A stretch of 51,433 nt of DNA from Gemmatimonadota bacterium (GTDB taxonomy: Bacteria; Gemmatimonadota; Gemmatimonadetes; Longimicrobiales; Gaopeijiaceae), in NCBI GenBank assembly GCA_028874985.1, contig JAPPGI010000194.1:1-51433 (forward strand), written 5' to 3'. Positions 1-51,433 of this stretch are shown piece by piece. Both the position numbers and the translations under genes were made by a program. The notes under the pieces are model-generated. The model was not told where the DNA came from and did not search any database. It was given only the letters and a program-made list of their open reading frames with translations. Positions within the stretch are counted from its first letter, which is position 1; the number at the start of each line of letters is the position of its first letter.

Positions 1-51
<51 letters not shown>

Positions 52-181
52 GACGACCGTGCGTGCAAGCCAGCGGCCACCATGGCCCCGACATCGGCAA
101 CACGGCGGGCCTCGCCGCTCAAGGCTGCCCCGGTTGTCACAGGTTGATGTCTCCCCCGAATGCGGTGCTCAAGTCAGGTAG

Positions 182-1366
182 CGCCGAAACAACTGGCGTA
201 ACACGGAACGCATCGACAAAATAATACAGGGTGAAGGGGGCGGAGTCAAGTTCACGACCGGGGACGAAGAGGTGCTCCCGCTGTTCGCGTCGCAGGCGGG
301 GACGGCGATCGCCAACGCGCGCGCCTCCCGGGACGAGCAGCGGGCGCGGGACAGGCTGGAGGCCTGGTCTCCACCTCGCCAGTCGGCGTGGTGGTCCTGG
401 ACGCTGGCACCGGCAATGTCGTGTCGCTGAACCGCGAGGCGAAGCGGATTGCAGAGGCTGTGCAGTTGCCGGACCGCTCGGTCGAGCAACTGGTCGAGGT
501 TGTCACCTGTCGGCGGGCCGACGGGAGCGAGGTCGCCTTGGCGGACTTCCCGCTGGAACGGCTACTCTCGGTGCCCGACGGCCGGAGCGTGAGAACGCTG
601 GTCAATTCGACGCCGATTCACGGACCGGGCGGCGAGGTCGAGTCGGTCGTGGTCACGATGCAGGACCTCGCGCCCTTCCGAGGAGATCGTGCGGATGCGG
701 GCGGAGTTCCTCGCGATCGTGAGCCACGAGCTGCGCACGCCGCTCACCTCGATCCAGGGCTCGGCGGGCGCGGTGCTCTCCGCCGAGCCGGGATTCGCCC
801 GGGCCGAGATGATGCAGTTCTTCCGCATCATCGACGAGCAGGCGGCCCGGATGGGCGGCCTGATCCGGGACCTGCTGGACGCGGGGCGCATCGCGACGGG
901 CACGCTGTCGGTCTCGCCCGAGCCCTCGGACGTGGCGGTGTTGGTGGACTCGGCGAGAACGGGTTTCCTGAGCGGCGGCGGCCGGCACTCGATCATCGCC
1001 GGCTGGCCCGGGGACCTGCCCCACGTGATGGCCGACCGGGAGCGCGTCGTCCAGGTCTTGGGCAACCTGTTCGCGAACGCGGCCCGGTACTCCCCCGAGT
1101 CGTCGCCCATCCGGGTCGCCGCCCGGCGCGAGGGCGCCCACATGGCGATTTCGGTCTCCGACGAGGGCCGGGGCATTCCGCCGGAGCAGCTCCCGCACCT
1201 GTTCAGGAAACACGCCGGCGGCGGCGACGCGGCCCGCGGTCTCGGCAGCGGCCCCGGCCTGGCCATCTGCAAGGGGCTGGTCGAGGCCCACGGCGGGCGC
1301 ATCCGCGCCGACAGTGCCGGGGCGGGCCGGGGCGCCCGTTTCACCTTCACGGTCCCGGTGGCCTAA
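182..1366 (+). pseudogene. GAF-PAS sensor histidine kinase with two frameshifts
   Basis: This is the C-terminal part of a cytoplasmic-type sensor kinase split across three frames. A GAF tail (residues like LFASQAGTAIANAR) is read from about 230. A PAS segment (GVVVLDAGTGNVVSLNREA) follows from about 385. HisKA with the phospho-acceptor motif FLAIVSHELRTPL and an HATPase_c domain (N-box NLFANAARYSP, G-boxes DEGRGIPP and GLGSGPGLAICKG) run from about 680 to the stop at 1366. The GAF-to-PAS step needs one missing base near 365 (a lost C in GAGGCCCTGGTC). The PAS-to-HisKA step needs one extra C near 679. No start codon is visible in the GAF frame, so the N-terminus is missing or shifted. The response regulator lies 76 bp downstream and is its likely partner. 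The nearby poly-C run makes base-calling error as likely as genuine decay. Confidence 0.7.
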
Positions 1367-1442
1367 GAGGCTGCGGCGTCCCTTTGGAGCGGCACCTTCC
1401 GCCCGAGGTCAGGGGGTGGCGCTCCGGGAGGGGCGGGAGCCG

Positions 1443-2112
1443 ATGACGATCCTCGTGGTGGACGACGAGCCCGAGGTGCTCCGCTACGTCCGCGACGTGC
1501 TACGCGCGGCCGGCTACGCCACGTTATCCACGGGCGATCACCGGGAGTTGCCAGGCCTGATCCGTGCCGAGAAGCCCCACCTCGTCCTTCTCGACCTGAT
1601 GCTGCCGGGGACGGACGGCATCAAGCTGATGGAGCAGGTTCCCGAGCTGGCCGATCTGCCGGTCGTCTTCATCTCCGCCTACGGACGCGACGAAACGGTC
1701 GCCAGGGCGCTCGAAGCCGGAGCCGCCGATTACATCGTCAAGCCGTTCTCGCCCACGGAACTCACGGCGAGGGTCCGGGCGTCCCTTCGGAGCCGCGCCG
1801 GGCCCGCGCGCTTCGAACTCGGCGCGCTGTCCATCGACTACGGCAGCCGCCGCGTGACCGTGTCCGGCCGCCCCGTCAGGCTGACGGCCACCGAGTACGA
1901 GGTGCTGCGGGTGTTGTCGAAGAACGCGGGGCGGGTCTCGACCTATCGCTCGCTGCTCCGGCAGGCGTGGAGCAGGCATCCCGGCCCTGTCAACCCGAAG
2001 CTGGTGCACGCCGTCGTGCAGACGCTCCGCCGCAAGCTGGGCGAGGACGGGTTCCCGGGCGGCCTTGATTCTGAACGAGCGCGGGCTCAGATACCGCATG
2101 CCTGCGCCGTGA
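1443..2112 (+). CDS. OmpR/PhoB-family response regulator, frameshifted near the C-terminus
   Basis: Two-component response regulator for the kinase just upstream. Residues 1-115 form a receiver domain: acidic pair DDEPE near residue 9, phospho-acceptor Asp in LVLLDLMLPG near residue 51, conserved Lys in IVKPF near residue 100. Residues 125-220 form a winged-helix DNA-binding domain (LTATEYEVLRVL, then VHAVVQTLRRKLGEDG). After the recognition helix the frame opens into unrelated sequence. Shifting by one base around 2050-2064 restores the expected wing (LILNERGLRYRMP) and a TGA stop at 2110-2112, so one extra base is inferred in the GGGTTCCCGGGCGG tract. The ATG at 1443 gives a typical N-terminus (MTILVVDDEP). 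Its regulon cannot be told from the sequence. Confidence 0.8.
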
Positions 2113-2420
2113 CCTGTTACCGAAACCGCCCACCCGCCCCTCCGTCGTGCCGATCTCGCTCCGACACCGCCCCCGCGGGACCTTCCGTTCCAACGCCATC
2201 CGGATTCAGCTACGTTGCATGCTCCGATGCTCCGCCGACCGCGAACATCTTCGATTGCCCGGACCAAGGCCCGGCGTTCAGCCGAAGTCCCGCCAATTGA
2301 TGCGGTTTTTCCGCCGTTACGATACCGTGGAACCATACATCGCCCGGACGCAGGAAAACGCAGATCGTGCAGTCCCGTTTGACTTTAGGCGACTTCCTGC
2401 CGGGATTCGGACCTCAGGTG
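2113..2420. other. Intergenic stretch without recognisable gene
   Basis: About 300 bases lie between the regulator stop and the first dispersed repeat. Open frames here are short and resemble no family I know. No terminator hairpin with a T-tract is evident. Confidence 0.5.
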
Positions 2421-2551
2421 CTCTGCCGGGCTGGCAAGGCGCGACGAGGGGCCAATAGCAGCGCTATTGGGCTGAGGAGCAACGCAGAGCGCAGCGGCCC
2501 AGCGCGGATGCATCGCGGCTCGACTGCCGGGGGGATTCTGTCCGCGGGCTG
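2421..2551 (-). repeat. Dispersed palindromic repeat, copy 1
   Basis: Full-length copy of a repeat also found at 8231-8354 and 13791-13942, with partial copies at 7728-7773 and 10846-10921. The core is a perfect inverted repeat at 2452-2470 (CCAATAGC-AGC-GCTATTGG). It is flanked by conserved arms containing GGCTGGCAAGGCGCGACGAG and GAGCAACGCAGAGCGCAGC, and a terminal GTCCGCGGGCTG block. Read on the minus strand the far arm encodes a peptide like LAARGQNPPGSRAAMHP, which recurs in the other copies. The element abuts the TAG stop codon of the methyltransferase gene at 2552-2554. Confidence 0.85.
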
Positions 2552-3613
2552 CTAGGCCGCCGTCGGCCCGGTGTCCGGCCGCCCCCGGTGCGGGCGGGGG
2601 TTCCTCCGCCGACCACGGGCCGTCCACACCCGGAAGGGCCCGCCGTCGCCGGCCGCGCGGACATCGCTGAAGCTGCGCTCCAGCAGACGCGTGACGGGAA
2701 GGCGGCGCTGGGCGACCAGGGTGAGTCCGCCACCCGGCCTCAACACACCCGGTGCATCACGGGCCAGCTCCTCGACCGTGCGGAGGCTCTGGGCCCGGCC
2801 CGCGTGTATCGGCGGGTTGGACACGATCAGGTCGAAGGGACCCGTTACGGCGGAGATTCCGTCTCCGAGGACCACTGTCCCGCCCGGGACGTTTCGCGCG
2901 GCCGCGGCCAGCGAGGTCGCGTCCGTGTCCAGCAGGACCACTTCGGCCTCGCGACCTGCTCGCTCCAGAGCCGCCGCGGCGACGGGTCCCGTGCCCGCGC
3001 CGAAGTCCAGAATCCGGGCGCCTGCCGGGATCCGGGGCAGGCAGTCGATGAGCAGGGCCGTGGCCGGGTCGAGACGGCCGCAGGCGAACACGCCCGGGTA
3101 GAAGGTCCACTCGCGCTCGCCCGTGCCCCAGGAGACGGGCGAGCGGATCTCCCAGCTGCCGAGACCGTCCGGGTGGGGCGGGGTCAGGCGCCGGGTGGCG
3201 ACGAGCACGCGGCAGCGGCGCTTGATCAGGACCGCGCGCGGACCGTCGGTACCCGGCGGGAAGTGCCGCGCGGCCGAGCGGATCCCTTCGTGGTTTGCGC
3301 CGTAGAGGTGTACCCCGGCGCCGTCCGCCACCCGGGCCGCCGCGGCGTGCAGGAGCATGGCGGCTTCGCGCGAGGAGCGAGGCATGCGTACCCAGGCCTC
3401 GCCGAAGAGGCCGGGTGGCGGCCACGGCGTGCAGAGTTGGCCGGGCACGAGGATGCGGTGCCACCGGGTCACCGTGTGTCCGGAGTCTTCCAGAGCGCGG
3501 GCGAGGTGGGGGGCGGGGTCGGCCAGCACCAGGGCCGTGGAGTCGCGTGGGGGGGTCGCCGTATCGGTGGGGGGTCGCTTGCGCGTCCACTCGGCCGCCA
3601 CCGGCGACGCCAT
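2552..3613 (-). CDS. RsmC/RlmG-like class I SAM-dependent RNA methyltransferase
   Basis: Likely 16S or 23S rRNA guanine-N2 methyltransferase acting in the cytoplasm. The C-terminal half is a Rossmann methyltransferase: SAM-binding motif ILDFGAGTGPVAA near residue 203, and the catalytic signature SNPPIHAG near residue 266 (NPPFH in RsmC/RlmG). The N-terminal half (residues 20-180) matches the degenerate duplicated domain of this family. The length, about 353 residues, fits RsmC. The ATG at 3613 is preferred over an upstream GTG because it lies just after the stop of the upstream phospholipase gene. The two genes are 17 bp apart and probably cotranscribed. Whether the target is G1207 of 16S rRNA or G1835 of 23S rRNA cannot be decided here. 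Confidence 0.8.
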   Translation of the reverse strand: MASPVAAEWTRKRPPTDTATPPRDSTALVLADPAPHLARALEDSGHTVTRWHRILVPGQLCTPWPPPGLFGEAWVRMPRSSREAAMLLHAAAARVADGAGVHLYGANHEGIRSAARHFPPGTDGPRAVLIKRRCRVLVATRRLTPPHPDGLGSWEIRSPVSWGTGEREWTFYPGVFACGRLDPATALLIDCLPRIPAGARILDFGAGTGPVAAAALERAGREAEVVLLDTDATSLAAAARNVPGGTVVLGDGISAVTGPFDLIVSNPPIHAGRAQSLRTVEELARDAPGVLRPGGGLTLVAQRRLPVTRLLERSFSDVRAAGDGGPFRVWTARGRRRNPRPHRGRPDTGPTAA

Positions 3614-3630
3614 GTCGCCGCGTCGCGGGG

Positions 3631-5082
3631 TCACAGCAGGGCGCTGACCAGCCCGGCCACGTTCTCGGCCAGCCTGCGCGGCCACCGCCTCGTCACCCAC
3701 CGGGCGGCGTCCACCCGGCGGCAGTCCTCCAGATAGCGCATCTGCAGGAGGCGGAGCTGGGAGGTGAAGTCGCTGTCGTAGATGAGCGTGCTGACCTCGA
3801 AGTTGATCTCGAAGCTCCGCCGGTCGAGGTTGGCCGTGCTGACGAGGGAGAAGTCCCGGTCCACCGTGATGGTCTTCGCGTGGAGGAGGCCGCTGGTGAA
3901 CTCGTGCACCTCCGCGCCCGCGTCCAGCAGCGTCTCGTAGAAGCTGCGGCTGGCCAGCGCCACCAGCGGCGAGTCGTTGCGCGCGGGTACCACGATCACG
4001 GTGCGCACTCCCCGGATGGCCGCCGTGGTGAGTGCGGCAAGCGTCCCGTCGTCGGGGACGAAGTAGGGCGTCGTCAGGATCAGTTCCTCGCGCGCCATGT
4101 GGACGGCGGACTGGACGACCCGGACGAGAGCCTGATTCTGGAAGTTCACACCGGTACCGACGATCTGCACGATGCGGCCGTCCGCGTGTTCCTCCGGCGT
4201 AAAGGCGATGAGGTGATCCAGGTTCTCGGTGGTGTCCATGTACCAGTCTTCGATGAAGAGCGCCTGCAGATCGGAGACCGCCGGCCCCTCGATGCGCAGC
4301 GTCGCGTCGACCCAGGGCGCGAACCGCGGCTTGGGATGAAAGGCCTCCGAGGCCAGGTTGTGGCTTCCGGTATAGCCCACCCTGCCGTCCACCACCGCGA
4401 TCTTCCGGTGGTTGCGCATGTCGAACCGGATCGAAACGATCTGGGTGATGCGGGTGGGCAGGGCCGCCACGACCTGAACACCGGCGTCCCGCAGCCGGCG
4501 GCAGAGTTCCGACTTGAGGAAGTCGCCGGAGCCCACGTTGTCCACGAGCAGCCGACAGTCGACCCCCCTTGCCCTTGCACTTGCCAGCGCCTCGGCCACC
4601 GCCTGCCCCACGTCGTCATCGAGATAGATGTAGAAGAGGAGGTGAACGTGGTGCTCGGCCCCGTCGATATCCTCGACCAGCGACCTGACGAAGCTGTCGG
4701 CGGTGGCCAGCAGCGCCAGCCTGTTCCCCTGCCGGGGCAGGGTGTCGTCTCCGAGGCGAGCCAGGCGGGCGATGGATTCCGTGCCCCACGGCACGACCGC
4801 CGTTCCGCCGGCCGAACTCCAGGCCTTCCGCACCACCCGCCGGATGTTCTTCTGGATCGTGCGGTGCCTGCGCTTCCGCCGACTCCCGGTGCGAACCTCT
4901 CCCACCGCCAGGTACAGGACGATGCCGGCGACCGGCATGGCGACGATTACGAGGATCCAGGCCAGAGACGACGGCTGGCGCACCCGGGGCCTCAGCAGCA
5001 CGAACACGACGAAGACCGCGTTTAGGACGAACAGTCCGGCGGCGGAAGCAAAGGCGGCGAACGCGTCGAAGTTCTCGAACAT
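3631..5082 (-). CDS. cls: Cardiolipin synthase-type phospholipase D protein
   Basis: Membrane-bound phosphatidyltransferase that condenses two phosphatidylglycerols (or PG with another phospholipid) to cardiolipin. Two N-terminal hydrophobic segments (about residues 8-30 and 40-62, PLDc_N-like) are followed by two PLD catalytic domains. Both HxK(x4)D motifs are intact: NHRKIAVVDGRVGYTGS near residue 225 and LLHAKTITVDRDFSLVSTAN near residue 398. The length of 483 residues is typical of bacterial ClsA. It is first in a short minus-strand pair with the methyltransferase at 2552-3613. Family membership is firm; the exact donor substrates are inferred. Confidence 0.9.
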   Translation of the reverse strand: MFENFDAFAAFASAAGLFVLNAVFVVFVLLRPRVRQPSSLAWILVIVAMPVAGIVLYLAVGEVRTGSRRKRRHRTIQKNIRRVVRKAWSSAGGTAVVPWGTESIARLARLGDDTLPRQGNRLALLATADSFVRSLVEDIDGAEHHVHLLFYIYLDDDVGQAVAEALASARARGVDCRLLVDNVGSGDFLKSELCRRLRDAGVQVVAALPTRITQIVSIRFDMRNHRKIAVVDGRVGYTGSHNLASEAFHPKPRFAPWVDATLRIEGPAVSDLQALFIEDWYMDTTENLDHLIAFTPEEHADGRIVQIVGTGVNFQNQALVRVVQSAVHMAREELILTTPYFVPDDGTLAALTTAAIRGVRTVIVVPARNDSPLVALASRSFYETLLDAGAEVHEFTSGLLHAKTITVDRDFSLVSTANLDRRSFEINFEVSTLIYDSDFTSQLRLLQMRYLEDCRRVDAARWVTRRWPRRLAENVAGLVSALL

Positions 5083-5101
5083 GCCTGCCAGGGTGCCACG
5101 G

Positions 5102-5734
5102 CTACCGGCGCCGGGGCGGCACGATCATGATGTGGGCGCCGGGCGTGCCGGGAAACATTAGCCATGGTCCCCCTTCCCGGGGCTGGAGCGAGAGACCCGT
5201 CGACCCGGGCGTGGCTCCCGGGATGTAGATGACCCAGCGCACCCGGCCCTCGGCCGTGCGGCTGCCGGAATCCCATGTTCCGTCAAAGATGTATTGCGTT
5301 GCCGACATTGCCGGCATCGGCAGCGTTCCCGCCTCCATCTCCTCGTAGCGAATCCGGTAGCGTTCCTCGTGCGAAACGCCATCGGCGTCCAGTTCCCGTC
5401 CCCGGGCGAAATAGGGTTCCAGCGAGGCATGGTAGCACGCGCTGGAAAACCTCTCGCGGGCGGGATTCGAGGCCAGGCATACGAGGTCGTTGGACCCCCG
5501 CCTCAGCTCGACCACGCTGCCGTCGGCCGCATATCCCAGAATGCGGGCCCCCTCGGCCATGTCCTCCGGTGCGGCGACCAGCGCCTGCGCGATCTGTTCG
5601 TCGGGGTTTGCCACCTGCGGCGACGCGCCTCTCCAGGCGCCGGAGACCGCCAGGACGGCCAGGGCTCCCCGGGCCCCCCGGGTGAATCCGCCGGTTCGAT
5701 GGCATCCCCGGGCTTCCAGGGTCAAGCCTTCCAT
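5102..5734 (-). CDS. Hypothetical secreted protein, about 210 residues
   Basis: I do not recognise a named family. The N-terminal region has a basic stretch and a short hydrophobic segment (ALAVLAVSGAWRGASP), compatible with export. The body is acidic, with an R/E-rich helix (HEERYRIRYEEMEAG) and a C-terminal part rich in beta-type residues (RVRWVIYIPGATPGSTGLSL). The ATG at 5734 is chosen because AGGAGG lies 8 bp upstream of it; the first ATG at 5740 sits immediately against that Shine-Dalgarno sequence. It ends 20 bp before the phospholipase start and may be cotranscribed with it. Confidence 0.6.
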   Translation of the reverse strand: MEGLTLEARGCHRTGGFTRGARGALAVLAVSGAWRGASPQVANPDEQIAQALVAAPEDMAEGARILGYAADGSVVELRRGSNDLVCLASNPARERFSSACYHASLEPYFARGRELDADGVSHEERYRIRYEEMEAGTLPMPAMSATQYIFDGTWDSGSRTAEGRVRWVIYIPGATPGSTGLSLQPREGGPWLMFPGTPGAHIMIVPPRRR

Positions 5735-5927
5735 TTTCATCCCTCCTGGTTGCTGTTTCCGCATTCCTCAGCGCCCGGCAGCGTCCAACATTCCGCGCAT
5801 CCGACCGGCGCGCCAGAGTCACCGGTGGCAGCCCGTGGCCGAACCCGCGAGCGCGCGGGCAGGATATGTATAGCGCCGACGGGGGATTAGGAAGGGGCAA
5901 CGGCCGCGCCCCCGGTTCACGGGAACG

Positions 5928-6914
5928 GTGGCTGGCTTCCGGCGACCATCCTCATGCAGATTGAGTCCCTACCGAAGCTCTTCGACATCGGGACGATTCA
6001 TTGCGCCTACCAGCCCGTGGACAAGCCTGCTGGTCGTGAAGGACGGGCGGCTGGTGGTTGAGCGGTACTTCGGAGGTGTCACCCGGGATGTTCTGCACGA
6101 CACCCGCTCGGTCACGAAGAGCGTTCTCTCGGCTCTCGTCGGCATCGCCATCGCGCAAGGAGACATCCCGGGTGTCGAGCAACCCATCGGCGGATACCTC
6201 GACTCCGTGGTGAGCGACCTGGAGCCGGAGAAGGCCGCGATCACGATCGAGCATCTGCTGACCATGACCGGTGGCTTCCAATGGAACGAAACCGGCGGTT
6301 ACGGAGACTACCTGAACTGGATTCACTCAAACGACCACCTCGGCTACCTGCTGCGGAGACCCCTCGTCGCAGAGCCCGGCACGCGCTTCACCTACAATTC
6401 GGCTGCCGTGCACCTGCTCGGTGTGGTGCTGGAACAGGCCACGGGGAAGGACCTGCCGCAACTGGCGGATGAGGTGCTCTTCGGCCGCATCGGCGTGGCG
6501 AGGAGCAAGTGGGAACCGTTGGTCCGCGGATACAATGGAGGGGCAGGGCTGGACCTGCGTCCCAGGGACCTGGCTCGTCTCGGCCAGCTCTACCTCCAGA
6601 GGGCTTCCAGCGGCAGTCAGCGGATCATTCCGGCCGAGTGGATCGAGCGCTCGACGGTCTCGCGATTCGGATGGCGTGATGACGCGGGCGCCCTGGGTGG
6701 GGTCTCCTACGGCTTCCTGTGGTGGGTCGCGCCGGAGGCTCAGGACCCCCTGTACCTGGCGCGGGGCCACGGAGGGCAGCACGTGGTGGTGGTGCCAAGG
6801 CGGAATCTCGTGTTGGTCACGACCACCGACTGGCTCAATGTCCCGGACGCGGTCCGCTACCAGCGGATCACGCTGGACCTGCTGGCGAAGTACATGATTC
6901 CCGCCTTCCGGTAG
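5928..6914 (+). CDS. Serine hydrolase, beta-lactamase/DD-peptidase (class C) fold
   Basis: Penicillin-binding-protein-like hydrolase. The catalytic SxxK tetrad is in DTRSVTKSVLSAL near residue 62. The second motif YxN is FTYNSAAVH near residue 150, and the third, HGG, is in ARGHGGQHVVVVP near residue 285. The core from LLVVKDGRLVVERYFGG onward aligns well with 6-aminohexanoate-dimer hydrolase/esterase relatives. The first 35 residues (Ser/Arg/Pro-rich) look foreign to the family and lack a clean signal peptide, so the start may be wrong or a frameshift may sit near 5960-6030. The substrate is unknown. Confidence 0.8.
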   Translation: MAGFRRPSSCRLSPYRSSSTSGRFIAPTSPWTSLLVVKDGRLVVERYFGGVTRDVLHDTRSVTKSVLSALVGIAIAQGDIPGVEQPIGGYLDSVVSDLEPEKAAITIEHLLTMTGGFQWNETGGYGDYLNWIHSNDHLGYLLRRPLVAEPGTRFTYNSAAVHLLGVVLEQATGKDLPQLADEVLFGRIGVARSKWEPLVRGYNGGAGLDLRPRDLARLGQLYLQRASSGSQRIIPAEWIERSTVSRFGWRDDAGALGGVSYGFLWWVAPEAQDPLYLARGHGGQHVVVVPRRNLVLVTTTDWLNVPDAVRYQRITLDLLAKYMIPAFR

Positions 6915-6944
6915 CCTCCCGAATCCCCCCCTGGCGTCTGCCGG

Positions 6945-7427
6945 TCAGCCTCGCGGCGGAGGCCCGGCTCCCGGAAAGCGGACGATTCGGGGCGGGTGGG
7001 ATTCGGCCTCCAGGAAGCGCATCAGCCCGGCCCTGGATACCGTCGTGGTCTTCGAGTTGTCGAGCGGGTGGAAGTTGAGGGGCTCCCGTTCCAGCAGTTC
7101 CGCGTCGAGCGCCACGCGGACGACACCGGAGACGTCGTTCAGGATCGCGAAGGGAGAAACGGAGCCTCCCCGAATCCCCAGGTAGCCCGCGAGCCGGCGC
7201 GCGCTGCAGAATGTCAGCCGCTTGGTGCCCAGTTCGCCCGCGAGCCACTTCAGATCCACCTTCCGGTCGCTGAGGCACGAGACCAGCCAGTGCCGTTCCT
7301 TCTTGTCGCGCACGAACAGGTTCTTGGAATGTGCTCCCGGGATCCTGCCGCGAAGCCGGAGTGCCTCTTCCACCGTGAAGACGGGGTCGTGGTTCATGGT
7401 TTCGTGGGCGACGCCGAGTTCATCCAA
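6945..7427 (-). CDS. Prolyl-tRNA deacylase, ProX/YbaK family
   Basis: Trans-editing enzyme predicted to hydrolyse mischarged Ala-tRNA(Pro) (ProXp-ala type). Family signatures are DPVFTVEEALRL, the lysine-centred GAHSKNLFVRDKK, SVSPFAILND and the C-terminal NFHPLDNSKTTTVS. The listed start is a TTG giving MDELG. The same frame continues upstream with LLHRLDELG, as in most family members, but without a clear ATG or GTG, so the true start may lie 30-60 bp further upstream. The gene stands alone, convergent with the serine hydrolase gene. Confidence 0.85.
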   Translation of the reverse strand: MDELGVAHETMNHDPVFTVEEALRLRGRIPGAHSKNLFVRDKKERHWLVSCLSDRKVDLKWLAGELGTKRLTFCSARRLAGYLGIRGGSVSPFAILNDVSGVVRVALDAELLEREPLNFHPLDNSKTTTVSRAGLMRFLEAESHPPRIVRFPGAGPPPRG

Positions 7428-7632
7428 TCGGTGCAGGAGGTCGGCAGGCCCCCTTGGGGAACGGCCGCCGATCAGCTTGGGCAGGGTGCCGTGCAGAGTC
7501 CGGAATCTCCTTCTGGTGGCGGGCGGAGCGAGACCCTATGTTGTCAAATGTCCCGCCTTTTGTCCAAACTGGCGTCCCGCGCGGGCCTTGCGTCTCCGCC
7601 TGCGCCCAGGCTCTACGATTGAGGAGGCTCAG
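7428..7632. other. Intergenic stretch, divergent promoter region
   Basis: About 200 bases between the ProX gene and the possible upstream start of the lipoprotein gene. It probably holds divergent promoters. I see no convincing conserved gene or RNA structure. Confidence 0.4.
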
Positions 7633-7727
7633 TTGTCTCGACACAAGACCGACACGCCGGACTTCTCACACCCCGATTCCGACTCGCGCAGTGCTCCCGG
7701 GCTCTCGGGGCGGCGCGCAGTTCCCTT

Positions 7728-7773
7728 GGCAGCCCGCGGACGGAATCCCCCCGGCACTCGACCGGCGATGCTA
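7728..7773 (+). repeat. Dispersed repeat, partial copy
   Basis: This 46-bp segment matches one arm of the dispersed repeat (GGCAGCCCGCGGACGGAATCC, then the ACTCG...CGATG part). Read on the plus strand it encodes LAARGRNPPGTRPAM, nearly the same peptide as in the copies at 2421-2551 and 13791-13942. The palindromic core is absent here. The copy ends at the ATG that can serve as the start of the following lipoprotein. Confidence 0.75.
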
Positions 7774-8199
7774 GCGCACCACGTGCTCCCCGGGGTGGTT
7801 CCCGCCCTGGTGGCGATGTTCCTCGCGGTGGGTTGCGAGGAAGATCCCGTCAAGACCGAGCCGCCCCCGGACCTCACGGGAACCTACGACCTCCTCTCCC
7901 TGCAATACCCGAACAACCCTCCCGTCGGTCCGCCGGTTGCGACCGGAACATTCTCAGTAGAGCAGACTTCGGTGGAGGGGCAGGAGGCAACCGGGACGTT
8001 CGCAATGGATGTCACGATTAGCACTCCCCCGCTCGAGCTCACGGACAAGGGCAGCTACAGCAATCGCTTCGACGGCACGTGGGAGCAGTCGGGCGCCTTG
8101 CAGACCAAGGGCACCTACACCTTCTCCAATGATACGCTGGCGGTGGTGGTCACCGAGCCGCCGCTCGCCGTTTCCACCACCATCTGGAAACGAAGGTAG
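7768..8199 (+). CDS. Small lipoprotein of unknown function
   Basis: Protein of 143 residues with a lipoprotein signal peptide (VVPALVAMFLAVGC, lipobox AVGC near residue 23), then a mature part starting EEDPVKTEPPP. The body looks like repeated beta strands (GTYDLLSLQY, GTFSVEQTS, GTFAMDVTI, GTYTFSNDTLAVVV), resembling lipocalin-like or DUF4923-type small domains; I cannot name the family. The start used is the ATG at 7768. The frame is open upstream to a TTG at 7633 with GAGGAGG 5 bp before it, which would place the partial repeat inside the N-terminus. Confidence 0.65.
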   Translation: MLAHHVLPGVVPALVAMFLAVGCEEDPVKTEPPPDLTGTYDLLSLQYPNNPPVGPPVATGTFSVEQTSVEGQEATGTFAMDVTISTPPLELTDKGSYSNRFDGTWEQSGALQTKGTYTFSNDTLAVVVTEPPLAVSTTIWKRR

Positions 8200-8230
8200 A
8201 ATGAACCGGCCCGGCCGCTTCCGTTGCGGG

Positions 8231-8354
8231 GGCTGGCAGCCCGTGGACAGCTGATGCCTCCAAGGCTGCGCTCTGCGTTGCTCCTCAGACCAATAGCGCC
8301 GCTATTGGCCCCTCGTCGCGCCTTGCCAGCCCGGCGCCTCGCCGCTCTCGGTGC
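8231..8354 (+). repeat. Dispersed palindromic repeat, copy 2
   Basis: Full copy in the opposite orientation to copies 1 and 4. The inverted repeat core is CCAATAGC-GCC-GCTATTGG at 8290-8308. Flanks carry GGCAGCCCGTGGAC, CTGCGCTCTGCGTTGCTCCTCAG and CGCGCCTTGCCAGCCCGGCG. With the copy at 13791-13942 it shares a further terminal block (GGCGCCTCGCCGCTCTCGGTGC) that copy 1 lacks. It lies 30 bp beyond the 3' end of the pst operon. Confidence 0.85.
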
Positions 8355-8384
8355 CCGGGCGGCTCTATCCCCGGACTGCCGAGC

Positions 8385-9170
8385 TCAACCGTACCGCCCC
8401 TCGATGTAGTCCGAGGTCTCGGAGTGCTCCGGGGCCAGGAACAGCTCTTCGGTCCGGCCGTGCTCGATTATCCGCCCCAGCAACATGAACACGCACTCGT
8501 CCGACGCGCGGCGGGCCTGGGCCATGTTGTGGGTCACGATCAGGATCGTGTAGTCACCGCGCAGCTTCCAGATCAGCTCCTCGACGGCCTCGGTTCCCGC
8601 CGGATCCAGCGCCGAACAGGGCTCGTCCATGAGCAGCACCGCGGGCTTGACCGGGAGCAGCCGCGCGATGCAGAGCTTCTGCTGCTCCTCCAGCGACAGC
8701 CCCGTCGCGGGCTTGTCCAGGCGGTCCTTGACCGTGTCCCACAGGAGTACCTGTCGCAGCGACGATTCCAGCACCTCGTCCTCTTCCGCGGCCGACACCC
8801 TGCGCAGGCGCGCCTCGTGCAGCTTGAAACCGAACAGGACGTTGTCGCGGATCGAGATCGGGAGCGGATTGGGACGCTGGAAGACCATCCCGATCTGCTT
8901 GCGCACCTGCACGAGTTCGACATCGTCGCCGAAGATGTCGTGGCCGAGCACGTACACGCTCCCCGTGGTGCGCACGTAGCCGAGCCGCTCGATGATGCGG
9001 TTGCAGGTCCTGAGCATGGTGGTCTTGCCGCACCCCGAAGGCCCGATCATCGACGTGATGATCCCGCGCTTCACCGTCAGGTCGACGTCGTAGAGCGCCT
9101 GGAAGTCCCCGTACCAGAGGTTGAGCCCCCGGGTCTCGATGGCATGGTCGCCGCGCGCGCCGCTATCCAA
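8385..9170 (-). CDS. pstB: Phosphate ABC transporter ATPase, PstB2 (degenerate signature motif)
   Basis: One of two PstB-type ATPases that power phosphate import at the inner membrane. Walker A GPSGCGKTT lies near residue 40, Q-loop MVFQRPNPLP near 100, Walker B LLMDEPCSALD near 180 and the switch histidine in IVTHNMAQA near 213. The signature motif, LSGGQQQRLCIAR in ordinary PstB, is LSLEEQQKLCIAR here (near residue 158), so both glycines are lost. The start is a TTG at 9170 that overlaps the stop of the preceding pstB gene by 8 bp, which suggests translational coupling. It is the last gene of the pst operon. It probably pairs with the other PstB as a heterodimer. Confidence 0.9.
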   Translation of the reverse strand: MDSGARGDHAIETRGLNLWYGDFQALYDVDLTVKRGIITSMIGPSGCGKTTMLRTCNRIIERLGYVRTTGSVYVLGHDIFGDDVELVQVRKQIGMVFQRPNPLPISIRDNVLFGFKLHEARLRRVSAAEEDEVLESSLRQVLLWDTVKDRLDKPATGLSLEEQQKLCIARLLPVKPAVLLMDEPCSALDPAGTEAVEELIWKLRGDYTILIVTHNMAQARRASDECVFMLLGRIIEHGRTEELFLAPEHSETSDYIEGRYG

Positions 9171-9971
9171 ATCGCCCCTCGAGATAACCTGTGGTTCGCC
9201 TGTCCTTCACCTTGCCCTCGAACAGGTCTTCGGTCACACCGGTCTCGACCAGTTCGCCCGTGAGGAAGAACGCGGTGCGGTCGGCCAGCCGCCGCGCCTG
9301 CTGCACCAGGTTCGTAACCAGCACGATCGTGATCTCCGATCGCAGTTCCCTGAGCACGTCCTCGATGCGCATCGTCGTCACCGGGTCGACGGCGATCGAG
9401 AACTCGTCCAGCAGAAGCAACTCGGGTTCCTGCGACAGCGCGCGCGCGATCGTCAGGCGCTGCTGCTGTCCTCCCGAGAGCAGGCTCCCCAGCGAATCGA
9501 GACGGTCCTTGACCTCGTCCCACAGGGCGGCCCGGGTCAGGCACCGCTCCACCACCTCGTCCAGCCGCGCCTTTCGGCGGATTCCGCGGAGGCGCGGCGA
9601 GAAGGCCACATTGTCGTAGACTGACAGGGGCAATCCCACGGGAAGCGGAAACACGACCCCGATCCGGCTCCGGAGCGCATACTCGTTGCGCCAGTCGTTG
9701 ATGTTCTTGCCGTTGATGCGGATGCTTCCCGCCACCTGCATGGCCGGGTTGAAGGCGTCCATGCGGTTGAGCGCGCGCAGGAACGAGGTCTTGCCGCTGT
9801 TGGCCGGCCCGACAATCCCGAAGATCTCGTGCCGGTACACATCCAGATCGATGTCGCGGAGCGCGGGCCTGCCCCGGTAAGAGATCACCAGATCGCGGAC
9901 TTCGACCAGGGGCTGCTCCTCGTAGAGGGGAAAGGCGCTCCCGTCCGCGCGTTCCGGCGCGGCCGCCGCGT

Positions 9972-9978
<7 letters not shown>
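9163..9978 (-). CDS. pstB: Phosphate ABC transporter ATPase, PstB1 (H-loop histidine replaced)
   Basis: PstB-family ATPase of 271 residues. Walker A is GPANSGKTS near residue 55, the signature is canonical (LLSGGQQQRLTIAR near 166) and Walker B is LLLLDEFSIAVD near 188. The H-loop reads LVTNLVQQA near 222, so the switch histidine is Asn. The D-loop is also unusual (AVDP). These changes complement those of PstB2. The start is the GTG at 9978, which overlaps the pstA stop codon (GTGGTAG). The first 25 residues are an Ala/Pro-rich tail before LVEVRDLVISYRG. Confidence 0.9.
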
Positions 9979-10841
<863 letters not shown>

Positions 10842-10845
10842 GGGC

Positions 10846-10921
10846 TCAGAACGCGGAGCGAAGCGGCCCAGCGCGAGTGCATCGCCGCTCGAATGCCGGG
10901 GGGATTCCGTCCACGGGCTGC
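10846..10921 (-). repeat. Dispersed repeat, partial copy between pstC and pstA
   Basis: A half copy without the palindromic core: ACGCGGAGCGAAGCGGCCCA, then TGCATCGCCGCTCGAATGCC and GGGGATTCCGTCCACGGGCTG. It begins immediately 3' of the pstC TAG stop and runs to within a few bases of the pstA GTG, so it makes up essentially the whole intergenic space in an operon whose other genes overlap. Confidence 0.8.
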
Positions 10922-11854
10922 CTACTTCTTCCCGACGCCGCGAACCACGAGGTCGGCCGTCAGGTTGACGACGAACGTCACCACGAAGAGCAGGATTCCC
11001 AGGGTGAAGAGGGACCCGTAGTGGTCGGACCCGACGGGGGCGTCCCCGAGTTCGGCGGCGATCGTGGCGGTCAGCGCGCGGACCGAATCGAAGGGGCTCG
11101 TGGGCAGATTGATGGCGTGCCCGGAAGCCATCAGCACGGCCATGGTCTCTCCGAAGCCCCGGCCCACGCCGAGCAGCACGGCCGCCAGCAACCCGTTCCG
11201 GCTGGCCGGAATCACCACCTTGACCACGACCTCCCAGCGAGTGGCCCCAAGCGCCTCCGCCGCCTCCCGGTAGCTGTCCGGTACGGCCTTCAACGCGTCC
11301 TCGGCGATCGTGGTCATGATCGGCGCAGCCATCAGCCCCAGGATGAGGCCGGCGTTCAGCACCGTCAGCCCCACCGGCACATCGAAGATCCGTATGATCA
11401 GCGGATTCATGATCGACATCCCGACGAAACCCCAGACCACCGAGGGGATCGCCGCGAGCATCTCCACCAGGACCTTGAGGATCTCACGGGTCTTCCCCCG
11501 TGCGAACTCGGCGATGAAGAGCGCCGCACCCAGGGACAGCGGCACCGAAAAGAGCATCGCGAAGCCGGTTACGCTCGCCGTGCCCACAATGAGAGCCAGC
11601 GCTCCATAGGTGGGATTGTTCGAGGTGGGCCGCCACGCGATCGACGTGAGGAACTCACCCGGTTGAAGCGGCCCGAAAACGAAGCCCAGGCCCTCCTTGG
11701 TCACGAATACGAAGATCCCGACGATGAAGACGATCGCCGAGATGCCGCCTGCGAAGATGAGCCCCTGCGCGACCCGGTCCACGTACCACGCCGCGTCCCG
11801 GCGGTCCATTGCACCGGACCTCGGCGCGGCGGCGGAATCGGCCGGCGGGGTCAC
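10922..11854 (-). CDS. pstC: Phosphate ABC transporter permease PstC
   Basis: Second membrane subunit of the phosphate importer, about 310 residues. Six hydrophobic helices are visible, the first at IFAGGISAIVFIVGIFVFV. The EAA loop is EAAEALGATRWEVVVKVVIPASRNG, followed by the PstC hallmark GVGRGFGETMAVLMASGH. The start is taken as the GTG at 11854, which overlaps the TGA of the PhoU-like gene (GTGA). An ATG at 11809 with GAGG upstream would remove 15 polar residues and is an alternative. Confidence 0.92.
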   Translation of the reverse strand: MTPPADSAAAPRSGAMDRRDAAWYVDRVAQGLIFAGGISAIVFIVGIFVFVTKEGLGFVFGPLQPGEFLTSIAWRPTSNNPTYGALALIVGTASVTGFAMLFSVPLSLGAALFIAEFARGKTREILKVLVEMLAAIPSVVWGFVGMSIMNPLIIRIFDVPVGLTVLNAGLILGLMAAPIMTTIAEDALKAVPDSYREAAEALGATRWEVVVKVVIPASRNGLLAAVLLGVGRGFGETMAVLMASGHAINLPTSPFDSVRALTATIAAELGDAPVGSDHYGSLFTLGILLFVVTFVVNLTADLVVRGVGKK

Positions 11855-12933
11855 TCCTCGTCCCGAACTCCCAGGGTCGTCATCAGGTCGCGCACGCGCA
11901 CCATCAGGGTCCGGTAGAGCTCGGCGGCGCCCGTGTCGGGGGTGACCCCCTCCTCCCCCAGGTCCCACTGGAGGACCGCCGTACGGTACGGAACCTCGAA
12001 GTGCCGCGACGGATCCACGTCCAGGCCCACGACCACGTGGTAGTGCCGGGCCACGTCGAGCGCATCGTCGAAGGAACGGGGAGCGTCATCGGACGGCAGC
12101 ACGATGCCCCGGCGGCGGCAGAAGGCCAGCAGTTTCGGATCGAAGGCGTCCCCGGGCTCCAGCCCGGCGGAGCCGAAACGTCCGGCGTGCGGATGGCTCT
12201 CGGCGAGCGCGATCTCGGCCAGTTTGCTCGCCATGGCGTGGTCCGCGTCCAGAAACAGGATGCGGTATCGCTTGGGTTTCTTGCGCTTGCCGGTGACGGC
12301 GAAGAGCGTCTGCTGAACGGTGTTCTCGGCCTGTTCCGCCGAGCGCTGCAACAGGCGAAACACCAGCAGGGCGCCGAAGAGATCCCGGGCCGGCCGACGT
12401 TCGGATTCGGCGGCGGAGATCAGGCCTTCAAGGGCATACGGGTAGCTCGCCGCGGTCTGCGACGCGATCCCGCGAGAGACGCGGGCCATGTCGGGGTCGC
12501 CGTCGAGAAACCCCACGAGCGCGGTTCCAAGTGCCTTGCCCGCATGCTCTCCCATCATCCCGACGTTGTGCTGGACCGTGTGCGGAAGCGGCGACTCGAT
12601 CTGCCGCGCCACCCGGCAGATCGCGACGGAATAGTCCCCAACCCTCTCCAGGGCCACCGCTAGTCGCAGCACGGCCGAGATGAAGCGAAGGTGGCTCCCG
12701 CTGGGAAGGTGGCGTGCCACGAACAGGTGGCACAGATGATCGAGGTCCCGGATCTCCTGGTTGACGGCGCGGTCCTTGATCACGGTTTCGTTGGCCAGCC
12801 GGCCGTCCAGGTCCAGTACGGACCGGACACCGTGGCGCAGATTCTCCTGGACCTGCTCGGAGACCGTGCGCAGCCTTGCCCGGATCTCGAGCAGATCCGC
12901 TTCCAGCCGCTTGTCGTAGAGGCTCAAGCGCAC
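11851..12933 (-). CDS. phoU: PhoU domain fused to an inactive low-molecular-weight phosphatase/ArsC-like domain
   Basis: Predicted regulator of phosphate uptake and signalling, 360 residues against about 220-240 for ordinary PhoU. Residues 1-210 are helical and PhoU-like (LRHGVRSVLDLDGRLANETVIKD, then AVALERVGDYSVAICRVARQ, where the ERIGD/AxxIA-type signature lies). Residues 220-360 match the LMW protein tyrosine phosphatase/arsenate reductase fold: RILFLDADHAMASKLAE at the P-loop position, GSAGLEPGDAFDPKL, RRRGIVLPSDDAPRS, a late LQWDLGEE and a terminal helix YRTLMVRVRDLM. The catalytic CX5R loop reads D-A-D-H-A-M-A, so both Cys and Arg are lost and the domain should not be catalytic. The GTG start at 12933 overlaps the pstS stop. 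It may act as a sensing or docking domain. Confidence 0.8.
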   Translation of the reverse strand: MRLSLYDKRLEADLLEIRARLRTVSEQVQENLRHGVRSVLDLDGRLANETVIKDRAVNQEIRDLDHLCHLFVARHLPSGSHLRFISAVLRLAVALERVGDYSVAICRVARQIESPLPHTVQHNVGMMGEHAGKALGTALVGFLDGDPDMARVSRGIASQTAASYPYALEGLISAAESERRPARDLFGALLVFRLLQRSAEQAENTVQQTLFAVTGKRKKPKRYRILFLDADHAMASKLAEIALAESHPHAGRFGSAGLEPGDAFDPKLLAFCRRRGIVLPSDDAPRSFDDALDVARHYHVVVGLDVDPSRHFEVPYRTAVLQWDLGEEGVTPDTGAAELYRTLMVRVRDLMTTLGVRDEE

Positions 12934-13979
12934 TCCACTTCCGTATAGGGCGCGTAGCCGCGCTCCAGGATGACGCACTGGCCCTCGGCGGAGCGGATCC
13001 AGTCCATGTAGTCCTTGATCGCCCCCTGCGGCCGGCCCGCCGTGTACATCATGAGCGGGCGTGCGATCGGGTAGGTTCCGGTGACGGCCGAGGCGATGGT
13101 GGGTTCTACGCAGTCCGCCCCTTCCTCCGCCGCGATGCACGGCATGCGAACGTGCTCCGTGGCGTAGGCGAGCCCACTGTAGCCGATCGCGCACGGGGTG
13201 TTCTCAACCAGTTCGACGACGTCCTTGGAGCCGTGCATGTCGCGCGACCCGAGCTTGTATTCGGTGTCGTCGCCGAGCACCGCCTCCTTGAAGTAGACGT
13301 ACGTTCCCGAGTTGTTCTGGCGGCTGACGAGGACGATTTCGTCGGTGCCACAACCGGGAACGGCAACGCCCAGATCCGACCACCGGGTCACGTCCCCTCC
13401 CTCCCCGTAGATCGCCTTCAGCAGGGCCAGCGTCATACTCTCGATCGGGTTGTCGGCATGCAGGTAGACGGCCAGCGCATCGTAGCCGACGATGAACTCG
13501 ATGGGTTCGACTCCGTTGCTTCGGGCGGCCTCCAGTTCGCTTTCGCGCATCTTGCGCGACGAGTTGGCGATATCGACCGTACCGTTGATCATCGCCGAAA
13601 TCCCGGTCCCGGACCCCCCTCCCGTGACCGCTACCGACACATTGGTGTTGACGTTCTTGTAGGTCTCCGCCCAGGCCTGGGCCACATTCAGCAGGGTGTC
13701 CGACCCCCTGTTCTGGATCAGCGCCCGCTGGTCGCGGTCACCGCCGCCGCAGGCAACGATGCCGAGGAGTCCGTGGATGAACCAGCGCGAGCACCGAGAG
13801 CGGTGAGGCGCCGGGCCGGCAAGGCGCTTTGAAGGGGGAATAGCAGCGCTATTCGCCCGAAAAGCAACGCAGAGCGAAGCGATCCAGCCCGGATGCATCG
13901 ACGCTCGAATGCCGTGGGGGTTTTGTCCGCGGGCTCCTAGGCCTGCCAACGGGACGATTCGCTGGACGATTCGCTTCAT
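12924..13979 (-). CDS. pstS: Phosphate-binding lipoprotein PstS with repeat-derived insertion near the N-terminus
   Basis: Periplasmic or membrane-anchored phosphate receptor that feeds PstC/PstA. Family features are SDTLLNVAQAWAETYKNVN, the phosphate-loop region TGGGSGTGISAMINGTVDIANSSR and VSRQNNSGTYVYFKEAVLG. A lipobox (GIVACGGG) lies about 70 residues from the ATG at 13979. The intervening residues 13-60 are encoded by the dispersed repeat at 13791-13942 in an open frame, so MKRIVQRIVPLA and the hydrophobic WFIHGLLGIVAC, which look like two halves of one signal peptide, are separated by about 48 foreign residues. Whether this precursor is still exported, or translation starts inside the repeat, is unclear. 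Confidence 0.88.
   Translation of the reverse strand: MKRIVQRIVPLAGLGARGQNPHGIRASMHPGWIASLCVAFRANSAAIPPSKRLAGPAPHRSRCSRWFIHGLLGIVACGGGDRDQRALIQNRGSDTLLNVAQAWAETYKNVNTNVSVAVTGGGSGTGISAMINGTVDIANSSRKMRESELEAARSNGVEPIEFIVGYDALAVYLHADNPIESMTLALLKAIYGEGGDVTRWSDLGVAVPGCGTDEIVLVSRQNNSGTYVYFKEAVLGDDTEYKLGSRDMHGSKDVVELVENTPCAIGYSGLAYATEHVRMPCIAAEEGADCVEPTIASAVTGTYPIARPLMMYTAGRPQGAIKDYMDWIRSAEGQCVILERGYAPYTEVECA
13791..13942 (-). repeat. Dispersed palindromic repeat, copy 4, inside pstS
   Basis: The longest copy, 152 bp. The core is GAATAGC-AGC-GCTATTC at 13838-13854. Relative to copies 1 and 2 the pair next to AATAGC is G:C in place of C:G, a compensated change that keeps the stem. Flanks match GCAACGCAGAGCGAAGC, GGATGCATCGACGCTCGAATGCC and GTCCGCGGGCTC. 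It is contained within the pstS open frame without introducing a stop codon. Confidence 0.88.
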
Positions 13980-14045
13980 TCTCCTACTCGCTCCATTCCG
14001 AATTTGAACGACTGTGGGACTCTACCGCTCCTCTGTCACGGCAGG

Positions 14046-14074
14046 GTCACCACACGGTGACGACACTGTAACGA
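14046..14074 (-). promoter_or_regulatory. Putative PHO box upstream of pstS
   Basis: On the minus strand, heading toward pstS, the sequence reads TCGTTAC-AGTG-TCGTCAC (14074 to 14057): two 7-bp direct repeats separated by 4 bp, the 11-bp period used by PhoB/PhoP-type regulators. The same arrangement precedes the porin gene. A perfect inverted repeat, GTCACC-ACAC-GGTGAC (14046-14061), overlaps the proximal unit. The box lies about 80 bp from the pstS ATG. PhoB binding is inferred from spacing and gene context; the bases differ from the E. coli consensus. Confidence 0.6.
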
Positions 14075-14124
14075 ACTCCGCCGGCCGGCAAACCGATCGC
14101 CGCGGCCGGCCGGTTCCGCCCAAC

Positions 14125-15192
14125 TCAATAGTAGAGGTAGGTCTGCAACTTGAAGGAGAACTCCCTCGTATCGGGCCCGGACCGGTAGCTGTCCAGATTC
14201 ACGCCGATCCGGTTCTTCCCCTTCACGTACAGGAAAACGCCAGGCGTCAGGAGAAGGCCGCTGTCGTCTCCGACCGCCCGGTCCGGGTCTCCCCAGCTCG
14301 CGCGGAACATCGGTTCCACCGCCTCGAACCGTTCTCCCTCCAACGGGAAGTACCTGCTGAGGATCGTCTGCCAGGTGAGGAACCGCGGGATTTCGTTCGC
14401 CGACGGCGTCGCGAGGCGCCAGTTCTCGCCCCCGACCAGGCCGACCTGAAGGTGCGTTCCCCCGCGAAAGCCGCCGATCTCCAGGTCACCCCCGAACGCC
14501 ACGCCGACTCGGGTATCCGCGGTTTCGCCAACGAAATCGTGCCGCGACACATTGGCCGCGAGGACCACACCTTCCGCCAGCCGGACCGAGACACGGCCGG
14601 CAAGCGACTTGCCGGAATTCTCGTCCGCGCCCCCGGTGCCCGTCCCATTGGTCAGCGTGGCCATGTAGGTGACGTGCTCACCGAGGGAGCCGTCCGCCTT
14701 GAACCCGATATCCCGGTCCGAATACGACAGTTTTTCCGTGAAACGGCTGAGAGTGCAGGGTCCTTCCGGTCCCGCGCACCCGCCCACCCCGTCGATCCTG
14801 CCCGTCCTTTCCACGACCACGATGTCTGTCGAGCTGTTCAGTTCGAAGATGTCGAAGGCCCTCTTGAACTGGCCCACCGAGAGCCGGAGCCGACGGTCGA
14901 ATTTGAGCCGGAAATAAGCGTCCTTCAGTTCCAGCTTCCCACCGCCGAAGTCGGGTTGTACCCGGGCATCGAGCAGGGGTGAGACGCGGACATCCAGCGT
15001 GAGCCGCGCTCGCCGCGTGAAAAAGTCGGTCGACTTTCCCTCCGCAGCCGAACTCGTCGCGAGCTGGGAGTGGAGACGTCCGCCGAAGCGGATCTCAGCG
15101 TCGCGGGCGTTGATCTCCGCCTGACCCGCCAGGGTCCCGGGGCCACACAGGCCCACACCGAGCACCACACCGAGCAGTCGAGGCTTCAGCAC
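14125..15192 (-). CDS. OprP/OprO-like phosphate- or polyphosphate-selective porin
   Basis: Outer-membrane beta-barrel predicted to admit phosphate, 355 residues. It has a signal peptide (LLGVVLGVGLCGPGTLAGQA), then alternating strands such as EIRFGGRLHSQLATS, ARLTLDVRVSPLLDARVQPDFG and LELKDAYFRLKFDRRLRLSVGQFKRAF, the last being the phosphate-porin signature. It ends in an aromatic terminal residue (LYY), as expected for BAM recognition. The GTG at 15192 is chosen because GGGAGG lies 8 bp upstream. It sits just upstream of pstS on the same strand with its own PHO-box-like promoter, so a role in phosphate uptake is a sound inference. Confidence 0.85.
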   Translation of the reverse strand: MLKPRLLGVVLGVGLCGPGTLAGQAEINARDAEIRFGGRLHSQLATSSAAEGKSTDFFTRRARLTLDVRVSPLLDARVQPDFGGGKLELKDAYFRLKFDRRLRLSVGQFKRAFDIFELNSSTDIVVVERTGRIDGVGGCAGPEGPCTLSRFTEKLSYSDRDIGFKADGSLGEHVTYMATLTNGTGTGGADENSGKSLAGRVSVRLAEGVVLAANVSRHDFVGETADTRVGVAFGGDLEIGGFRGGTHLQVGLVGGENWRLATPSANEIPRFLTWQTILSRYFPLEGERFEAVEPMFRASWGDPDRAVGDDSGLLLTPGVFLYVKGKNRIGVNLDSYRSGPDTREFSFKLQTYLYY

Positions 15193-15268
15193 TACACAAC
15201 CTCCCTTTTCCGGGGATTCCCGAGGGCCGGACCGGGTCATATGCCACCCCGCCTCCGACTCGTGAACA

Positions 15269-15302
15269 AGAATAGGTGGATCATGTGACGATTTCGTAAC
15301 GA
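15269..15302 (-). promoter_or_regulatory. Putative PHO-box promoter of the porin gene
   Basis: On the minus strand the order is TCGTTAC-GAAA-TCGTCAC (15302 to 15285), the same two half-sites and 4-bp spacer as upstream of pstS. After a 10-bp gap a -10-like TATTCT follows (15274 to 15269). In PhoB-controlled promoters the box takes the place of the -35 element about 10 bp before the -10, and this layout matches. The porin start codon is about 77 bp further on. Confidence 0.65.
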
Positions 15303-15398
15303 TCCAACGGCGGTACGGTCGCATGGTCCCCGATTCGTTACAGGTGTGTCGCGGTTTGGTGGTGGACGCCGACGGGGTGCTCCTCCCGGTTCGCGCTG

Positions 15399-16670
15399 TC
15401 AGCTCTCCTCGCCGACCGCCTTCCGCAGCACCTTCCGGATGTCGAGCCCCAGCGCCGACGCCAGTCCCTCCATGGTTCCGTAGGCCCCCTTGACACGCTG
15501 GTTCAGGGCGTTGGACACCCCCTCGCCCCCGCCGCCGTCCATGACCACCACCCTGTCGATGTCGACCCCCCTGACCGCCTCCACCGCGGTCTCCAGAAGC
15601 TCGGGCAGCTTCTCGGCGATGAACACCGCGAAGGCGGCCTCGCCCCCGGCCCCCACCTCCCCGTAGAGCCGCCTCAGCACCTCCACCTGCGCCTTCCCGC
15701 GCTCCAGGATCGGCGCGGCCTCCGCCTCGGCCCGTGCAAACGCCGCCATCTTCGCGGCCTTGGCCGGCTCCACCACGTCCGCCCGCAGACGCTGCTCCTC
15801 GCGTTCCACCCGCTTCATCTCGAGGACCTTCTCGGCTTCGACCTCGGCCTCCTGCGCCTTGACCCGCGCGATCTTCTCGGCCGTCTCGCCCTCGCGGTCC
15901 AGCTCGGCCTGGCGGACCCGCAGCTCGTTCTTCGCCTCGGCCACCTTGATCGCCGCCGCCGCCTCCCTCACCTCCGCCCGCCGGCTGGCCTCGGCCTGCG
16001 CCTCGCGCGTGTCGGCCCGCTTCCGCGCTTCCGCGATCTCCGCCTGGCGGATCGCCTCGGCCGACTTCTCGCGTCCGATCGCGGCCAGGTAGCCCCGCTC
16101 GTCGCTCACGTTCTGGATCTTGAGCACGTCCAGATGGAAACCCAGCGAAGCCAGATCCTCGCCGGCATCCTCGGAAAGGGCCTTCGCGAAGCCCAGCCGG
16201 TCCTCGTTGACCGCCTCGGGCGTGAGGGTGGCGAGCACGCCGCGGAGGTTCCCGGTCAGCGTGTCCTGGGCCAGCGCCTTGATCTCCTCCTCGGTCTTCC
16301 CCAGCAGCCTTTCGACCGCGTTGTTGAAGACCCATTCCGGCTCCGAGGCGATCTTCACGTTGGCGATCGCCTCCACGTTGAGCGGGATGTTGCCCTTGGA
16401 AAAGGCGTTGCTCACGGAGACCTCGATCGGGATGGTCTCCAGGTTCATGTGCTGGACCGTCTCGATGATCGGCACGCGGAAGACCCGCCCCCCGGAGATG
16501 GAGCGGTAACCCACCCGCTGTCCGTCCGTGAGCAGACGGTTGCGGCCGGTCAGCACCGCGGCCCGGTTGGGCGGCGCGATGACGATCAGGCTCTTGATGG
16601 TCGCGACGAGCACGACGATGGCGATGACGATGACGAGGCCCGCGATGAGGGCCGCGATTGGCGTGGGCAC
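15399..16670 (-). CDS. Flotillin-like SPFH/band 7 membrane scaffold protein
   Basis: Flotillin family (YuaG/FloT or YqiK type), 423 residues. An N-terminal transmembrane segment (residues 6-30, AALIAGLVIVIAIVVLVATI) precedes an SPFH domain (PPNRAAVLTGRN, FRVPIIETVQHMNLETIPI, NVEAIANVKIASEP). From about residue 190 there is a long Ala/Glu/Arg-rich coiled coil (AEAIRQAEIAEARKRADTREA), then a glycine-rich tail with a conserved terminal helix. The GTG start at 16670 has AGGAGG 6 bp upstream. It lies 38 bp after the NfeD-type gene, the classic pairing. It probably organises membrane microdomains and protects membrane integrity under stress. Confidence 0.9.
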   Translation of the reverse strand: MPTPIAALIAGLVIVIAIVVLVATIKSLIVIAPPNRAAVLTGRNRLLTDGQRVGYRSISGGRVFRVPIIETVQHMNLETIPIEVSVSNAFSKGNIPLNVEAIANVKIASEPEWVFNNAVERLLGKTEEEIKALAQDTLTGNLRGVLATLTPEAVNEDRLGFAKALSEDAGEDLASLGFHLDVLKIQNVSDERGYLAAIGREKSAEAIRQAEIAEARKRADTREAQAEASRRAEVREAAAAIKVAEAKNELRVRQAELDREGETAEKIARVKAQEAEVEAEKVLEMKRVEREEQRLRADVVEPAKAAKMAAFARAEAEAAPILERGKAQVEVLRRLYGEVGAGGEAAFAVFIAEKLPELLETAVEAVRGVDIDRVVVMDGGGGEGVSNALNQRVKGAYGTMEGLASALGLDIRKVLRKAVGEES

Positions 16671-16708
16671 TTACTGCCTCCTGTGGGTTGGGGGGCTCGC
16701 GCCCCTTT

Positions 16709-17290
16709 TCATTCTTCGAGCAACTTGGGCGCAACGGGGCTTACGGCGGCGATCCCGTCCTTCATCTCGACCACCACCACGGCCTGGCCGGCGCTCAGCG
16801 GTTCTTCGCCCTGCCACGTTTCCGCCGCCCGGGCCCGGATGCGGATCCGCCGATCTCCCCTGCGCACGGTGACGGCGCCCCGGCTTCCCGGCGCGATCTC
16901 CAGCGACACTTCGCCCGCCAGGCCGACGAACGACTGCTCCCCGCGCAGGGTCCCCGCCTCGGTGCGCCTGAGGTAGCCGAAGACGGTCGTGATGAGTGCG
17001 CCCGAAGCCAGGCCGGTGCCACCCGCGACCGCGGCCGTGAGGACCGGCTGGCCGCCACCCCAGATAGCATGGAGAAGCGACCCGGCGGCGCCGAAGCCGA
17101 AGAGGGCGTAGATCACCGCGCGTATGGAGAAGAGCTGCGCGATTCCGCTGCCGTGGGCGGCCGCGTCCAGGTCCGCCCCGGCATCGAGATCGGTGTCGAG
17201 GTCGACGTCGCCCTCCAGGAAGTCCCCGAAGAAGGAGAGGGCGAGGAAGCCGCCGCCGATCGCGAGGCAGAAGATGTAGGCTGTGAGCAT
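16709..17290 (-). CDS. NfeD-like membrane protein (YuaF type) paired with flotillin
   Basis: Membrane protein of 193 residues with three to four hydrophobic helices (MLTAYIFCLAIGGGFLALSFF; FSIRAVIYALFGFGAAGSLLHA; LTAAVAGGTGLASGALITTVFGY). It ends in an OB-fold domain (LAGEVSLEIAPGSRGAVTVRRG to AVVVVEMKDGIAAVSPV) typical of NfeD partners of SPFH proteins. After the first helix is an Asp-rich segment (EGDVDLDTDLDAGADLDAA) seen in YuaF/YqiJ-like members. The ATG at 17290 has GGAG 8 bp upstream. It forms an operon with the flotillin gene. Confidence 0.85.
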   Translation of the reverse strand: MLTAYIFCLAIGGGFLALSFFGDFLEGDVDLDTDLDAGADLDAAAHGSGIAQLFSIRAVIYALFGFGAAGSLLHAIWGGGQPVLTAAVAGGTGLASGALITTVFGYLRRTEAGTLRGEQSFVGLAGEVSLEIAPGSRGAVTVRRGDRRIRIRARAAETWQGEEPLSAGQAVVVVEMKDGIAAVSPVAPKLLEE

Positions 17291-17509
17291 TTGCAGGACT
17301 CCGGATTGCGCGCCGTAGCAGCATCCCTACGTCGTGGCGCGGGGTCATGTTCAAGCGTTCGGCAGGTCGGCAAGGTACCTCGCGGGCCCACGCGGGCACC
17401 ACCCACCGGGACGGCGGATTCTCGCCCCGAGCCGTCGCTGCCGCGTGCAGCGCCGCGAAACAGAGCGGGGAATTCTCGTTGACACGCCGTGGGAACCTCC
17501 GGACTTGTC

Positions 17510-17568
17510 TTGCCGAAGATCGGCTCTTGGCGTAATGTGGTAAGGATTCCTTATTCTATGGAAAGGAG
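17510..17568 (+). promoter_or_regulatory. Promoter, operator palindrome and RBS of the AbrB/PIN pair
   Basis: A sigma70-like promoter is visible: TTGCCG (17510-17515), a 17-bp spacer and TAATGT (17533-17538). Immediately downstream, at the expected transcription start, is TAAGG-ATT-CCTTA (17541-17553), an inverted repeat well placed for autorepression by the antitoxin. AAGGAG (17563-17568) lies 6 bp before the GTG start at 17575. Confidence 0.6.
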
Positions 17569-17574
17569 ACTCCA

Positions 17575-17799
17575 GTGCTGGCCAAACTGACCGCCAAGAA
17601 CCAGTTGACCCTGCCCAAGGCGGTCATTTCCGACTTCGGCGGGACGGAGTACTTCGACGTGACGAGCGAGAACGGTCGCATCGTACTCACGCCGGTGCGG
17701 GTCAATCGCGCCGATGCGGTACGGGCGAAACTGGCCGAGATCGGCCTCTCGGAAGCGGATGTGGCTGACGCGGTGGCCTGGGCACGCCGCGACGGGTAG
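17575..17799 (+). CDS. AbrB/SpoVT-type antitoxin
   Basis: Protein of 74 residues with the swapped-hairpin AbrB fold: LAKLTAKNQLTLPKAVISDFGG (the KNQLTLPK core is the family hallmark), then DVTSENGRIVLTPVRV. The tail helix (ADAVRAKLAEIGLSEADVADAVAWAR) is a usual toxin-binding element. It is predicted to bind the toxin encoded 27 bp downstream and to repress its own promoter. GTG start with a good Shine-Dalgarno sequence. Confidence 0.85.
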   Translation: MLAKLTAKNQLTLPKAVISDFGGTEYFDVTSENGRIVLTPVRVNRADAVRAKLAEIGLSEADVADAVAWARRDG

Positions 17800-17826
17800 G
17801 GCCCGCCCCACCGCATCCCCGGATCG

Positions 17827-18285
17827 ATGGATGACCGGCCCTCGCACGGCTCCACCGCAACGGAACGTCCGCCAAGGTGGGTACTCGACACGAACGTACT
17901 TGTCTCCGCCCTGCTCTTCCCGGCGGGCAGGTTGACCTGGATCCGGGACGCTTGGCGATCCGGCGCCATTGTGCCGTTGGCAAGCCGGGAGACCACAACC
18001 GAACTGATCCGCGTCCTCTGCCACCCCAGGTTCGGGCTGACGCCGCGCGAACGCGAGGATCTGCTCGCCGACTACCTGCCGCACTGCGAGTCGGTCATTG
18101 TGACCACCCCTCCGCCAGTCCCCGACTGTCGCGACCACTTCGACCGCCCCTTCCTGGAACTGGCCCTGGCCTCGCGCGCCGACGCGCTCGTGACCGGCGA
18201 CAGGGACCTACTCGCCCTTGCCGGAGTGTTTTCCGTCCCCATCCTGACCCCTGCGGACGCCGCTGCCACCCTGCCCACGAAGTGA
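17827..18285 (+). CDS. PIN-domain toxin (putative ribonuclease)
   Basis: VapC-like PIN nuclease of 152 residues of the COG1569 type. Acidic active-site residues are visible: WVLDTNVLVSALLFP (Asp near residue 21), TTTELIRVL (Glu near 60) and ADALVTGDRDLLAL (Asp residues near 121-126). The first 16 residues are polar and may be partly untranslated. It probably cleaves RNA when free of the AbrB-type antitoxin encoded upstream. Confidence 0.85.
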   Translation: MDDRPSHGSTATERPPRWVLDTNVLVSALLFPAGRLTWIRDAWRSGAIVPLASRETTTELIRVLCHPRFGLTPREREDLLADYLPHCESVIVTTPPPVPDCRDHFDRPFLELALASRADALVTGDRDLLALAGVFSVPILTPADAAATLPTK

Positions 18286-18324
18286 TCCTTTCGTGACGGT
18301 CCCGAAACGGGCTAGATTGCATAC

Positions 18325-20199
18325 ATGGTTGCATCCATGAAGCCCACCGACACCACCAATCCCGACCACTACCACCGCGTGGTCGACTGCCAGTGGGGGT
18401 GTCCCGCGCACACGGACATTCCCGAGTACATCCGGCTCATCGCGAACGGGAAGTACTCCGAGTCGTACCTGCTCAACCGGAAGTCGAACATCTTTCCGGG
18501 GATTCTGGGCCGGACCTGCGACCGCCCCTGCGAGCCGGTGTGCCGGCGCGTGCGACTGGACGGGGAGCCGGTGGCGATCTGCCGCCTGAAGCGGGTCGCG
18601 TCGGATCTGCGCGACGACATCCGCCCCTTCCTCCCCGAAATCCCGACCGAGAAGAACGGCAAGCGGATCGCGTGCGTGGGCGCGGGGTGCGCGTCGCTGA
18701 CCGTCGCCAACGACCTCCTGCCGCTCGGGTACGAGGTCACGATCTTCGAGAAGCTCGCGAAACCCGGCGGCCTGATGTGGACGAACATCCCCGAGTTCCG
18801 GCTGCCCGCCAAGGTGCTCTGGGAGGAGATCGACTACATCCTGGACATGGGGGTCGACCTGCGCCTGAACCACCCGATCGACAGCCTCGCCACCCTCCTC
18901 GAAGAGGACTACGACGCGGTCTTCATCGGTTCGGGCGCGCCCAAGGGCAAGGAGCTGAACCTTCCGGGCCGGTGGGACTCGAAGCAGATCCACATCGGGA
19001 TCGAGTGGCTGGAATCGGTGCGCTTCGGACACATCGACAGGTGTGGCGACCGCGTGCTGGTGATCGGGGTGGGCAACACGGCCATGGACTGCTGCCGCAC
19101 CGCCCAGCGCCTGGGCGCCAGCGACGTGAAGGTCATGGCGCGCAAGACCAAGCCGTACTTCAAGGCGTCGCCGTGGGAGCTGGAGGACGCGATCGAGGAG
19201 CAGGTGGAGATCCTGGAGAACCACTCGCCTTCGCGGTTCATCATCGAGGACGGGAAGGTGAAGGGGATGGTCTTCGACCTGGTCACCTGGCACCCGGGCG
19301 AGAACGGGCGCCTCAAGGCCGAGATGCACGACAGCAAGGTCATCGAGTGCGACGAGGTGATCCTCGCGATCGGGCAGGACACCGCCTTCCCGTGGATCGA
19401 GCGCGACATCGGGATCGAGTTCAACGAGTGGGACATGCCGATCGTCGACAAGACGACCTTCATGACCTCGCGGAAGGGCGTCTTCATGGGCGGCGACGCG
19501 GCCTGGGGCCCCGAGAACATCATCTGGGGGGTCGAGCACGGGCACCAGGCGGCCATCTCCATCCACGCGTACTGCCGCGGCGAGTCGCTGACCGACCGTC
19601 CCCCCGAGGGCATGAACCTCATCAGCCAGAAGATGGGGCTCCACGAGTGGACGTACTCGAACGACTACGACGAGGCCCAGCGCGCCAAGATGCGCCACGT
19701 CGACCTCCAGGAGCGCTTCAAGCGGCTCGACATCGAGGTCGAGGAGGGATTCGACATCGAGCAGACGCTCGTCGAGGTGGAGCGCTGTCTCAACTGCGAC
19801 ATCCAGACGCACTTCGAGGCGAATCTCTGCATCGAGTGCGACGCGTGCATCGACATCTGTCCGCTGGACTGCCTCACCATCACGCACAACGGCCCCGAGG
19901 AGGACCTCACCCGGCGGCTCACGGCGCCGCTCCTGAACCACCCGGAAGAGCCCCTGTTCATCTCGGAGGACCTGCCGCAGACAGGCAGGATCATGGTGAA
20001 GGACGAGGACCTCTGCATCCACTGCGGGCTCTGCGCCGAACGGTGTCCCACGGCCGCCTGGGACATGCGCAAGTCCGACCTCCTGATCCCCTACGCGGGG
20101 CTGGACGCGGGCGAGATGCACCCGGGCATGTCGATCATGGACCTGGCGCGCGACGCGACGGCCGGCGCGCCCGAACCGGCGGTGGCCGGAGTGGGTTGA
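18325..20199 (+). CDS. GltD-like NAD(P)H:ferredoxin oxidoreductase subunit with 4Fe-4S domains
   Basis: Electron-transfer flavoprotein of 624 residues. N-terminal Cys cluster (CQWGCPAHTDIPEYIRLI, ILGRTCDRPCEPVC) is the DPD/GltD-type Fer4_20 domain. It is followed by an FAD site (CVGAGCASLTVANDL near residue 115), an NAD(P) site (VIGVGNTAMDCCRTA near 250) and GGDAAWGP near 390. The C-terminus has a bacterial-type ferredoxin module (CIECDACIDICPLDC and CIHCGLCAERCPTAAW near residues 510-580). It overlaps korA by one base (TGATG), so the three genes form one operon. It probably moves electrons between NADP(H) and the 2-oxoacid oxidoreductase. The FAD motif GAGCAS departs from the usual GAGPAG. 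Confidence 0.85.
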   Translation: MVASMKPTDTTNPDHYHRVVDCQWGCPAHTDIPEYIRLIANGKYSESYLLNRKSNIFPGILGRTCDRPCEPVCRRVRLDGEPVAICRLKRVASDLRDDIRPFLPEIPTEKNGKRIACVGAGCASLTVANDLLPLGYEVTIFEKLAKPGGLMWTNIPEFRLPAKVLWEEIDYILDMGVDLRLNHPIDSLATLLEEDYDAVFIGSGAPKGKELNLPGRWDSKQIHIGIEWLESVRFGHIDRCGDRVLVIGVGNTAMDCCRTAQRLGASDVKVMARKTKPYFKASPWELEDAIEEQVEILENHSPSRFIIEDGKVKGMVFDLVTWHPGENGRLKAEMHDSKVIECDEVILAIGQDTAFPWIERDIGIEFNEWDMPIVDKTTFMTSRKGVFMGGDAAWGPENIIWGVEHGHQAAISIHAYCRGESLTDRPPEGMNLISQKMGLHEWTYSNDYDEAQRAKMRHVDLQERFKRLDIEVEEGFDIEQTLVEVERCLNCDIQTHFEANLCIECDACIDICPLDCLTITHNGPEEDLTRRLTAPLLNHPEEPLFISEDLPQTGRIMVKDEDLCIHCGLCAERCPTAAWDMRKSDLLIPYAGLDAGEMHPGMSIMDLARDATAGAPEPAVAGVG

Positions 20200-22103
20200 T
20201 GACGGACGACAGCCGCATCTCTCCGAACGGCGGCCCGCCGCCCGGGGCCGTGCGCGTCAACGACCTGGCCTTCAAGATCGGGACGGTCAACGGCACCGGC
20301 TCGGCCAGCGCGAACGGACTGCTCAGGCGGGCGATCTTCCGCATGGGGATCCCCGTGTCGGGCAAGAACCTCTTTCCGTCGAACATCCAGGGGCTGCCGA
20401 CCTGGTACGAGATCCGGGCGAACGCGGACGGCCACACCGCGCGGACCGCCCGCTTCGACATGGTCGTGGCGATGAACCCGGCGACGTACAAGCGCGACAT
20501 CGAGGAGGTCACCACGGGCGGGTGGGTCCTGCACGACTCCAGCTGGCCCCTGCCCCGCGACCTCGACCGCGACGACGTGACCTTCCTGGGCGTCCCGCTC
20601 GCGAAGATGACCGTGGACAACTTCACCGGGTCGCGCGTGCGGATCCTGATGAAGAACATCTGCTACGTGGGGGCGCTGGCGGCGCTGCTCGACATCGACA
20701 TGGAGATCGTGAGGGGGCTGCTCAAGGACACCTTCGCCGCCAAGGCCAAGCTGCTCGACGCCAACTACCTCGCGATCGACCTGGGCCACGACTACGCGCG
20801 CGAGCACTTCGACTGCCCGCTGCCGGTGCGCCTCGCGCCCATGGACGGCAACCGCGACTCGATCGTGATCGACGGCAACACGGCGGCGGCGCTCGGGTGC
20901 GTGTATGCGGGCGCCACGGTGGCCGCCTGGTACCCGATCACGCCGTCCACCTCGCTGGTCGACGCGTTCACCCTGTTCTGCCACCAGTTCCGCAAGGACC
21001 CCGAGACGGGCAGGAACCGTTTCGCGATCATCCAGGCGGAGGACGAGCTGGCGGCCGCGGGGATGGTGATCGGGGCTGGGTGGGCGGGTGCGCGGGCGTT
21101 TACTTCCACGAGCGGGGCCGGCCTGTCGCTGATGAGCGAGTTCATCGGGCTGGCGTACTACGCGGAGGTGCCGTCGGTCTTCTTCGACGTGCAGCGGGTG
21201 GGCCCGTCGACGGGGATGCCGACGCGGACGCAGCAGGGGGACATCCAGTTCGTGGCCTACGCTTCGCACGGGGACACGAAGCACATCGTGATCTTCCCGG
21301 CGAATCCGCACGAGTGCTTCGATTTCGCCGTCAAGGCGTTCGACCTGGCCGAGCGGTATCAGACGCCGATCTTCGTGGTGAGCGACCTGGACATCGGCAT
21401 GAACGACTGGGTGGTGCCGAAGCTCGAGTGGAACGATTCGTACCGGCCGGACCGGGGGAAGGTGCTGACGGCGGAGGAGCTGGAGGCCGCGACGGGTCCG
21501 TTTCACAGGTACCTGGATGTGGACGGTGACGGGATCCCGGCGCGGACGTTGCCGGGCGTGCACCCGAAGGGGGCGTACCTGACGCGCGGTTCGGGCCACG
21601 ACCGTTACGGCAACTACACGGAGGACTCGGAGCCGTATGCGGACGTGCTGGCGCGCGTGGGGAGGAAGATCGAGGGGGCGGCGCCGCATCTGCCCGCGCC
21701 GGAGATCCGGGTGCGGGAAGGGGCGAAGGTCGCGCTGGTGACGATCGGCGGGTGCCGTGGGGCAGTGCTCGAGGCGGTGGACGAGCTGGCCGAACGCGGC
21801 ATCGAGGTCGACTACATGCGCATCCGGGCCTTCCCGTTCCACCCCGACGTGGAGCCGTTCCTGGCCGCCCACGAGGTCAACTTCGTGGTGGAGCAGAACC
21901 GGGACGGGCAGCTCGGGAAGCTGCTGATCACCGAGACGGGGGCCGCGAAGGAGTCGCTCCAGTCGATCCTGTACTACGGGGGCTACCCGATGAGCTGCCA
22001 TCATGTGATGGACGGGCTGGCGGAGCATATCGATCTGGGCGCGGACCCGGCGGTGGTCGAGCCGGCCCCGAAAGCGGTGGCCACCGGAGGAGTGAGCGCA
22101 TGA
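20199..22103 (+). CDS. korA: 2-oxoacid:ferredoxin oxidoreductase, fused gamma-alpha subunit
   Basis: Subunit of a CoA-dependent 2-oxoacid oxidoreductase (2-oxoglutarate type most likely), 634 residues. Residues 15-200 are the gamma domain (NDLAFKIGTVNGTGSASANG, FPSNIQGLPTWYEIR). From about residue 220 come the alpha pyrimidine-binding regions: GNTAAALGCVYAGATVAAWY, PITPSTSLVDAF, AEDELAAAGMVIGAGWAGAR, FTSTSGAGLSLMSEF, and the transketolase C-terminal part (EGAKVALVTIGGCRGAVLEAV). The gamma-alpha fusion is normal for the KorAB class. The ATG overlaps the previous stop by one base; its own stop overlaps the korB ATG by two bases. Confidence 0.9.
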   Translation: MTDDSRISPNGGPPPGAVRVNDLAFKIGTVNGTGSASANGLLRRAIFRMGIPVSGKNLFPSNIQGLPTWYEIRANADGHTARTARFDMVVAMNPATYKRDIEEVTTGGWVLHDSSWPLPRDLDRDDVTFLGVPLAKMTVDNFTGSRVRILMKNICYVGALAALLDIDMEIVRGLLKDTFAAKAKLLDANYLAIDLGHDYAREHFDCPLPVRLAPMDGNRDSIVIDGNTAAALGCVYAGATVAAWYPITPSTSLVDAFTLFCHQFRKDPETGRNRFAIIQAEDELAAAGMVIGAGWAGARAFTSTSGAGLSLMSEFIGLAYYAEVPSVFFDVQRVGPSTGMPTRTQQGDIQFVAYASHGDTKHIVIFPANPHECFDFAVKAFDLAERYQTPIFVVSDLDIGMNDWVVPKLEWNDSYRPDRGKVLTAEELEAATGPFHRYLDVDGDGIPARTLPGVHPKGAYLTRGSGHDRYGNYTEDSEPYADVLARVGRKIEGAAPHLPAPEIRVREGAKVALVTIGGCRGAVLEAVDELAERGIEVDYMRIRAFPFHPDVEPFLAAHEVNFVVEQNRDGQLGKLLITETGAAKESLQSILYYGGYPMSCHHVMDGLAEHIDLGADPAVVEPAPKAVATGGVSA

Positions 22104-23170
22104 GCTACATCAAGAAACCCCGGGTCCACCATCCGGGCCTTACGAAGAACCGTCTCGGCCTCACCCGCCGCGACTACGAGGGCACCATGTCCACCCTGTG
22201 CGCGGGGTGCGGTCACGATTCGATCACCGCCGCGATCATCGAGGCCTTCTGGGAGCTGGAGATCGAACCGCATCGCGTGGCCAAGACTTCGGGGATCGGG
22301 TGCAGCGGCAAGACGCCCACGTACTTCCTCCAGGAGGCCCACGGCTTCAACGGCGTGCACGGCCGCATGCCCTCGATCACCACCGGCGCGCACGCCGCCA
22401 ACCGGGATCTCATGTGCATCGGCGTCTCCGGCGACGGCGACAGCCTCTCGATCGGGATGGGCCAGTTCGCGCACGTGGTGCGGCGCAACGTGGACATGCT
22501 CTACATCATCGAGAACAACGGCGTGTACGGGCTGACGAAGGGCCAATTCTCGGCGTCGGCCGATGTGGGGTCGACGGCGAAGCGGGGCCAGGTGAACCGG
22601 GAGCACCCCATCGATTCGGTGCTGTTGGCGCTGAACCTGGGGGCGGGTTTCGTGGCGCGGAGTTTCTCGGGGGACAAGGAGCAGCTCGTCCCCATCCTCA
22701 AGGCGGGTCTGCGCCACCGCGGCTTCGCGCTCATCGACATCATCTCCCCCTGCGTGACCTTCAACGACCACCACGGGTCGACCAAGAGCTACCAGTACAC
22801 GCGCGACAACTACAACCAGCTCGTATACGCGGACTTCGTGCCGCCGGCGCATGAGATCCAGGCTTCGTACGAGGCGGGGGACGTGCGCACGGTGGGGCTG
22901 CACGATGGAAGCAGCATCAGGTTCCGGAAGGTGCCGGGGGACTACGACCCGACCGATCGCGATGCGGTGTACGGGTACATCAGGGAGCGGCAGCGGGCGG
23001 GGGAGGTGGCGACCGGGCTGCTGTACGTGGAGGAGGCGGGGGAGGTGGGGGAGGAGTCAGATTTTCACGGGATTCAGGGGACGGTGGAGGAGCCGCTGGT
23101 GGACTATCCGTATGAGGAGTTGTGTCCGGGGGCGGAGAGGCTGGAGAGGTTGCAGGAGAGGTTTCGGTAG
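22100..23170 (+). CDS. korB: 2-oxoacid:ferredoxin oxidoreductase, beta subunit
   Basis: Thiamine diphosphate-binding subunit, 356 residues. Cluster cysteines are in STLCAGCGHDSI, SGIGCSGKTP and ISPCVTFND. The TPP/Mg motif starts at GVSGDGDSLSIGMGQ and ends in IIENNGVYGLTKGQ. The ATG at 22100 overlaps the korA stop and has GGAGG 9 bp upstream. With KorA it would oxidise (or reductively carboxylate) 2-oxoglutarate or a related acid, exchanging electrons with ferredoxin or the GltD-like partner. The C-terminal 60 residues are Gly/Glu-rich. Confidence 0.9.
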   Translation: MSYIKKPRVHHPGLTKNRLGLTRRDYEGTMSTLCAGCGHDSITAAIIEAFWELEIEPHRVAKTSGIGCSGKTPTYFLQEAHGFNGVHGRMPSITTGAHAANRDLMCIGVSGDGDSLSIGMGQFAHVVRRNVDMLYIIENNGVYGLTKGQFSASADVGSTAKRGQVNREHPIDSVLLALNLGAGFVARSFSGDKEQLVPILKAGLRHRGFALIDIISPCVTFNDHHGSTKSYQYTRDNYNQLVYADFVPPAHEIQASYEAGDVRTVGLHDGSSIRFRKVPGDYDPTDRDAVYGYIRERQRAGEVATGLLYVEEAGEVGEESDFHGIQGTVEEPLVDYPYEELCPGAERLERLQERFR

Positions 23171-23194
23171 GGGGGCGGCTCCCGACTCCTACAA

Positions 23195-24115
23195 CTACAA
23201 CGTGATCGCCGCCTCGCGGAATTGTTCGTACCGCACCGCCAACAGGTTGATCGCCGGCCTATCGACCGGCCTACGCGGCAGGATAATTTGCCGATTGTGT
23301 AGTCCCTGGATCGAATGCCTGAGGGTAGGCCCGTCGTGCTCTCGAAGGACATCCGGCCGTACCTGGATGATGTAGTCCTTTCGAATCCCCACGAAGAACC
23401 GGTCGAAGGCCGCGTGGTGCAGTCGGCAGAGCGCCAGTCCATTGCTTACGGTGGGCGTACCCCCGGGATCGGAATCCGGAATGATGTGGGCAGCGTCTAG
23501 CAGCTCGTCGTGCCGGAGACGGCAGAGCGCGCACTGGTGCCGGTAGGCGCGCAGCACTCGCTCGCGGAACTCGCCCTGGTGCAGGCGACGCTGGACCTCA
23601 ACGGTGGCATACCTGCGTCTGATACCAGCCTCCACATTGCCCCAGTCCGTCGGACCGAGCAGGTTCGACCCGCCAGCCGCGAGTTCCACGGAGAAAGTCA
23701 GCCGTTCTGGGGCATCGCCGACCACGTAAACGGGCCACACGGCAAGGTATTTGCCGGGAAGAATCCGATGGAAATAGGCCAGCGGGAGACGGTGCTGCAT
23801 CGCAAAACGCAGGCCGACGTTGTCACGATGGCCGGGATCGGTCCCGCGGTACTGGTATTGGAGCAGGTTGTCCGAGCCGAATGCATCGCCGTAGGGACCG
23901 CTCGGGACAGTCGCGATCGAAAGCGGCAGGGCCATGGCCTTGGGCTTGAAGATCCCCTGTGGCCCGAGCAGCCGAATCCGGTGGCCGAGGGAATCGAATC
24001 CGTCGGTGAGGATCTGCCTCGGAAGTACGTCGCCATGGATGGAGGATTGGCTGGCCAGCCACTCGAACGCGGCGGCCCTGAGTCGGGCGTCAAGTGCACG
24101 GTCGAAGTCGGCCAT
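23195..24115 (-). CDS. HNH endonuclease, restriction-like
   Basis: Protein of 306 residues. The C-terminal third is an HNH nuclease: CALCRLRHDELLDAAHIIPDS (first His), then GTPTVSNGLALCRLHHAAFD (Asn and last His), with Cys pairs that would bind zinc. The N-terminal 180 residues (ILTDGFDSLGHRIRLLGPQGIFKPK, AYFHRILPGKYLAVWPVYVVGD) resemble the target-recognition part of putative HNH restriction enzymes such as those for modified DNA. The ATG at 24115 is preferred over the adjoining TTG. No methyltransferase is adjacent, which fits a stand-alone or modification-dependent enzyme. Convergent with korB. Confidence 0.8.
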   Translation of the reverse strand: MADFDRALDARLRAAAFEWLASQSSIHGDVLPRQILTDGFDSLGHRIRLLGPQGIFKPKAMALPLSIATVPSGPYGDAFGSDNLLQYQYRGTDPGHRDNVGLRFAMQHRLPLAYFHRILPGKYLAVWPVYVVGDAPERLTFSVELAAGGSNLLGPTDWGNVEAGIRRRYATVEVQRRLHQGEFRERVLRAYRHQCALCRLRHDELLDAAHIIPDSDPGGTPTVSNGLALCRLHHAAFDRFFVGIRKDYIIQVRPDVLREHDGPTLRHSIQGLHNRQIILPRRPVDRPAINLLAVRYEQFREAAITL

Positions 24116-24335
24116 CAACCCAGATGGCAGTGGTCATTGTGCCACTGAAGGCCCGCGGGGTCGGGCTGAAGAGCCAGGTCTCCGGGAGCGCGAATCTCTC
24201 GGCCATGCAACCTGTGGTAGTCGCGTCCGTTCTCATGGTCTTCCCGAATTCGGTCGCTCACCTCGAACCGGAACCCTGGGGTGACCGTGACGTAGCCCGT
24301 CTCCAAAGCCGGGAGGGTCCGTTCGGCCGTGACCG

Positions 24336-24743
24336 CTACCCCCGCTTCAACACCACCGCCGCCACCGCCCCCGCCGCCCCCCACAACACCACCGACACGA
24401 CCGCGTCCACCAGCGCCGCGTTCATCGTGCTGGTGTTCATGGTGCCCAGGTTCAAGAACCCGAAATAGAGACTCAGCAGCAGCCCGACGAGCGCCCCGCC
24501 CTTGACCCCGTCGGCCGCGTTCTCCACACCCTTCCACGAGAGCGCGCAGACCAGTAGCGTCGCTCCGCAGAGCTGCCCCACGATGATCTGCCAGAAGACG
24601 GGAGTCTCCTTGATCACGCCCGTCGCGGTGCCCGCGTTGGCCGCGAAGAAGTCGCCCAGCAACGGCTCGTAGGCGACGTAGCCGAGCACGAACATCGTGA
24701 CGAGGGCGGCGAGGGTCGAAAGGACGCAGTTCTTGTTCACCAT
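24336..24743 (-). CDS. Small four-helix membrane protein, unknown function
   Basis: Protein of 135 residues with four predicted transmembrane segments (LSTLAALVTMFVLGYVAY; WQIIVGQLCGATLLVCALSW; GGALVGLLLSLYFGFLNLG; AALVDAVVSVVLWGAAGAVAAVVL) and a basic C-terminus. I recognise no named family; the layout is like DUF1761-type proteins. The ATG at 24743 has GGGGAAG 5 bp upstream. Neighbours are the HNH nuclease gene and a decayed ATPase gene. Confidence 0.7.
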   Translation of the reverse strand: MVNKNCVLSTLAALVTMFVLGYVAYEPLLGDFFAANAGTATGVIKETPVFWQIIVGQLCGATLLVCALSWKGVENAADGVKGGALVGLLLSLYFGFLNLGTMNTSTMNAALVDAVVSVVLWGAAGAVAAVVLKRG

Positions 24744-24849
24744 GGATCTTCCCCGGTTTGGGTCTGGGGCCGCGGGCTGTCCGCAGCCTCGACGTCAACT
24801 TGCGGATCGGGTGATGAGCGTCGCAAGCCCACCGGTCGTAACTCCACGA

Positions 24850-25047
24850 TTCCATCCCCCCACAATCGCTCCAGAAACCGATCCCACGGCAGGATCCGGA
24901 TCCCGTCGCGCGTCCGCCGTATCGCACTCCCCGTGCAGACCACGATCGCCCGCCTCCATCAACACGAAGTGCTCCAGCACCCGCCCGAAGCCGGGCCCGG
25001 CAGCCCGCTCGATCCGCCGGCCGGCCAGATGACCCGCGACTCCCTTC
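24850..25047 (-). pseudogene. Remnant of an AAA/DUF4143 ATPase gene
   Basis: The minus strand encodes, in two frames, GVAGHLAGRRIERAAGPGFG, then FVLMEAGDR, and VCTGSAIRRTRDGIRILPWD, FLERLWGDGIV. These match the C-terminal third of the intact ATPase at 26003-27163 (GVAGHLTGRRIERAAGPNFG, GIRILPWERFLERLWGDE). About 65 residues between the two blocks are missing and the rest of the gene is absent, so this is a fragment of a duplicated gene. Confidence 0.8.
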
Positions 25048-25221
25048 CCTTCGTTATTCCGTGTGAATTCAGTATGACAGGAACAGGCCCTCATGTACAG
25101 CGAGGGGCGCGCTCGTCCCCGAGCACCCCCGGCACCAGCCATCCGGTCACATCTAGAACTCGGAACCAGGGCGGAGTCTCAACCCGGCCCGGCCACTCCC
25201 GGGTCGCTACTCGTCCCTGTT

Positions 25222-25458
25222 CTACCAATCGTCTTCAGGTTCGTCCCAGGTCTGGGCCCAGAACTCGTCCTCCCCGGCCCGCGCTTCCTCCAGGTCCAGC
25301 GGCTCGACATCCTCCGCATCTACGCGGCCGAGCGTCTCGATCTGATGGACGATCTCATCCGTCATGCCGCTCCGGGCCTTGTGACGCAGCCGGTCCCGGA
25401 CCCTCCAGCCGGCAACGGCCACGAGCACCGCGAGCGCCACGAACAGATATCCGGTCAC
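25222..25458 (-). CDS. Small single-span membrane protein
   Basis: Protein of 78 residues: one N-terminal transmembrane helix (GYLFVALAVLVAVAGWRV), a short basic stretch (RDRLRHKARSG) and an acidic cytosolic tail rich in Glu, Asp and Trp. The GTG start overlaps the stop of the decayed Rieske gene (GGTGA), so the two were probably cotranscribed. Function unknown; its open frame survives beside a dead neighbour. Confidence 0.5.
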   Translation of the reverse strand: MTGYLFVALAVLVAVAGWRVRDRLRHKARSGMTDEIVHQIETLGRVDAEDVEPLDLEEARAGEDEFWAQTWDEPEDDW

Positions 25459-25908
25459 CGCTCCTCAAAGGCTTGATCCGCCGCCAGTTCGGGAAAGAAC
25501 TTTCGGTACCAGCCTCGCAAACGCATCACGGGTCCCGGGAGAGCATCGGGGGGTTCATGAAGGCTTTTTCCTCCCAGATGCGGACATGGTTGCGCCACCG
25601 GGAGACCCTGCCTCCGACCGCATTCCAGACCAGAAGTCGCGGCACGCGGCGCTCGGCGAACCAATGGTGAGGGCAGAACGCCGACATCGCGAACACTTCG
25701 TCCGCGTCCTCGCTGCGCCAGACGACCAGTGCGCGGCCCAGGCACTACAGGTAGTGCGCCTGCCCGCACCTGAGCGACTCGAACGGAGCAGCCGGTACCA
25801 GCCGTCGGGATAGGGAGGGGGATAGGTGGCAGCACGCCGATCGTCGATGTATTGCAGCTCCCGGCGCTTCGAGCGGCGAGTCGGGAAGTTCGCTCTTGAG
25901 TGGTCCAT
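25455..25908 (-). pseudogene. Decayed Rieske [2Fe-2S] oxygenase gene
   Basis: The start (PYPDGWYRLLRS) and, after a frame change, CGQAHYL-stop-CLGRALVVWRSEDADEVF and AMSAFCPH are the N-terminal Rieske domain of oxygenases of the cholesterol 7-desaturase/KshA type (usually ...FCPHLGANL...). A TAG interrupts the frame after AHYL. The second Cys-His pair is not found, and a third frame supplies what looks like the original C-terminus (LRGWYRKFFPELAADQ). About 450 bp remain of an expected 1 kb. Confidence 0.65.
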
Positions 25909-26002
25909 GACAGCAGGTGGGTGAGGCTACGACATGGGCTGAAGTCGGCGTTGTCGATTCTACGGTGACGGTCGGCGCGTGTCGACCATGGGCACCCGTC
26001 GG

Positions 26003-27163
26003 TTACAAGACCACCTCATCCCCCCACAACCGCTCCAGAAACCGCTCCCACGGCAGGATCCGGATCCCGTCCGCCGTGCGCCGGACCGCGCTCCCGTTGC
26101 AGACCACGATCGCCTGTCCCGGGCCGTTCTCGTCCATGAACGCCCTCAGTCCCCGCAACTCCCGCGACCCCGGGTTCGCACCACCCTTCACCTCGATCGC
26201 GACGCCCCCCTCCCGGCCCAGCACGAAGTCGCATTCCAGCCCGGATTTCGTCCGCCAGAACCGTACCGGAAAGTCGTGCTCGCGATAGGACCGATAGGCG
26301 AGGATCTCCATCAACACGAAGTGCTCCAGCGCCCGCCCGAAATTTGGACCGGCGGCGCGCTCGATCCGTCGGCCCGTCAGATGCCCAGCGACTCCCACGT
26401 CGAACAGGTAGAACTTCGGCGCCTTCGTGATCACCGCGCGCGAACGGCGTCGGCCGAACGGCTCGACCATCACGCCGAGCAGGGTGTCCACGAGGATCTG
26501 GAAGTACTCCTTGACCGTCTTGGAACTCACGCCGCAGTCCCGGGCGACGTTGCTGTAGTTGACCAGCTCGCCGTGACTGAACGCGAGCGCCTCGAAGAAC
26601 CGCGCGAAGGCGGGCGCGTTGCGCGTCAGACCCTCCTCGAAGACCTCCTCCCTGAGGTAGTCGTCGACGTATCCCGCGAGCGTCCGCCTGGGTGACGCGG
26701 ACTCGTGGTGTGACGGAATCAGTCCGTTGTTCAGCGCCCTGAGCAGGTCGAAGCCGGGGACCTCGGGCCACGTCAACGGGTGAAGGTTGAAGCGCCAGGC
26801 CCGGCCGCCCAGCAGGTTCGCGCGGCCGCGCTTCAGCTTCCTGGCGCTGGAGCCGCACAGCACGAAGCCGAGGCCGTCGTCCTCGATCAGGCGGTGAACC
26901 TCGTCGAGGACCGCCGGGACCTTCTGCACCTCGTCGATGAGAATGGGCCGCTTTCGCTGTGCGGGGGCCAACGCACGGACGCGCTCCGACAGGGTCCACG
27001 GGGCGCGGGTGAAATCGAGCATCAACCGCGTGTCGAGAAGGTCGAACCGCGCCGAAAGCGGAAACCGCCGCCTGAGCAGCGTCGACTTGCCGGTCTTGCG
27101 CGGACCCCAGAGGAATGCGGACTGGCCGGGCGGCAGCTCGATGTTGAGTGTACGGGAGTACAT
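26003..27163 (-). CDS. AAA ATPase with DUF4143 C-terminal domain
   Basis: COG1373-type ATPase of 386 residues. Walker A FLWGPRKTGKSTLLRR lies near residue 20 and Walker B RPILIDEVQKVP near 75. The arginine-rich LCGSSARKLKRGRANLLGGR follows, and the C-terminal DUF4143 domain is nuclease-like (GLECDFVLGREGGVAIEVKGG keeps the D-ExK pattern of the PD-(D/E)XK fold). The cellular role of these proteins is not established. A fragment of a close paralogue lies at 24850-25047, and a distinct member at 29917-31179. Confidence 0.88.
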   Translation of the reverse strand: MYSRTLNIELPPGQSAFLWGPRKTGKSTLLRRRFPLSARFDLLDTRLMLDFTRAPWTLSERVRALAPAQRKRPILIDEVQKVPAVLDEVHRLIEDDGLGFVLCGSSARKLKRGRANLLGGRAWRFNLHPLTWPEVPGFDLLRALNNGLIPSHHESASPRRTLAGYVDDYLREEVFEEGLTRNAPAFARFFEALAFSHGELVNYSNVARDCGVSSKTVKEYFQILVDTLLGVMVEPFGRRRSRAVITKAPKFYLFDVGVAGHLTGRRIERAAGPNFGRALEHFVLMEILAYRSYREHDFPVRFWRTKSGLECDFVLGREGGVAIEVKGGANPGSRELRGLRAFMDENGPGQAIVVCNGSAVRRTADGIRILPWERFLERLWGDEVVL

Positions 27164-27300
27164 TTTCGACTTTTTCGCAGGCGACTGTCAAAATAGCTGA
27201 ACTAATTTGAAGTGCGCTACGATTGAGTCAAGGTCTCCAAGCCACCGCTGGGGGGGGGCCAGGGAAGAACAGCGGGAGCACTCACCGCCACTCGCCGATG

Positions 27301-27808
27301 TCATACCAGTCGACCGCGCGCGACCCTTCGATGCGATTCGCCGACCCTGACGCTGCCGACAAACGCGGCCTCCGCGGGATCGTACATATCCAGATACGAG
27401 AACTCGTCCCGGTCACGCTGGGTGGCGATCCATCCCGCTCGTTCGGCAGCTCACCCGTGTAGGTAGGTGCCTGAAACACGGCTACGTCGAAAGCTGTGGA
27501 GAACCGCCCAATCGAGTTTACCACCGAGACCGCGCCTGGAAGCACGACTTCGGTCACCAGGACCCCTGTCGGCTCGAATACGGGCCGCTTCGGTTCACGC
27601 AGTGAACCCGCATCTCATAGGAGTCGACCACGCAGGCCGTGGTTCCGTCGGACATGAGCGCAACGTGGGTATTGATGCTCAGGGGAACCTGCGCCGTTCC
27701 GATCCGCTCCGGGATCAGAGTCTGGGCGGACATTCCATCGAACGCGCCGTGAGCGAGCGTGTGGACCACGAACAGGGTGGTGGCAAACCCGATCCTGAGT
27801 TCCTTCAT
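27301..27808 (-). pseudogene. Short, twice-frameshifted secreted propeller-type protein
   Basis: It starts one base after the pterin dehydratase stop with a signal peptide (MKELRIGFATTLFVVHTLAHG). The frame breaks near 27580 and again near 27430. The three pieces read in order: VALMSDGTTACVVDSYEMRV; GRFSTAFDVAVFQAPTYTGEL; RDEFSYLDMYDPAEAAFVG, with a TGA at 27301. The pattern resembles the end of secreted beta-propeller proteins common in this lineage. It is too short for a full propeller, so truncation as well as frameshifting is likely. Confidence 0.5.
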
Positions 27809-27809
27809 C

Positions 27810-28154
27810 TCACTCTCCCCCGAATGCCGCGTCCGTCTTGGCCGCCATCACGAAATCGTTGACATGCAGATTCCGGATCTTGTGCGTCCACCACGTCACC
27901 GTCACCCGCCCCCACTCCGTCAGCAGCGCGGGATGATGCCCATCCTCCTCGGCGATCTCGCCCACCCGGTTCGTAAACTCCATCGCCTCGGCGAAGTTCC
28001 CGAACCGGAACACCCTCTCCAGCGTCGGAATCCCCTCCCGGTCCACGATCTCCCACTCCGGGATCTGCCCGCTGAACTCCGCAATCTGCGCCTCTGTGGC
28101 CGGCGGCGCCCCCGCGCGGCACGCCACACATTTCTGCCCGACGAGCTCGATCAT
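27810..28154 (-). CDS. Pterin-4a-carbinolamine dehydratase
   Basis: PCD/PhhB family, 114 residues, which dehydrates 4a-hydroxytetrahydrobiopterin to the quinonoid dihydropterin. Conserved features are [40 protein letters not shown] and [14 protein letters not shown]. The N-terminal [19 protein letters not shown] is typical of bacterial members. The ATG at 28154 overlaps the stop of the upstream membrane protein gene (ATGA). No phenylalanine hydroxylase gene is nearby, so an alternative pterin-related role is possible. Confidence 0.93.
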
Positions 28155-28711
28155 GGCCACAGCCACCCGAAGGCGCCTCCGGTCAGAAGTGCGTAGATCA
28201 GCCCGTCCAGCATGCTGCGCAGCGTCGCGGGCCACCCCTGCGACATCCAGATCGCGTCCTGCGCGTGCGCCAGCGCGTATCCCATGAAGGCGGTGGTCGA
28301 CGCGACCTTGAAGACCGCCATGTAGTCGGCGCCGGGTCCGAGCGCCAGCCCGGTGACGTAGCCCGCGAACAGGCCCACGACGACGCAGTAGACGAACCAC
28401 TGGACGAACTGCTTGCCCATGTCCGACGGATCCCCCGCGCGCAACACGGTCATGAATGCGCAGGGACCGCGTTTGGCCCTGGCCTGGAACTCCTCGCTCC
28501 GCATGACCTCGCGGCTCTCCGGGCGGGGGAACAGGTAGTTGCCCGGCGCGAGGTCGAAACCGCGCAGCGCGTCCATCAGGCCGTCCTCGTCGGGGACCCC
28601 GCGGAAATCGTTCTTGTGCCAGTTGAGGAACATGTGGATGACCGAACTCACGACGAAGACGAGCAGGGCCGACAGCAGGATGGGTGCCCACAGGCTGAGG
28701 GCGGAGACCAT
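28151..28711 (-). CDS. Hypothetical membrane protein, about 186 residues
   Basis: Unrecognised family. An N-terminal helix ([20 protein letters not shown]) is followed by a soluble segment ([20 protein letters not shown], then [10 protein letters not shown]) and three more hydrophobic helices ([52 protein letters not shown]). The ATG at 28711 has GGAGG 8 bp upstream. It overlaps the pterin dehydratase gene by four bases, which points to cotranscription. Confidence 0.75.
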
Positions 28712-28794
28712 GGCGGATCCTCCGGGTTGGGGGTGACTTGCTGGAACGCGGTCAAGGATAAGGCGCGGCCGGGGCGGTGACCAATCGATCGCAC

Positions 28795-29655
28795 CTACCA
28801 GTTCGGCTTCTCCAGCCCCTCGATCACGTCGGCGTACACATGCTGTAGTCCGTCCCCTATGACCAGCGGCATCACCGTGAAGTGGTCGCGGTCGGTGTAG
28901 AGCCGGGTGAGCAGGTCCAGGCCCGGGTAGCCGCGCAACCTCAGGTTTTCCGCCAGCAGCGTCGTCCGGCTCACCAGCCGCTGGGCGGAGAGAGCGGTGT
29001 GGTTGAGTTCGCCGTCCGCCATTCCGATGAAGACCCTGGCCACCAGGTCGTCGTGGTCCTTCGCGTACTCGGCCTCGAGGTCGATCGTGAGGCCGTTGGT
29101 GCCGCTGCCTATGATGAAGCGGCCGAACGCTCCCGGGCGGGCCAGCAGCGCGTAGCTCGCGAATCCGCCGCCCGCGGAGTGGCCCCAGAGTGCGTGGTCG
29201 TCGGCCATGCGGTATTTCCCGCCCAGCGAGAGCCGCAACTGGTCCACCAGGAAGTCGAGGAACAGGTCGCCCTTCATGAACGGGAGCGCCATGTCGAAGT
29301 CGAATCCCATCCCCTTCATGTGATCGCGCGCCAGGCCCGGATCCGACCAGACGCTGCCCGGCGGGAACAGGTCGAAGGTGCGGTTGGCGAACCCCAGCAT
29401 GCCCGTCTCGCTCCCGTGCCCGACCCCGACCACGATGATCTCCGGAATGCGCTTGCCCACCGTGTAGAGGTTGACGATACCGGACGTGACGGCGAACGCC
29501 ATCGCTCCGTCCATCGACCAGAGCACCGGGTAGCTCCGCTCGGGCGACACGTGGTAGGACGGGGGCAGGGCGACCAGGATCTCGTGGTCATGGTCGTACC
29601 CTTCGGCCCGCGCTCGGGCGGGCTCCTCCCATGACATGGCGTAGGGGATGGTCAT
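28795..29655 (-). CDS. Alpha/beta hydrolase, esterase D/enterochelin-esterase type
   Basis: Hydrolase of 286 residues. The nucleophile elbow is ALWGHSAGGGFASYALL near residue 135. An early strand set (EILVALPPSYHVSPERSYPVLWSMDG) marks the putative-esterase (PF00756) class. The late acidic and histidine positions are probably in RVFIGMADGELN and TDRDHFTVMP. No signal peptide is seen, so it is probably cytoplasmic. Substrate unknown (S-formylglutathione-, siderophore- and carbohydrate-esterase relatives all exist). Confidence 0.85.
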   Translation of the reverse strand: MTIPYAMSWEEPARARAEGYDHDHEILVALPPSYHVSPERSYPVLWSMDGAMAFAVTSGIVNLYTVGKRIPEIIVVGVGHGSETGMLGFANRTFDLFPPGSVWSDPGLARDHMKGMGFDFDMALPFMKGDLFLDFLVDQLRLSLGGKYRMADDHALWGHSAGGGFASYALLARPGAFGRFIIGSGTNGLTIDLEAEYAKDHDDLVARVFIGMADGELNHTALSAQRLVSRTTLLAENLRLRGYPGLDLLTRLYTDRDHFTVMPLVIGDGLQHVYADVIEGLEKPNW

Positions 29656-29895
29656 TCGCGGGTGTGACTCGGGGGACTTGCGGGCGCCACTTCATCTTGC
29701 CGTCCCGGGATGGGATCGCAAGTGTGGGGCGTCCGCCATTGGGCGTGGACTGGCCGCGCGCCCGGTCCGAGAGCTGGTCCGGGTCCAGCCGGCTCCAGAG
29801 CCGGATGCGGGTATCGAGGAGAAGATTCGCCGACTGTCAACGTCGCCGGCGTGGGAGTCCGGGCAGGTTACGCCGTAGTCTTTTCATTCGTGTTA

Positions 29896-29912
29896 TGAAT
29901 GATTATCATTCA
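29896..29912 (+). promoter_or_regulatory. Perfect 17-bp palindrome before the ATPase gene
   Basis: TGAATGAT-T-ATCATTCA is a perfect inverted repeat ending 4 bp before the ATG at 29917, in a locally AT-rich island. The position suits an operator or a translational block. It faintly resembles a Fur-type box, but the context gives no iron link, so the binding protein is unknown. Confidence 0.5.
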
Positions 29913-29916
29913 CACT

Positions 29917-31179
29917 ATGAATTATCCAGTTCTCCCGCGAGTGGTCTCCCACCGCCTCGACGCGATGTTGCGCGTCATGCCCGCCGTTGTCGTTTGTGGA
30001 GCCCGCCAGACCGGCAAGACCACGCTCGCGCGTGCCTTTGGAGGGCGCAATACCGGCGACGGCCCAACGTCCATCCCAGCCGCCTCCAGCGGGCAATACC
30101 TGTCGCTCGACGACTTCGACGTACTCGATCTCGCCCGCCGCGACCCCGACGCCCTCGTCCGCGGCACCCGTCCGGTCACCCTGGACGAAGTTCAGCGCGA
30201 GCCGAATCTCCTGGGCGCGGTCAAGCGCGAGATCGACAGGGATCGACGACCGGGACGCTTTCTCATGACAGGCTCAGCCAACCTGCTTCTGATGCGCAGG
30301 GTCTCGGAGTCGCTGGCTGGCCGTGCGGGCTATCTGACGCTCTGGCCGATGACGAGGCGCGAGCAGCTGGGTCTCGGCCAACCCGGGATTTGGGAGAAGT
30401 TGTTGGAGGTCCCCGACAGTGCCTGGCTGGATGTCGTCGCTGCACAGGCCGGAAGGCGGGAGGATTGGCGGCAGTTGGCTCTCCGGGGAGGATTCCCGTT
30501 CCCCGCAGTTCATCTCGGCACCTCCACGGAGCGCGCCATCTGGTTCGACGGATACGCGCAAACCTATCTCGAGCGAGACTTGCAGGCGCTCTCCTCGATC
30601 GCCGCCCTTCCCGATTTTCGCCGGCTGATGCGGGCCGCATGCCTGCGCCTCGGATCACTCGTCAACCAAAGCGACCTCGGACGTGACATCGGACTGCCGC
30701 AACCTACGGCGCACCGCTATCTGAACCTGCTCGAGACATCCTATCTGCTCGTCAGGATTCCAGCCTATTCGGTCAACCGAACCAAGCGGCTGATCAAGTC
30801 GCCGAAGCTGTACTGGGGCGACACGGGTCTTGCCATGCACCTCTCGCAGGAGGAAGAGCCACGCGGCGCCCACCTGGAAAACCTGGTCCTGCAGGATCTG
30901 CTGGCGTGGCGCGACTCGCGGCCCTCCCGGGTCGAGGTTCTGCACTGGCGAACGACCACGAACGAGGAGGTGGACTTCGTGCTTGAAGCGGAGGGAGCGT
31001 TGCTGCCGATCGAGGTGAAGGCCACCCGCCGGCCCAGGCTTCGAGACGCGGCGCACCTGCGCACCTTCCGAAAGGAGTACGGTCGTGCCGCCCGCGCGGG
31101 CTTGCTCCTGCACGACGGAGACGCCCCGGGGTGGATCACTCCCGAGGTTCTTGGGGCCCCCTGGTGGATGGTGGTCTGA
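29917..31179 (+). CDS. AAA ATPase with DUF4143 C-terminal domain (second, divergent type)
   Basis: COG1373-like protein of 420 residues. Walker A VVCGARQTGKTTLARAF lies near residue 30 and Walker B TLDEVQREPNLL near 90. GSANLLLMRRVSESLAGRAG follows, then a winged-helix segment and a DUF4143 domain with a PD-(D/E)XK-like core (EEVDFVLEAEGALLPIEVKAT). The ATG at 29917 is favoured over one at 29899 because the latter begins inside a palindrome. No clear Shine-Dalgarno sequence. Its sequence is far from the ATPase at 26003-27163, so it is not a recent duplicate. Confidence 0.88.
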   Translation: MNYPVLPRVVSHRLDAMLRVMPAVVVCGARQTGKTTLARAFGGRNTGDGPTSIPAASSGQYLSLDDFDVLDLARRDPDALVRGTRPVTLDEVQREPNLLGAVKREIDRDRRPGRFLMTGSANLLLMRRVSESLAGRAGYLTLWPMTRREQLGLGQPGIWEKLLEVPDSAWLDVVAAQAGRREDWRQLALRGGFPFPAVHLGTSTERAIWFDGYAQTYLERDLQALSSIAALPDFRRLMRAACLRLGSLVNQSDLGRDIGLPQPTAHRYLNLLETSYLLVRIPAYSVNRTKRLIKSPKLYWGDTGLAMHLSQEEEPRGAHLENLVLQDLLAWRDSRPSRVEVLHWRTTTNEEVDFVLEAEGALLPIEVKATRRPRLRDAAHLRTFRKEYGRAARAGLLLHDGDAPGWITPEVLGAPWWMVV

Positions 31180-31226
31180 GAGGAGCTCCGTTCGTCCGCG
31201 CCGTGGCCGGCCGACATCCCGCCCGG

Positions 31227-32441
31227 CTATTCCACCGGAGCGACCCTCGCGCGCACCACGTAGGGTACCCCCAGTTCGTCGAACACCACCGTCCAGTAGC
31301 GGTCGCCCCGGACCGCCGGGCTCAGCCAGAATACGGATTCCAGCGGTGCGGAGGCGGTGCTGCCCAGAAAGACTCCGTCGGGCGACAGAACATCGTAGGC
31401 GACACCGCCGCCCGGTGACGAGGTTCGCACCCAGAGGTTCCCCTCCACCGAGGTGAACAGGCCCCGCACCGCGGGTTTCACATCCGGGATCTTGGACCAG
31501 TCCGCCTCGGTCTCGTCGCCCTCCGCCTGAAGTGACGCACGCACCTCCGCGATCACGGAATCACGCTCGGCCCCGGTGACGGGCAGGAGGGGGCGCCGGG
31601 TCTCCACGACCAGCAGCGTGTCGCCCCCGGGCATCCACCTGTGGACGAGGTGGGAGGGGTCCCCGAACGGAGTCGACCAGACCGCTCCGGACGGGTCGAA
31701 CGTGGTCGCCCCACGGGGATAGAACGGCACCCCGATCGCGCCCCAGCCGTCGTCCGACTCCCAGAGGTAGACGCTCGGGTCTTCGTCTCCGGCGACTTCG
31801 GCCCTGGGCGGGAGAGCGAGCGCGGGCAGCTCGGTCATAGTGGAGTCGAAGACGCGCACTGTGCTCATCGAGTGCTTGAGGATCCGTCCGTCCGCGGTCA
31901 TGGCGCCGGTCCATACCCAGCCCCGCACCCAGCTAGTGAACGGGAACGACTCGACGAAGCCGTCTTCGCGATCGAACACCGACATCCGGGCGGCGTACGA
32001 GTCCGGCACCCAGATGCGACCGGAAGGGTCGAGCATCAGTCCGTTCCCGCCGACGAACTCCCCCGGGCCCTCGCCCTGCCGGCCGTGTGTCGCCAGGTGG
32101 GATCCGTCGGCGGCGAAGACGCGGATCTCCTGAGCCTGGGATTCGAGCACGGCGAAGCCTCCGTCCTCGAATCCCACGAGACCCTTGATCTCGCCGAACG
32201 ATTCGGGCCGGCCGCCTTCCCCCGTGCCGACGCGTATCTCCTCGACCAAGGTCCAGGTGGGAGCATCCTGCGGGGGCGGCCTGTTGACGACCCGCTCCAC
32301 CCCCGAGGGAAGCGTATCCCTGACGACGGTCCAGTCACCGGCGGGGTTCGCTTCCCCGCAAGCGAAAGCCGCGATCGCGGTGGCGGCCGGGACGCTCAGG
32401 GACCTTGCCGTGCGTGTCATTCTCGAACTCATGGTGTTCAT
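31227..32441 (-). CDS. Six-bladed beta-propeller lipoprotein
   Basis: Secreted protein of 404 residues with a short lipoprotein signal (VPAATAIAAFACGEAN, lipobox AFAC). Propeller repeats include GLVGFEDGGFAVLESQAQEI, HGRQGEGPGEFVGGNGLMLD and SGRIWVPDSYAARMSVFD; the GEGPGEF block is the family hallmark. It is more divergent than the cluster at 33.6-45.4 kb and the only one with a lipobox. The ATG at 32441 is divergent from the tonB-like gene, with about 155 bp between them. Ligand unknown. Confidence 0.8.
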   Translation of the reverse strand: MNTMSSRMTRTARSLSVPAATAIAAFACGEANPAGDWTVVRDTLPSGVERVVNRPPPQDAPTWTLVEEIRVGTGEGGRPESFGEIKGLVGFEDGGFAVLESQAQEIRVFAADGSHLATHGRQGEGPGEFVGGNGLMLDPSGRIWVPDSYAARMSVFDREDGFVESFPFTSWVRGWVWTGAMTADGRILKHSMSTVRVFDSTMTELPALALPPRAEVAGDEDPSVYLWESDDGWGAIGVPFYPRGATTFDPSGAVWSTPFGDPSHLVHRWMPGGDTLLVVETRRPLLPVTGAERDSVIAEVRASLQAEGDETEADWSKIPDVKPAVRGLFTSVEGNLWVRTSSPGGGVAYDVLSPDGVFLGSTASAPLESVFWLSPAVRGDRYWTVVFDELGVPYVVRARVAPVE

Positions 32442-32597
32442 TTCGGCTCTCTCACCGGCGTCGTGAAGAAATCGCGTTCTCAGGAACATGCGAGCGATCA
32501 GAATGGTACCACGAATATCGGGAAGGTACCAGCAAGGCTGTCGGGGATCCGGTTCCTGTCGAGCCCGGCACAACGCACCGCTACCAGGGAGAGAACG

Positions 32598-33272
32598 ATG
32601 ACCTATCAGACCCGAGCCCGCCAGGCGGAGTTGAGCAGACCCGCCAACGAAGACTTCAAGCGTTCGTTCTCCTCCTGGTTCTGGGGATCGGTGATCGCGG
32701 CCACCGTGGTTCACTTCGTCGCGTTCGCGGCGTGGCCGGAAATGTCGGTGGCCGTGGCGGATACGGTGGAACCGGAGACGCGAATCGTCTCCATGCCGAA
32801 GGTCGAGGTTCCGGAGCCCCCGGCACCCATCGACCGGCCGGCCTTCCCGGTAATCTCAGAGAAAATCGGCACCGACGTCACGATACCCGAAGTCATCTTC
32901 GAAGACGACCTACAGGAGATTCTTCCACCCCCTCCCGACAACGTGGAAGAACCGTCCCCGGAAACCCCTCACTGGGTCCCCGTCGATGTCCACCCCTACA
33001 TCAAGAACAGGGATGAGATCACGCGCGCCCTGACACGCGAGTACCCGCCCCTGCTTCGGGAAGCGGGCATCGGCGGCACGACCAGGGTCTGGTTCTACGT
33101 CGACGAAACCGGCAAGGTCACCAGGACGCAGGTGCACACGCCCTCGGGACACACGCCGCTCGACGAAGCGGCACTGAGGATCGCGCCTCTGTACGAGTTC
33201 GCGCCGGCGCTGAATCGCGACAAGCCGGTCGCGGTCTGGGTCGCCCTCAACGTCACCTTCAGACCCCGGTAG
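32598..33272 (+). CDS. tonB: TonB-family energy transducer
   Basis: Protein of 224 residues. A single N-terminal membrane anchor (FWGSVIAATVVHFVAFAAW, residues 28-46) is followed by a Pro-rich periplasmic linker (PKVEVPEPPAPIDRP; EILPPPPDNVEEPSPETP) and a C-terminal TonB domain (YPPLLREAGIGGTTRVWFYV, LDEAALRIAPLYEFAPALN). It would transmit proton-motive force to outer-membrane receptors. The ATG at 32598 has GGGAG about 8 bp upstream. No exbB, exbD or receptor gene is in the window. Confidence 0.88.
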   Translation: MTYQTRARQAELSRPANEDFKRSFSSWFWGSVIAATVVHFVAFAAWPEMSVAVADTVEPETRIVSMPKVEVPEPPAPIDRPAFPVISEKIGTDVTIPEVIFEDDLQEILPPPPDNVEEPSPETPHWVPVDVHPYIKNRDEITRALTREYPPLLREAGIGGTTRVWFYVDETGKVTRTQVHTPSGHTPLDEAALRIAPLYEFAPALNRDKPVAVWVALNVTFRPR

Positions 33273-33615
33273 CAGCCTCGCCCGGCTTCGGACTCGCGCG
33301 GGAACTCCGCCGAGTCAGGATGACACCGGCATCACCCTTTCGGCGCAGTTCACAGGCTGGGACACTCGTGGCACGCCGTGAGTTCGACGAGTACGTCAGA
33401 TTCGTCAGCACCCCGGGTGATGACCTGTTTCTGTATTCTCTTCGTCCCGATGCGCTCGGCAGTCTCGATTGCATTGTCACGCCGCTGAAGCTTCGACGGC
33501 AATAGGCCTGGTGGGAAGGGCGCCGAACGGGCCAAACCGGCTGCCCGGGAAGCGCATGCCGTACGTCTCCCCGGCGATCCGACTCGAAACCCTGTCGTCA
33601 CGCGGGACGCCGCCT
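33273..33615. other. Intergenic stretch without a supported gene
   Basis: About 340 bases between the convergent tonB and propeller genes. A 61-codon frame at 33320-33505 has no family resemblance and ordinary shadow-type composition. I see no terminator hairpin with a T-run. Confidence 0.45.
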
Positions 33616-34884
33616 TCACGGACGGCGGTCCTCGGTGAACACCCTCGTCACCACAACGGTCTGCACGTCCAGTTCATCCCTGTCGACGAACGCCACCAGG
33701 CCGTCCGGCCCGAAGGCATCCGGCATCCCGGTGGCTCCCGCCCGGTAGCTACCCAGATATCGCCCCTCGGCTGCAAGCACATCGATGGGTCCGTCGCCCA
33801 GCGGCTCCTCGCCGCGCCGCAGCACCCAGATGTGGCCGTCCCAGGTGCCGGCGAGGCCGCGTATCACCGGGACTTCGGGAAAGAACTCGAGATTCGCGAT
33901 CCACTCCCGGTCTTCCCGCAGGTCCTCTCCCGGGTCCGCGGTCGCTTCCAGCTCCGTCAGGCGCCGACGCCTCTCCGCGCGCACCAGGCGGTTCGTCACC
34001 GGTTCCGGGCGGATCGACCGCCGGAGGACGCGCACGACACCGGCGCCCGCCGCGGCGATCTCGACGTCATACGTGGAGGAGTCCGAGAACGCGACGCCGC
34101 CGTCGGATAGGACTCCTCAGTGGAACCCCGGAGCGTATGCCCGCCGCAGCTCCGGAAACAGGGCGGGAAAGAGCGACATGGCCCTCCCGATGTTCGGGTT
34201 GCCCCGAGCCGCCGCCAACGCGCGCCGGCTGTCCAGCGCGGGCAGCCAACCTTCGGCGATTGTGTCGGTCCCGGCCTCCTCACCGCCGAGGACGATCCGT
34301 TCGATGGCGAGGGAGGAAGGCGCCGGGGGAAGCCCGCAACACCCGGTCACCAACAGCTCGTCGGCCAAGGTCGGCACCGCGATGATCGCCTCCGCCCCCG
34401 GCTGGGCCACGATCGTTCCGAGATTCCACGCGGCGGCGGCGAGGTCCATCGCTACGGTGCGCTCGAAGTCGCCGTTCGCATCGAATACGTGGAAGACTGC
34501 GCGATCGGAGTCCGACACGACCACCCGGCCATCCCGCATGACGGCGAGCCCGTGCGCACTCCCGAATTCGCCCGGCCCCTCACCCTTCCCACCGAACTCA
34601 CGGAGCAAATGACCGTGGGGGCCGACGACGAAGACCCGGTGGATCTGAACATCCAGGATATGGAGGTTCCCGCTGCCGTCGAACGCCACATCATGGACCC
34701 TGCCGAACTGCTCCCACGCTTCACCCGCCATGGAGCCGAGCCGGTACAGTTCCACCACTTCAACGTCCAGCCAGCGGTCCTCGGCGGGGAGTTGGATGAC
34801 CTGCTGGGCGTTCAGTCGGGCGGCCGCAAGGCAAACCGCGGCCGCCGGAACGACCCCGCGCATGACCCCACGCAACCTCCTCAT
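33616..34884 (-). pseudogene. Six-bladed beta-propeller gene split by an in-frame TGA
   Basis: The ATG at 34884 (GGAGGTGA 5 bp upstream) opens a signal peptide (GVVPAAAVCLAAARLNAQ) and the usual family start (QLPAEDRWLDVEVVELYRLG, GKGEGPGEFGSAHGLAVMRD). At 34117-34119 a TGA stands where all intact paralogues have TGG (FHWGVLPGG; here FH-stop-GVLSDG). The same frame then continues without further damage (VAFSDSSTYDVEIAAAGAG; IRGLAGTWDGHIWVLRRG; AFGPDGLVAFVDRDELDVQT) to 33616. A single G-to-A change explains it. Confidence 0.85.
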
Positions 34885-34901
34885 GCGTCTCACCTCCGGG
34901 C

Positions 34902-37900
34902 CTAACGAGCGCCCTCAGCACCCGCGGCCAGCAGCCGTCGGACCTCCGGCAGCCCGTGGAGGGTCCTGTTCAACCTGGCGTAGTCCATCGGCGTCCTGCC
35001 CTCGTCGTCCACCACGCCCCTGTCGGCACCGAGAGCCAGCAGGGCCGGGAAGACCGCGGGATTGTACAGCGCGGCGGTGTGCAGTGCGGTCCGGCCCACC
35101 CGGTTCCGCAGCTCCAGGTCGGCCCCCGCATGCACCAGTGCCTCGACGACAGCGGGTCGTCTGTTGAAGTGAGCCGCAAAGTGAAGCGGCGAATTGTGAC
35201 CCGGATCGACGACTCTGCCCGGACCGTCACCTGTCCGGACCCTCCAGGGCTTGCCGGGAGGGATCCCTGCAGCAGGTTCCGCGTCCACCTTCGCCCCCGC
35301 CTCGGCCAGCACCGCGATGACCTCCGGGTTCCCGTTGCCCACGGCGGCCAGGTACAGGGGCGTCATGCCCCGCAGGTCATTGCCGAGAAAAAACTGCATC
35401 GCCCGCGCCTCCAGGTCCGCGCCGGCCTCGATCAGGACGGCCAGCACGGCCGGGTTGGGGTTCTCGAAAGCGGCCACGTGGAGCGGGGTTCCGCCGTTCT
35501 CTTCCCGGGCGTCGACATCGGCACCGGCGTCCAGCAGGAGCTCCGCCACACGGGGGTTCCCGTTTCTCGCGGCGTTGTGTAGCGGCGTCTCGTACCCGTC
35601 GACGCGTGCGTGCACCTCCCCGCCCGCGTCCAGAATGAGGGCCGCCGCGCCCGGATCCGGGTTCCGTGCCGCCCGGTGCAGCGGAGTCCAATCCTTCGGC
35701 TCCCATGGATTGAAAGCCCGGTAGACCTCCACGCGGCGGCTCGCGTTCGCGCCGGCCGCGAGAAGTGCCTGGACTACCGCCGGCGTGCCGGTCTCGGCCG
35801 CCCGGTGCAGCGTGTAGCCCTGCCCGTCCGGTCCGTCCAGCTCCGCGCCCGCCTCGAGCAATGCGTGGATGACGCCGGGATCGCGCGCGGTTCCGGCTGC
35901 AACGTACAGAGCGGAGTCGAGTTGTACGTTGCCGCTCCTTAGCGACGCGGTCAGGGTGCATTCGGCAACGACATCGCCGTCGGCAAGCGCGAAGTGGCTG
36001 GGCGCACCGAAGTTCCCGCAGTTCGCCGGATCCGCGATCCGCCCCGAGTCGTCGCGCGCGTGGGGGTCCGCTCCCAGCTCCAGCAACCGGATCGCGGCGG
36101 CCGGGTTTTTCAGCGCCAGGTGCAACGGAGTCCGCCCGCTGTCCGTCCGGGCGTCGACGTCGGCACCCGCCTGAACCAGCAGGGACAGCATCTCCGTCAC
36201 GATACCGCGCCTCGCCTCCGGCCCCTCATGACCATCGGCAGCCATGTGCAGCGGAGTTCGCCCTCCCCCGTCTCTCGCGTCCACGTCGGCACCCGCCCGG
36301 ATGAGGGCACGGGCGGCGGGCAGGTGGTAGCCCGCTCGATCCCCCGACCAGCGCCAGACTTCCGCAACTCGATGAAGAAGCGTGAACCCGAAGTCGTCCG
36401 TGACTCCGACCCCGGCACCTGCCGCCAACAGAACTCCAAGAACCTCGGGATTCCCGGCCGGAAGCCAGAATTGCGGCGGCCAACTCCTCCGACCCGGGGC
36501 TTCCAACGGGGTTCCCGCGGCCAGACAACCGACCACGCTCTCCACCGGGAACACGAAGTGGGATCCCAACCCGTAGTCTCCACTGCTCCAGTCGCAGTAC
36601 GGGGCTTGCGCCCCACCGGCACGGACGGGTTCCACCCGCTCGGCACCCAGTGCCACGAGCTCGTCCACGACCGCGGGTTTTCGGGCCGGCCACGCCAACT
36701 CCACCGGCGTCTCCCCGCGCTCGTTGGGCGCGTTCACGTCGGCCCCGGCGGCCACAAGCATTTCCACCACCGACACGATGGCGGTGTCGGGCCAGGGTGC
36801 CGCACCCGCCGCCAGGTGAAGCGGCGTGTCGCCGCCACCCGTCCGCAGCGACGGGTCAGCCCCCGCTTCGAGCAGTTCCGCGACGCGTTCAACGTTTTCC
36901 CCCTCGTGTCGAATCCCCAGGTGCAGCGGCGCCATTCCCCGTTCATCGAGCAGGTCGATGTCGGCCCCGGCACTCACAAGCATCGGGATCACGCCCGCGC
37001 TTCCGTAGCCCGCCACGACATGAAGCGGCGACTGGCCCCGCTCGTCCACTGCCGCGGGATCGGCCCCGGCGTCCAGGAGTGCGCGGAAGATATCCGGGCC
37101 GCTCGGAGAAGCCCGGTGCAGCGCGGTCCGGCCCAACACATCGCGGAGGTCGGGATCCGCACCCGCCCGGAGCAGACGGAGCGCAAGGCCCGAAGATCTC
37201 CATGTCCCGCCCAGTGCTTCCATGAGCAGAGTGCCGCCACCCCGCTCCCCGACCAGGTTCACGTCCATGCCCGCCTCCAGCAGGGCGTCCAGGAGGATCA
37301 TCCGGTGCGCGCGGGTCCCGTGCAGAGCGGTGCCAAGGTCGTCCACCACATTCGCATGCGCACCCGCCTCGAGCAGGGTGTTCACCATGACCACATGCCC
37401 CGCGCGCGCCGCGACGTGCAGTGGTGTGGTGCCGCTGTTGTCGGTCACGTCGATGTCCACGCCCCGCTCCAGAAGCGCGGTGGCGACAGCGGTGTTCTCC
37501 TCGGCCGCCGCAAGGTGCAGCGGCGTGTAGCCGTCGCGGGTGCGGGCATTGGCGTCCGCGCCGGCGCCGAGCAGCAGGGAGATCGTGGACGTATCCGCGA
37601 ATCCGGCCGCGTGATGGAGCACGGTGTGGCCGCCCACGTCCCGCGCCGACACGTCGGCTCCCGCCGCCAGGCACCTCACGTAGTTCCCCGGCGTCGTCTC
37701 GGGGAACGGGTTGAGCCAACTCCGCGGAAACGCCGCCCGGGCAAAGACCTGAAGGTGCCAGTTCCGGCAGCTGGCCGGACTGGCGGCTTCGCCCCGGTCG
37801 TTGCGCACATTCGGATCGGCACCCGCCTCCAAGAGCTGGGGTACCGCGCCGTCCACCGGCGAGAAGGACACCGAGCCTTGCCCGTAGACGGGTGACCGAT

Positions 37901-38501
37901 CGCGCCAGGCCAGGTGGAGGGGCGTGTTGCCGCGCACATCGCGCGCATCCACATCGGCACCGCCCTCCAGCAGTGCCGCAAGCGCGGGGCCTCCGTGAAC
38001 GCTGAAGCGAACCAACTGCTTTGCGTCACTGGCATCGGGCTCCACCGGCCGCACCCGGTCCGCCGCTTCGTGCAGGGGTGTGCGCCCGAGCCAGTCACGG
38101 GCGTTGACGTCGACCCCGACCGCGAGAAGATCCCGGATGAAGGACTCCTTCCAGGCCCGGGCCGCGTTGTGCAACGGGGTCCTGCCCAGCTCGTCCACGC
38201 GCGCATGGGGGTCTTCGCCCGCCTCCAGGCAGGCCGGCACCGTCTCCCGCTCGGCGAAGTAGAAGAACTCGTAGGTACCCCAGTACTCGCAGGGATTTGC
38301 GGGGACGGTGGGGGGAACGGTGGCAGCAGACGCGCCGGGTCTGGCGGGGGCGGCGGGAGGCTCGGGGGCGGCGGGCTCGGCAGGCGCGGCGGCCCCGGGG
38401 TTCCGGACGGCGGCCGGGGCCGCGCAGGCGAGGAGCAGAGCGGTTGCCAGCGCGGGGGATCTTGTCCACCGGCCCCTGGTGCCGAAGTCGTCGGGCTTCA
38501 G
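34902..38501 (-). CDS. Giant secreted ankyrin-repeat lipoprotein
   Basis: About 1,199 residues. The frame is open from a CTG at 38501 that overlaps the TGA of the upstream propeller gene (CTGA). This start gives MKPDDFGTRGRW, a hydrophobic stretch (ALATALLLAC, lipobox LLAC) and an Ala/Pro linker. The first ATG/GTG-type alternative is a GTG at 38240, which would discard the signal peptide. More than 25 ankyrin repeats follow (TPLHNAARAW, TPLHLAAAEENTAVATALLE, ALLEAGADPAAVDERGQSPLH). At least four internal cap-like units (CEYWGTYEFFYFAERE..CLEAG; CRNWHLQVFARAAF..CLAAG; YCDWSSGDYGLGSHF..CLAAG; CGNFGAPSHFALADG) suggest serial fusion of whole ankyrin proteins. A surface binding role is likely; partners unknown. 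Confidence 0.8.
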   Translation of the reverse strand: MKPDDFGTRGRWTRSPALATALLLACAAPAAVRNPGAAAPAEPAAPEPPAAPARPGASAATVPPTVPANPCEYWGTYEFFYFAERETVPACLEAGEDPHARVDELGRTPLHNAARAWKESFIRDLLAVGVDVNARDWLGRTPLHEAADRVRPVEPDASDAKQLVRFSVHGGPALAALLEGGADVDARDVRGNTPLHLAWRDRSPVYGQGSVSFSPVDGAVPQLLEAGADPNVRNDRGEAASPASCRNWHLQVFARAAFPRSWLNPFPETTPGNYVRCLAAGADVSARDVGGHTVLHHAAGFADTSTISLLLGAGADANARTRDGYTPLHLAAAEENTAVATALLERGVDIDVTDNSGTTPLHVAARAGHVVMVNTLLEAGAHANVVDDLGTALHGTRAHRMILLDALLEAGMDVNLVGERGGGTLLMEALGGTWRSSGLALRLLRAGADPDLRDVLGRTALHRASPSGPDIFRALLDAGADPAAVDERGQSPLHVVAGYGSAGVIPMLVSAGADIDLLDERGMAPLHLGIRHEGENVERVAELLEAGADPSLRTGGGDTPLHLAAGAAPWPDTAIVSVVEMLVAAGADVNAPNERGETPVELAWPARKPAVVDELVALGAERVEPVRAGGAQAPYCDWSSGDYGLGSHFVFPVESVVGCLAAGTPLEAPGRRSWPPQFWLPAGNPEVLGVLLAAGAGVGVTDDFGFTLLHRVAEVWRWSGDRAGYHLPAARALIRAGADVDARDGGGRTPLHMAADGHEGPEARRGIVTEMLSLLVQAGADVDARTDSGRTPLHLALKNPAAAIRLLELGADPHARDDSGRIADPANCGNFGAPSHFALADGDVVAECTLTASLRSGNVQLDSALYVAAGTARDPGVIHALLEAGAELDGPDGQGYTLHRAAETGTPAVVQALLAAGANASRRVEVYRAFNPWEPKDWTPLHRAARNPDPGAAALILDAGGEVHARVDGYETPLHNAARNGNPRVAELLLDAGADVDAREENGGTPLHVAAFENPNPAVLAVLIEAGADLEARAMQFFLGNDLRGMTPLYLAAVGNGNPEVIAVLAEAGAKVDAEPAAGIPPGKPWRVRTGDGPGRVVDPGHNSPLHFAAHFNRRPAVVEALVHAGADLELRNRVGRTALHTAALYNPAVFPALLALGADRGVVDDEGRTPMDYARLNRTLHGLPEVRRLLAAGAEGAR

Positions 38502-39820
38502 TTCACGTCACCCGGCAACCGCTTGACCACCACGGTCTGCACATCGAATTCGTCCCGTTCGATGAACGCCGCCAGGCCGTCCGGGCCGAACGCGTCGGGA
38601 ATCTCAGTGGCGCCGGACCGGTAGCTTCCCACATACCGTCCCTCCATGTCCAGCACATCGACGGGGCCGTCGCCGCTCCGTTCCTCCCCGCGCCTCCGCA
38701 CCCAGATCCTGCCGTTCCACGTCGTGCTCAGGCCGCGAATGACGGGCACCTCGGCGAAGAACCGCAGGTTCCCGATGCGTTCGCGCTCCTCCGCCCTCTC
38801 CTCCTCCGGATCACCCTTGACGACCTGTCCGTTGATCACCATGGAGACCCGGCCGGACAGTTCTTCATCGGACCTGGCCTCGAGTTCCTCCAGCCGCCGG
38901 TCCTTCTCGGCCCCGATCACACGATCGGTCACCGCTTCCGGCGGGAAGGGCCGCGACAGGACGCGGGAGACTCCTTCGCCGACCGCGGCGATGTGGACGG
39001 CGTAGTCGGAAGAATCCGAAAACGCCACCGTCCCGTCGGGAAGAACGCCCCAATGCAATTGGGGGGTGAACACGGGCGGGCCGCTCCACTCGCTGACACT
39101 CACGGCACCGTCACCCATGCGGACCATTCCCGACATTGGGTCCGCGCTGGCGGGCCGCCACCCTTCGGCGATCGTATCCTTGACGACTTCCTCCCCGGAC
39201 AGGATCACACGCTCAATCGCCCGTGTGGTCGGATCGGCCCGTTTCGGCCGCCCTGCGCCGGCAACGCTCGTAACCGAAAGCGCCATCATCGATCCGCTCC
39301 CGGTGCTCGTGACCAGCGCATCGGTGCCGCGCTGGGCCATGTGCGCCGCGACAGCCGTGTACGACGGATCTCCCCCAATCCGGACCATGCGCCGGAACTC
39401 GCCGTTCGCGTCATAGACCTGGTAGGCACGGTGCCCCATGTCCACCACCACCACCCGCCCGTCCTCCATGACAACCATCTCCACGGCGTTGCGAAACTCC
39501 CCCGGGCCCTCGCCCTCCCGCCCGATCTCCCGGACCAGCTCGCCGTCGGTACCCACCACGTAGATCCGCTCGGCCTGGGTGTCGAACACATGGAGACGGC
39601 CGACGCCGTCGAAGGCCACCTTGCGCACGCTGCCGAACTGCTCCCACTCCTCGCCCGTGATCGTGCCCAGCCGGAAGACCTCCTCGAACCCGGCTTCCAG
39701 CCAGCGGTCCTCGCGGGGGAGTTCAATGGTCTCCTGGGCAGAGGCTGCATGTACGATCAGCGTACCTGCTGCCACGATGGCAGACGCCGTGCCTGATCGA
39801 CGTTTCGCGATCCTGCTCAT
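38498..39820 (-). CDS. Secreted six-bladed beta-propeller protein (array member)
   Basis: Protein of 440 residues with a signal peptide (GTASAIVAAGTLIVHAASA). The family opening is ETIELPREDRWLEAGFEEVF, with blade motifs [40 protein letters not shown] and HWGVLPDGTVAFSDSSDYAV, and the terminal [20 protein letters not shown]. An Arg/Glu-rich helical insert (DPEEERAEERERIGNL) precedes the last blades. The stop overlaps the CTG proposed as the start of the ankyrin gene. No lipobox; probably periplasmic or secreted. Confidence 0.85.
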   Translation of the reverse strand: MSRIAKRRSGTASAIVAAGTLIVHAASAQETIELPREDRWLEAGFEEVFRLGTITGEEWEQFGSVRKVAFDGVGRLHVFDTQAERIYVVGTDGELVREIGREGEGPGEFRNAVEMVVMEDGRVVVVDMGHRAYQVYDANGEFRRMVRIGGDPSYTAVAAHMAQRGTDALVTSTGSGSMMALSVTSVAGAGRPKRADPTTRAIERVILSGEEVVKDTIAEGWRPASADPMSGMVRMGDGAVSVSEWSGPPVFTPQLHWGVLPDGTVAFSDSSDYAVHIAAVGEGVSRVLSRPFPPEAVTDRVIGAEKDRRLEELEARSDEELSGRVSMVINGQVVKGDPEEERAEERERIGNLRFFAEVPVIRGLSTTWNGRIWVRRRGEERSGDGPVDVLDMEGRYVGSYRSGATEIPDAFGPDGLAAFIERDEFDVQTVVVKRLPGDVN

Positions 39821-39914
39821 TGGGTCACCGTCCTCGTCTGTTCGTTTCTCGCAAATGGCCGGCCGCTGACGGTGGGACCCCTCCTTGAGCGGAATGGTTG
39901 GCAGGGTGCCGGTC

Positions 39915-41162
39915 CTACAAACCGGAAGTCCCGGCCACCACCCGCTTCACCGTCACCGTCTGGACACCCAACTCGTTTATCTCCACAATCGCCACCAGGC
40001 CGTCAGGGCCGAAGGCGTCCGGCAGTTCCGTGGTCCCAGCCGGGAGGCTCCCCACGTACCGGCCTTCGGGCGAGAGAACGTCGATGGGCCCGTCATCGTT
40101 GGGGTCGTCGCCACGCCGCAGCACCCAGATGTGCCCGTCCCACGTCGTCCCCAGACCGCGAATCACGGACAGTTCGGTGTGGAAATCCATTCCCTCGATC
40201 CCCCGGCGCCGCGCTTGAAGGTCATCGCCGGGCTCGGCCGTCTCCTCCAGCCGACGCAGCCGCCGGTCCTTCTCGGCGCGGATTATGCGTCCCGTCACCG
40301 GCTCGGGCTCGAACGGACGCGTCAGGATCCGCACGACCCCCGCTGCCGGCGCGGCCACCTTCACCGCATACGTAGTCGAGTCCGAAAACGCCACCCTGCC
40401 GCCCGGAAGCACTCCCCAATGGAACTCGGGGCTGAATTCGGGGAGTAGGCTTGTAGGTCTGGGCGCGTAGTTGGCAATGCGGACCTGATCCATGCCCTCG
40501 GAGCCGATCGGGGGCAGCCATGCTTCGACGATGGTATCCCTGACGGTCTCCTCCCCGGACAGGATGATGCGCACGAGCGCGTGTGAGACCGGAAACCGGA
40601 CCGGGACGCTGAACACCGCCCCCGAAAACACCATGATCCTGGACTGAGTGGGCACTCCGACCACCGCATCCGAACCCGGCTGGGCCACCACACGTCCGAC
40701 ACTGGCAACCCCCGGTTCGGCCATGCGCACCATGCGTTCGAATTCTCCACCGGCGGCGACGACGTGGTACCCGCGGCGGGAGGGATCCCCCACCACCACG
40801 CGACCGTCGTCGAAAACCGCCATGGCGGCAGTCTCGGCGAACTCGCCCGGGCCTTCTCCCGCTCCACCCGATTCCCGGATCAGGCGGCCATCGCCACCCA
40901 CGACATAGACCAGCTGCGCCTGCCGGTCCAGGACGTAGAGGTGGCCCGCACGATCGAAGGCCACGTCCATGATCTGCCCGAACTGCTCCCATGCTTCGCC
41001 CGTCACGGCAGAGCCTACCTGGTACAGCTCCTCGATGACGGCCTCCAGCCAGCGGTCCTCGCCTGGCAGTTCGATGACCTCCTGGGCGTTCAGGGGGGCG
41101 GCGGCCAGGCAAACTGCAGCAGCCGGGACGACCCCGGACATCACCTCGCGAAAGCTCCTCAT
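39915..41162 (-). CDS. Secreted six-bladed beta-propeller protein (array member)
   Basis: Protein of 415 residues. Signal peptide REVMSGVVPAAAVCLAAAPLNA, then EVIELPGEDRWLEAVIEELYQ, AGEGPGEFAETAAMAVFDDG, HWGVLPGGRVAFSDSTTYAV and the terminal AFGPDGLVAIVEINELGVQT. The leader GGTGAGACGC before the ATG at 41162 is identical to that of the TGA-split paralogue at 33616-34884, which places these two as close relatives. It lies 85 bp after the next gene upstream. Confidence 0.85.
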   Translation of the reverse strand: MRSFREVMSGVVPAAAVCLAAAPLNAQEVIELPGEDRWLEAVIEELYQVGSAVTGEAWEQFGQIMDVAFDRAGHLYVLDRQAQLVYVVGGDGRLIRESGGAGEGPGEFAETAAMAVFDDGRVVVGDPSRRGYHVVAAGGEFERMVRMAEPGVASVGRVVAQPGSDAVVGVPTQSRIMVFSGAVFSVPVRFPVSHALVRIILSGEETVRDTIVEAWLPPIGSEGMDQVRIANYAPRPTSLLPEFSPEFHWGVLPGGRVAFSDSTTYAVKVAAPAAGVVRILTRPFEPEPVTGRIIRAEKDRRLRRLEETAEPGDDLQARRRGIEGMDFHTELSVIRGLGTTWDGHIWVLRRGDDPNDDGPIDVLSPEGRYVGSLPAGTTELPDAFGPDGLVAIVEINELGVQTVTVKRVVAGTSGL

Positions 41163-41246
41163 GCGTCTCACCTTTCCGTCAACAACGTCACCGGCGGGCG
41201 GCCCTTCACTGCCCGGCACACATCCGATCAACCCCGAACAAACAAA

Positions 41247-42527
41247 TCAATTCACCGCCAGCGGCATCCTCTTCACCACGACCGTCTGGACACCAAAGTC
41301 GTCGGTCTCGACGAAGGCGGCCAGGCCGCCCGGCCCGAACGCCCGCGGGATTGCAATCGCTTCCCTATCGTAGCTGCCCACGTACCGGCCTTCCATCGCC
41401 AGCACGTCCACCGCGGTTGTCCGGTCCGGACCGCCCCGCACAACCCAGATCCTCCCGTTCCAGGTCGTGTACAGGTCGAAGACGATGGAGATTTCGTGGT
41501 AGAAGAGGGTTTTTTCGATGCTCTCTCTGATTCGCTTTCTCTCCCGGTCCGCATCGCCGCGCACCCACCGCCCGGCCCTGTCCCTGGACCGGGCGCTCGC
41601 TTCCAGGGTCTCATCGGAGATTTCCTCCAGGTTCTCCAGGCTGCCGTTCTTTAAGTCCAATATGAGATCATTCGTCACCGGTTCCGGCCGGAGCGGCCGC
41701 GTCAGAATGCGGGACACACCCGTCCCCACGGCGGCAATCTTGATCGCGTAGGCCGAAGAGTCCGAGAACGCCACGGCCCCACCGGGAAGGACGCCCCAAT
41801 GCAACCGTGGGCTCACTTCGGCGTATCGGGACCGCCACGGGCCGCGGAAGATGTCGAGTCCGCCGTCGGGACTCTGCAGCGGCGGCAGAAACCCATGGAC
41901 GATCGTGTCCCTGGCGACCACCTCGCCGGACAGGGTGATGCGTTCGATGGGCCGTGAGGTCGGGTCGGGTCGTCGCGGAGGCTCGCCCGACCAGGAGACA
42001 CCCCGGACATCTTCCGGGACGGTGACCAAAGCGTCCGTGCCACGCAGAGCCGCGTGCACGGTGATGACCGTGTAGGACGGATCTCCTCCGAACCGGAAGG
42101 CGCGCTCGAAGCCGCCTTCCGCATCGAAGAGCTGATAGGCACGTCGGACCCGGTCCATCACCACCACCCTGCCGTCCTCCATCACGATCATCTGGTCGGC
42201 GCTGTCGAACTCCCCCGGACCACCGCCCTCCCGTCCGAATTCGCGAACCAGGGTACCGTCGGTCCCCACCACGAACACGGCGCTGATCTGCTCGTCGAAC
42301 ACGTAGAGCCTCCCCGAGCCGTCGAACGCCAACTCACCCACCCAGCCGAACTGCTCCCACGCCTCGCCCGTTACCGTGCCGAGGCGGTAGACCTCCTCCA
42401 GGTCGGGCTCCAGCATGCGGTCCTCGCCGGGGAGGTCGACGACCTGCTGGGCGACGGCAGCAACAGCCGCCAGGAGGCACAGCGCTGACGAAAAACACGC
42501 GCGCAGCCATATTCGACGTTCGTTCAT
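41247..42527 (-). CDS. Secreted six-bladed beta-propeller protein (array member)
   Basis: Protein of 426 residues. Signal peptide CFSSALCLLAAVAAVAQ, then QVVDLPGEDRMLEPDLEEVY, GREGGGPGEFDSADQMIVME (GGGPGEF replaces GEGPGEF), [20 protein letters not shown], and a charged insert (ASARSRDRAGRWVRGDADRE). The end is AFGPGGLAAFVETDDFGVQT. Nearest to the member at 38498-39820. ATG at 42527. Confidence 0.85.
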   Translation of the reverse strand: MNERRIWLRACFSSALCLLAAVAAVAQQVVDLPGEDRMLEPDLEEVYRLGTVTGEAWEQFGWVGELAFDGSGRLYVFDEQISAVFVVGTDGTLVREFGREGGGPGEFDSADQMIVMEDGRVVVMDRVRRAYQLFDAEGGFERAFRFGGDPSYTVITVHAALRGTDALVTVPEDVRGVSWSGEPPRRPDPTSRPIERITLSGEVVARDTIVHGFLPPLQSPDGGLDIFRGPWRSRYAEVSPRLHWGVLPGGAVAFSDSSAYAIKIAAVGTGVSRILTRPLRPEPVTNDLILDLKNGSLENLEEISDETLEASARSRDRAGRWVRGDADRERKRIRESIEKTLFYHEISIVFDLYTTWNGRIWVVRGGPDRTTAVDVLAMEGRYVGSYDREAIAIPRAFGPGGLAAFVETDDFGVQTVVVKRMPLAVN

Positions 42528-42558
42528 CCCCTTCTCGCCGATCGCGTTCGTCCCCAGT

Positions 42559-43752
42559 TCATCGGGCTGACAGCCTCCTCACGACCACCGTCCTCACGTC
42601 AAGCTCGTCCGTCTCGATGAACGCCGCCAGCCCATCCGGACCGAACGCGGCCGGCATGTCGACGGCACCCGCCCGGTAGCTGCCGAGATACCTGCCGTCC
42701 ATCGTCAGCACATCGATGGGGCCCGAATCGTCGATCGGCTCCTCGCCGTGCCGCTGCACCCAGATCTCGCCGTCCCAGCCTGTGCGCAGGGCACGCAGGA
42801 TCGCCACTTCGTCGGAGAACGGCAGGGTGTCGATCCGTTCGTTTTCGAACCGCCGGATGGCCGGACTGAGCCCTTCGCTTCTCTTCCTGAGCCGGTCCTT
42901 CTCGGCCCTGATCATCGGGCCCGTCACCGGGACCGGCCGGAGCGGGCGGCGCAGAATCCGCCACACCCCTTCGTCGGGCCGCGCGATCCTGATCGCGTAC
43001 GCCGTCGAATCGGAAAAGGCGACGCTGCCGCCGGGGAGCACGCCCCACAGCATGCGCGAGCCGAAGGCCTTCACCTGCGGCAGCCCCGTGTACAGCGATT
43101 CTCCGCCCTCGGGCAGCCAGCCCTCCACGACGGTGTCCCTGGTCACCACTTCGCCCGTGAGATCGATGCGTTCGACCGGCCGGCTGGTGTGCGGCCTGGT
43201 GTCGCCCTTGTACGACATGCTCCGGAACCCGGCCCCCACCGCGGAAAACACGGCCTCGCCCCCGGGATCGGGAATGATGGCCCTCAGGATCGGCCTTTCT
43301 CCCTCGATTGCCCAGCGTACCCTGCGTTCGAATTCCCCGCTCGCGTCAAAGAGGTGATAGACGAACAGCCCGGCATCCCCGACAACCACCCGGCCGTCCC
43401 GAAGGACCGCGAGCGCCAGCGCGCGGCGAAACTCCCCCGGCCCTTCACCCGGCCCACCGAGCGTACGACGGAATTCGCCGTCGGGGCCGACCACGGTGAT
43501 CATGGTGGCCTGGCTGTCGAGTACGTACAGCTGCCCCGCGCCGTCGAACGCCACCTCGTACACGCTCCCGAACTGCTCCCAGTCCTCCCCGGAGAGGGAG
43601 CCGATCCGGTAGACCTCCTCGAAGTCCGGTTCCAGCCAGCGGTCCTGAGCGGGAAGCTCGATGATCTCCTGGGCGCCGGAGGACGCCGTGCCGAGCAGGC
43701 ACACCGGTACAGCCCAGCATGCTCCGCGCATCGCGCCGGCCAACGGTCCCAT
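42559..43752 (-). CDS. Secreted six-bladed beta-propeller protein (array member)
   Basis: Protein of 397 residues. The ATG at 43752 has GGGAGGAG 5 bp upstream. Signal peptide [19 protein letters not shown], then [60 protein letters not shown], and the terminal [20 protein letters not shown]. The frame is open 76 codons further upstream only because it runs through the neighbouring gene fragment. Confidence 0.85.
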
Positions 43753-43769
43753 CGCTCTCCTCCCCGAGT

Positions 43770-44060
43770 TCACCCGCCCGCCACCCGTCTCTTCACCGCC
43801 ACCGTCTGCACACCCAACTCGTCCGTTTCGATTTCGATGATCGCCGCCAGACCATCCGGGCCGAAGGCGGCCGCCATCACCACCGCCCCCGCCCGGTAAT
43901 TGCCCAGGTACCGACCCTCTGGCGCAAGCACATCGATGGGTCCGTCGTCGCTGGGACCGTCGCCACACCGCAGAACCCATATGTGCCGGTCCCAGGTCGT
44001 CGCCAAGCCGCGAATGACCACTCGCTCGAAGTCTCGACCGGATTCAAGATGCGCGTCGTC
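43770..44060 (-). pseudogene. C-terminal fragment of a beta-propeller paralogue
   Basis: About 85-95 codons encode only the last blade and tail: [60 protein letters not shown], ending [12 protein letters not shown]. It is closest to the tail of the member at 39915-41162. No start, signal peptide or other blades precede it; upstream sequence up to the next gene stop at 44139 is unrelated. A leftover of recombination inside the array. Confidence 0.8.
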
Positions 44061-44138
44061 ATGTGGCCGAACCCGTCGAGAGAGAATGGACTCTCCACGC
44101 TCCGCGCCTCGCTCTCGGCACCGGGCCGCCAGAGTGGA

Positions 44139-45401
44139 TCACTGTCTTCCCCGCGGGCCAAGCCGTCTCACGACCACCATCTTCACGTCCATTTCATCCG
44201 GCTCGATGAACGCCATCAGGCCTGCCGGCCCGAATGCGGCCGGCATCCCGATCGCCCCGGCAGGATAGGTGCCGACGTAGCCACCCTCCTTCGTGAGGAC
44301 ATCGATGGGCCCGTCGTCGTCGCCCGGTTCCTCGCCGTGCCGCTGCACCCAGATTTCCCCGTTCCAGCGAGCCCCCAGGCTCCGCACGATCGAGACCTCG
44401 TCAAACACGCCCACGAGATCCATGTAACCGACCACGCTTTCCCTGGGGCTTTCCGGCGGTGAGGCCACGCCGTTGATGACGAACCTCGGCACTCCTCGGG
44501 CCTCCATTTCCTTGACGCGACGTTCCGTTTCGGCTTCGATCACCCGGTTCGTGACAGGGATCGGCCGGAAGGGCCGTTTCAGGATTCGCCCGATTCCCTC
44601 CCCCGGCCGCACGATCCTGATGGCGTACGCCGACGAGTCCGAGAACGCCACGTCTCCGTCGGGTAGCACACCCGCAAGGACATGTGGTCCGAATACCCGG
44701 CGAGGTGGAATACCGAAGTTCACCTGACCGCCGAAGGGCAGACCGGACCGGTCTCCACCCGGAGGGAGCCAGCCCTCGGCAACCGTGTCCTTCACCGCGA
44801 CGTCTCCGGTAAGAATGAGACGTTCCAACGGTCTGGTCGTGTGCGGCGTGGTGCGCCCAATTGTGGCCATGCCGACCTGCAGGTTCCGCGCCCCCACCAA
44901 GGTGAAGACGGCTTCGCCTCCCGGGTCGGCCAGCAGAGCTGTAAGTCTGACATCACCAGGCTCGGGAGCCATCCGCACCAGGCGCTCGAAATCTCCGTTC
45001 GCGTCGAAGATCTGGTATGCGCGGTGCCCGAGGTCTCCGATCACGACCCTCCCGTCCCGCATGACCGCGAGTCCGTCCGCGCTGCGGAACTCGCCCGGCC
45101 CCTCCCCCGACCTGCCGAACGCACGCAGGTACTCGCCGCCCGGGCCCACCACGGTGATGCGGGCCGCCTGGTTGTCGTACACGTACAGCCGCCCCATTCC
45201 ATCGAAGCCCAGCGCGCGTACATTGCCGAACTGCTCCCACGCGTCGCCGGTCACGGATCCGACCCGGTACACCTCCTCGAAGTCGGCGTCGATCCTGCGG
45301 TCCTCTGTGGGAAGTTCGATGACTTCCTGGGCGCTCAGGGCCGGCGGGACCACCCAGGCCGCAGCTACCCGGCAAACGACGTGGACCATCGAAGCGCTCA
45401 T
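44139..45401 (-). CDS. Secreted six-bladed beta-propeller protein (first gene of the array)
   Basis: About 420 residues. Signal peptide [16 protein letters not shown], then [60 protein letters not shown] (Ala replaces the usual Trp of HWGVLP) and the terminal [20 protein letters not shown]. The ATG at 45401 has AAGG-type sequence a few bases upstream; a GTG at 45410 is the alternative. It is the promoter-proximal member of the minus-strand array. Confidence 0.83.
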
Positions 45402-45460
45402 TCCCTTCACCTTTCTCCCGAGCCTTGGGGCGACGCCGCTGTTTTTCTACGACAGGATTC

Positions 45461-45491
45461 GTAATAGGCGGTCACGCTCGACGCGTGTCAA
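45461..45491 (-). promoter_or_regulatory. Possible sigma70 promoter of the propeller array
   Basis: On the minus strand TTGACA (45491 to 45486) is followed after 19 bp by TATTAC (45466 to 45461). The -35 is perfect; the spacer is two bases longer than optimal. It lies about 60 bp upstream of the first array gene, between that gene and the HupE-like gene stop. Confidence 0.4.
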
Positions 45492-45526
45492 GTGCGGATC
45501 GTCCCTTGTGGAAAATGCCGAGGGGA

Positions 45527-46981
45527 CTATGTCCACGCGCCGACAGGCCTCCGCCGCCTTTTCCCCCGGTCTCCCTTCGACACTCCGAACCGCGCCGCCA
45601 GTTGCCGGTACAGCACCCCCAGCCCCCACCCCACCCCCACCACGATCAGCGCGAGCAACACCCAACGCAGCACCACCGCCCCGAACCCCGCGTCCATCAC
45701 CGGCCTCACGAACTCGTACGCCCTCAGCACCCCCCACCGCTCCGCCATCCAGTGCAGACTCGTGTGCGCCACCAGCGCCGACACCACGATCGCCCCGATG
45801 CGCGGCTTCATCACCTTCGAAAACAGCAGAGCGAGCCCGGGTACCATGAACACCAGCACCACCAGCTGCCCGAGCTCCACACCCACGTTGAACCCCAGCA
45901 GCGACGTGAACAGGTGCGATCCCGCGAACTGGAGCGACTCGCCGAGCTGAAACGAAAACCCGAACCCGTGCACGAGACCGAAGCCGAAGGCCCACGCCCA
46001 CCGCCGCCCCAGCGCCTTCCCCACGATGTTCTCGAGCGCCATGAAGACGATCGAGGCCGCGATCAGCATCTCGATGAGCGGGGGGAACCACAGCGCTTCG
46101 GGCGCGAGCCCCAGCACCGACGCGACCAGGGTGATCGAGTGCGCCACGGTGAAGGCGGTCACCACCGACACCAGCGGCCAGATGCGCCTGAGCGGAATCA
46201 CCAGGCAGAGCAGGAACAGCAGATGGTCGATGCCGTCCAGGATGTGGGCGAAGCCGAGGGCGACGAAGTTGAGCAGCGCCTGGTGCCACCGGGGATCGAG
46301 GCGGACCAGGCCGGGGTTGCCCCGGTACTGGAAGACCCGATCAGCGCCATCCGGGGTGATGAAGCGCAGCACGGTGGTGGTGCGGAGTCCCAGGTGCGCC
46401 CAGGCGGGGTCGATCGAGAAGCGGGACCGGGCCGACTCGACGGGGACGCGCATCATCACGTCGAGCACGGCCTGTTCCAGCATGAGGTCGGTGGCGGGGG
46501 GAAGGGGCGGGGCGGCGATGTGCGCCACGGCGCGGTCGTAGTCGGCGAAGGAGGGGTCGGAGGGAAGCGAGATGCGGGCTCCGGTGACGATGGGCGCCGG
46601 GAGAAGGACGGATTCCTCGTAGAGGGTGACGTAGCCGGCGATCCACACGGTCGCCTGGTCCGCCAGCAGGGCCGTGGCGCCCTCGATGTCGACGTAGCCG
46701 GGGCCCCGCACGGGGAAGTCCACGTCGCGCATGGAGGTGAGGGGGACGCGGACGACGAGGTTGAGCGCCACCGCCTCGGCCCTGACGAAGGCGCGCACGA
46801 TGACGTCGGCGGGGATCTCGTGGGGGGCGGGCGGGCGGGCGGGGGGACCGGGCGCGGGGACCGGGTGCGAGGACCGGGTGGCCGTCTCCGGCGCGCCCAC
46901 CCCTCCCGCAGGCGCAACGGGCATCCACATCGCCGCCGCGAGCGCGGCAATCGCGCCGCTCCGCCGTGTCCGTCCTTTCAT
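45527..46981 (-). CDS. HupE/UreJ-type membrane protein with large N-terminal extracytoplasmic domain
   Basis: Protein of 484 residues. Signal region, then about 200 residues of extracytoplasmic sequence (RAFVRAEAVALNLVVRVPLT; LLADQATVWIAGYVTLYEES), then seven or so helices forming a HupE/UreJ_2 domain: FVALGFAHILDGIDHLLFLL, LVSVVTAFTVAHSITLVASV, FGFGLVHGFGFSFQLGES and VSALVAHTSLHWM, with the conserved histidines and Asp expected for metal transport. HupE relatives act in nickel or cobalt handling. No hydrogenase or urease gene is in the window, so the metal is unknown. ATG at 46981. Confidence 0.82.
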   Translation of the reverse strand: MKGRTRRSGAIAALAAAMWMPVAPAGGVGAPETATRSSHPVPAPGPPARPPAPHEIPADVIVRAFVRAEAVALNLVVRVPLTSMRDVDFPVRGPGYVDIEGATALLADQATVWIAGYVTLYEESVLLPAPIVTGARISLPSDPSFADYDRAVAHIAAPPLPPATDLMLEQAVLDVMMRVPVESARSRFSIDPAWAHLGLRTTTVLRFITPDGADRVFQYRGNPGLVRLDPRWHQALLNFVALGFAHILDGIDHLLFLLCLVIPLRRIWPLVSVVTAFTVAHSITLVASVLGLAPEALWFPPLIEMLIAASIVFMALENIVGKALGRRWAWAFGFGLVHGFGFSFQLGESLQFAGSHLFTSLLGFNVGVELGQLVVLVFMVPGLALLFSKVMKPRIGAIVVSALVAHTSLHWMAERWGVLRAYEFVRPVMDAGFGAVVLRWVLLALIVVGVGWGLGVLYRQLAARFGVSKGDRGKRRRRPVGAWT

Positions 46982-47150
46982 CCAACCCCTCCAACAAGCC
47001 TGTCGCCGGGATCCGGCCGCCGTTCGGGCCGGGCGACCGGGCTCTCGCGGCGGACTGCTACGCTGGCCCCCAACCCCTTGGCTGACAAGCCTCGAGCACC
47101 GTACCTTGCCCCGCACCGTCGCCCGTGCCTCCCACCGTGGCAACACCGCC

Positions 47151-48323
47151 ATGAAGCGCAAAAGACTGCTCCTCGCCAGCCTCGTGGTCACCGCGCTGGC
47201 CGCGTACGTCGCCCAGGGCCGCCTGCAGGCCGCGGCCGACCGCATCGCCGAGGCGCCCATCTTCGAGGTCGACCCCTTCTGGCCCCAACCCCTTCCCAAC
47301 CACTGGGTTCTGGGGTCCGTCGTGGGCGTCGGCGTGGACTCGCGCGACCATGTCTTCATCGTGCACCGCCGGGCGCCGCTCAACGAACGCACCGAGATCG
47401 GCGCGGCCCAGGATCCGCCCACGGGCGAGTGCTGCATACCGGCGCCGTACGTGCTCGAGTTCGACCCGGAGGGCAACCTGGTCAACGCCTGGGGCGGGCC
47501 CGGCGAGGGATACGTCTGGCCGGCGTCGAACCACGGGATCACCGTCGACCCGATGGACAACCTCTGGATCGGGGGTAACGGGCCCGACTCGCACATCCTC
47601 AAGTTCTCGCGCGACGGGGAGTTCCTCGCGTCGTACGGGGAGGTGGGCGCCGAGATCCCCAACAGCAACGCCACGACGCACTTCGGACGCGTGGCCAAGG
47701 TCGCCTTCGACGCCGAAGCGGGCGAAGCGTACCTGGCAGACGGCTACGGCAACAGGCGGGTGGCGGTGCTGGACATGAACACGGGCGAACTCAAGCGCTA
47801 CTGGGGCGCCTACGGCAACGAGCCCGACGACACTCGCATGGGCCCCTACGACCCCGACGCGCCGCTGCCGCGGCAGTTCCGCAATCCGGTCCACTGCGCG
47901 GAGCCCGCGCGCGACGGTCTGGTGTACGTGTGCGACCGCCAGGCCAACCGCATCCAGGTCTTCCGCAGGGACGGGACGTTCGTGGACGAGGTGCGGATCG
48001 CGCCTCGCACCCTGGGCGACGGGTCCACCTGGGACATCGCCTTCTCGCGCGATCCCGGGCAGCGGTACATGTACGTAGCCGACGGAAAGAACATGAAGGT
48101 GTACGTGATGGACCGGCTGGAGCTGGAAGTGCTCACCAGCTTCGGTGACGGGGGGCGCCAGCCGGGACTCTTCTTCGCCGTGCACAGCATCGCGACGGAC
48201 TCGCACGGCAACATCTACACGACCGAGACCTACGAGGGGAAGCGCGTGCAGAAGTTCCTCTACAGGGGTCTGGGGCCGGTGACGGCGGCGAACCAGGGGG
48301 CGCCCTGGCCGAGAAACAACTGA
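47151..48323 (+). CDS. Secreted NHL-repeat protein (peptidylglycine lyase-like propeller)
   Basis: Protein of 390 residues. Signal peptide LLLASLVVTALAAYVAQGRLQ, then a six-bladed NHL propeller: VVGVGVDSRDHVFIVHRR, YVLEFDPEGNLVNAWGGPGE, SNHGITVDPMDNLWIGGNG, GEAYLADGYGNRRVAVLD, GLVYVCDRQANRIQVFRRDG and HSIATDSHGNIYTTETYEGK. The sequence is unlike the GEGPGEF propellers of the array. The fold is shared with peptidyl-alpha-hydroxyglycine amidating lyases, but catalysis is not assured. It is followed 38 bp later by a lectin-like gene on the same strand. Confidence 0.85.
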   Translation: MKRKRLLLASLVVTALAAYVAQGRLQAAADRIAEAPIFEVDPFWPQPLPNHWVLGSVVGVGVDSRDHVFIVHRRAPLNERTEIGAAQDPPTGECCIPAPYVLEFDPEGNLVNAWGGPGEGYVWPASNHGITVDPMDNLWIGGNGPDSHILKFSRDGEFLASYGEVGAEIPNSNATTHFGRVAKVAFDAEAGEAYLADGYGNRRVAVLDMNTGELKRYWGAYGNEPDDTRMGPYDPDAPLPRQFRNPVHCAEPARDGLVYVCDRQANRIQVFRRDGTFVDEVRIAPRTLGDGSTWDIAFSRDPGQRYMYVADGKNMKVYVMDRLELEVLTSFGDGGRQPGLFFAVHSIATDSHGNIYTTETYEGKRVQKFLYRGLGPVTAANQGAPWPRNN

Positions 48324-48361
48324 GCGAACCGGACGGCAGTAGACAAGGAGCGGTGACAGGC

Positions 48362-49063
48362 ATGAAGACCTTCGCGATCGCAGCGTGCGTGGCGGTGGCC
48401 GGGGCGGTGGCGGGCGCCACCCGGACCGGGGACGCGGATCCGGCGCCCGCAGAGGCGGACGGACCCCCGCGGGAGGCCGCGCAGGAACCCATGACCTTCT
48501 TCGTCACCAGCGTCGGGCCCGGCGACGGGGCGAACCTGGGGGGTCTCGAAGGCGCCGACGCCCACTGCGAGACGCTGGCCGCCGCGCAGGAGGCGGGAGG
48601 ACGGGGGTGGCGGGCCTACCTGAGCACGATCAACGAGGACGGGAGCGCGGCGGTGAACGCCCGCGACCGGATCGGGAGCGGTCCGTGGCACAACCAAGTC
48701 GGGAAGCTGATCGCCAGCGACATCGACGAGCTTCACTCCGAAGCGGCCAACCTGGACAAGGAGATGATCCTCACCGAGATGGGCGACACGGTGAACGGCC
48801 GCGGCGACAACCCCAACATGCACGACATCCTGACCGGCTCCGACCTGGACGGCACCGCCTTCACCAGCCGGGGCTACGACAACTGCGGCAACTGGACCGG
48901 CAACGGCGAGGGAATGGCCCGGGTGGGGCACCACGACCGCCTGGGCGGCGGCCAGCATCCCACCTCGTGGAGTTCCGCCCACTTTTCGCGGGGATGCGGC
49001 CAGGAAGACCTGCGGGGGACGGGCGGCAGCGGGTTGTTCTACTGCTTCGCGGCGGGCGGGTGA
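48362..49063 (+). CDS. Secreted DUF1554/collagen-lectin-like protein
   Basis: Protein of 233 residues. Signal peptide TFAIAACVAVAGAVAGATRT and an acidic Ala/Pro linker, then an endostatin/lectin-like domain: MTFFVTSVGPGDGANLGGLE, ADAHCETLAAAQEAGGRGWR, AYLSTINEDGSAAVNARDRI, DGTAFTSRGYDNCGNWTGN and GSGLFYCFAAGG. This arrangement of Cys and Gly is that of DUF1554-type proteins. The ATG at 48362 has AAGGAG 12 bp upstream; a GTG at 48353 is too close to it. Confidence 0.8.
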   Translation: MKTFAIAACVAVAGAVAGATRTGDADPAPAEADGPPREAAQEPMTFFVTSVGPGDGANLGGLEGADAHCETLAAAQEAGGRGWRAYLSTINEDGSAAVNARDRIGSGPWHNQVGKLIASDIDELHSEAANLDKEMILTEMGDTVNGRGDNPNMHDILTGSDLDGTAFTSRGYDNCGNWTGNGEGMARVGHHDRLGGGQHPTSWSSAHFSRGCGQEDLRGTGGSGLFYCFAAGG

Positions 49064-50286
49064 CGCGCCCCGAAGCGACGCTTCGAGCGGCGTAGCCGAA
49101 GCATCACCAGCACGACGGAGAAACCGGTCCACGCCATCGCGACCGTGGCGAGCGCGAAGACCCCGGCCATCAGCTGCCCTGCCAGGCCCCAGTACTCGCC
49201 TGTGTGGGCATGGCGGAGCAACTCCTGGGCCCGGTGACTCCGCGGCTCGTCGCGAAAGGACTTCAGGGACAGTACGGCGCCGCTGCCACGGTCCACCGTG
49301 ACCACGCTCGCCTTCTGGGGCTGTCCGGCACGACCGGTCCGCACCTCCGCAACCATCCGCTCGTCGTCCGGCCGCGGGACCGCGAGAACGATCCCGCGCC
49401 ACCCGGGCACGGTCGCGCCCGCCGCCGCCAGGGCTCCCGCGAGGCCGCCCTGCCCGTCCGGCACGACCCGGTCCCCGCGGGCCTCGACGGCGGTTGAAGG
49501 TGCGGTCCGGGCCACATCCTCCCCCACCCCGGCCCCACCCGGCATCAAGGCACCCACGACCGCATACACCCGGTCCCCCACCGCCGGGTACGACATCACG
49601 ACCCCGGTTGCCGAGATCAGCACCAGGGGAGCAACCGACCATATCCCTATCACAAGGTGCAGGTTCAGTTGCCGCCCGGGACCCCGGGCGCACCGCCGCA
49701 CGAGGAGGTTCTCGGCCAGCGTCCTTCGAGTGACGGGACGCGGAATCCAGAGCAGCGGCCCCGTGAGAAGCAGGAAAAGGAAGGCCACGTTGGCCGCGCC
49801 GGTCACGGCCCGGCCGGTGCGCACCTCCGCACCGGACACCCCCAGCCAGCGGTGCCAGCCGCGCACCCCATCGAAGAAGCCTTCGAGGAACGGGAAGCCT
49901 CCCCCCACCACCTCACCCGTCCAGGGATTCACGAAAACGCGCCGGTCCCGACCCGCATGGACCTGAACGGCGGCGTCGGGACGCGAGCCATACTCGATCG
50001 AGGTCGCCGTGAAAGGAACTCCTCCCTCGGCACCCCACTTCTCCGCCGCGGCCACGAGATCGTCGGGGGGCCGGCGCCGCAAGCCCTCCGGCACGGCCAC
50101 CGACCGGCGCCGCTCAGCCAGCGACATGAGTGCGTCCTCGCCTGCGATGACCGCACCGGTCGCGGCCATCGTCACGATGAACAAGCCAACGGCGACTGCC
50201 ACCGAAAGGTGCAGCCGGAAGAGGACCTTGCGGAACAATTCCGAAAACCGGGGACGCGGCGGAAGCCCCGCTCGCCGTGGCGTCAG
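49039..50286 (-). CDS. PepSY-domain transmembrane protein
   Basis: PepSY_TM (iron-regulated membrane protein) family, about 400-415 residues, four transmembrane helices: LHLSVAVAVGLFIVTMAATGA, GAANVAFLFLLLTGPLLWI, LNLHLVIGIWSVAPLVLISATG and LAGQLMAGVFALATVAMAWTG, with PepSY segments between them (VFVNPWTGEVVGGG; ASVVTVDRGSGAVLSL). A His in WHRWLG and later His residues in HAHTGEYWG are typical. The start is uncertain. A CTG at 50286 overlaps the stop of the HhH gene; a TTG at 50238 gives MFRKVLFRLHLS, the usual family N-terminus. Such proteins often accompany siderophore receptors or act as ferric reductase-like modules. The 3' end overlaps that of the lectin gene, which is convergent. Confidence 0.83.
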   Translation of the reverse strand: MTPRRAGLPPRPRFSELFRKVLFRLHLSVAVAVGLFIVTMAATGAVIAGEDALMSLAERRRSVAVPEGLRRRPPDDLVAAAEKWGAEGGVPFTATSIEYGSRPDAAVQVHAGRDRRVFVNPWTGEVVGGGFPFLEGFFDGVRGWHRWLGVSGAEVRTGRAVTGAANVAFLFLLLTGPLLWIPRPVTRRTLAENLLVRRCARGPGRQLNLHLVIGIWSVAPLVLISATGVVMSYPAVGDRVYAVVGALMPGGAGVGEDVARTAPSTAVEARGDRVVPDGQGGLAGALAAAGATVPGWRGIVLAVPRPDDERMVAEVRTGRAGQPQKASVVTVDRGSGAVLSLKSFRDEPRSHRAQELLRHAHTGEYWGLAGQLMAGVFALATVAMAWTGFSVVLVMLRLRRSKRRFGARHPPAAKQ

Positions 50287-50825
50287 TCGAGGGTTACGTA
50301 CCGCTCCAGGCGAGCTACTTCGGCTTCGTCCACGTATTTGCCGATCTCGCGACGGAACTGGTCCATGTCGGCGTAGGGACGGTACTCCTCGAACTCGTGA
50401 GCCATCCGGTCGCCGACCCCGGGAATCAGGAGAATCTCCTCCCGGGTGGCGTCGTTGAGGCTGATCGGCAGCCACACCGACCCGTACATGTCCAAGGCCG
50501 CCTCCTCGCCAACGGCACCTGCGAGCGCGGCGTGCACGTCGGCCATCCGGGCGAAGGGGCGTCCGGCCTCGATGGCGGCGACGGCTTCGGGTGTCATCCC
50601 GGCCACGGCGGCAAGATCCTCACCGGAAGCGTCGTTGGGGTTTAGGAACGATGCCCCGTCCCCGCCACCCACGTCCCCAGCGGCCTCGCCGGCCCCGGTC
50701 TCCATCGTGGCCGGGGCCTGCGAGGCGGCTGCGGCGGCTTCCGCCTCGGCGGAGTCGGTATCGCCTCGGGCACAGGCCGCGAGGAGAGCGCCCAGCAGCA
50801 GCGCGGCGGGAAGGACAGCGCGCAC
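50283..50825 (-). CDS. Lipoprotein with helix-hairpin-helix domains
   Basis: Protein of 180 residues. Lipoprotein signal LLLGALLAACARG (lipobox LAAC), Ala/Glu-rich linker, then two ComEA-like HhH units: FLNPNDASGEDLAAVAGMTP and SLNDATREEILLIPGVGDRM. HhH motifs usually bind DNA; on an exported lipoprotein they may serve DNA uptake or only a structural purpose. GTG start at 50825. It lies 8 bp after an acidic lipoprotein gene and overlaps the PepSY gene. Confidence 0.78.
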   Translation of the reverse strand: MRAVLPAALLLGALLAACARGDTDSAEAEAAAAASQAPATMETGAGEAAGDVGGGDGASFLNPNDASGEDLAAVAGMTPEAVAAIEAGRPFARMADVHAALAGAVGEEAALDMYGSVWLPISLNDATREEILLIPGVGDRMAHEFEEYRPYADMDQFRREIGKYVDEAEVARLERYVTLD

Positions 50826-50833
50826 GACGACGG

Positions 50834-51136
50834 TCAGTCTGTTCCGGACGTGTCGGGCGGTGCCGCCATCGTGTCCGCCTGCATCTCGTCGCCCTCGCCC
50901 TCGGCGTGGCCTTCCTCTCCGTGATCCTCGTCTCCGCCCTCCTCCATGCCCTCCCCTTCCATGTCCATGCCCTCCCCCTCGGCCTCCATGGACTCACCTT
51001 CGGCCTCCATGACCTCTCCGGCGTCCGTGTCGTCGGCGTCCGTGTCGGCGGATTCGGTGTCCCCCCCGGCGCACGCGAGCGCGAACACCGGCATGAGAAC
51101 GAAGGCAAGCAGCAGGGTCAGAGTCTTCTGTCGCAT
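50834..51136 (-). CDS. Small acidic Met/Glu/His-rich lipoprotein
   Basis: Protein of 100 residues. Signal peptide LLLAFVLMPVFALACAGGDT (lipobox ALAC). The mature part is low complexity: repeated EAEGE-M units (AEGESMEAEGEGMDMEGEGM) and a His-containing stretch (DEDHGEEGHAEGEG). No folded domain is apparent. The mix of Met, Asp, Glu and His is compatible with weak metal binding in the envelope. Start ATG at 51136. It leads the three-gene minus-strand group with the HhH and PepSY genes. Confidence 0.75.
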   Translation of the reverse strand: MRQKTLTLLLAFVLMPVFALACAGGDTESADTDADDTDAGEVMEAEGESMEAEGEGMDMEGEGMEEGGDEDHGEEGHAEGEGDEMQADTMAAPPDTSGTD

Positions 51137-51378
51137 CGATTCTCTCCTCTCGGGCGAGTGGTGTGTCAGTGTGAGCCTCGGGATGCAGATTTGGATACCC
51201 GGCTTCACCTTGGCGACATTATACGGGTGTGAGCGCGATCGCGCCAACGAACGCCTGCTGCGGCGTGTCGAACGCCCCGTAAGTCGGTGTCTCCAGTGAC
51301 GACACGCCCCCGCCGCCCCCCTCGTCGTCGCGCCCGCCGGACCCGCGCCTCGCCGGCCTCCGTGCAACGCACCGTCAG

Positions 51379-51433
51379 TGGAGCCAACCGGGATCGAACC
51401 GGTGACCTCTGGCTTGCAAAGCCAGCGCTCTCC
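51379..51433 (-). tRNA. tRNA-Ala(UGC), cut by the window edge
   Basis: The minus strand reads D-arm tail GGAGAGCGC, an anticodon arm CTGGC-TTTGCAA-GCCAG (anticodon TGC), variable loop AGGTC, a T-arm ACCGG-TTCGATC-CCGGT and the acceptor 3' strand TGGCTCC with discriminator A. The 5' acceptor strand and part of the D-arm lie beyond the window. CCA is not encoded. Confidence 0.93.

Follow-up and report, generated by a model that had tools for sequence, protein, structure and literature searches.

The means by which PhoU connects the Pst transporter with phosphate signalling has long been an open question, and the locus described here raises it in a particular form: what is the role of a PhoU protein that is encoded within a pst operon and carries at its C-terminus a domain related to arsenate reductases but bereft of their catalytic residues? 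The locus lies in the window, that is, the whole stretch of 51,433 nucleotides of a Gemmatimonadota genome that was analysed. An earlier note on this DNA had described the gene at 11851–12933 as a fusion of PhoU with a pseudo-phosphatase of the LMW-PTP/ArsC fold, set in the pst operon and suggestive of a phosphate-sensing or regulatory module. The open reading frame is genuine but lies on the minus strand (the plus-strand reading of 11851–12933 was discarded, its translation being interrupted); it starts with GTG at 12933 and ends with the stop codon at 11851–11853. In close relatives, a stop codon is located two codons upstream of the same start position. The operon setting had likewise been recognized correctly, but the note missed that this is a distinct Pst operon with an asymmetric pair of ATPases, PstB1 and PstB2. 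Hereafter, the fusion gene and its product are denoted phoU* and PhoU*. The operon and the adjoining porin gene comprise:

14125–15240, minus strand: phosphate-selective porin O/P (PF07396), directly upstream of pstS
12924–13979, minus strand: pstS (TIGR02136, above cut-off)
11851–12933, minus strand: phoU*, a PhoU + pseudo-ArsC fusion of 360 amino acids, its GTG start overlapping the end of pstS
10922–11968, minus strand: pstC (TIGR02138, above cut-off)
9972–10841, minus strand: pstA (TIGR00974, above cut-off)
9163–9975 (upstream end approximate), minus strand: pstB1; Walker A and LSGGQ kept, Q-loop Gln replaced by Pro, H-loop His replaced by Asn, LDEFSIAVDP
8385–9170, minus strand: pstB2; Walker A, Q-loop and H-loop kept, signature LSGGQ replaced by LSLEEQ

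Curated models identify a Pst importer, with PstS, PstC and PstA above their cut-offs and the two PstB proteins assigned by best model, which is PstB in both cases, but with scores of 280 and 311 against a cut-off of 343. Because the listed pstC frame overlaps phoU*, its start is probably nearer to 11809–11854. A porin gene on the same strand upstream is also present in 20 other loci, nearly all from the window's genus. Other genes of the window encode, on the minus strand, a Band 7/SPFH (flotillin-like) protein (PF01145) and an adjoining small protein without a Pfam match, conceivably an NfeD-like partner (15399–17290), a protein with an aminoacyl-tRNA editing (YbaK/ProX-like) domain (PF04073; 6945–7427, minus strand), and a PIN-domain protein (PF13470; 17827–18285), possibly the toxin of a toxin-antitoxin pair.

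The two halves of PhoU*

The domains of the fusion protein and the site of its former P-loop are as follows:

12283–12912, minus strand: PhoU domain, residues 8–217 (TIGR02135, PF01895, structure match to 4q25)
11863–12270, minus strand: pseudo-ArsC domain, residues 222–357 (family profile, structure comparison)
12226–12249, minus strand: former P-loop, residues 229–236, D-A-D-H-A-M-A-S in place of C-X5-R-S (ungapped alignment)

Residues 8–217 match the full-length PhoU model with both repeats (TIGR02135, E = 8e-27; PF01895, E = 1e-14), the TIGR02135 score of 94 being below the equivalog cut-off of 130, which a relative (L131) exceeds with 146. In the AF2 model, this half superimposes on PhoU of Pseudomonas aeruginosa (4q25) over 209 residues at 1.4 Å (VIA-align, Z 30.6). 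The metal motif of repeat 1, E96xxxD100 (ERxGDY), is invariant in all 85 proteins compared, and that of repeat 2 is eroded, with Glu retained in 31/85 and Asp in 27/85; the window protein reads QRSAE (Q196, E200). Mapping of the Salmonella PhoR and PstB contact residues onto the PhoU half gave no clear outcome.

When the window protein alone was searched against Pfam/NCBIfam, no LMWPc match was obtained for its last 140 residues; PF01451 (LMWPc) is matched by 12 of 19 members of the fusion family (best E = 7e-9), and the profile of 19 relatives matches solved arsenate reductases (3t38, E = 7e-11; 1y1l, 6e-10; 2l17, 3e-9). The AF2 model of the full-length protein has a mean pLDDT of 89.5 and a pTM of 0.64, the latter being low, so that the orientation of the two domains is uncertain; the pseudo-ArsC domain modelled alone reaches 90.4 and 0.87, respectively. 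Structure prediction, proposed in the earlier note as a check, thus returned no unrelated fold: in VIA-align comparisons of the full model, the C-terminal half matches Cg_ArsC1' (3t38) with Z 16.5 over 126 residues at 2.9 Å and pI258 ArsC (1jf8) with Z 15.7 over 125 residues, the best LMW-PTP remaining under both values at Z 14.9, and Foldseek searches with the domain alone ranked ArsC structures at the top. Residues 222–357 display the four-stranded alpha/beta arrangement with the P-loop after strand 1 and represent the LMW-PTP/ArsC fold, nearer to arsenate reductase than to LMW-PTP. Consequently, the designation ‘pseudo-phosphatase’ captured the fold and the catalytic inactivity but not the closest kin, which are arsenate reductases.

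The replacement of CX5R by D-A-D-H-A-M-A was reported exactly: in an ungapped alignment, CVANSAR of intact Gemmatimonadota ArsC corresponds to DADHAMA in the window protein. A survey of PhoU fusions, also suggested earlier, showed that the catalytic loss recurs throughout the family. Across 86 distinct fusion proteins from Gemmatimonadota, Planctomycetota, Acidobacteriota and gammaproteobacterial MAGs, the nucleophile column contains Asp in 74/86, Gly in 12/86 and Cys in 0/86 proteins; Arg of the P-loop persists in 4/86, the resolving cysteines (Cys82 and Cys89 of pI258) in one and two proteins, respectively, and Asp of the general-acid column in 8/86. The pseudo domain accordingly lacks both the CX5R motif and resolving cysteines of an ArsC enzyme and the CX5R motif and DP general acid of an LMW-PTP.

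The asymmetric PstB pair and its association with the fusion

The order PstS–PhoU*–PstC–PstA–PstB1–PstB2 is found in nearly all of about 80 loci from four groups, a few having PhoU* before PstS. Every PstB1 scored retains Walker A and LSGGQ and has Pro in the Q-loop, Asn in the H-loop and the motif DEFSIAxDP, and every PstB2 scored retains Walker A and the Q-loop and has L-S-L-E-E-Q or close variants in place of LSGGQ. The H-loop His of PstB2 is kept in all but L239, where it is Tyr; the near-identical L238 has His, and the Tyr is possibly a sequencing error. By ABC geometry, this complementary motif loss would leave one consensus and one degenerate ATP site: judging from sequence, the former would combine Walker A, Q-loop and H-loop of PstB2 with LSGGQ of PstB1, and the latter the Walker motif, Q-to-P and H-to-N positions of PstB1 with LSLEEQ of PstB2. 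We infer that PstB1 pairs with PstB2 as a heterodimer. The complementary loss seen at 8385–9975 recurs in at least three phyla and is arguably more unusual than the fusion itself.

The PstB1 hallmark was searched as a DNA pattern over the genome samples surveyed for the fusion. It is present in 38/38 fusion-carrying relatives, 20/21 Planctomycetota and 11/12 Acidobacteriota, that is, in 69/71 fusion genomes, and in 20/522 genomes without the fusion (both overall figures being hand counts from tables). In the two fusion genomes without the hallmark, the operon is cut by contig ends: in G553, the contig carries the fusion at base 1014 on the minus strand, and the contig of G740 appears, from matching coordinates, to correspond to L093, a record of 3.7 kb that breaks off within PstB1. 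The fusion is found only within the Pst operon with asymmetric PstB proteins. Asymmetric Pst also occurs without it, being accompanied, among the cases inspected, by a canonical PhoU in or beside the operon in four loci (L265, L268, L269 and L270) and farther off in L264; in loci L168–L172, no phoU was present in the stretch read. Asymmetric Pst is therefore the wider subtype, within which the fusion is derived, and an asymmetric transporter does not need the pseudo domain. On the same grounds, the notion that the fusion causes the PstB asymmetry was rejected.

Distribution and origin of the fusion

A GTDB genome scan returned 293 relatives of the query, of which 80 were kept, including MAGs named Planctomycetota, Acidobacteriota, Polarisedimenticolaceae and Gammaproteobacteria. 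The fusion is carried by 38 of 148 relatives (Gemmatimonadota), including 21 of the 23 genomes of the window's genus, and by 21/246 sampled Planctomycetota and 12/199 sampled Acidobacteriota genomes. Its presence in two single-contig genomes (G001 and G021) and in many independent MAGs rules out an assembly artefact.

In the tree of the ArsC half, the pseudo domains form one clade (99/98), which is joined by Arg-keeping intermediates at 98/99, and a tree of the PhoU half, built with a quick method, agrees on a single fusion clade (SH-aLRT 99). Both trees point to a single fusion event. The intermediates, four Acidobacteriota proteins (L216–L219), read VDQHNSCRS or VDEHNHCRS, with Cys already replaced by Asp and both Arg and the DP general acid kept, which suggests that Cys was lost before Arg and the general acid.

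The earlier note had regarded close homologues with an intact CX5R motif as evidence against its reading. Such a motif occurs once, in the acidobacterial genome G782 (L220/L242; L242 6398–7513), where the reading frame of PhoU continues into an ArsC that retains CX5R, the resolving cysteines and DP. This fusion resembles PhoU* in joining PhoU and ArsC in one chain within a pst operon but differs in its intact active-site motifs, in its location at the 3' end of the operon and in the accompanying single canonical PstB of an otherwise ordinary pst operon. Its ArsC groups with the separate arsC that follows phoU in another genome, G140, and its PhoU falls among canonical PhoU proteins. Because it is separate in both domain trees, the fusion most likely arose independently, and this distant case leaves the finding standing; the protein probably combines PhoU with a working arsenate reductase. 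A direct ancestry of PhoU* from the L220 intact fusion, which sits on a long branch in the PhoU tree, is supported by neither tree. In G140 (L161 4563–7202), two canonical pstB genes and phoU are followed by the intact arsC directly downstream on the same strand, an arrangement outside the phoU* lineage which suggests how such fusions can arise.

Possible roles of PhoU* and relation to known systems

A codon comparison of 210 pairs, drawn from the window's genus and its near neighbours, gave a median dN/dS of about 0.23 for the pseudo-ArsC domain against 0.16 for PhoU, so that the former is maintained by purifying selection. Together with the conservation of the dead domain over several phyla, this makes a regulatory role likely, as the earlier note had suggested. 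The phosphate-sensing part of that suggestion is weakened, since, as judged from the alignment, a conserved Asp for Cys combined with the loss of Arg should repel an oxyanion. We tentatively favour, with the balance a little short of even, the reading that PhoU* is a dedicated regulator of the asymmetric Pst importer, with its dead ArsC domain serving, without catalysis, for docking or gating. The PhoU core would dock on the PstB1/PstB2 pair, as does canonical PhoU, for which binding to PstB is established in enterics (PMC9239213), and docked PhoU* would hold or release the transporter depending on phosphate status. The ArsC domain may originally have served beside a transporter that also admitted arsenate, and only later been turned to docking or gating; the change of Cys to Asp would put a carboxylate at the oxyanion position and so lock the domain in a shape like that of the bound state, with no sensing of free phosphate.

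Several alternatives should be weighed against this reading. The acidic loop might have become a new ligand site, binding a cation, a metal or a different metabolite, or its Asp might be a phospho-acceptor, in either case controlling PhoU. Asp is almost fixed at position 1 of the former P-loop, positions 2, 3 and 5 are often acidic, and several residues aligned with the described K+ site of pI258 ArsC (Asn, Glu and Ser) are kept; however, Gly takes the place of Asp in 12/86 proteins, and at positions 2, 3 and 5 acidic and basic residues interchange freely, so that we rate this possibility as unlikely, if worth keeping in view.

Because PhoR/PhoB-like genes are found near 18 of the 81 fusion loci, the main target of PhoU* may instead be a kinase of the PhoR type, on which canonical PhoU also acts; the pseudo domain would then be the part that docks on the kinase. 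Of 15 other genomes inspected, moreover, 6 yielded no PhoU besides the fusion, a count to be read with MAG incompleteness in mind, and in such genomes PhoU* may do both jobs. In the window genome, however, phoB and phoR sit with a second, canonical phoB-phoR-pstS-pstC-pstA-pstB-phoU locus (contig C97; L162 483–7106), which argues that PhoU* probably serves its own transporter, leaving PhoR to the canonical PhoU. At most fusion loci, the stretch read also contains no kinase gene; an action centred on the kinase seems improbable.

The dead domain could also still bind phosphate or arsenate and signal to PhoU. The P-loop scaffold persists, with Asn in 67/86 proteins (His in the other 19), the loop-end Ser in 77/86, Ser and Gly of the SAG motif each in 86/86 and the late Trp in 86/86; in the four intermediates, Arg and the DP general acid have survived as well. 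Such sensing is nonetheless distinctly improbable, because a carboxylate in the anion site, present in the 74/86 proteins with Asp for Cys, should exclude oxyanions, and Arg survives in just 4/86. It appears very improbable that the fused domain persists as a functionless relic in decay: its catalytic residues are gone and it evolves somewhat faster than the PhoU part, but its dN/dS is far below 1, the fold is kept, 11 of its columns do not vary in the family alignment, and the loci read include no truncated version standing on its own. Finally, the idea that the domain is still an enzyme, with the nearly invariant Asp as nucleophile, can hardly be entertained, given Gly at this position in 12/86 proteins, the loss of Arg and the general acid, and no retained residue suggestive of chemistry.

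Returning to PhoU* as a dedicated regulator of its transporter, a broader model can be put forward as possible, although doubt somewhat outweighs belief: several phyla would share a Pst subtype driven by an obligate PstB1/PstB2 heterodimer in which one ATP site is dead, and the derived version would be controlled by a PhoU whose pseudo-ArsC domain clamps the asymmetric motor. For the question of PhoU coupling, such an operon offers unequal parts, namely two different ATPases, two PhoU repeats of which one has its metal motif and the other does not, and an extra pseudo-enzyme domain, each of which can therefore be removed or altered separately. The family also provides an evolutionary series, from intact ArsC through a Cys-to-Asp form keeping Arg to a fully dead domain.

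The phoU* operon is a new combination of known parts, a pseudo-ArsC PhoU in a Pst subtype with an ATP site that is degenerate by sequence; a literature search on PhoU-ArsC fusions and degenerate PstB, with most subscription journals outside its reach, found no description. PhoU* shares with canonical PhoU (TIGR02135/PF01895) the six-helix two-repeat fold, the pst operon and the ExxxD motif of repeat 1, but adds the C-terminal domain, has an eroded metal motif in repeat 2 and is encoded between pstS and pstC rather than after pstB. The added domain has the fold, P-loop scaffold residues, SAG motif and late Trp of the thioredoxin/mycoredoxin-type arsenate reductases (pI258 and Cg_ArsC1' types) but lacks their nucleophile Cys, Arg, both resolving Cys and general acid; with LMW-PTP it shares the fold at lower similarity (Z 14.9 and below). 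As in pseudophosphatases such as STYX, the nucleophile is gone and the fold kept, the change being Cys to Gly in STYX and, instead, Cys to Asp here.

Two adjacent pstB genes with non-equivalent roles are present in one pst operon of Enterococcus faecalis (PMC12096839), whereas in the operon described here the two partners show complementary motif losses. A further parallel is provided by heterodimeric ABC exporters with a degenerate ATP site, TM287/288, TAP and Pdr5, the last of which combines the C-loop LNVEQ with a change of the H-loop His (PMC7756269). These exporters display the same complementary pattern as PstB1/PstB2, whereas the Pst transporter is a binding-protein-dependent phosphate importer; a degenerate-site heterodimer here, if true, would mean that a feature known chiefly from exporters is shared by importers as well.
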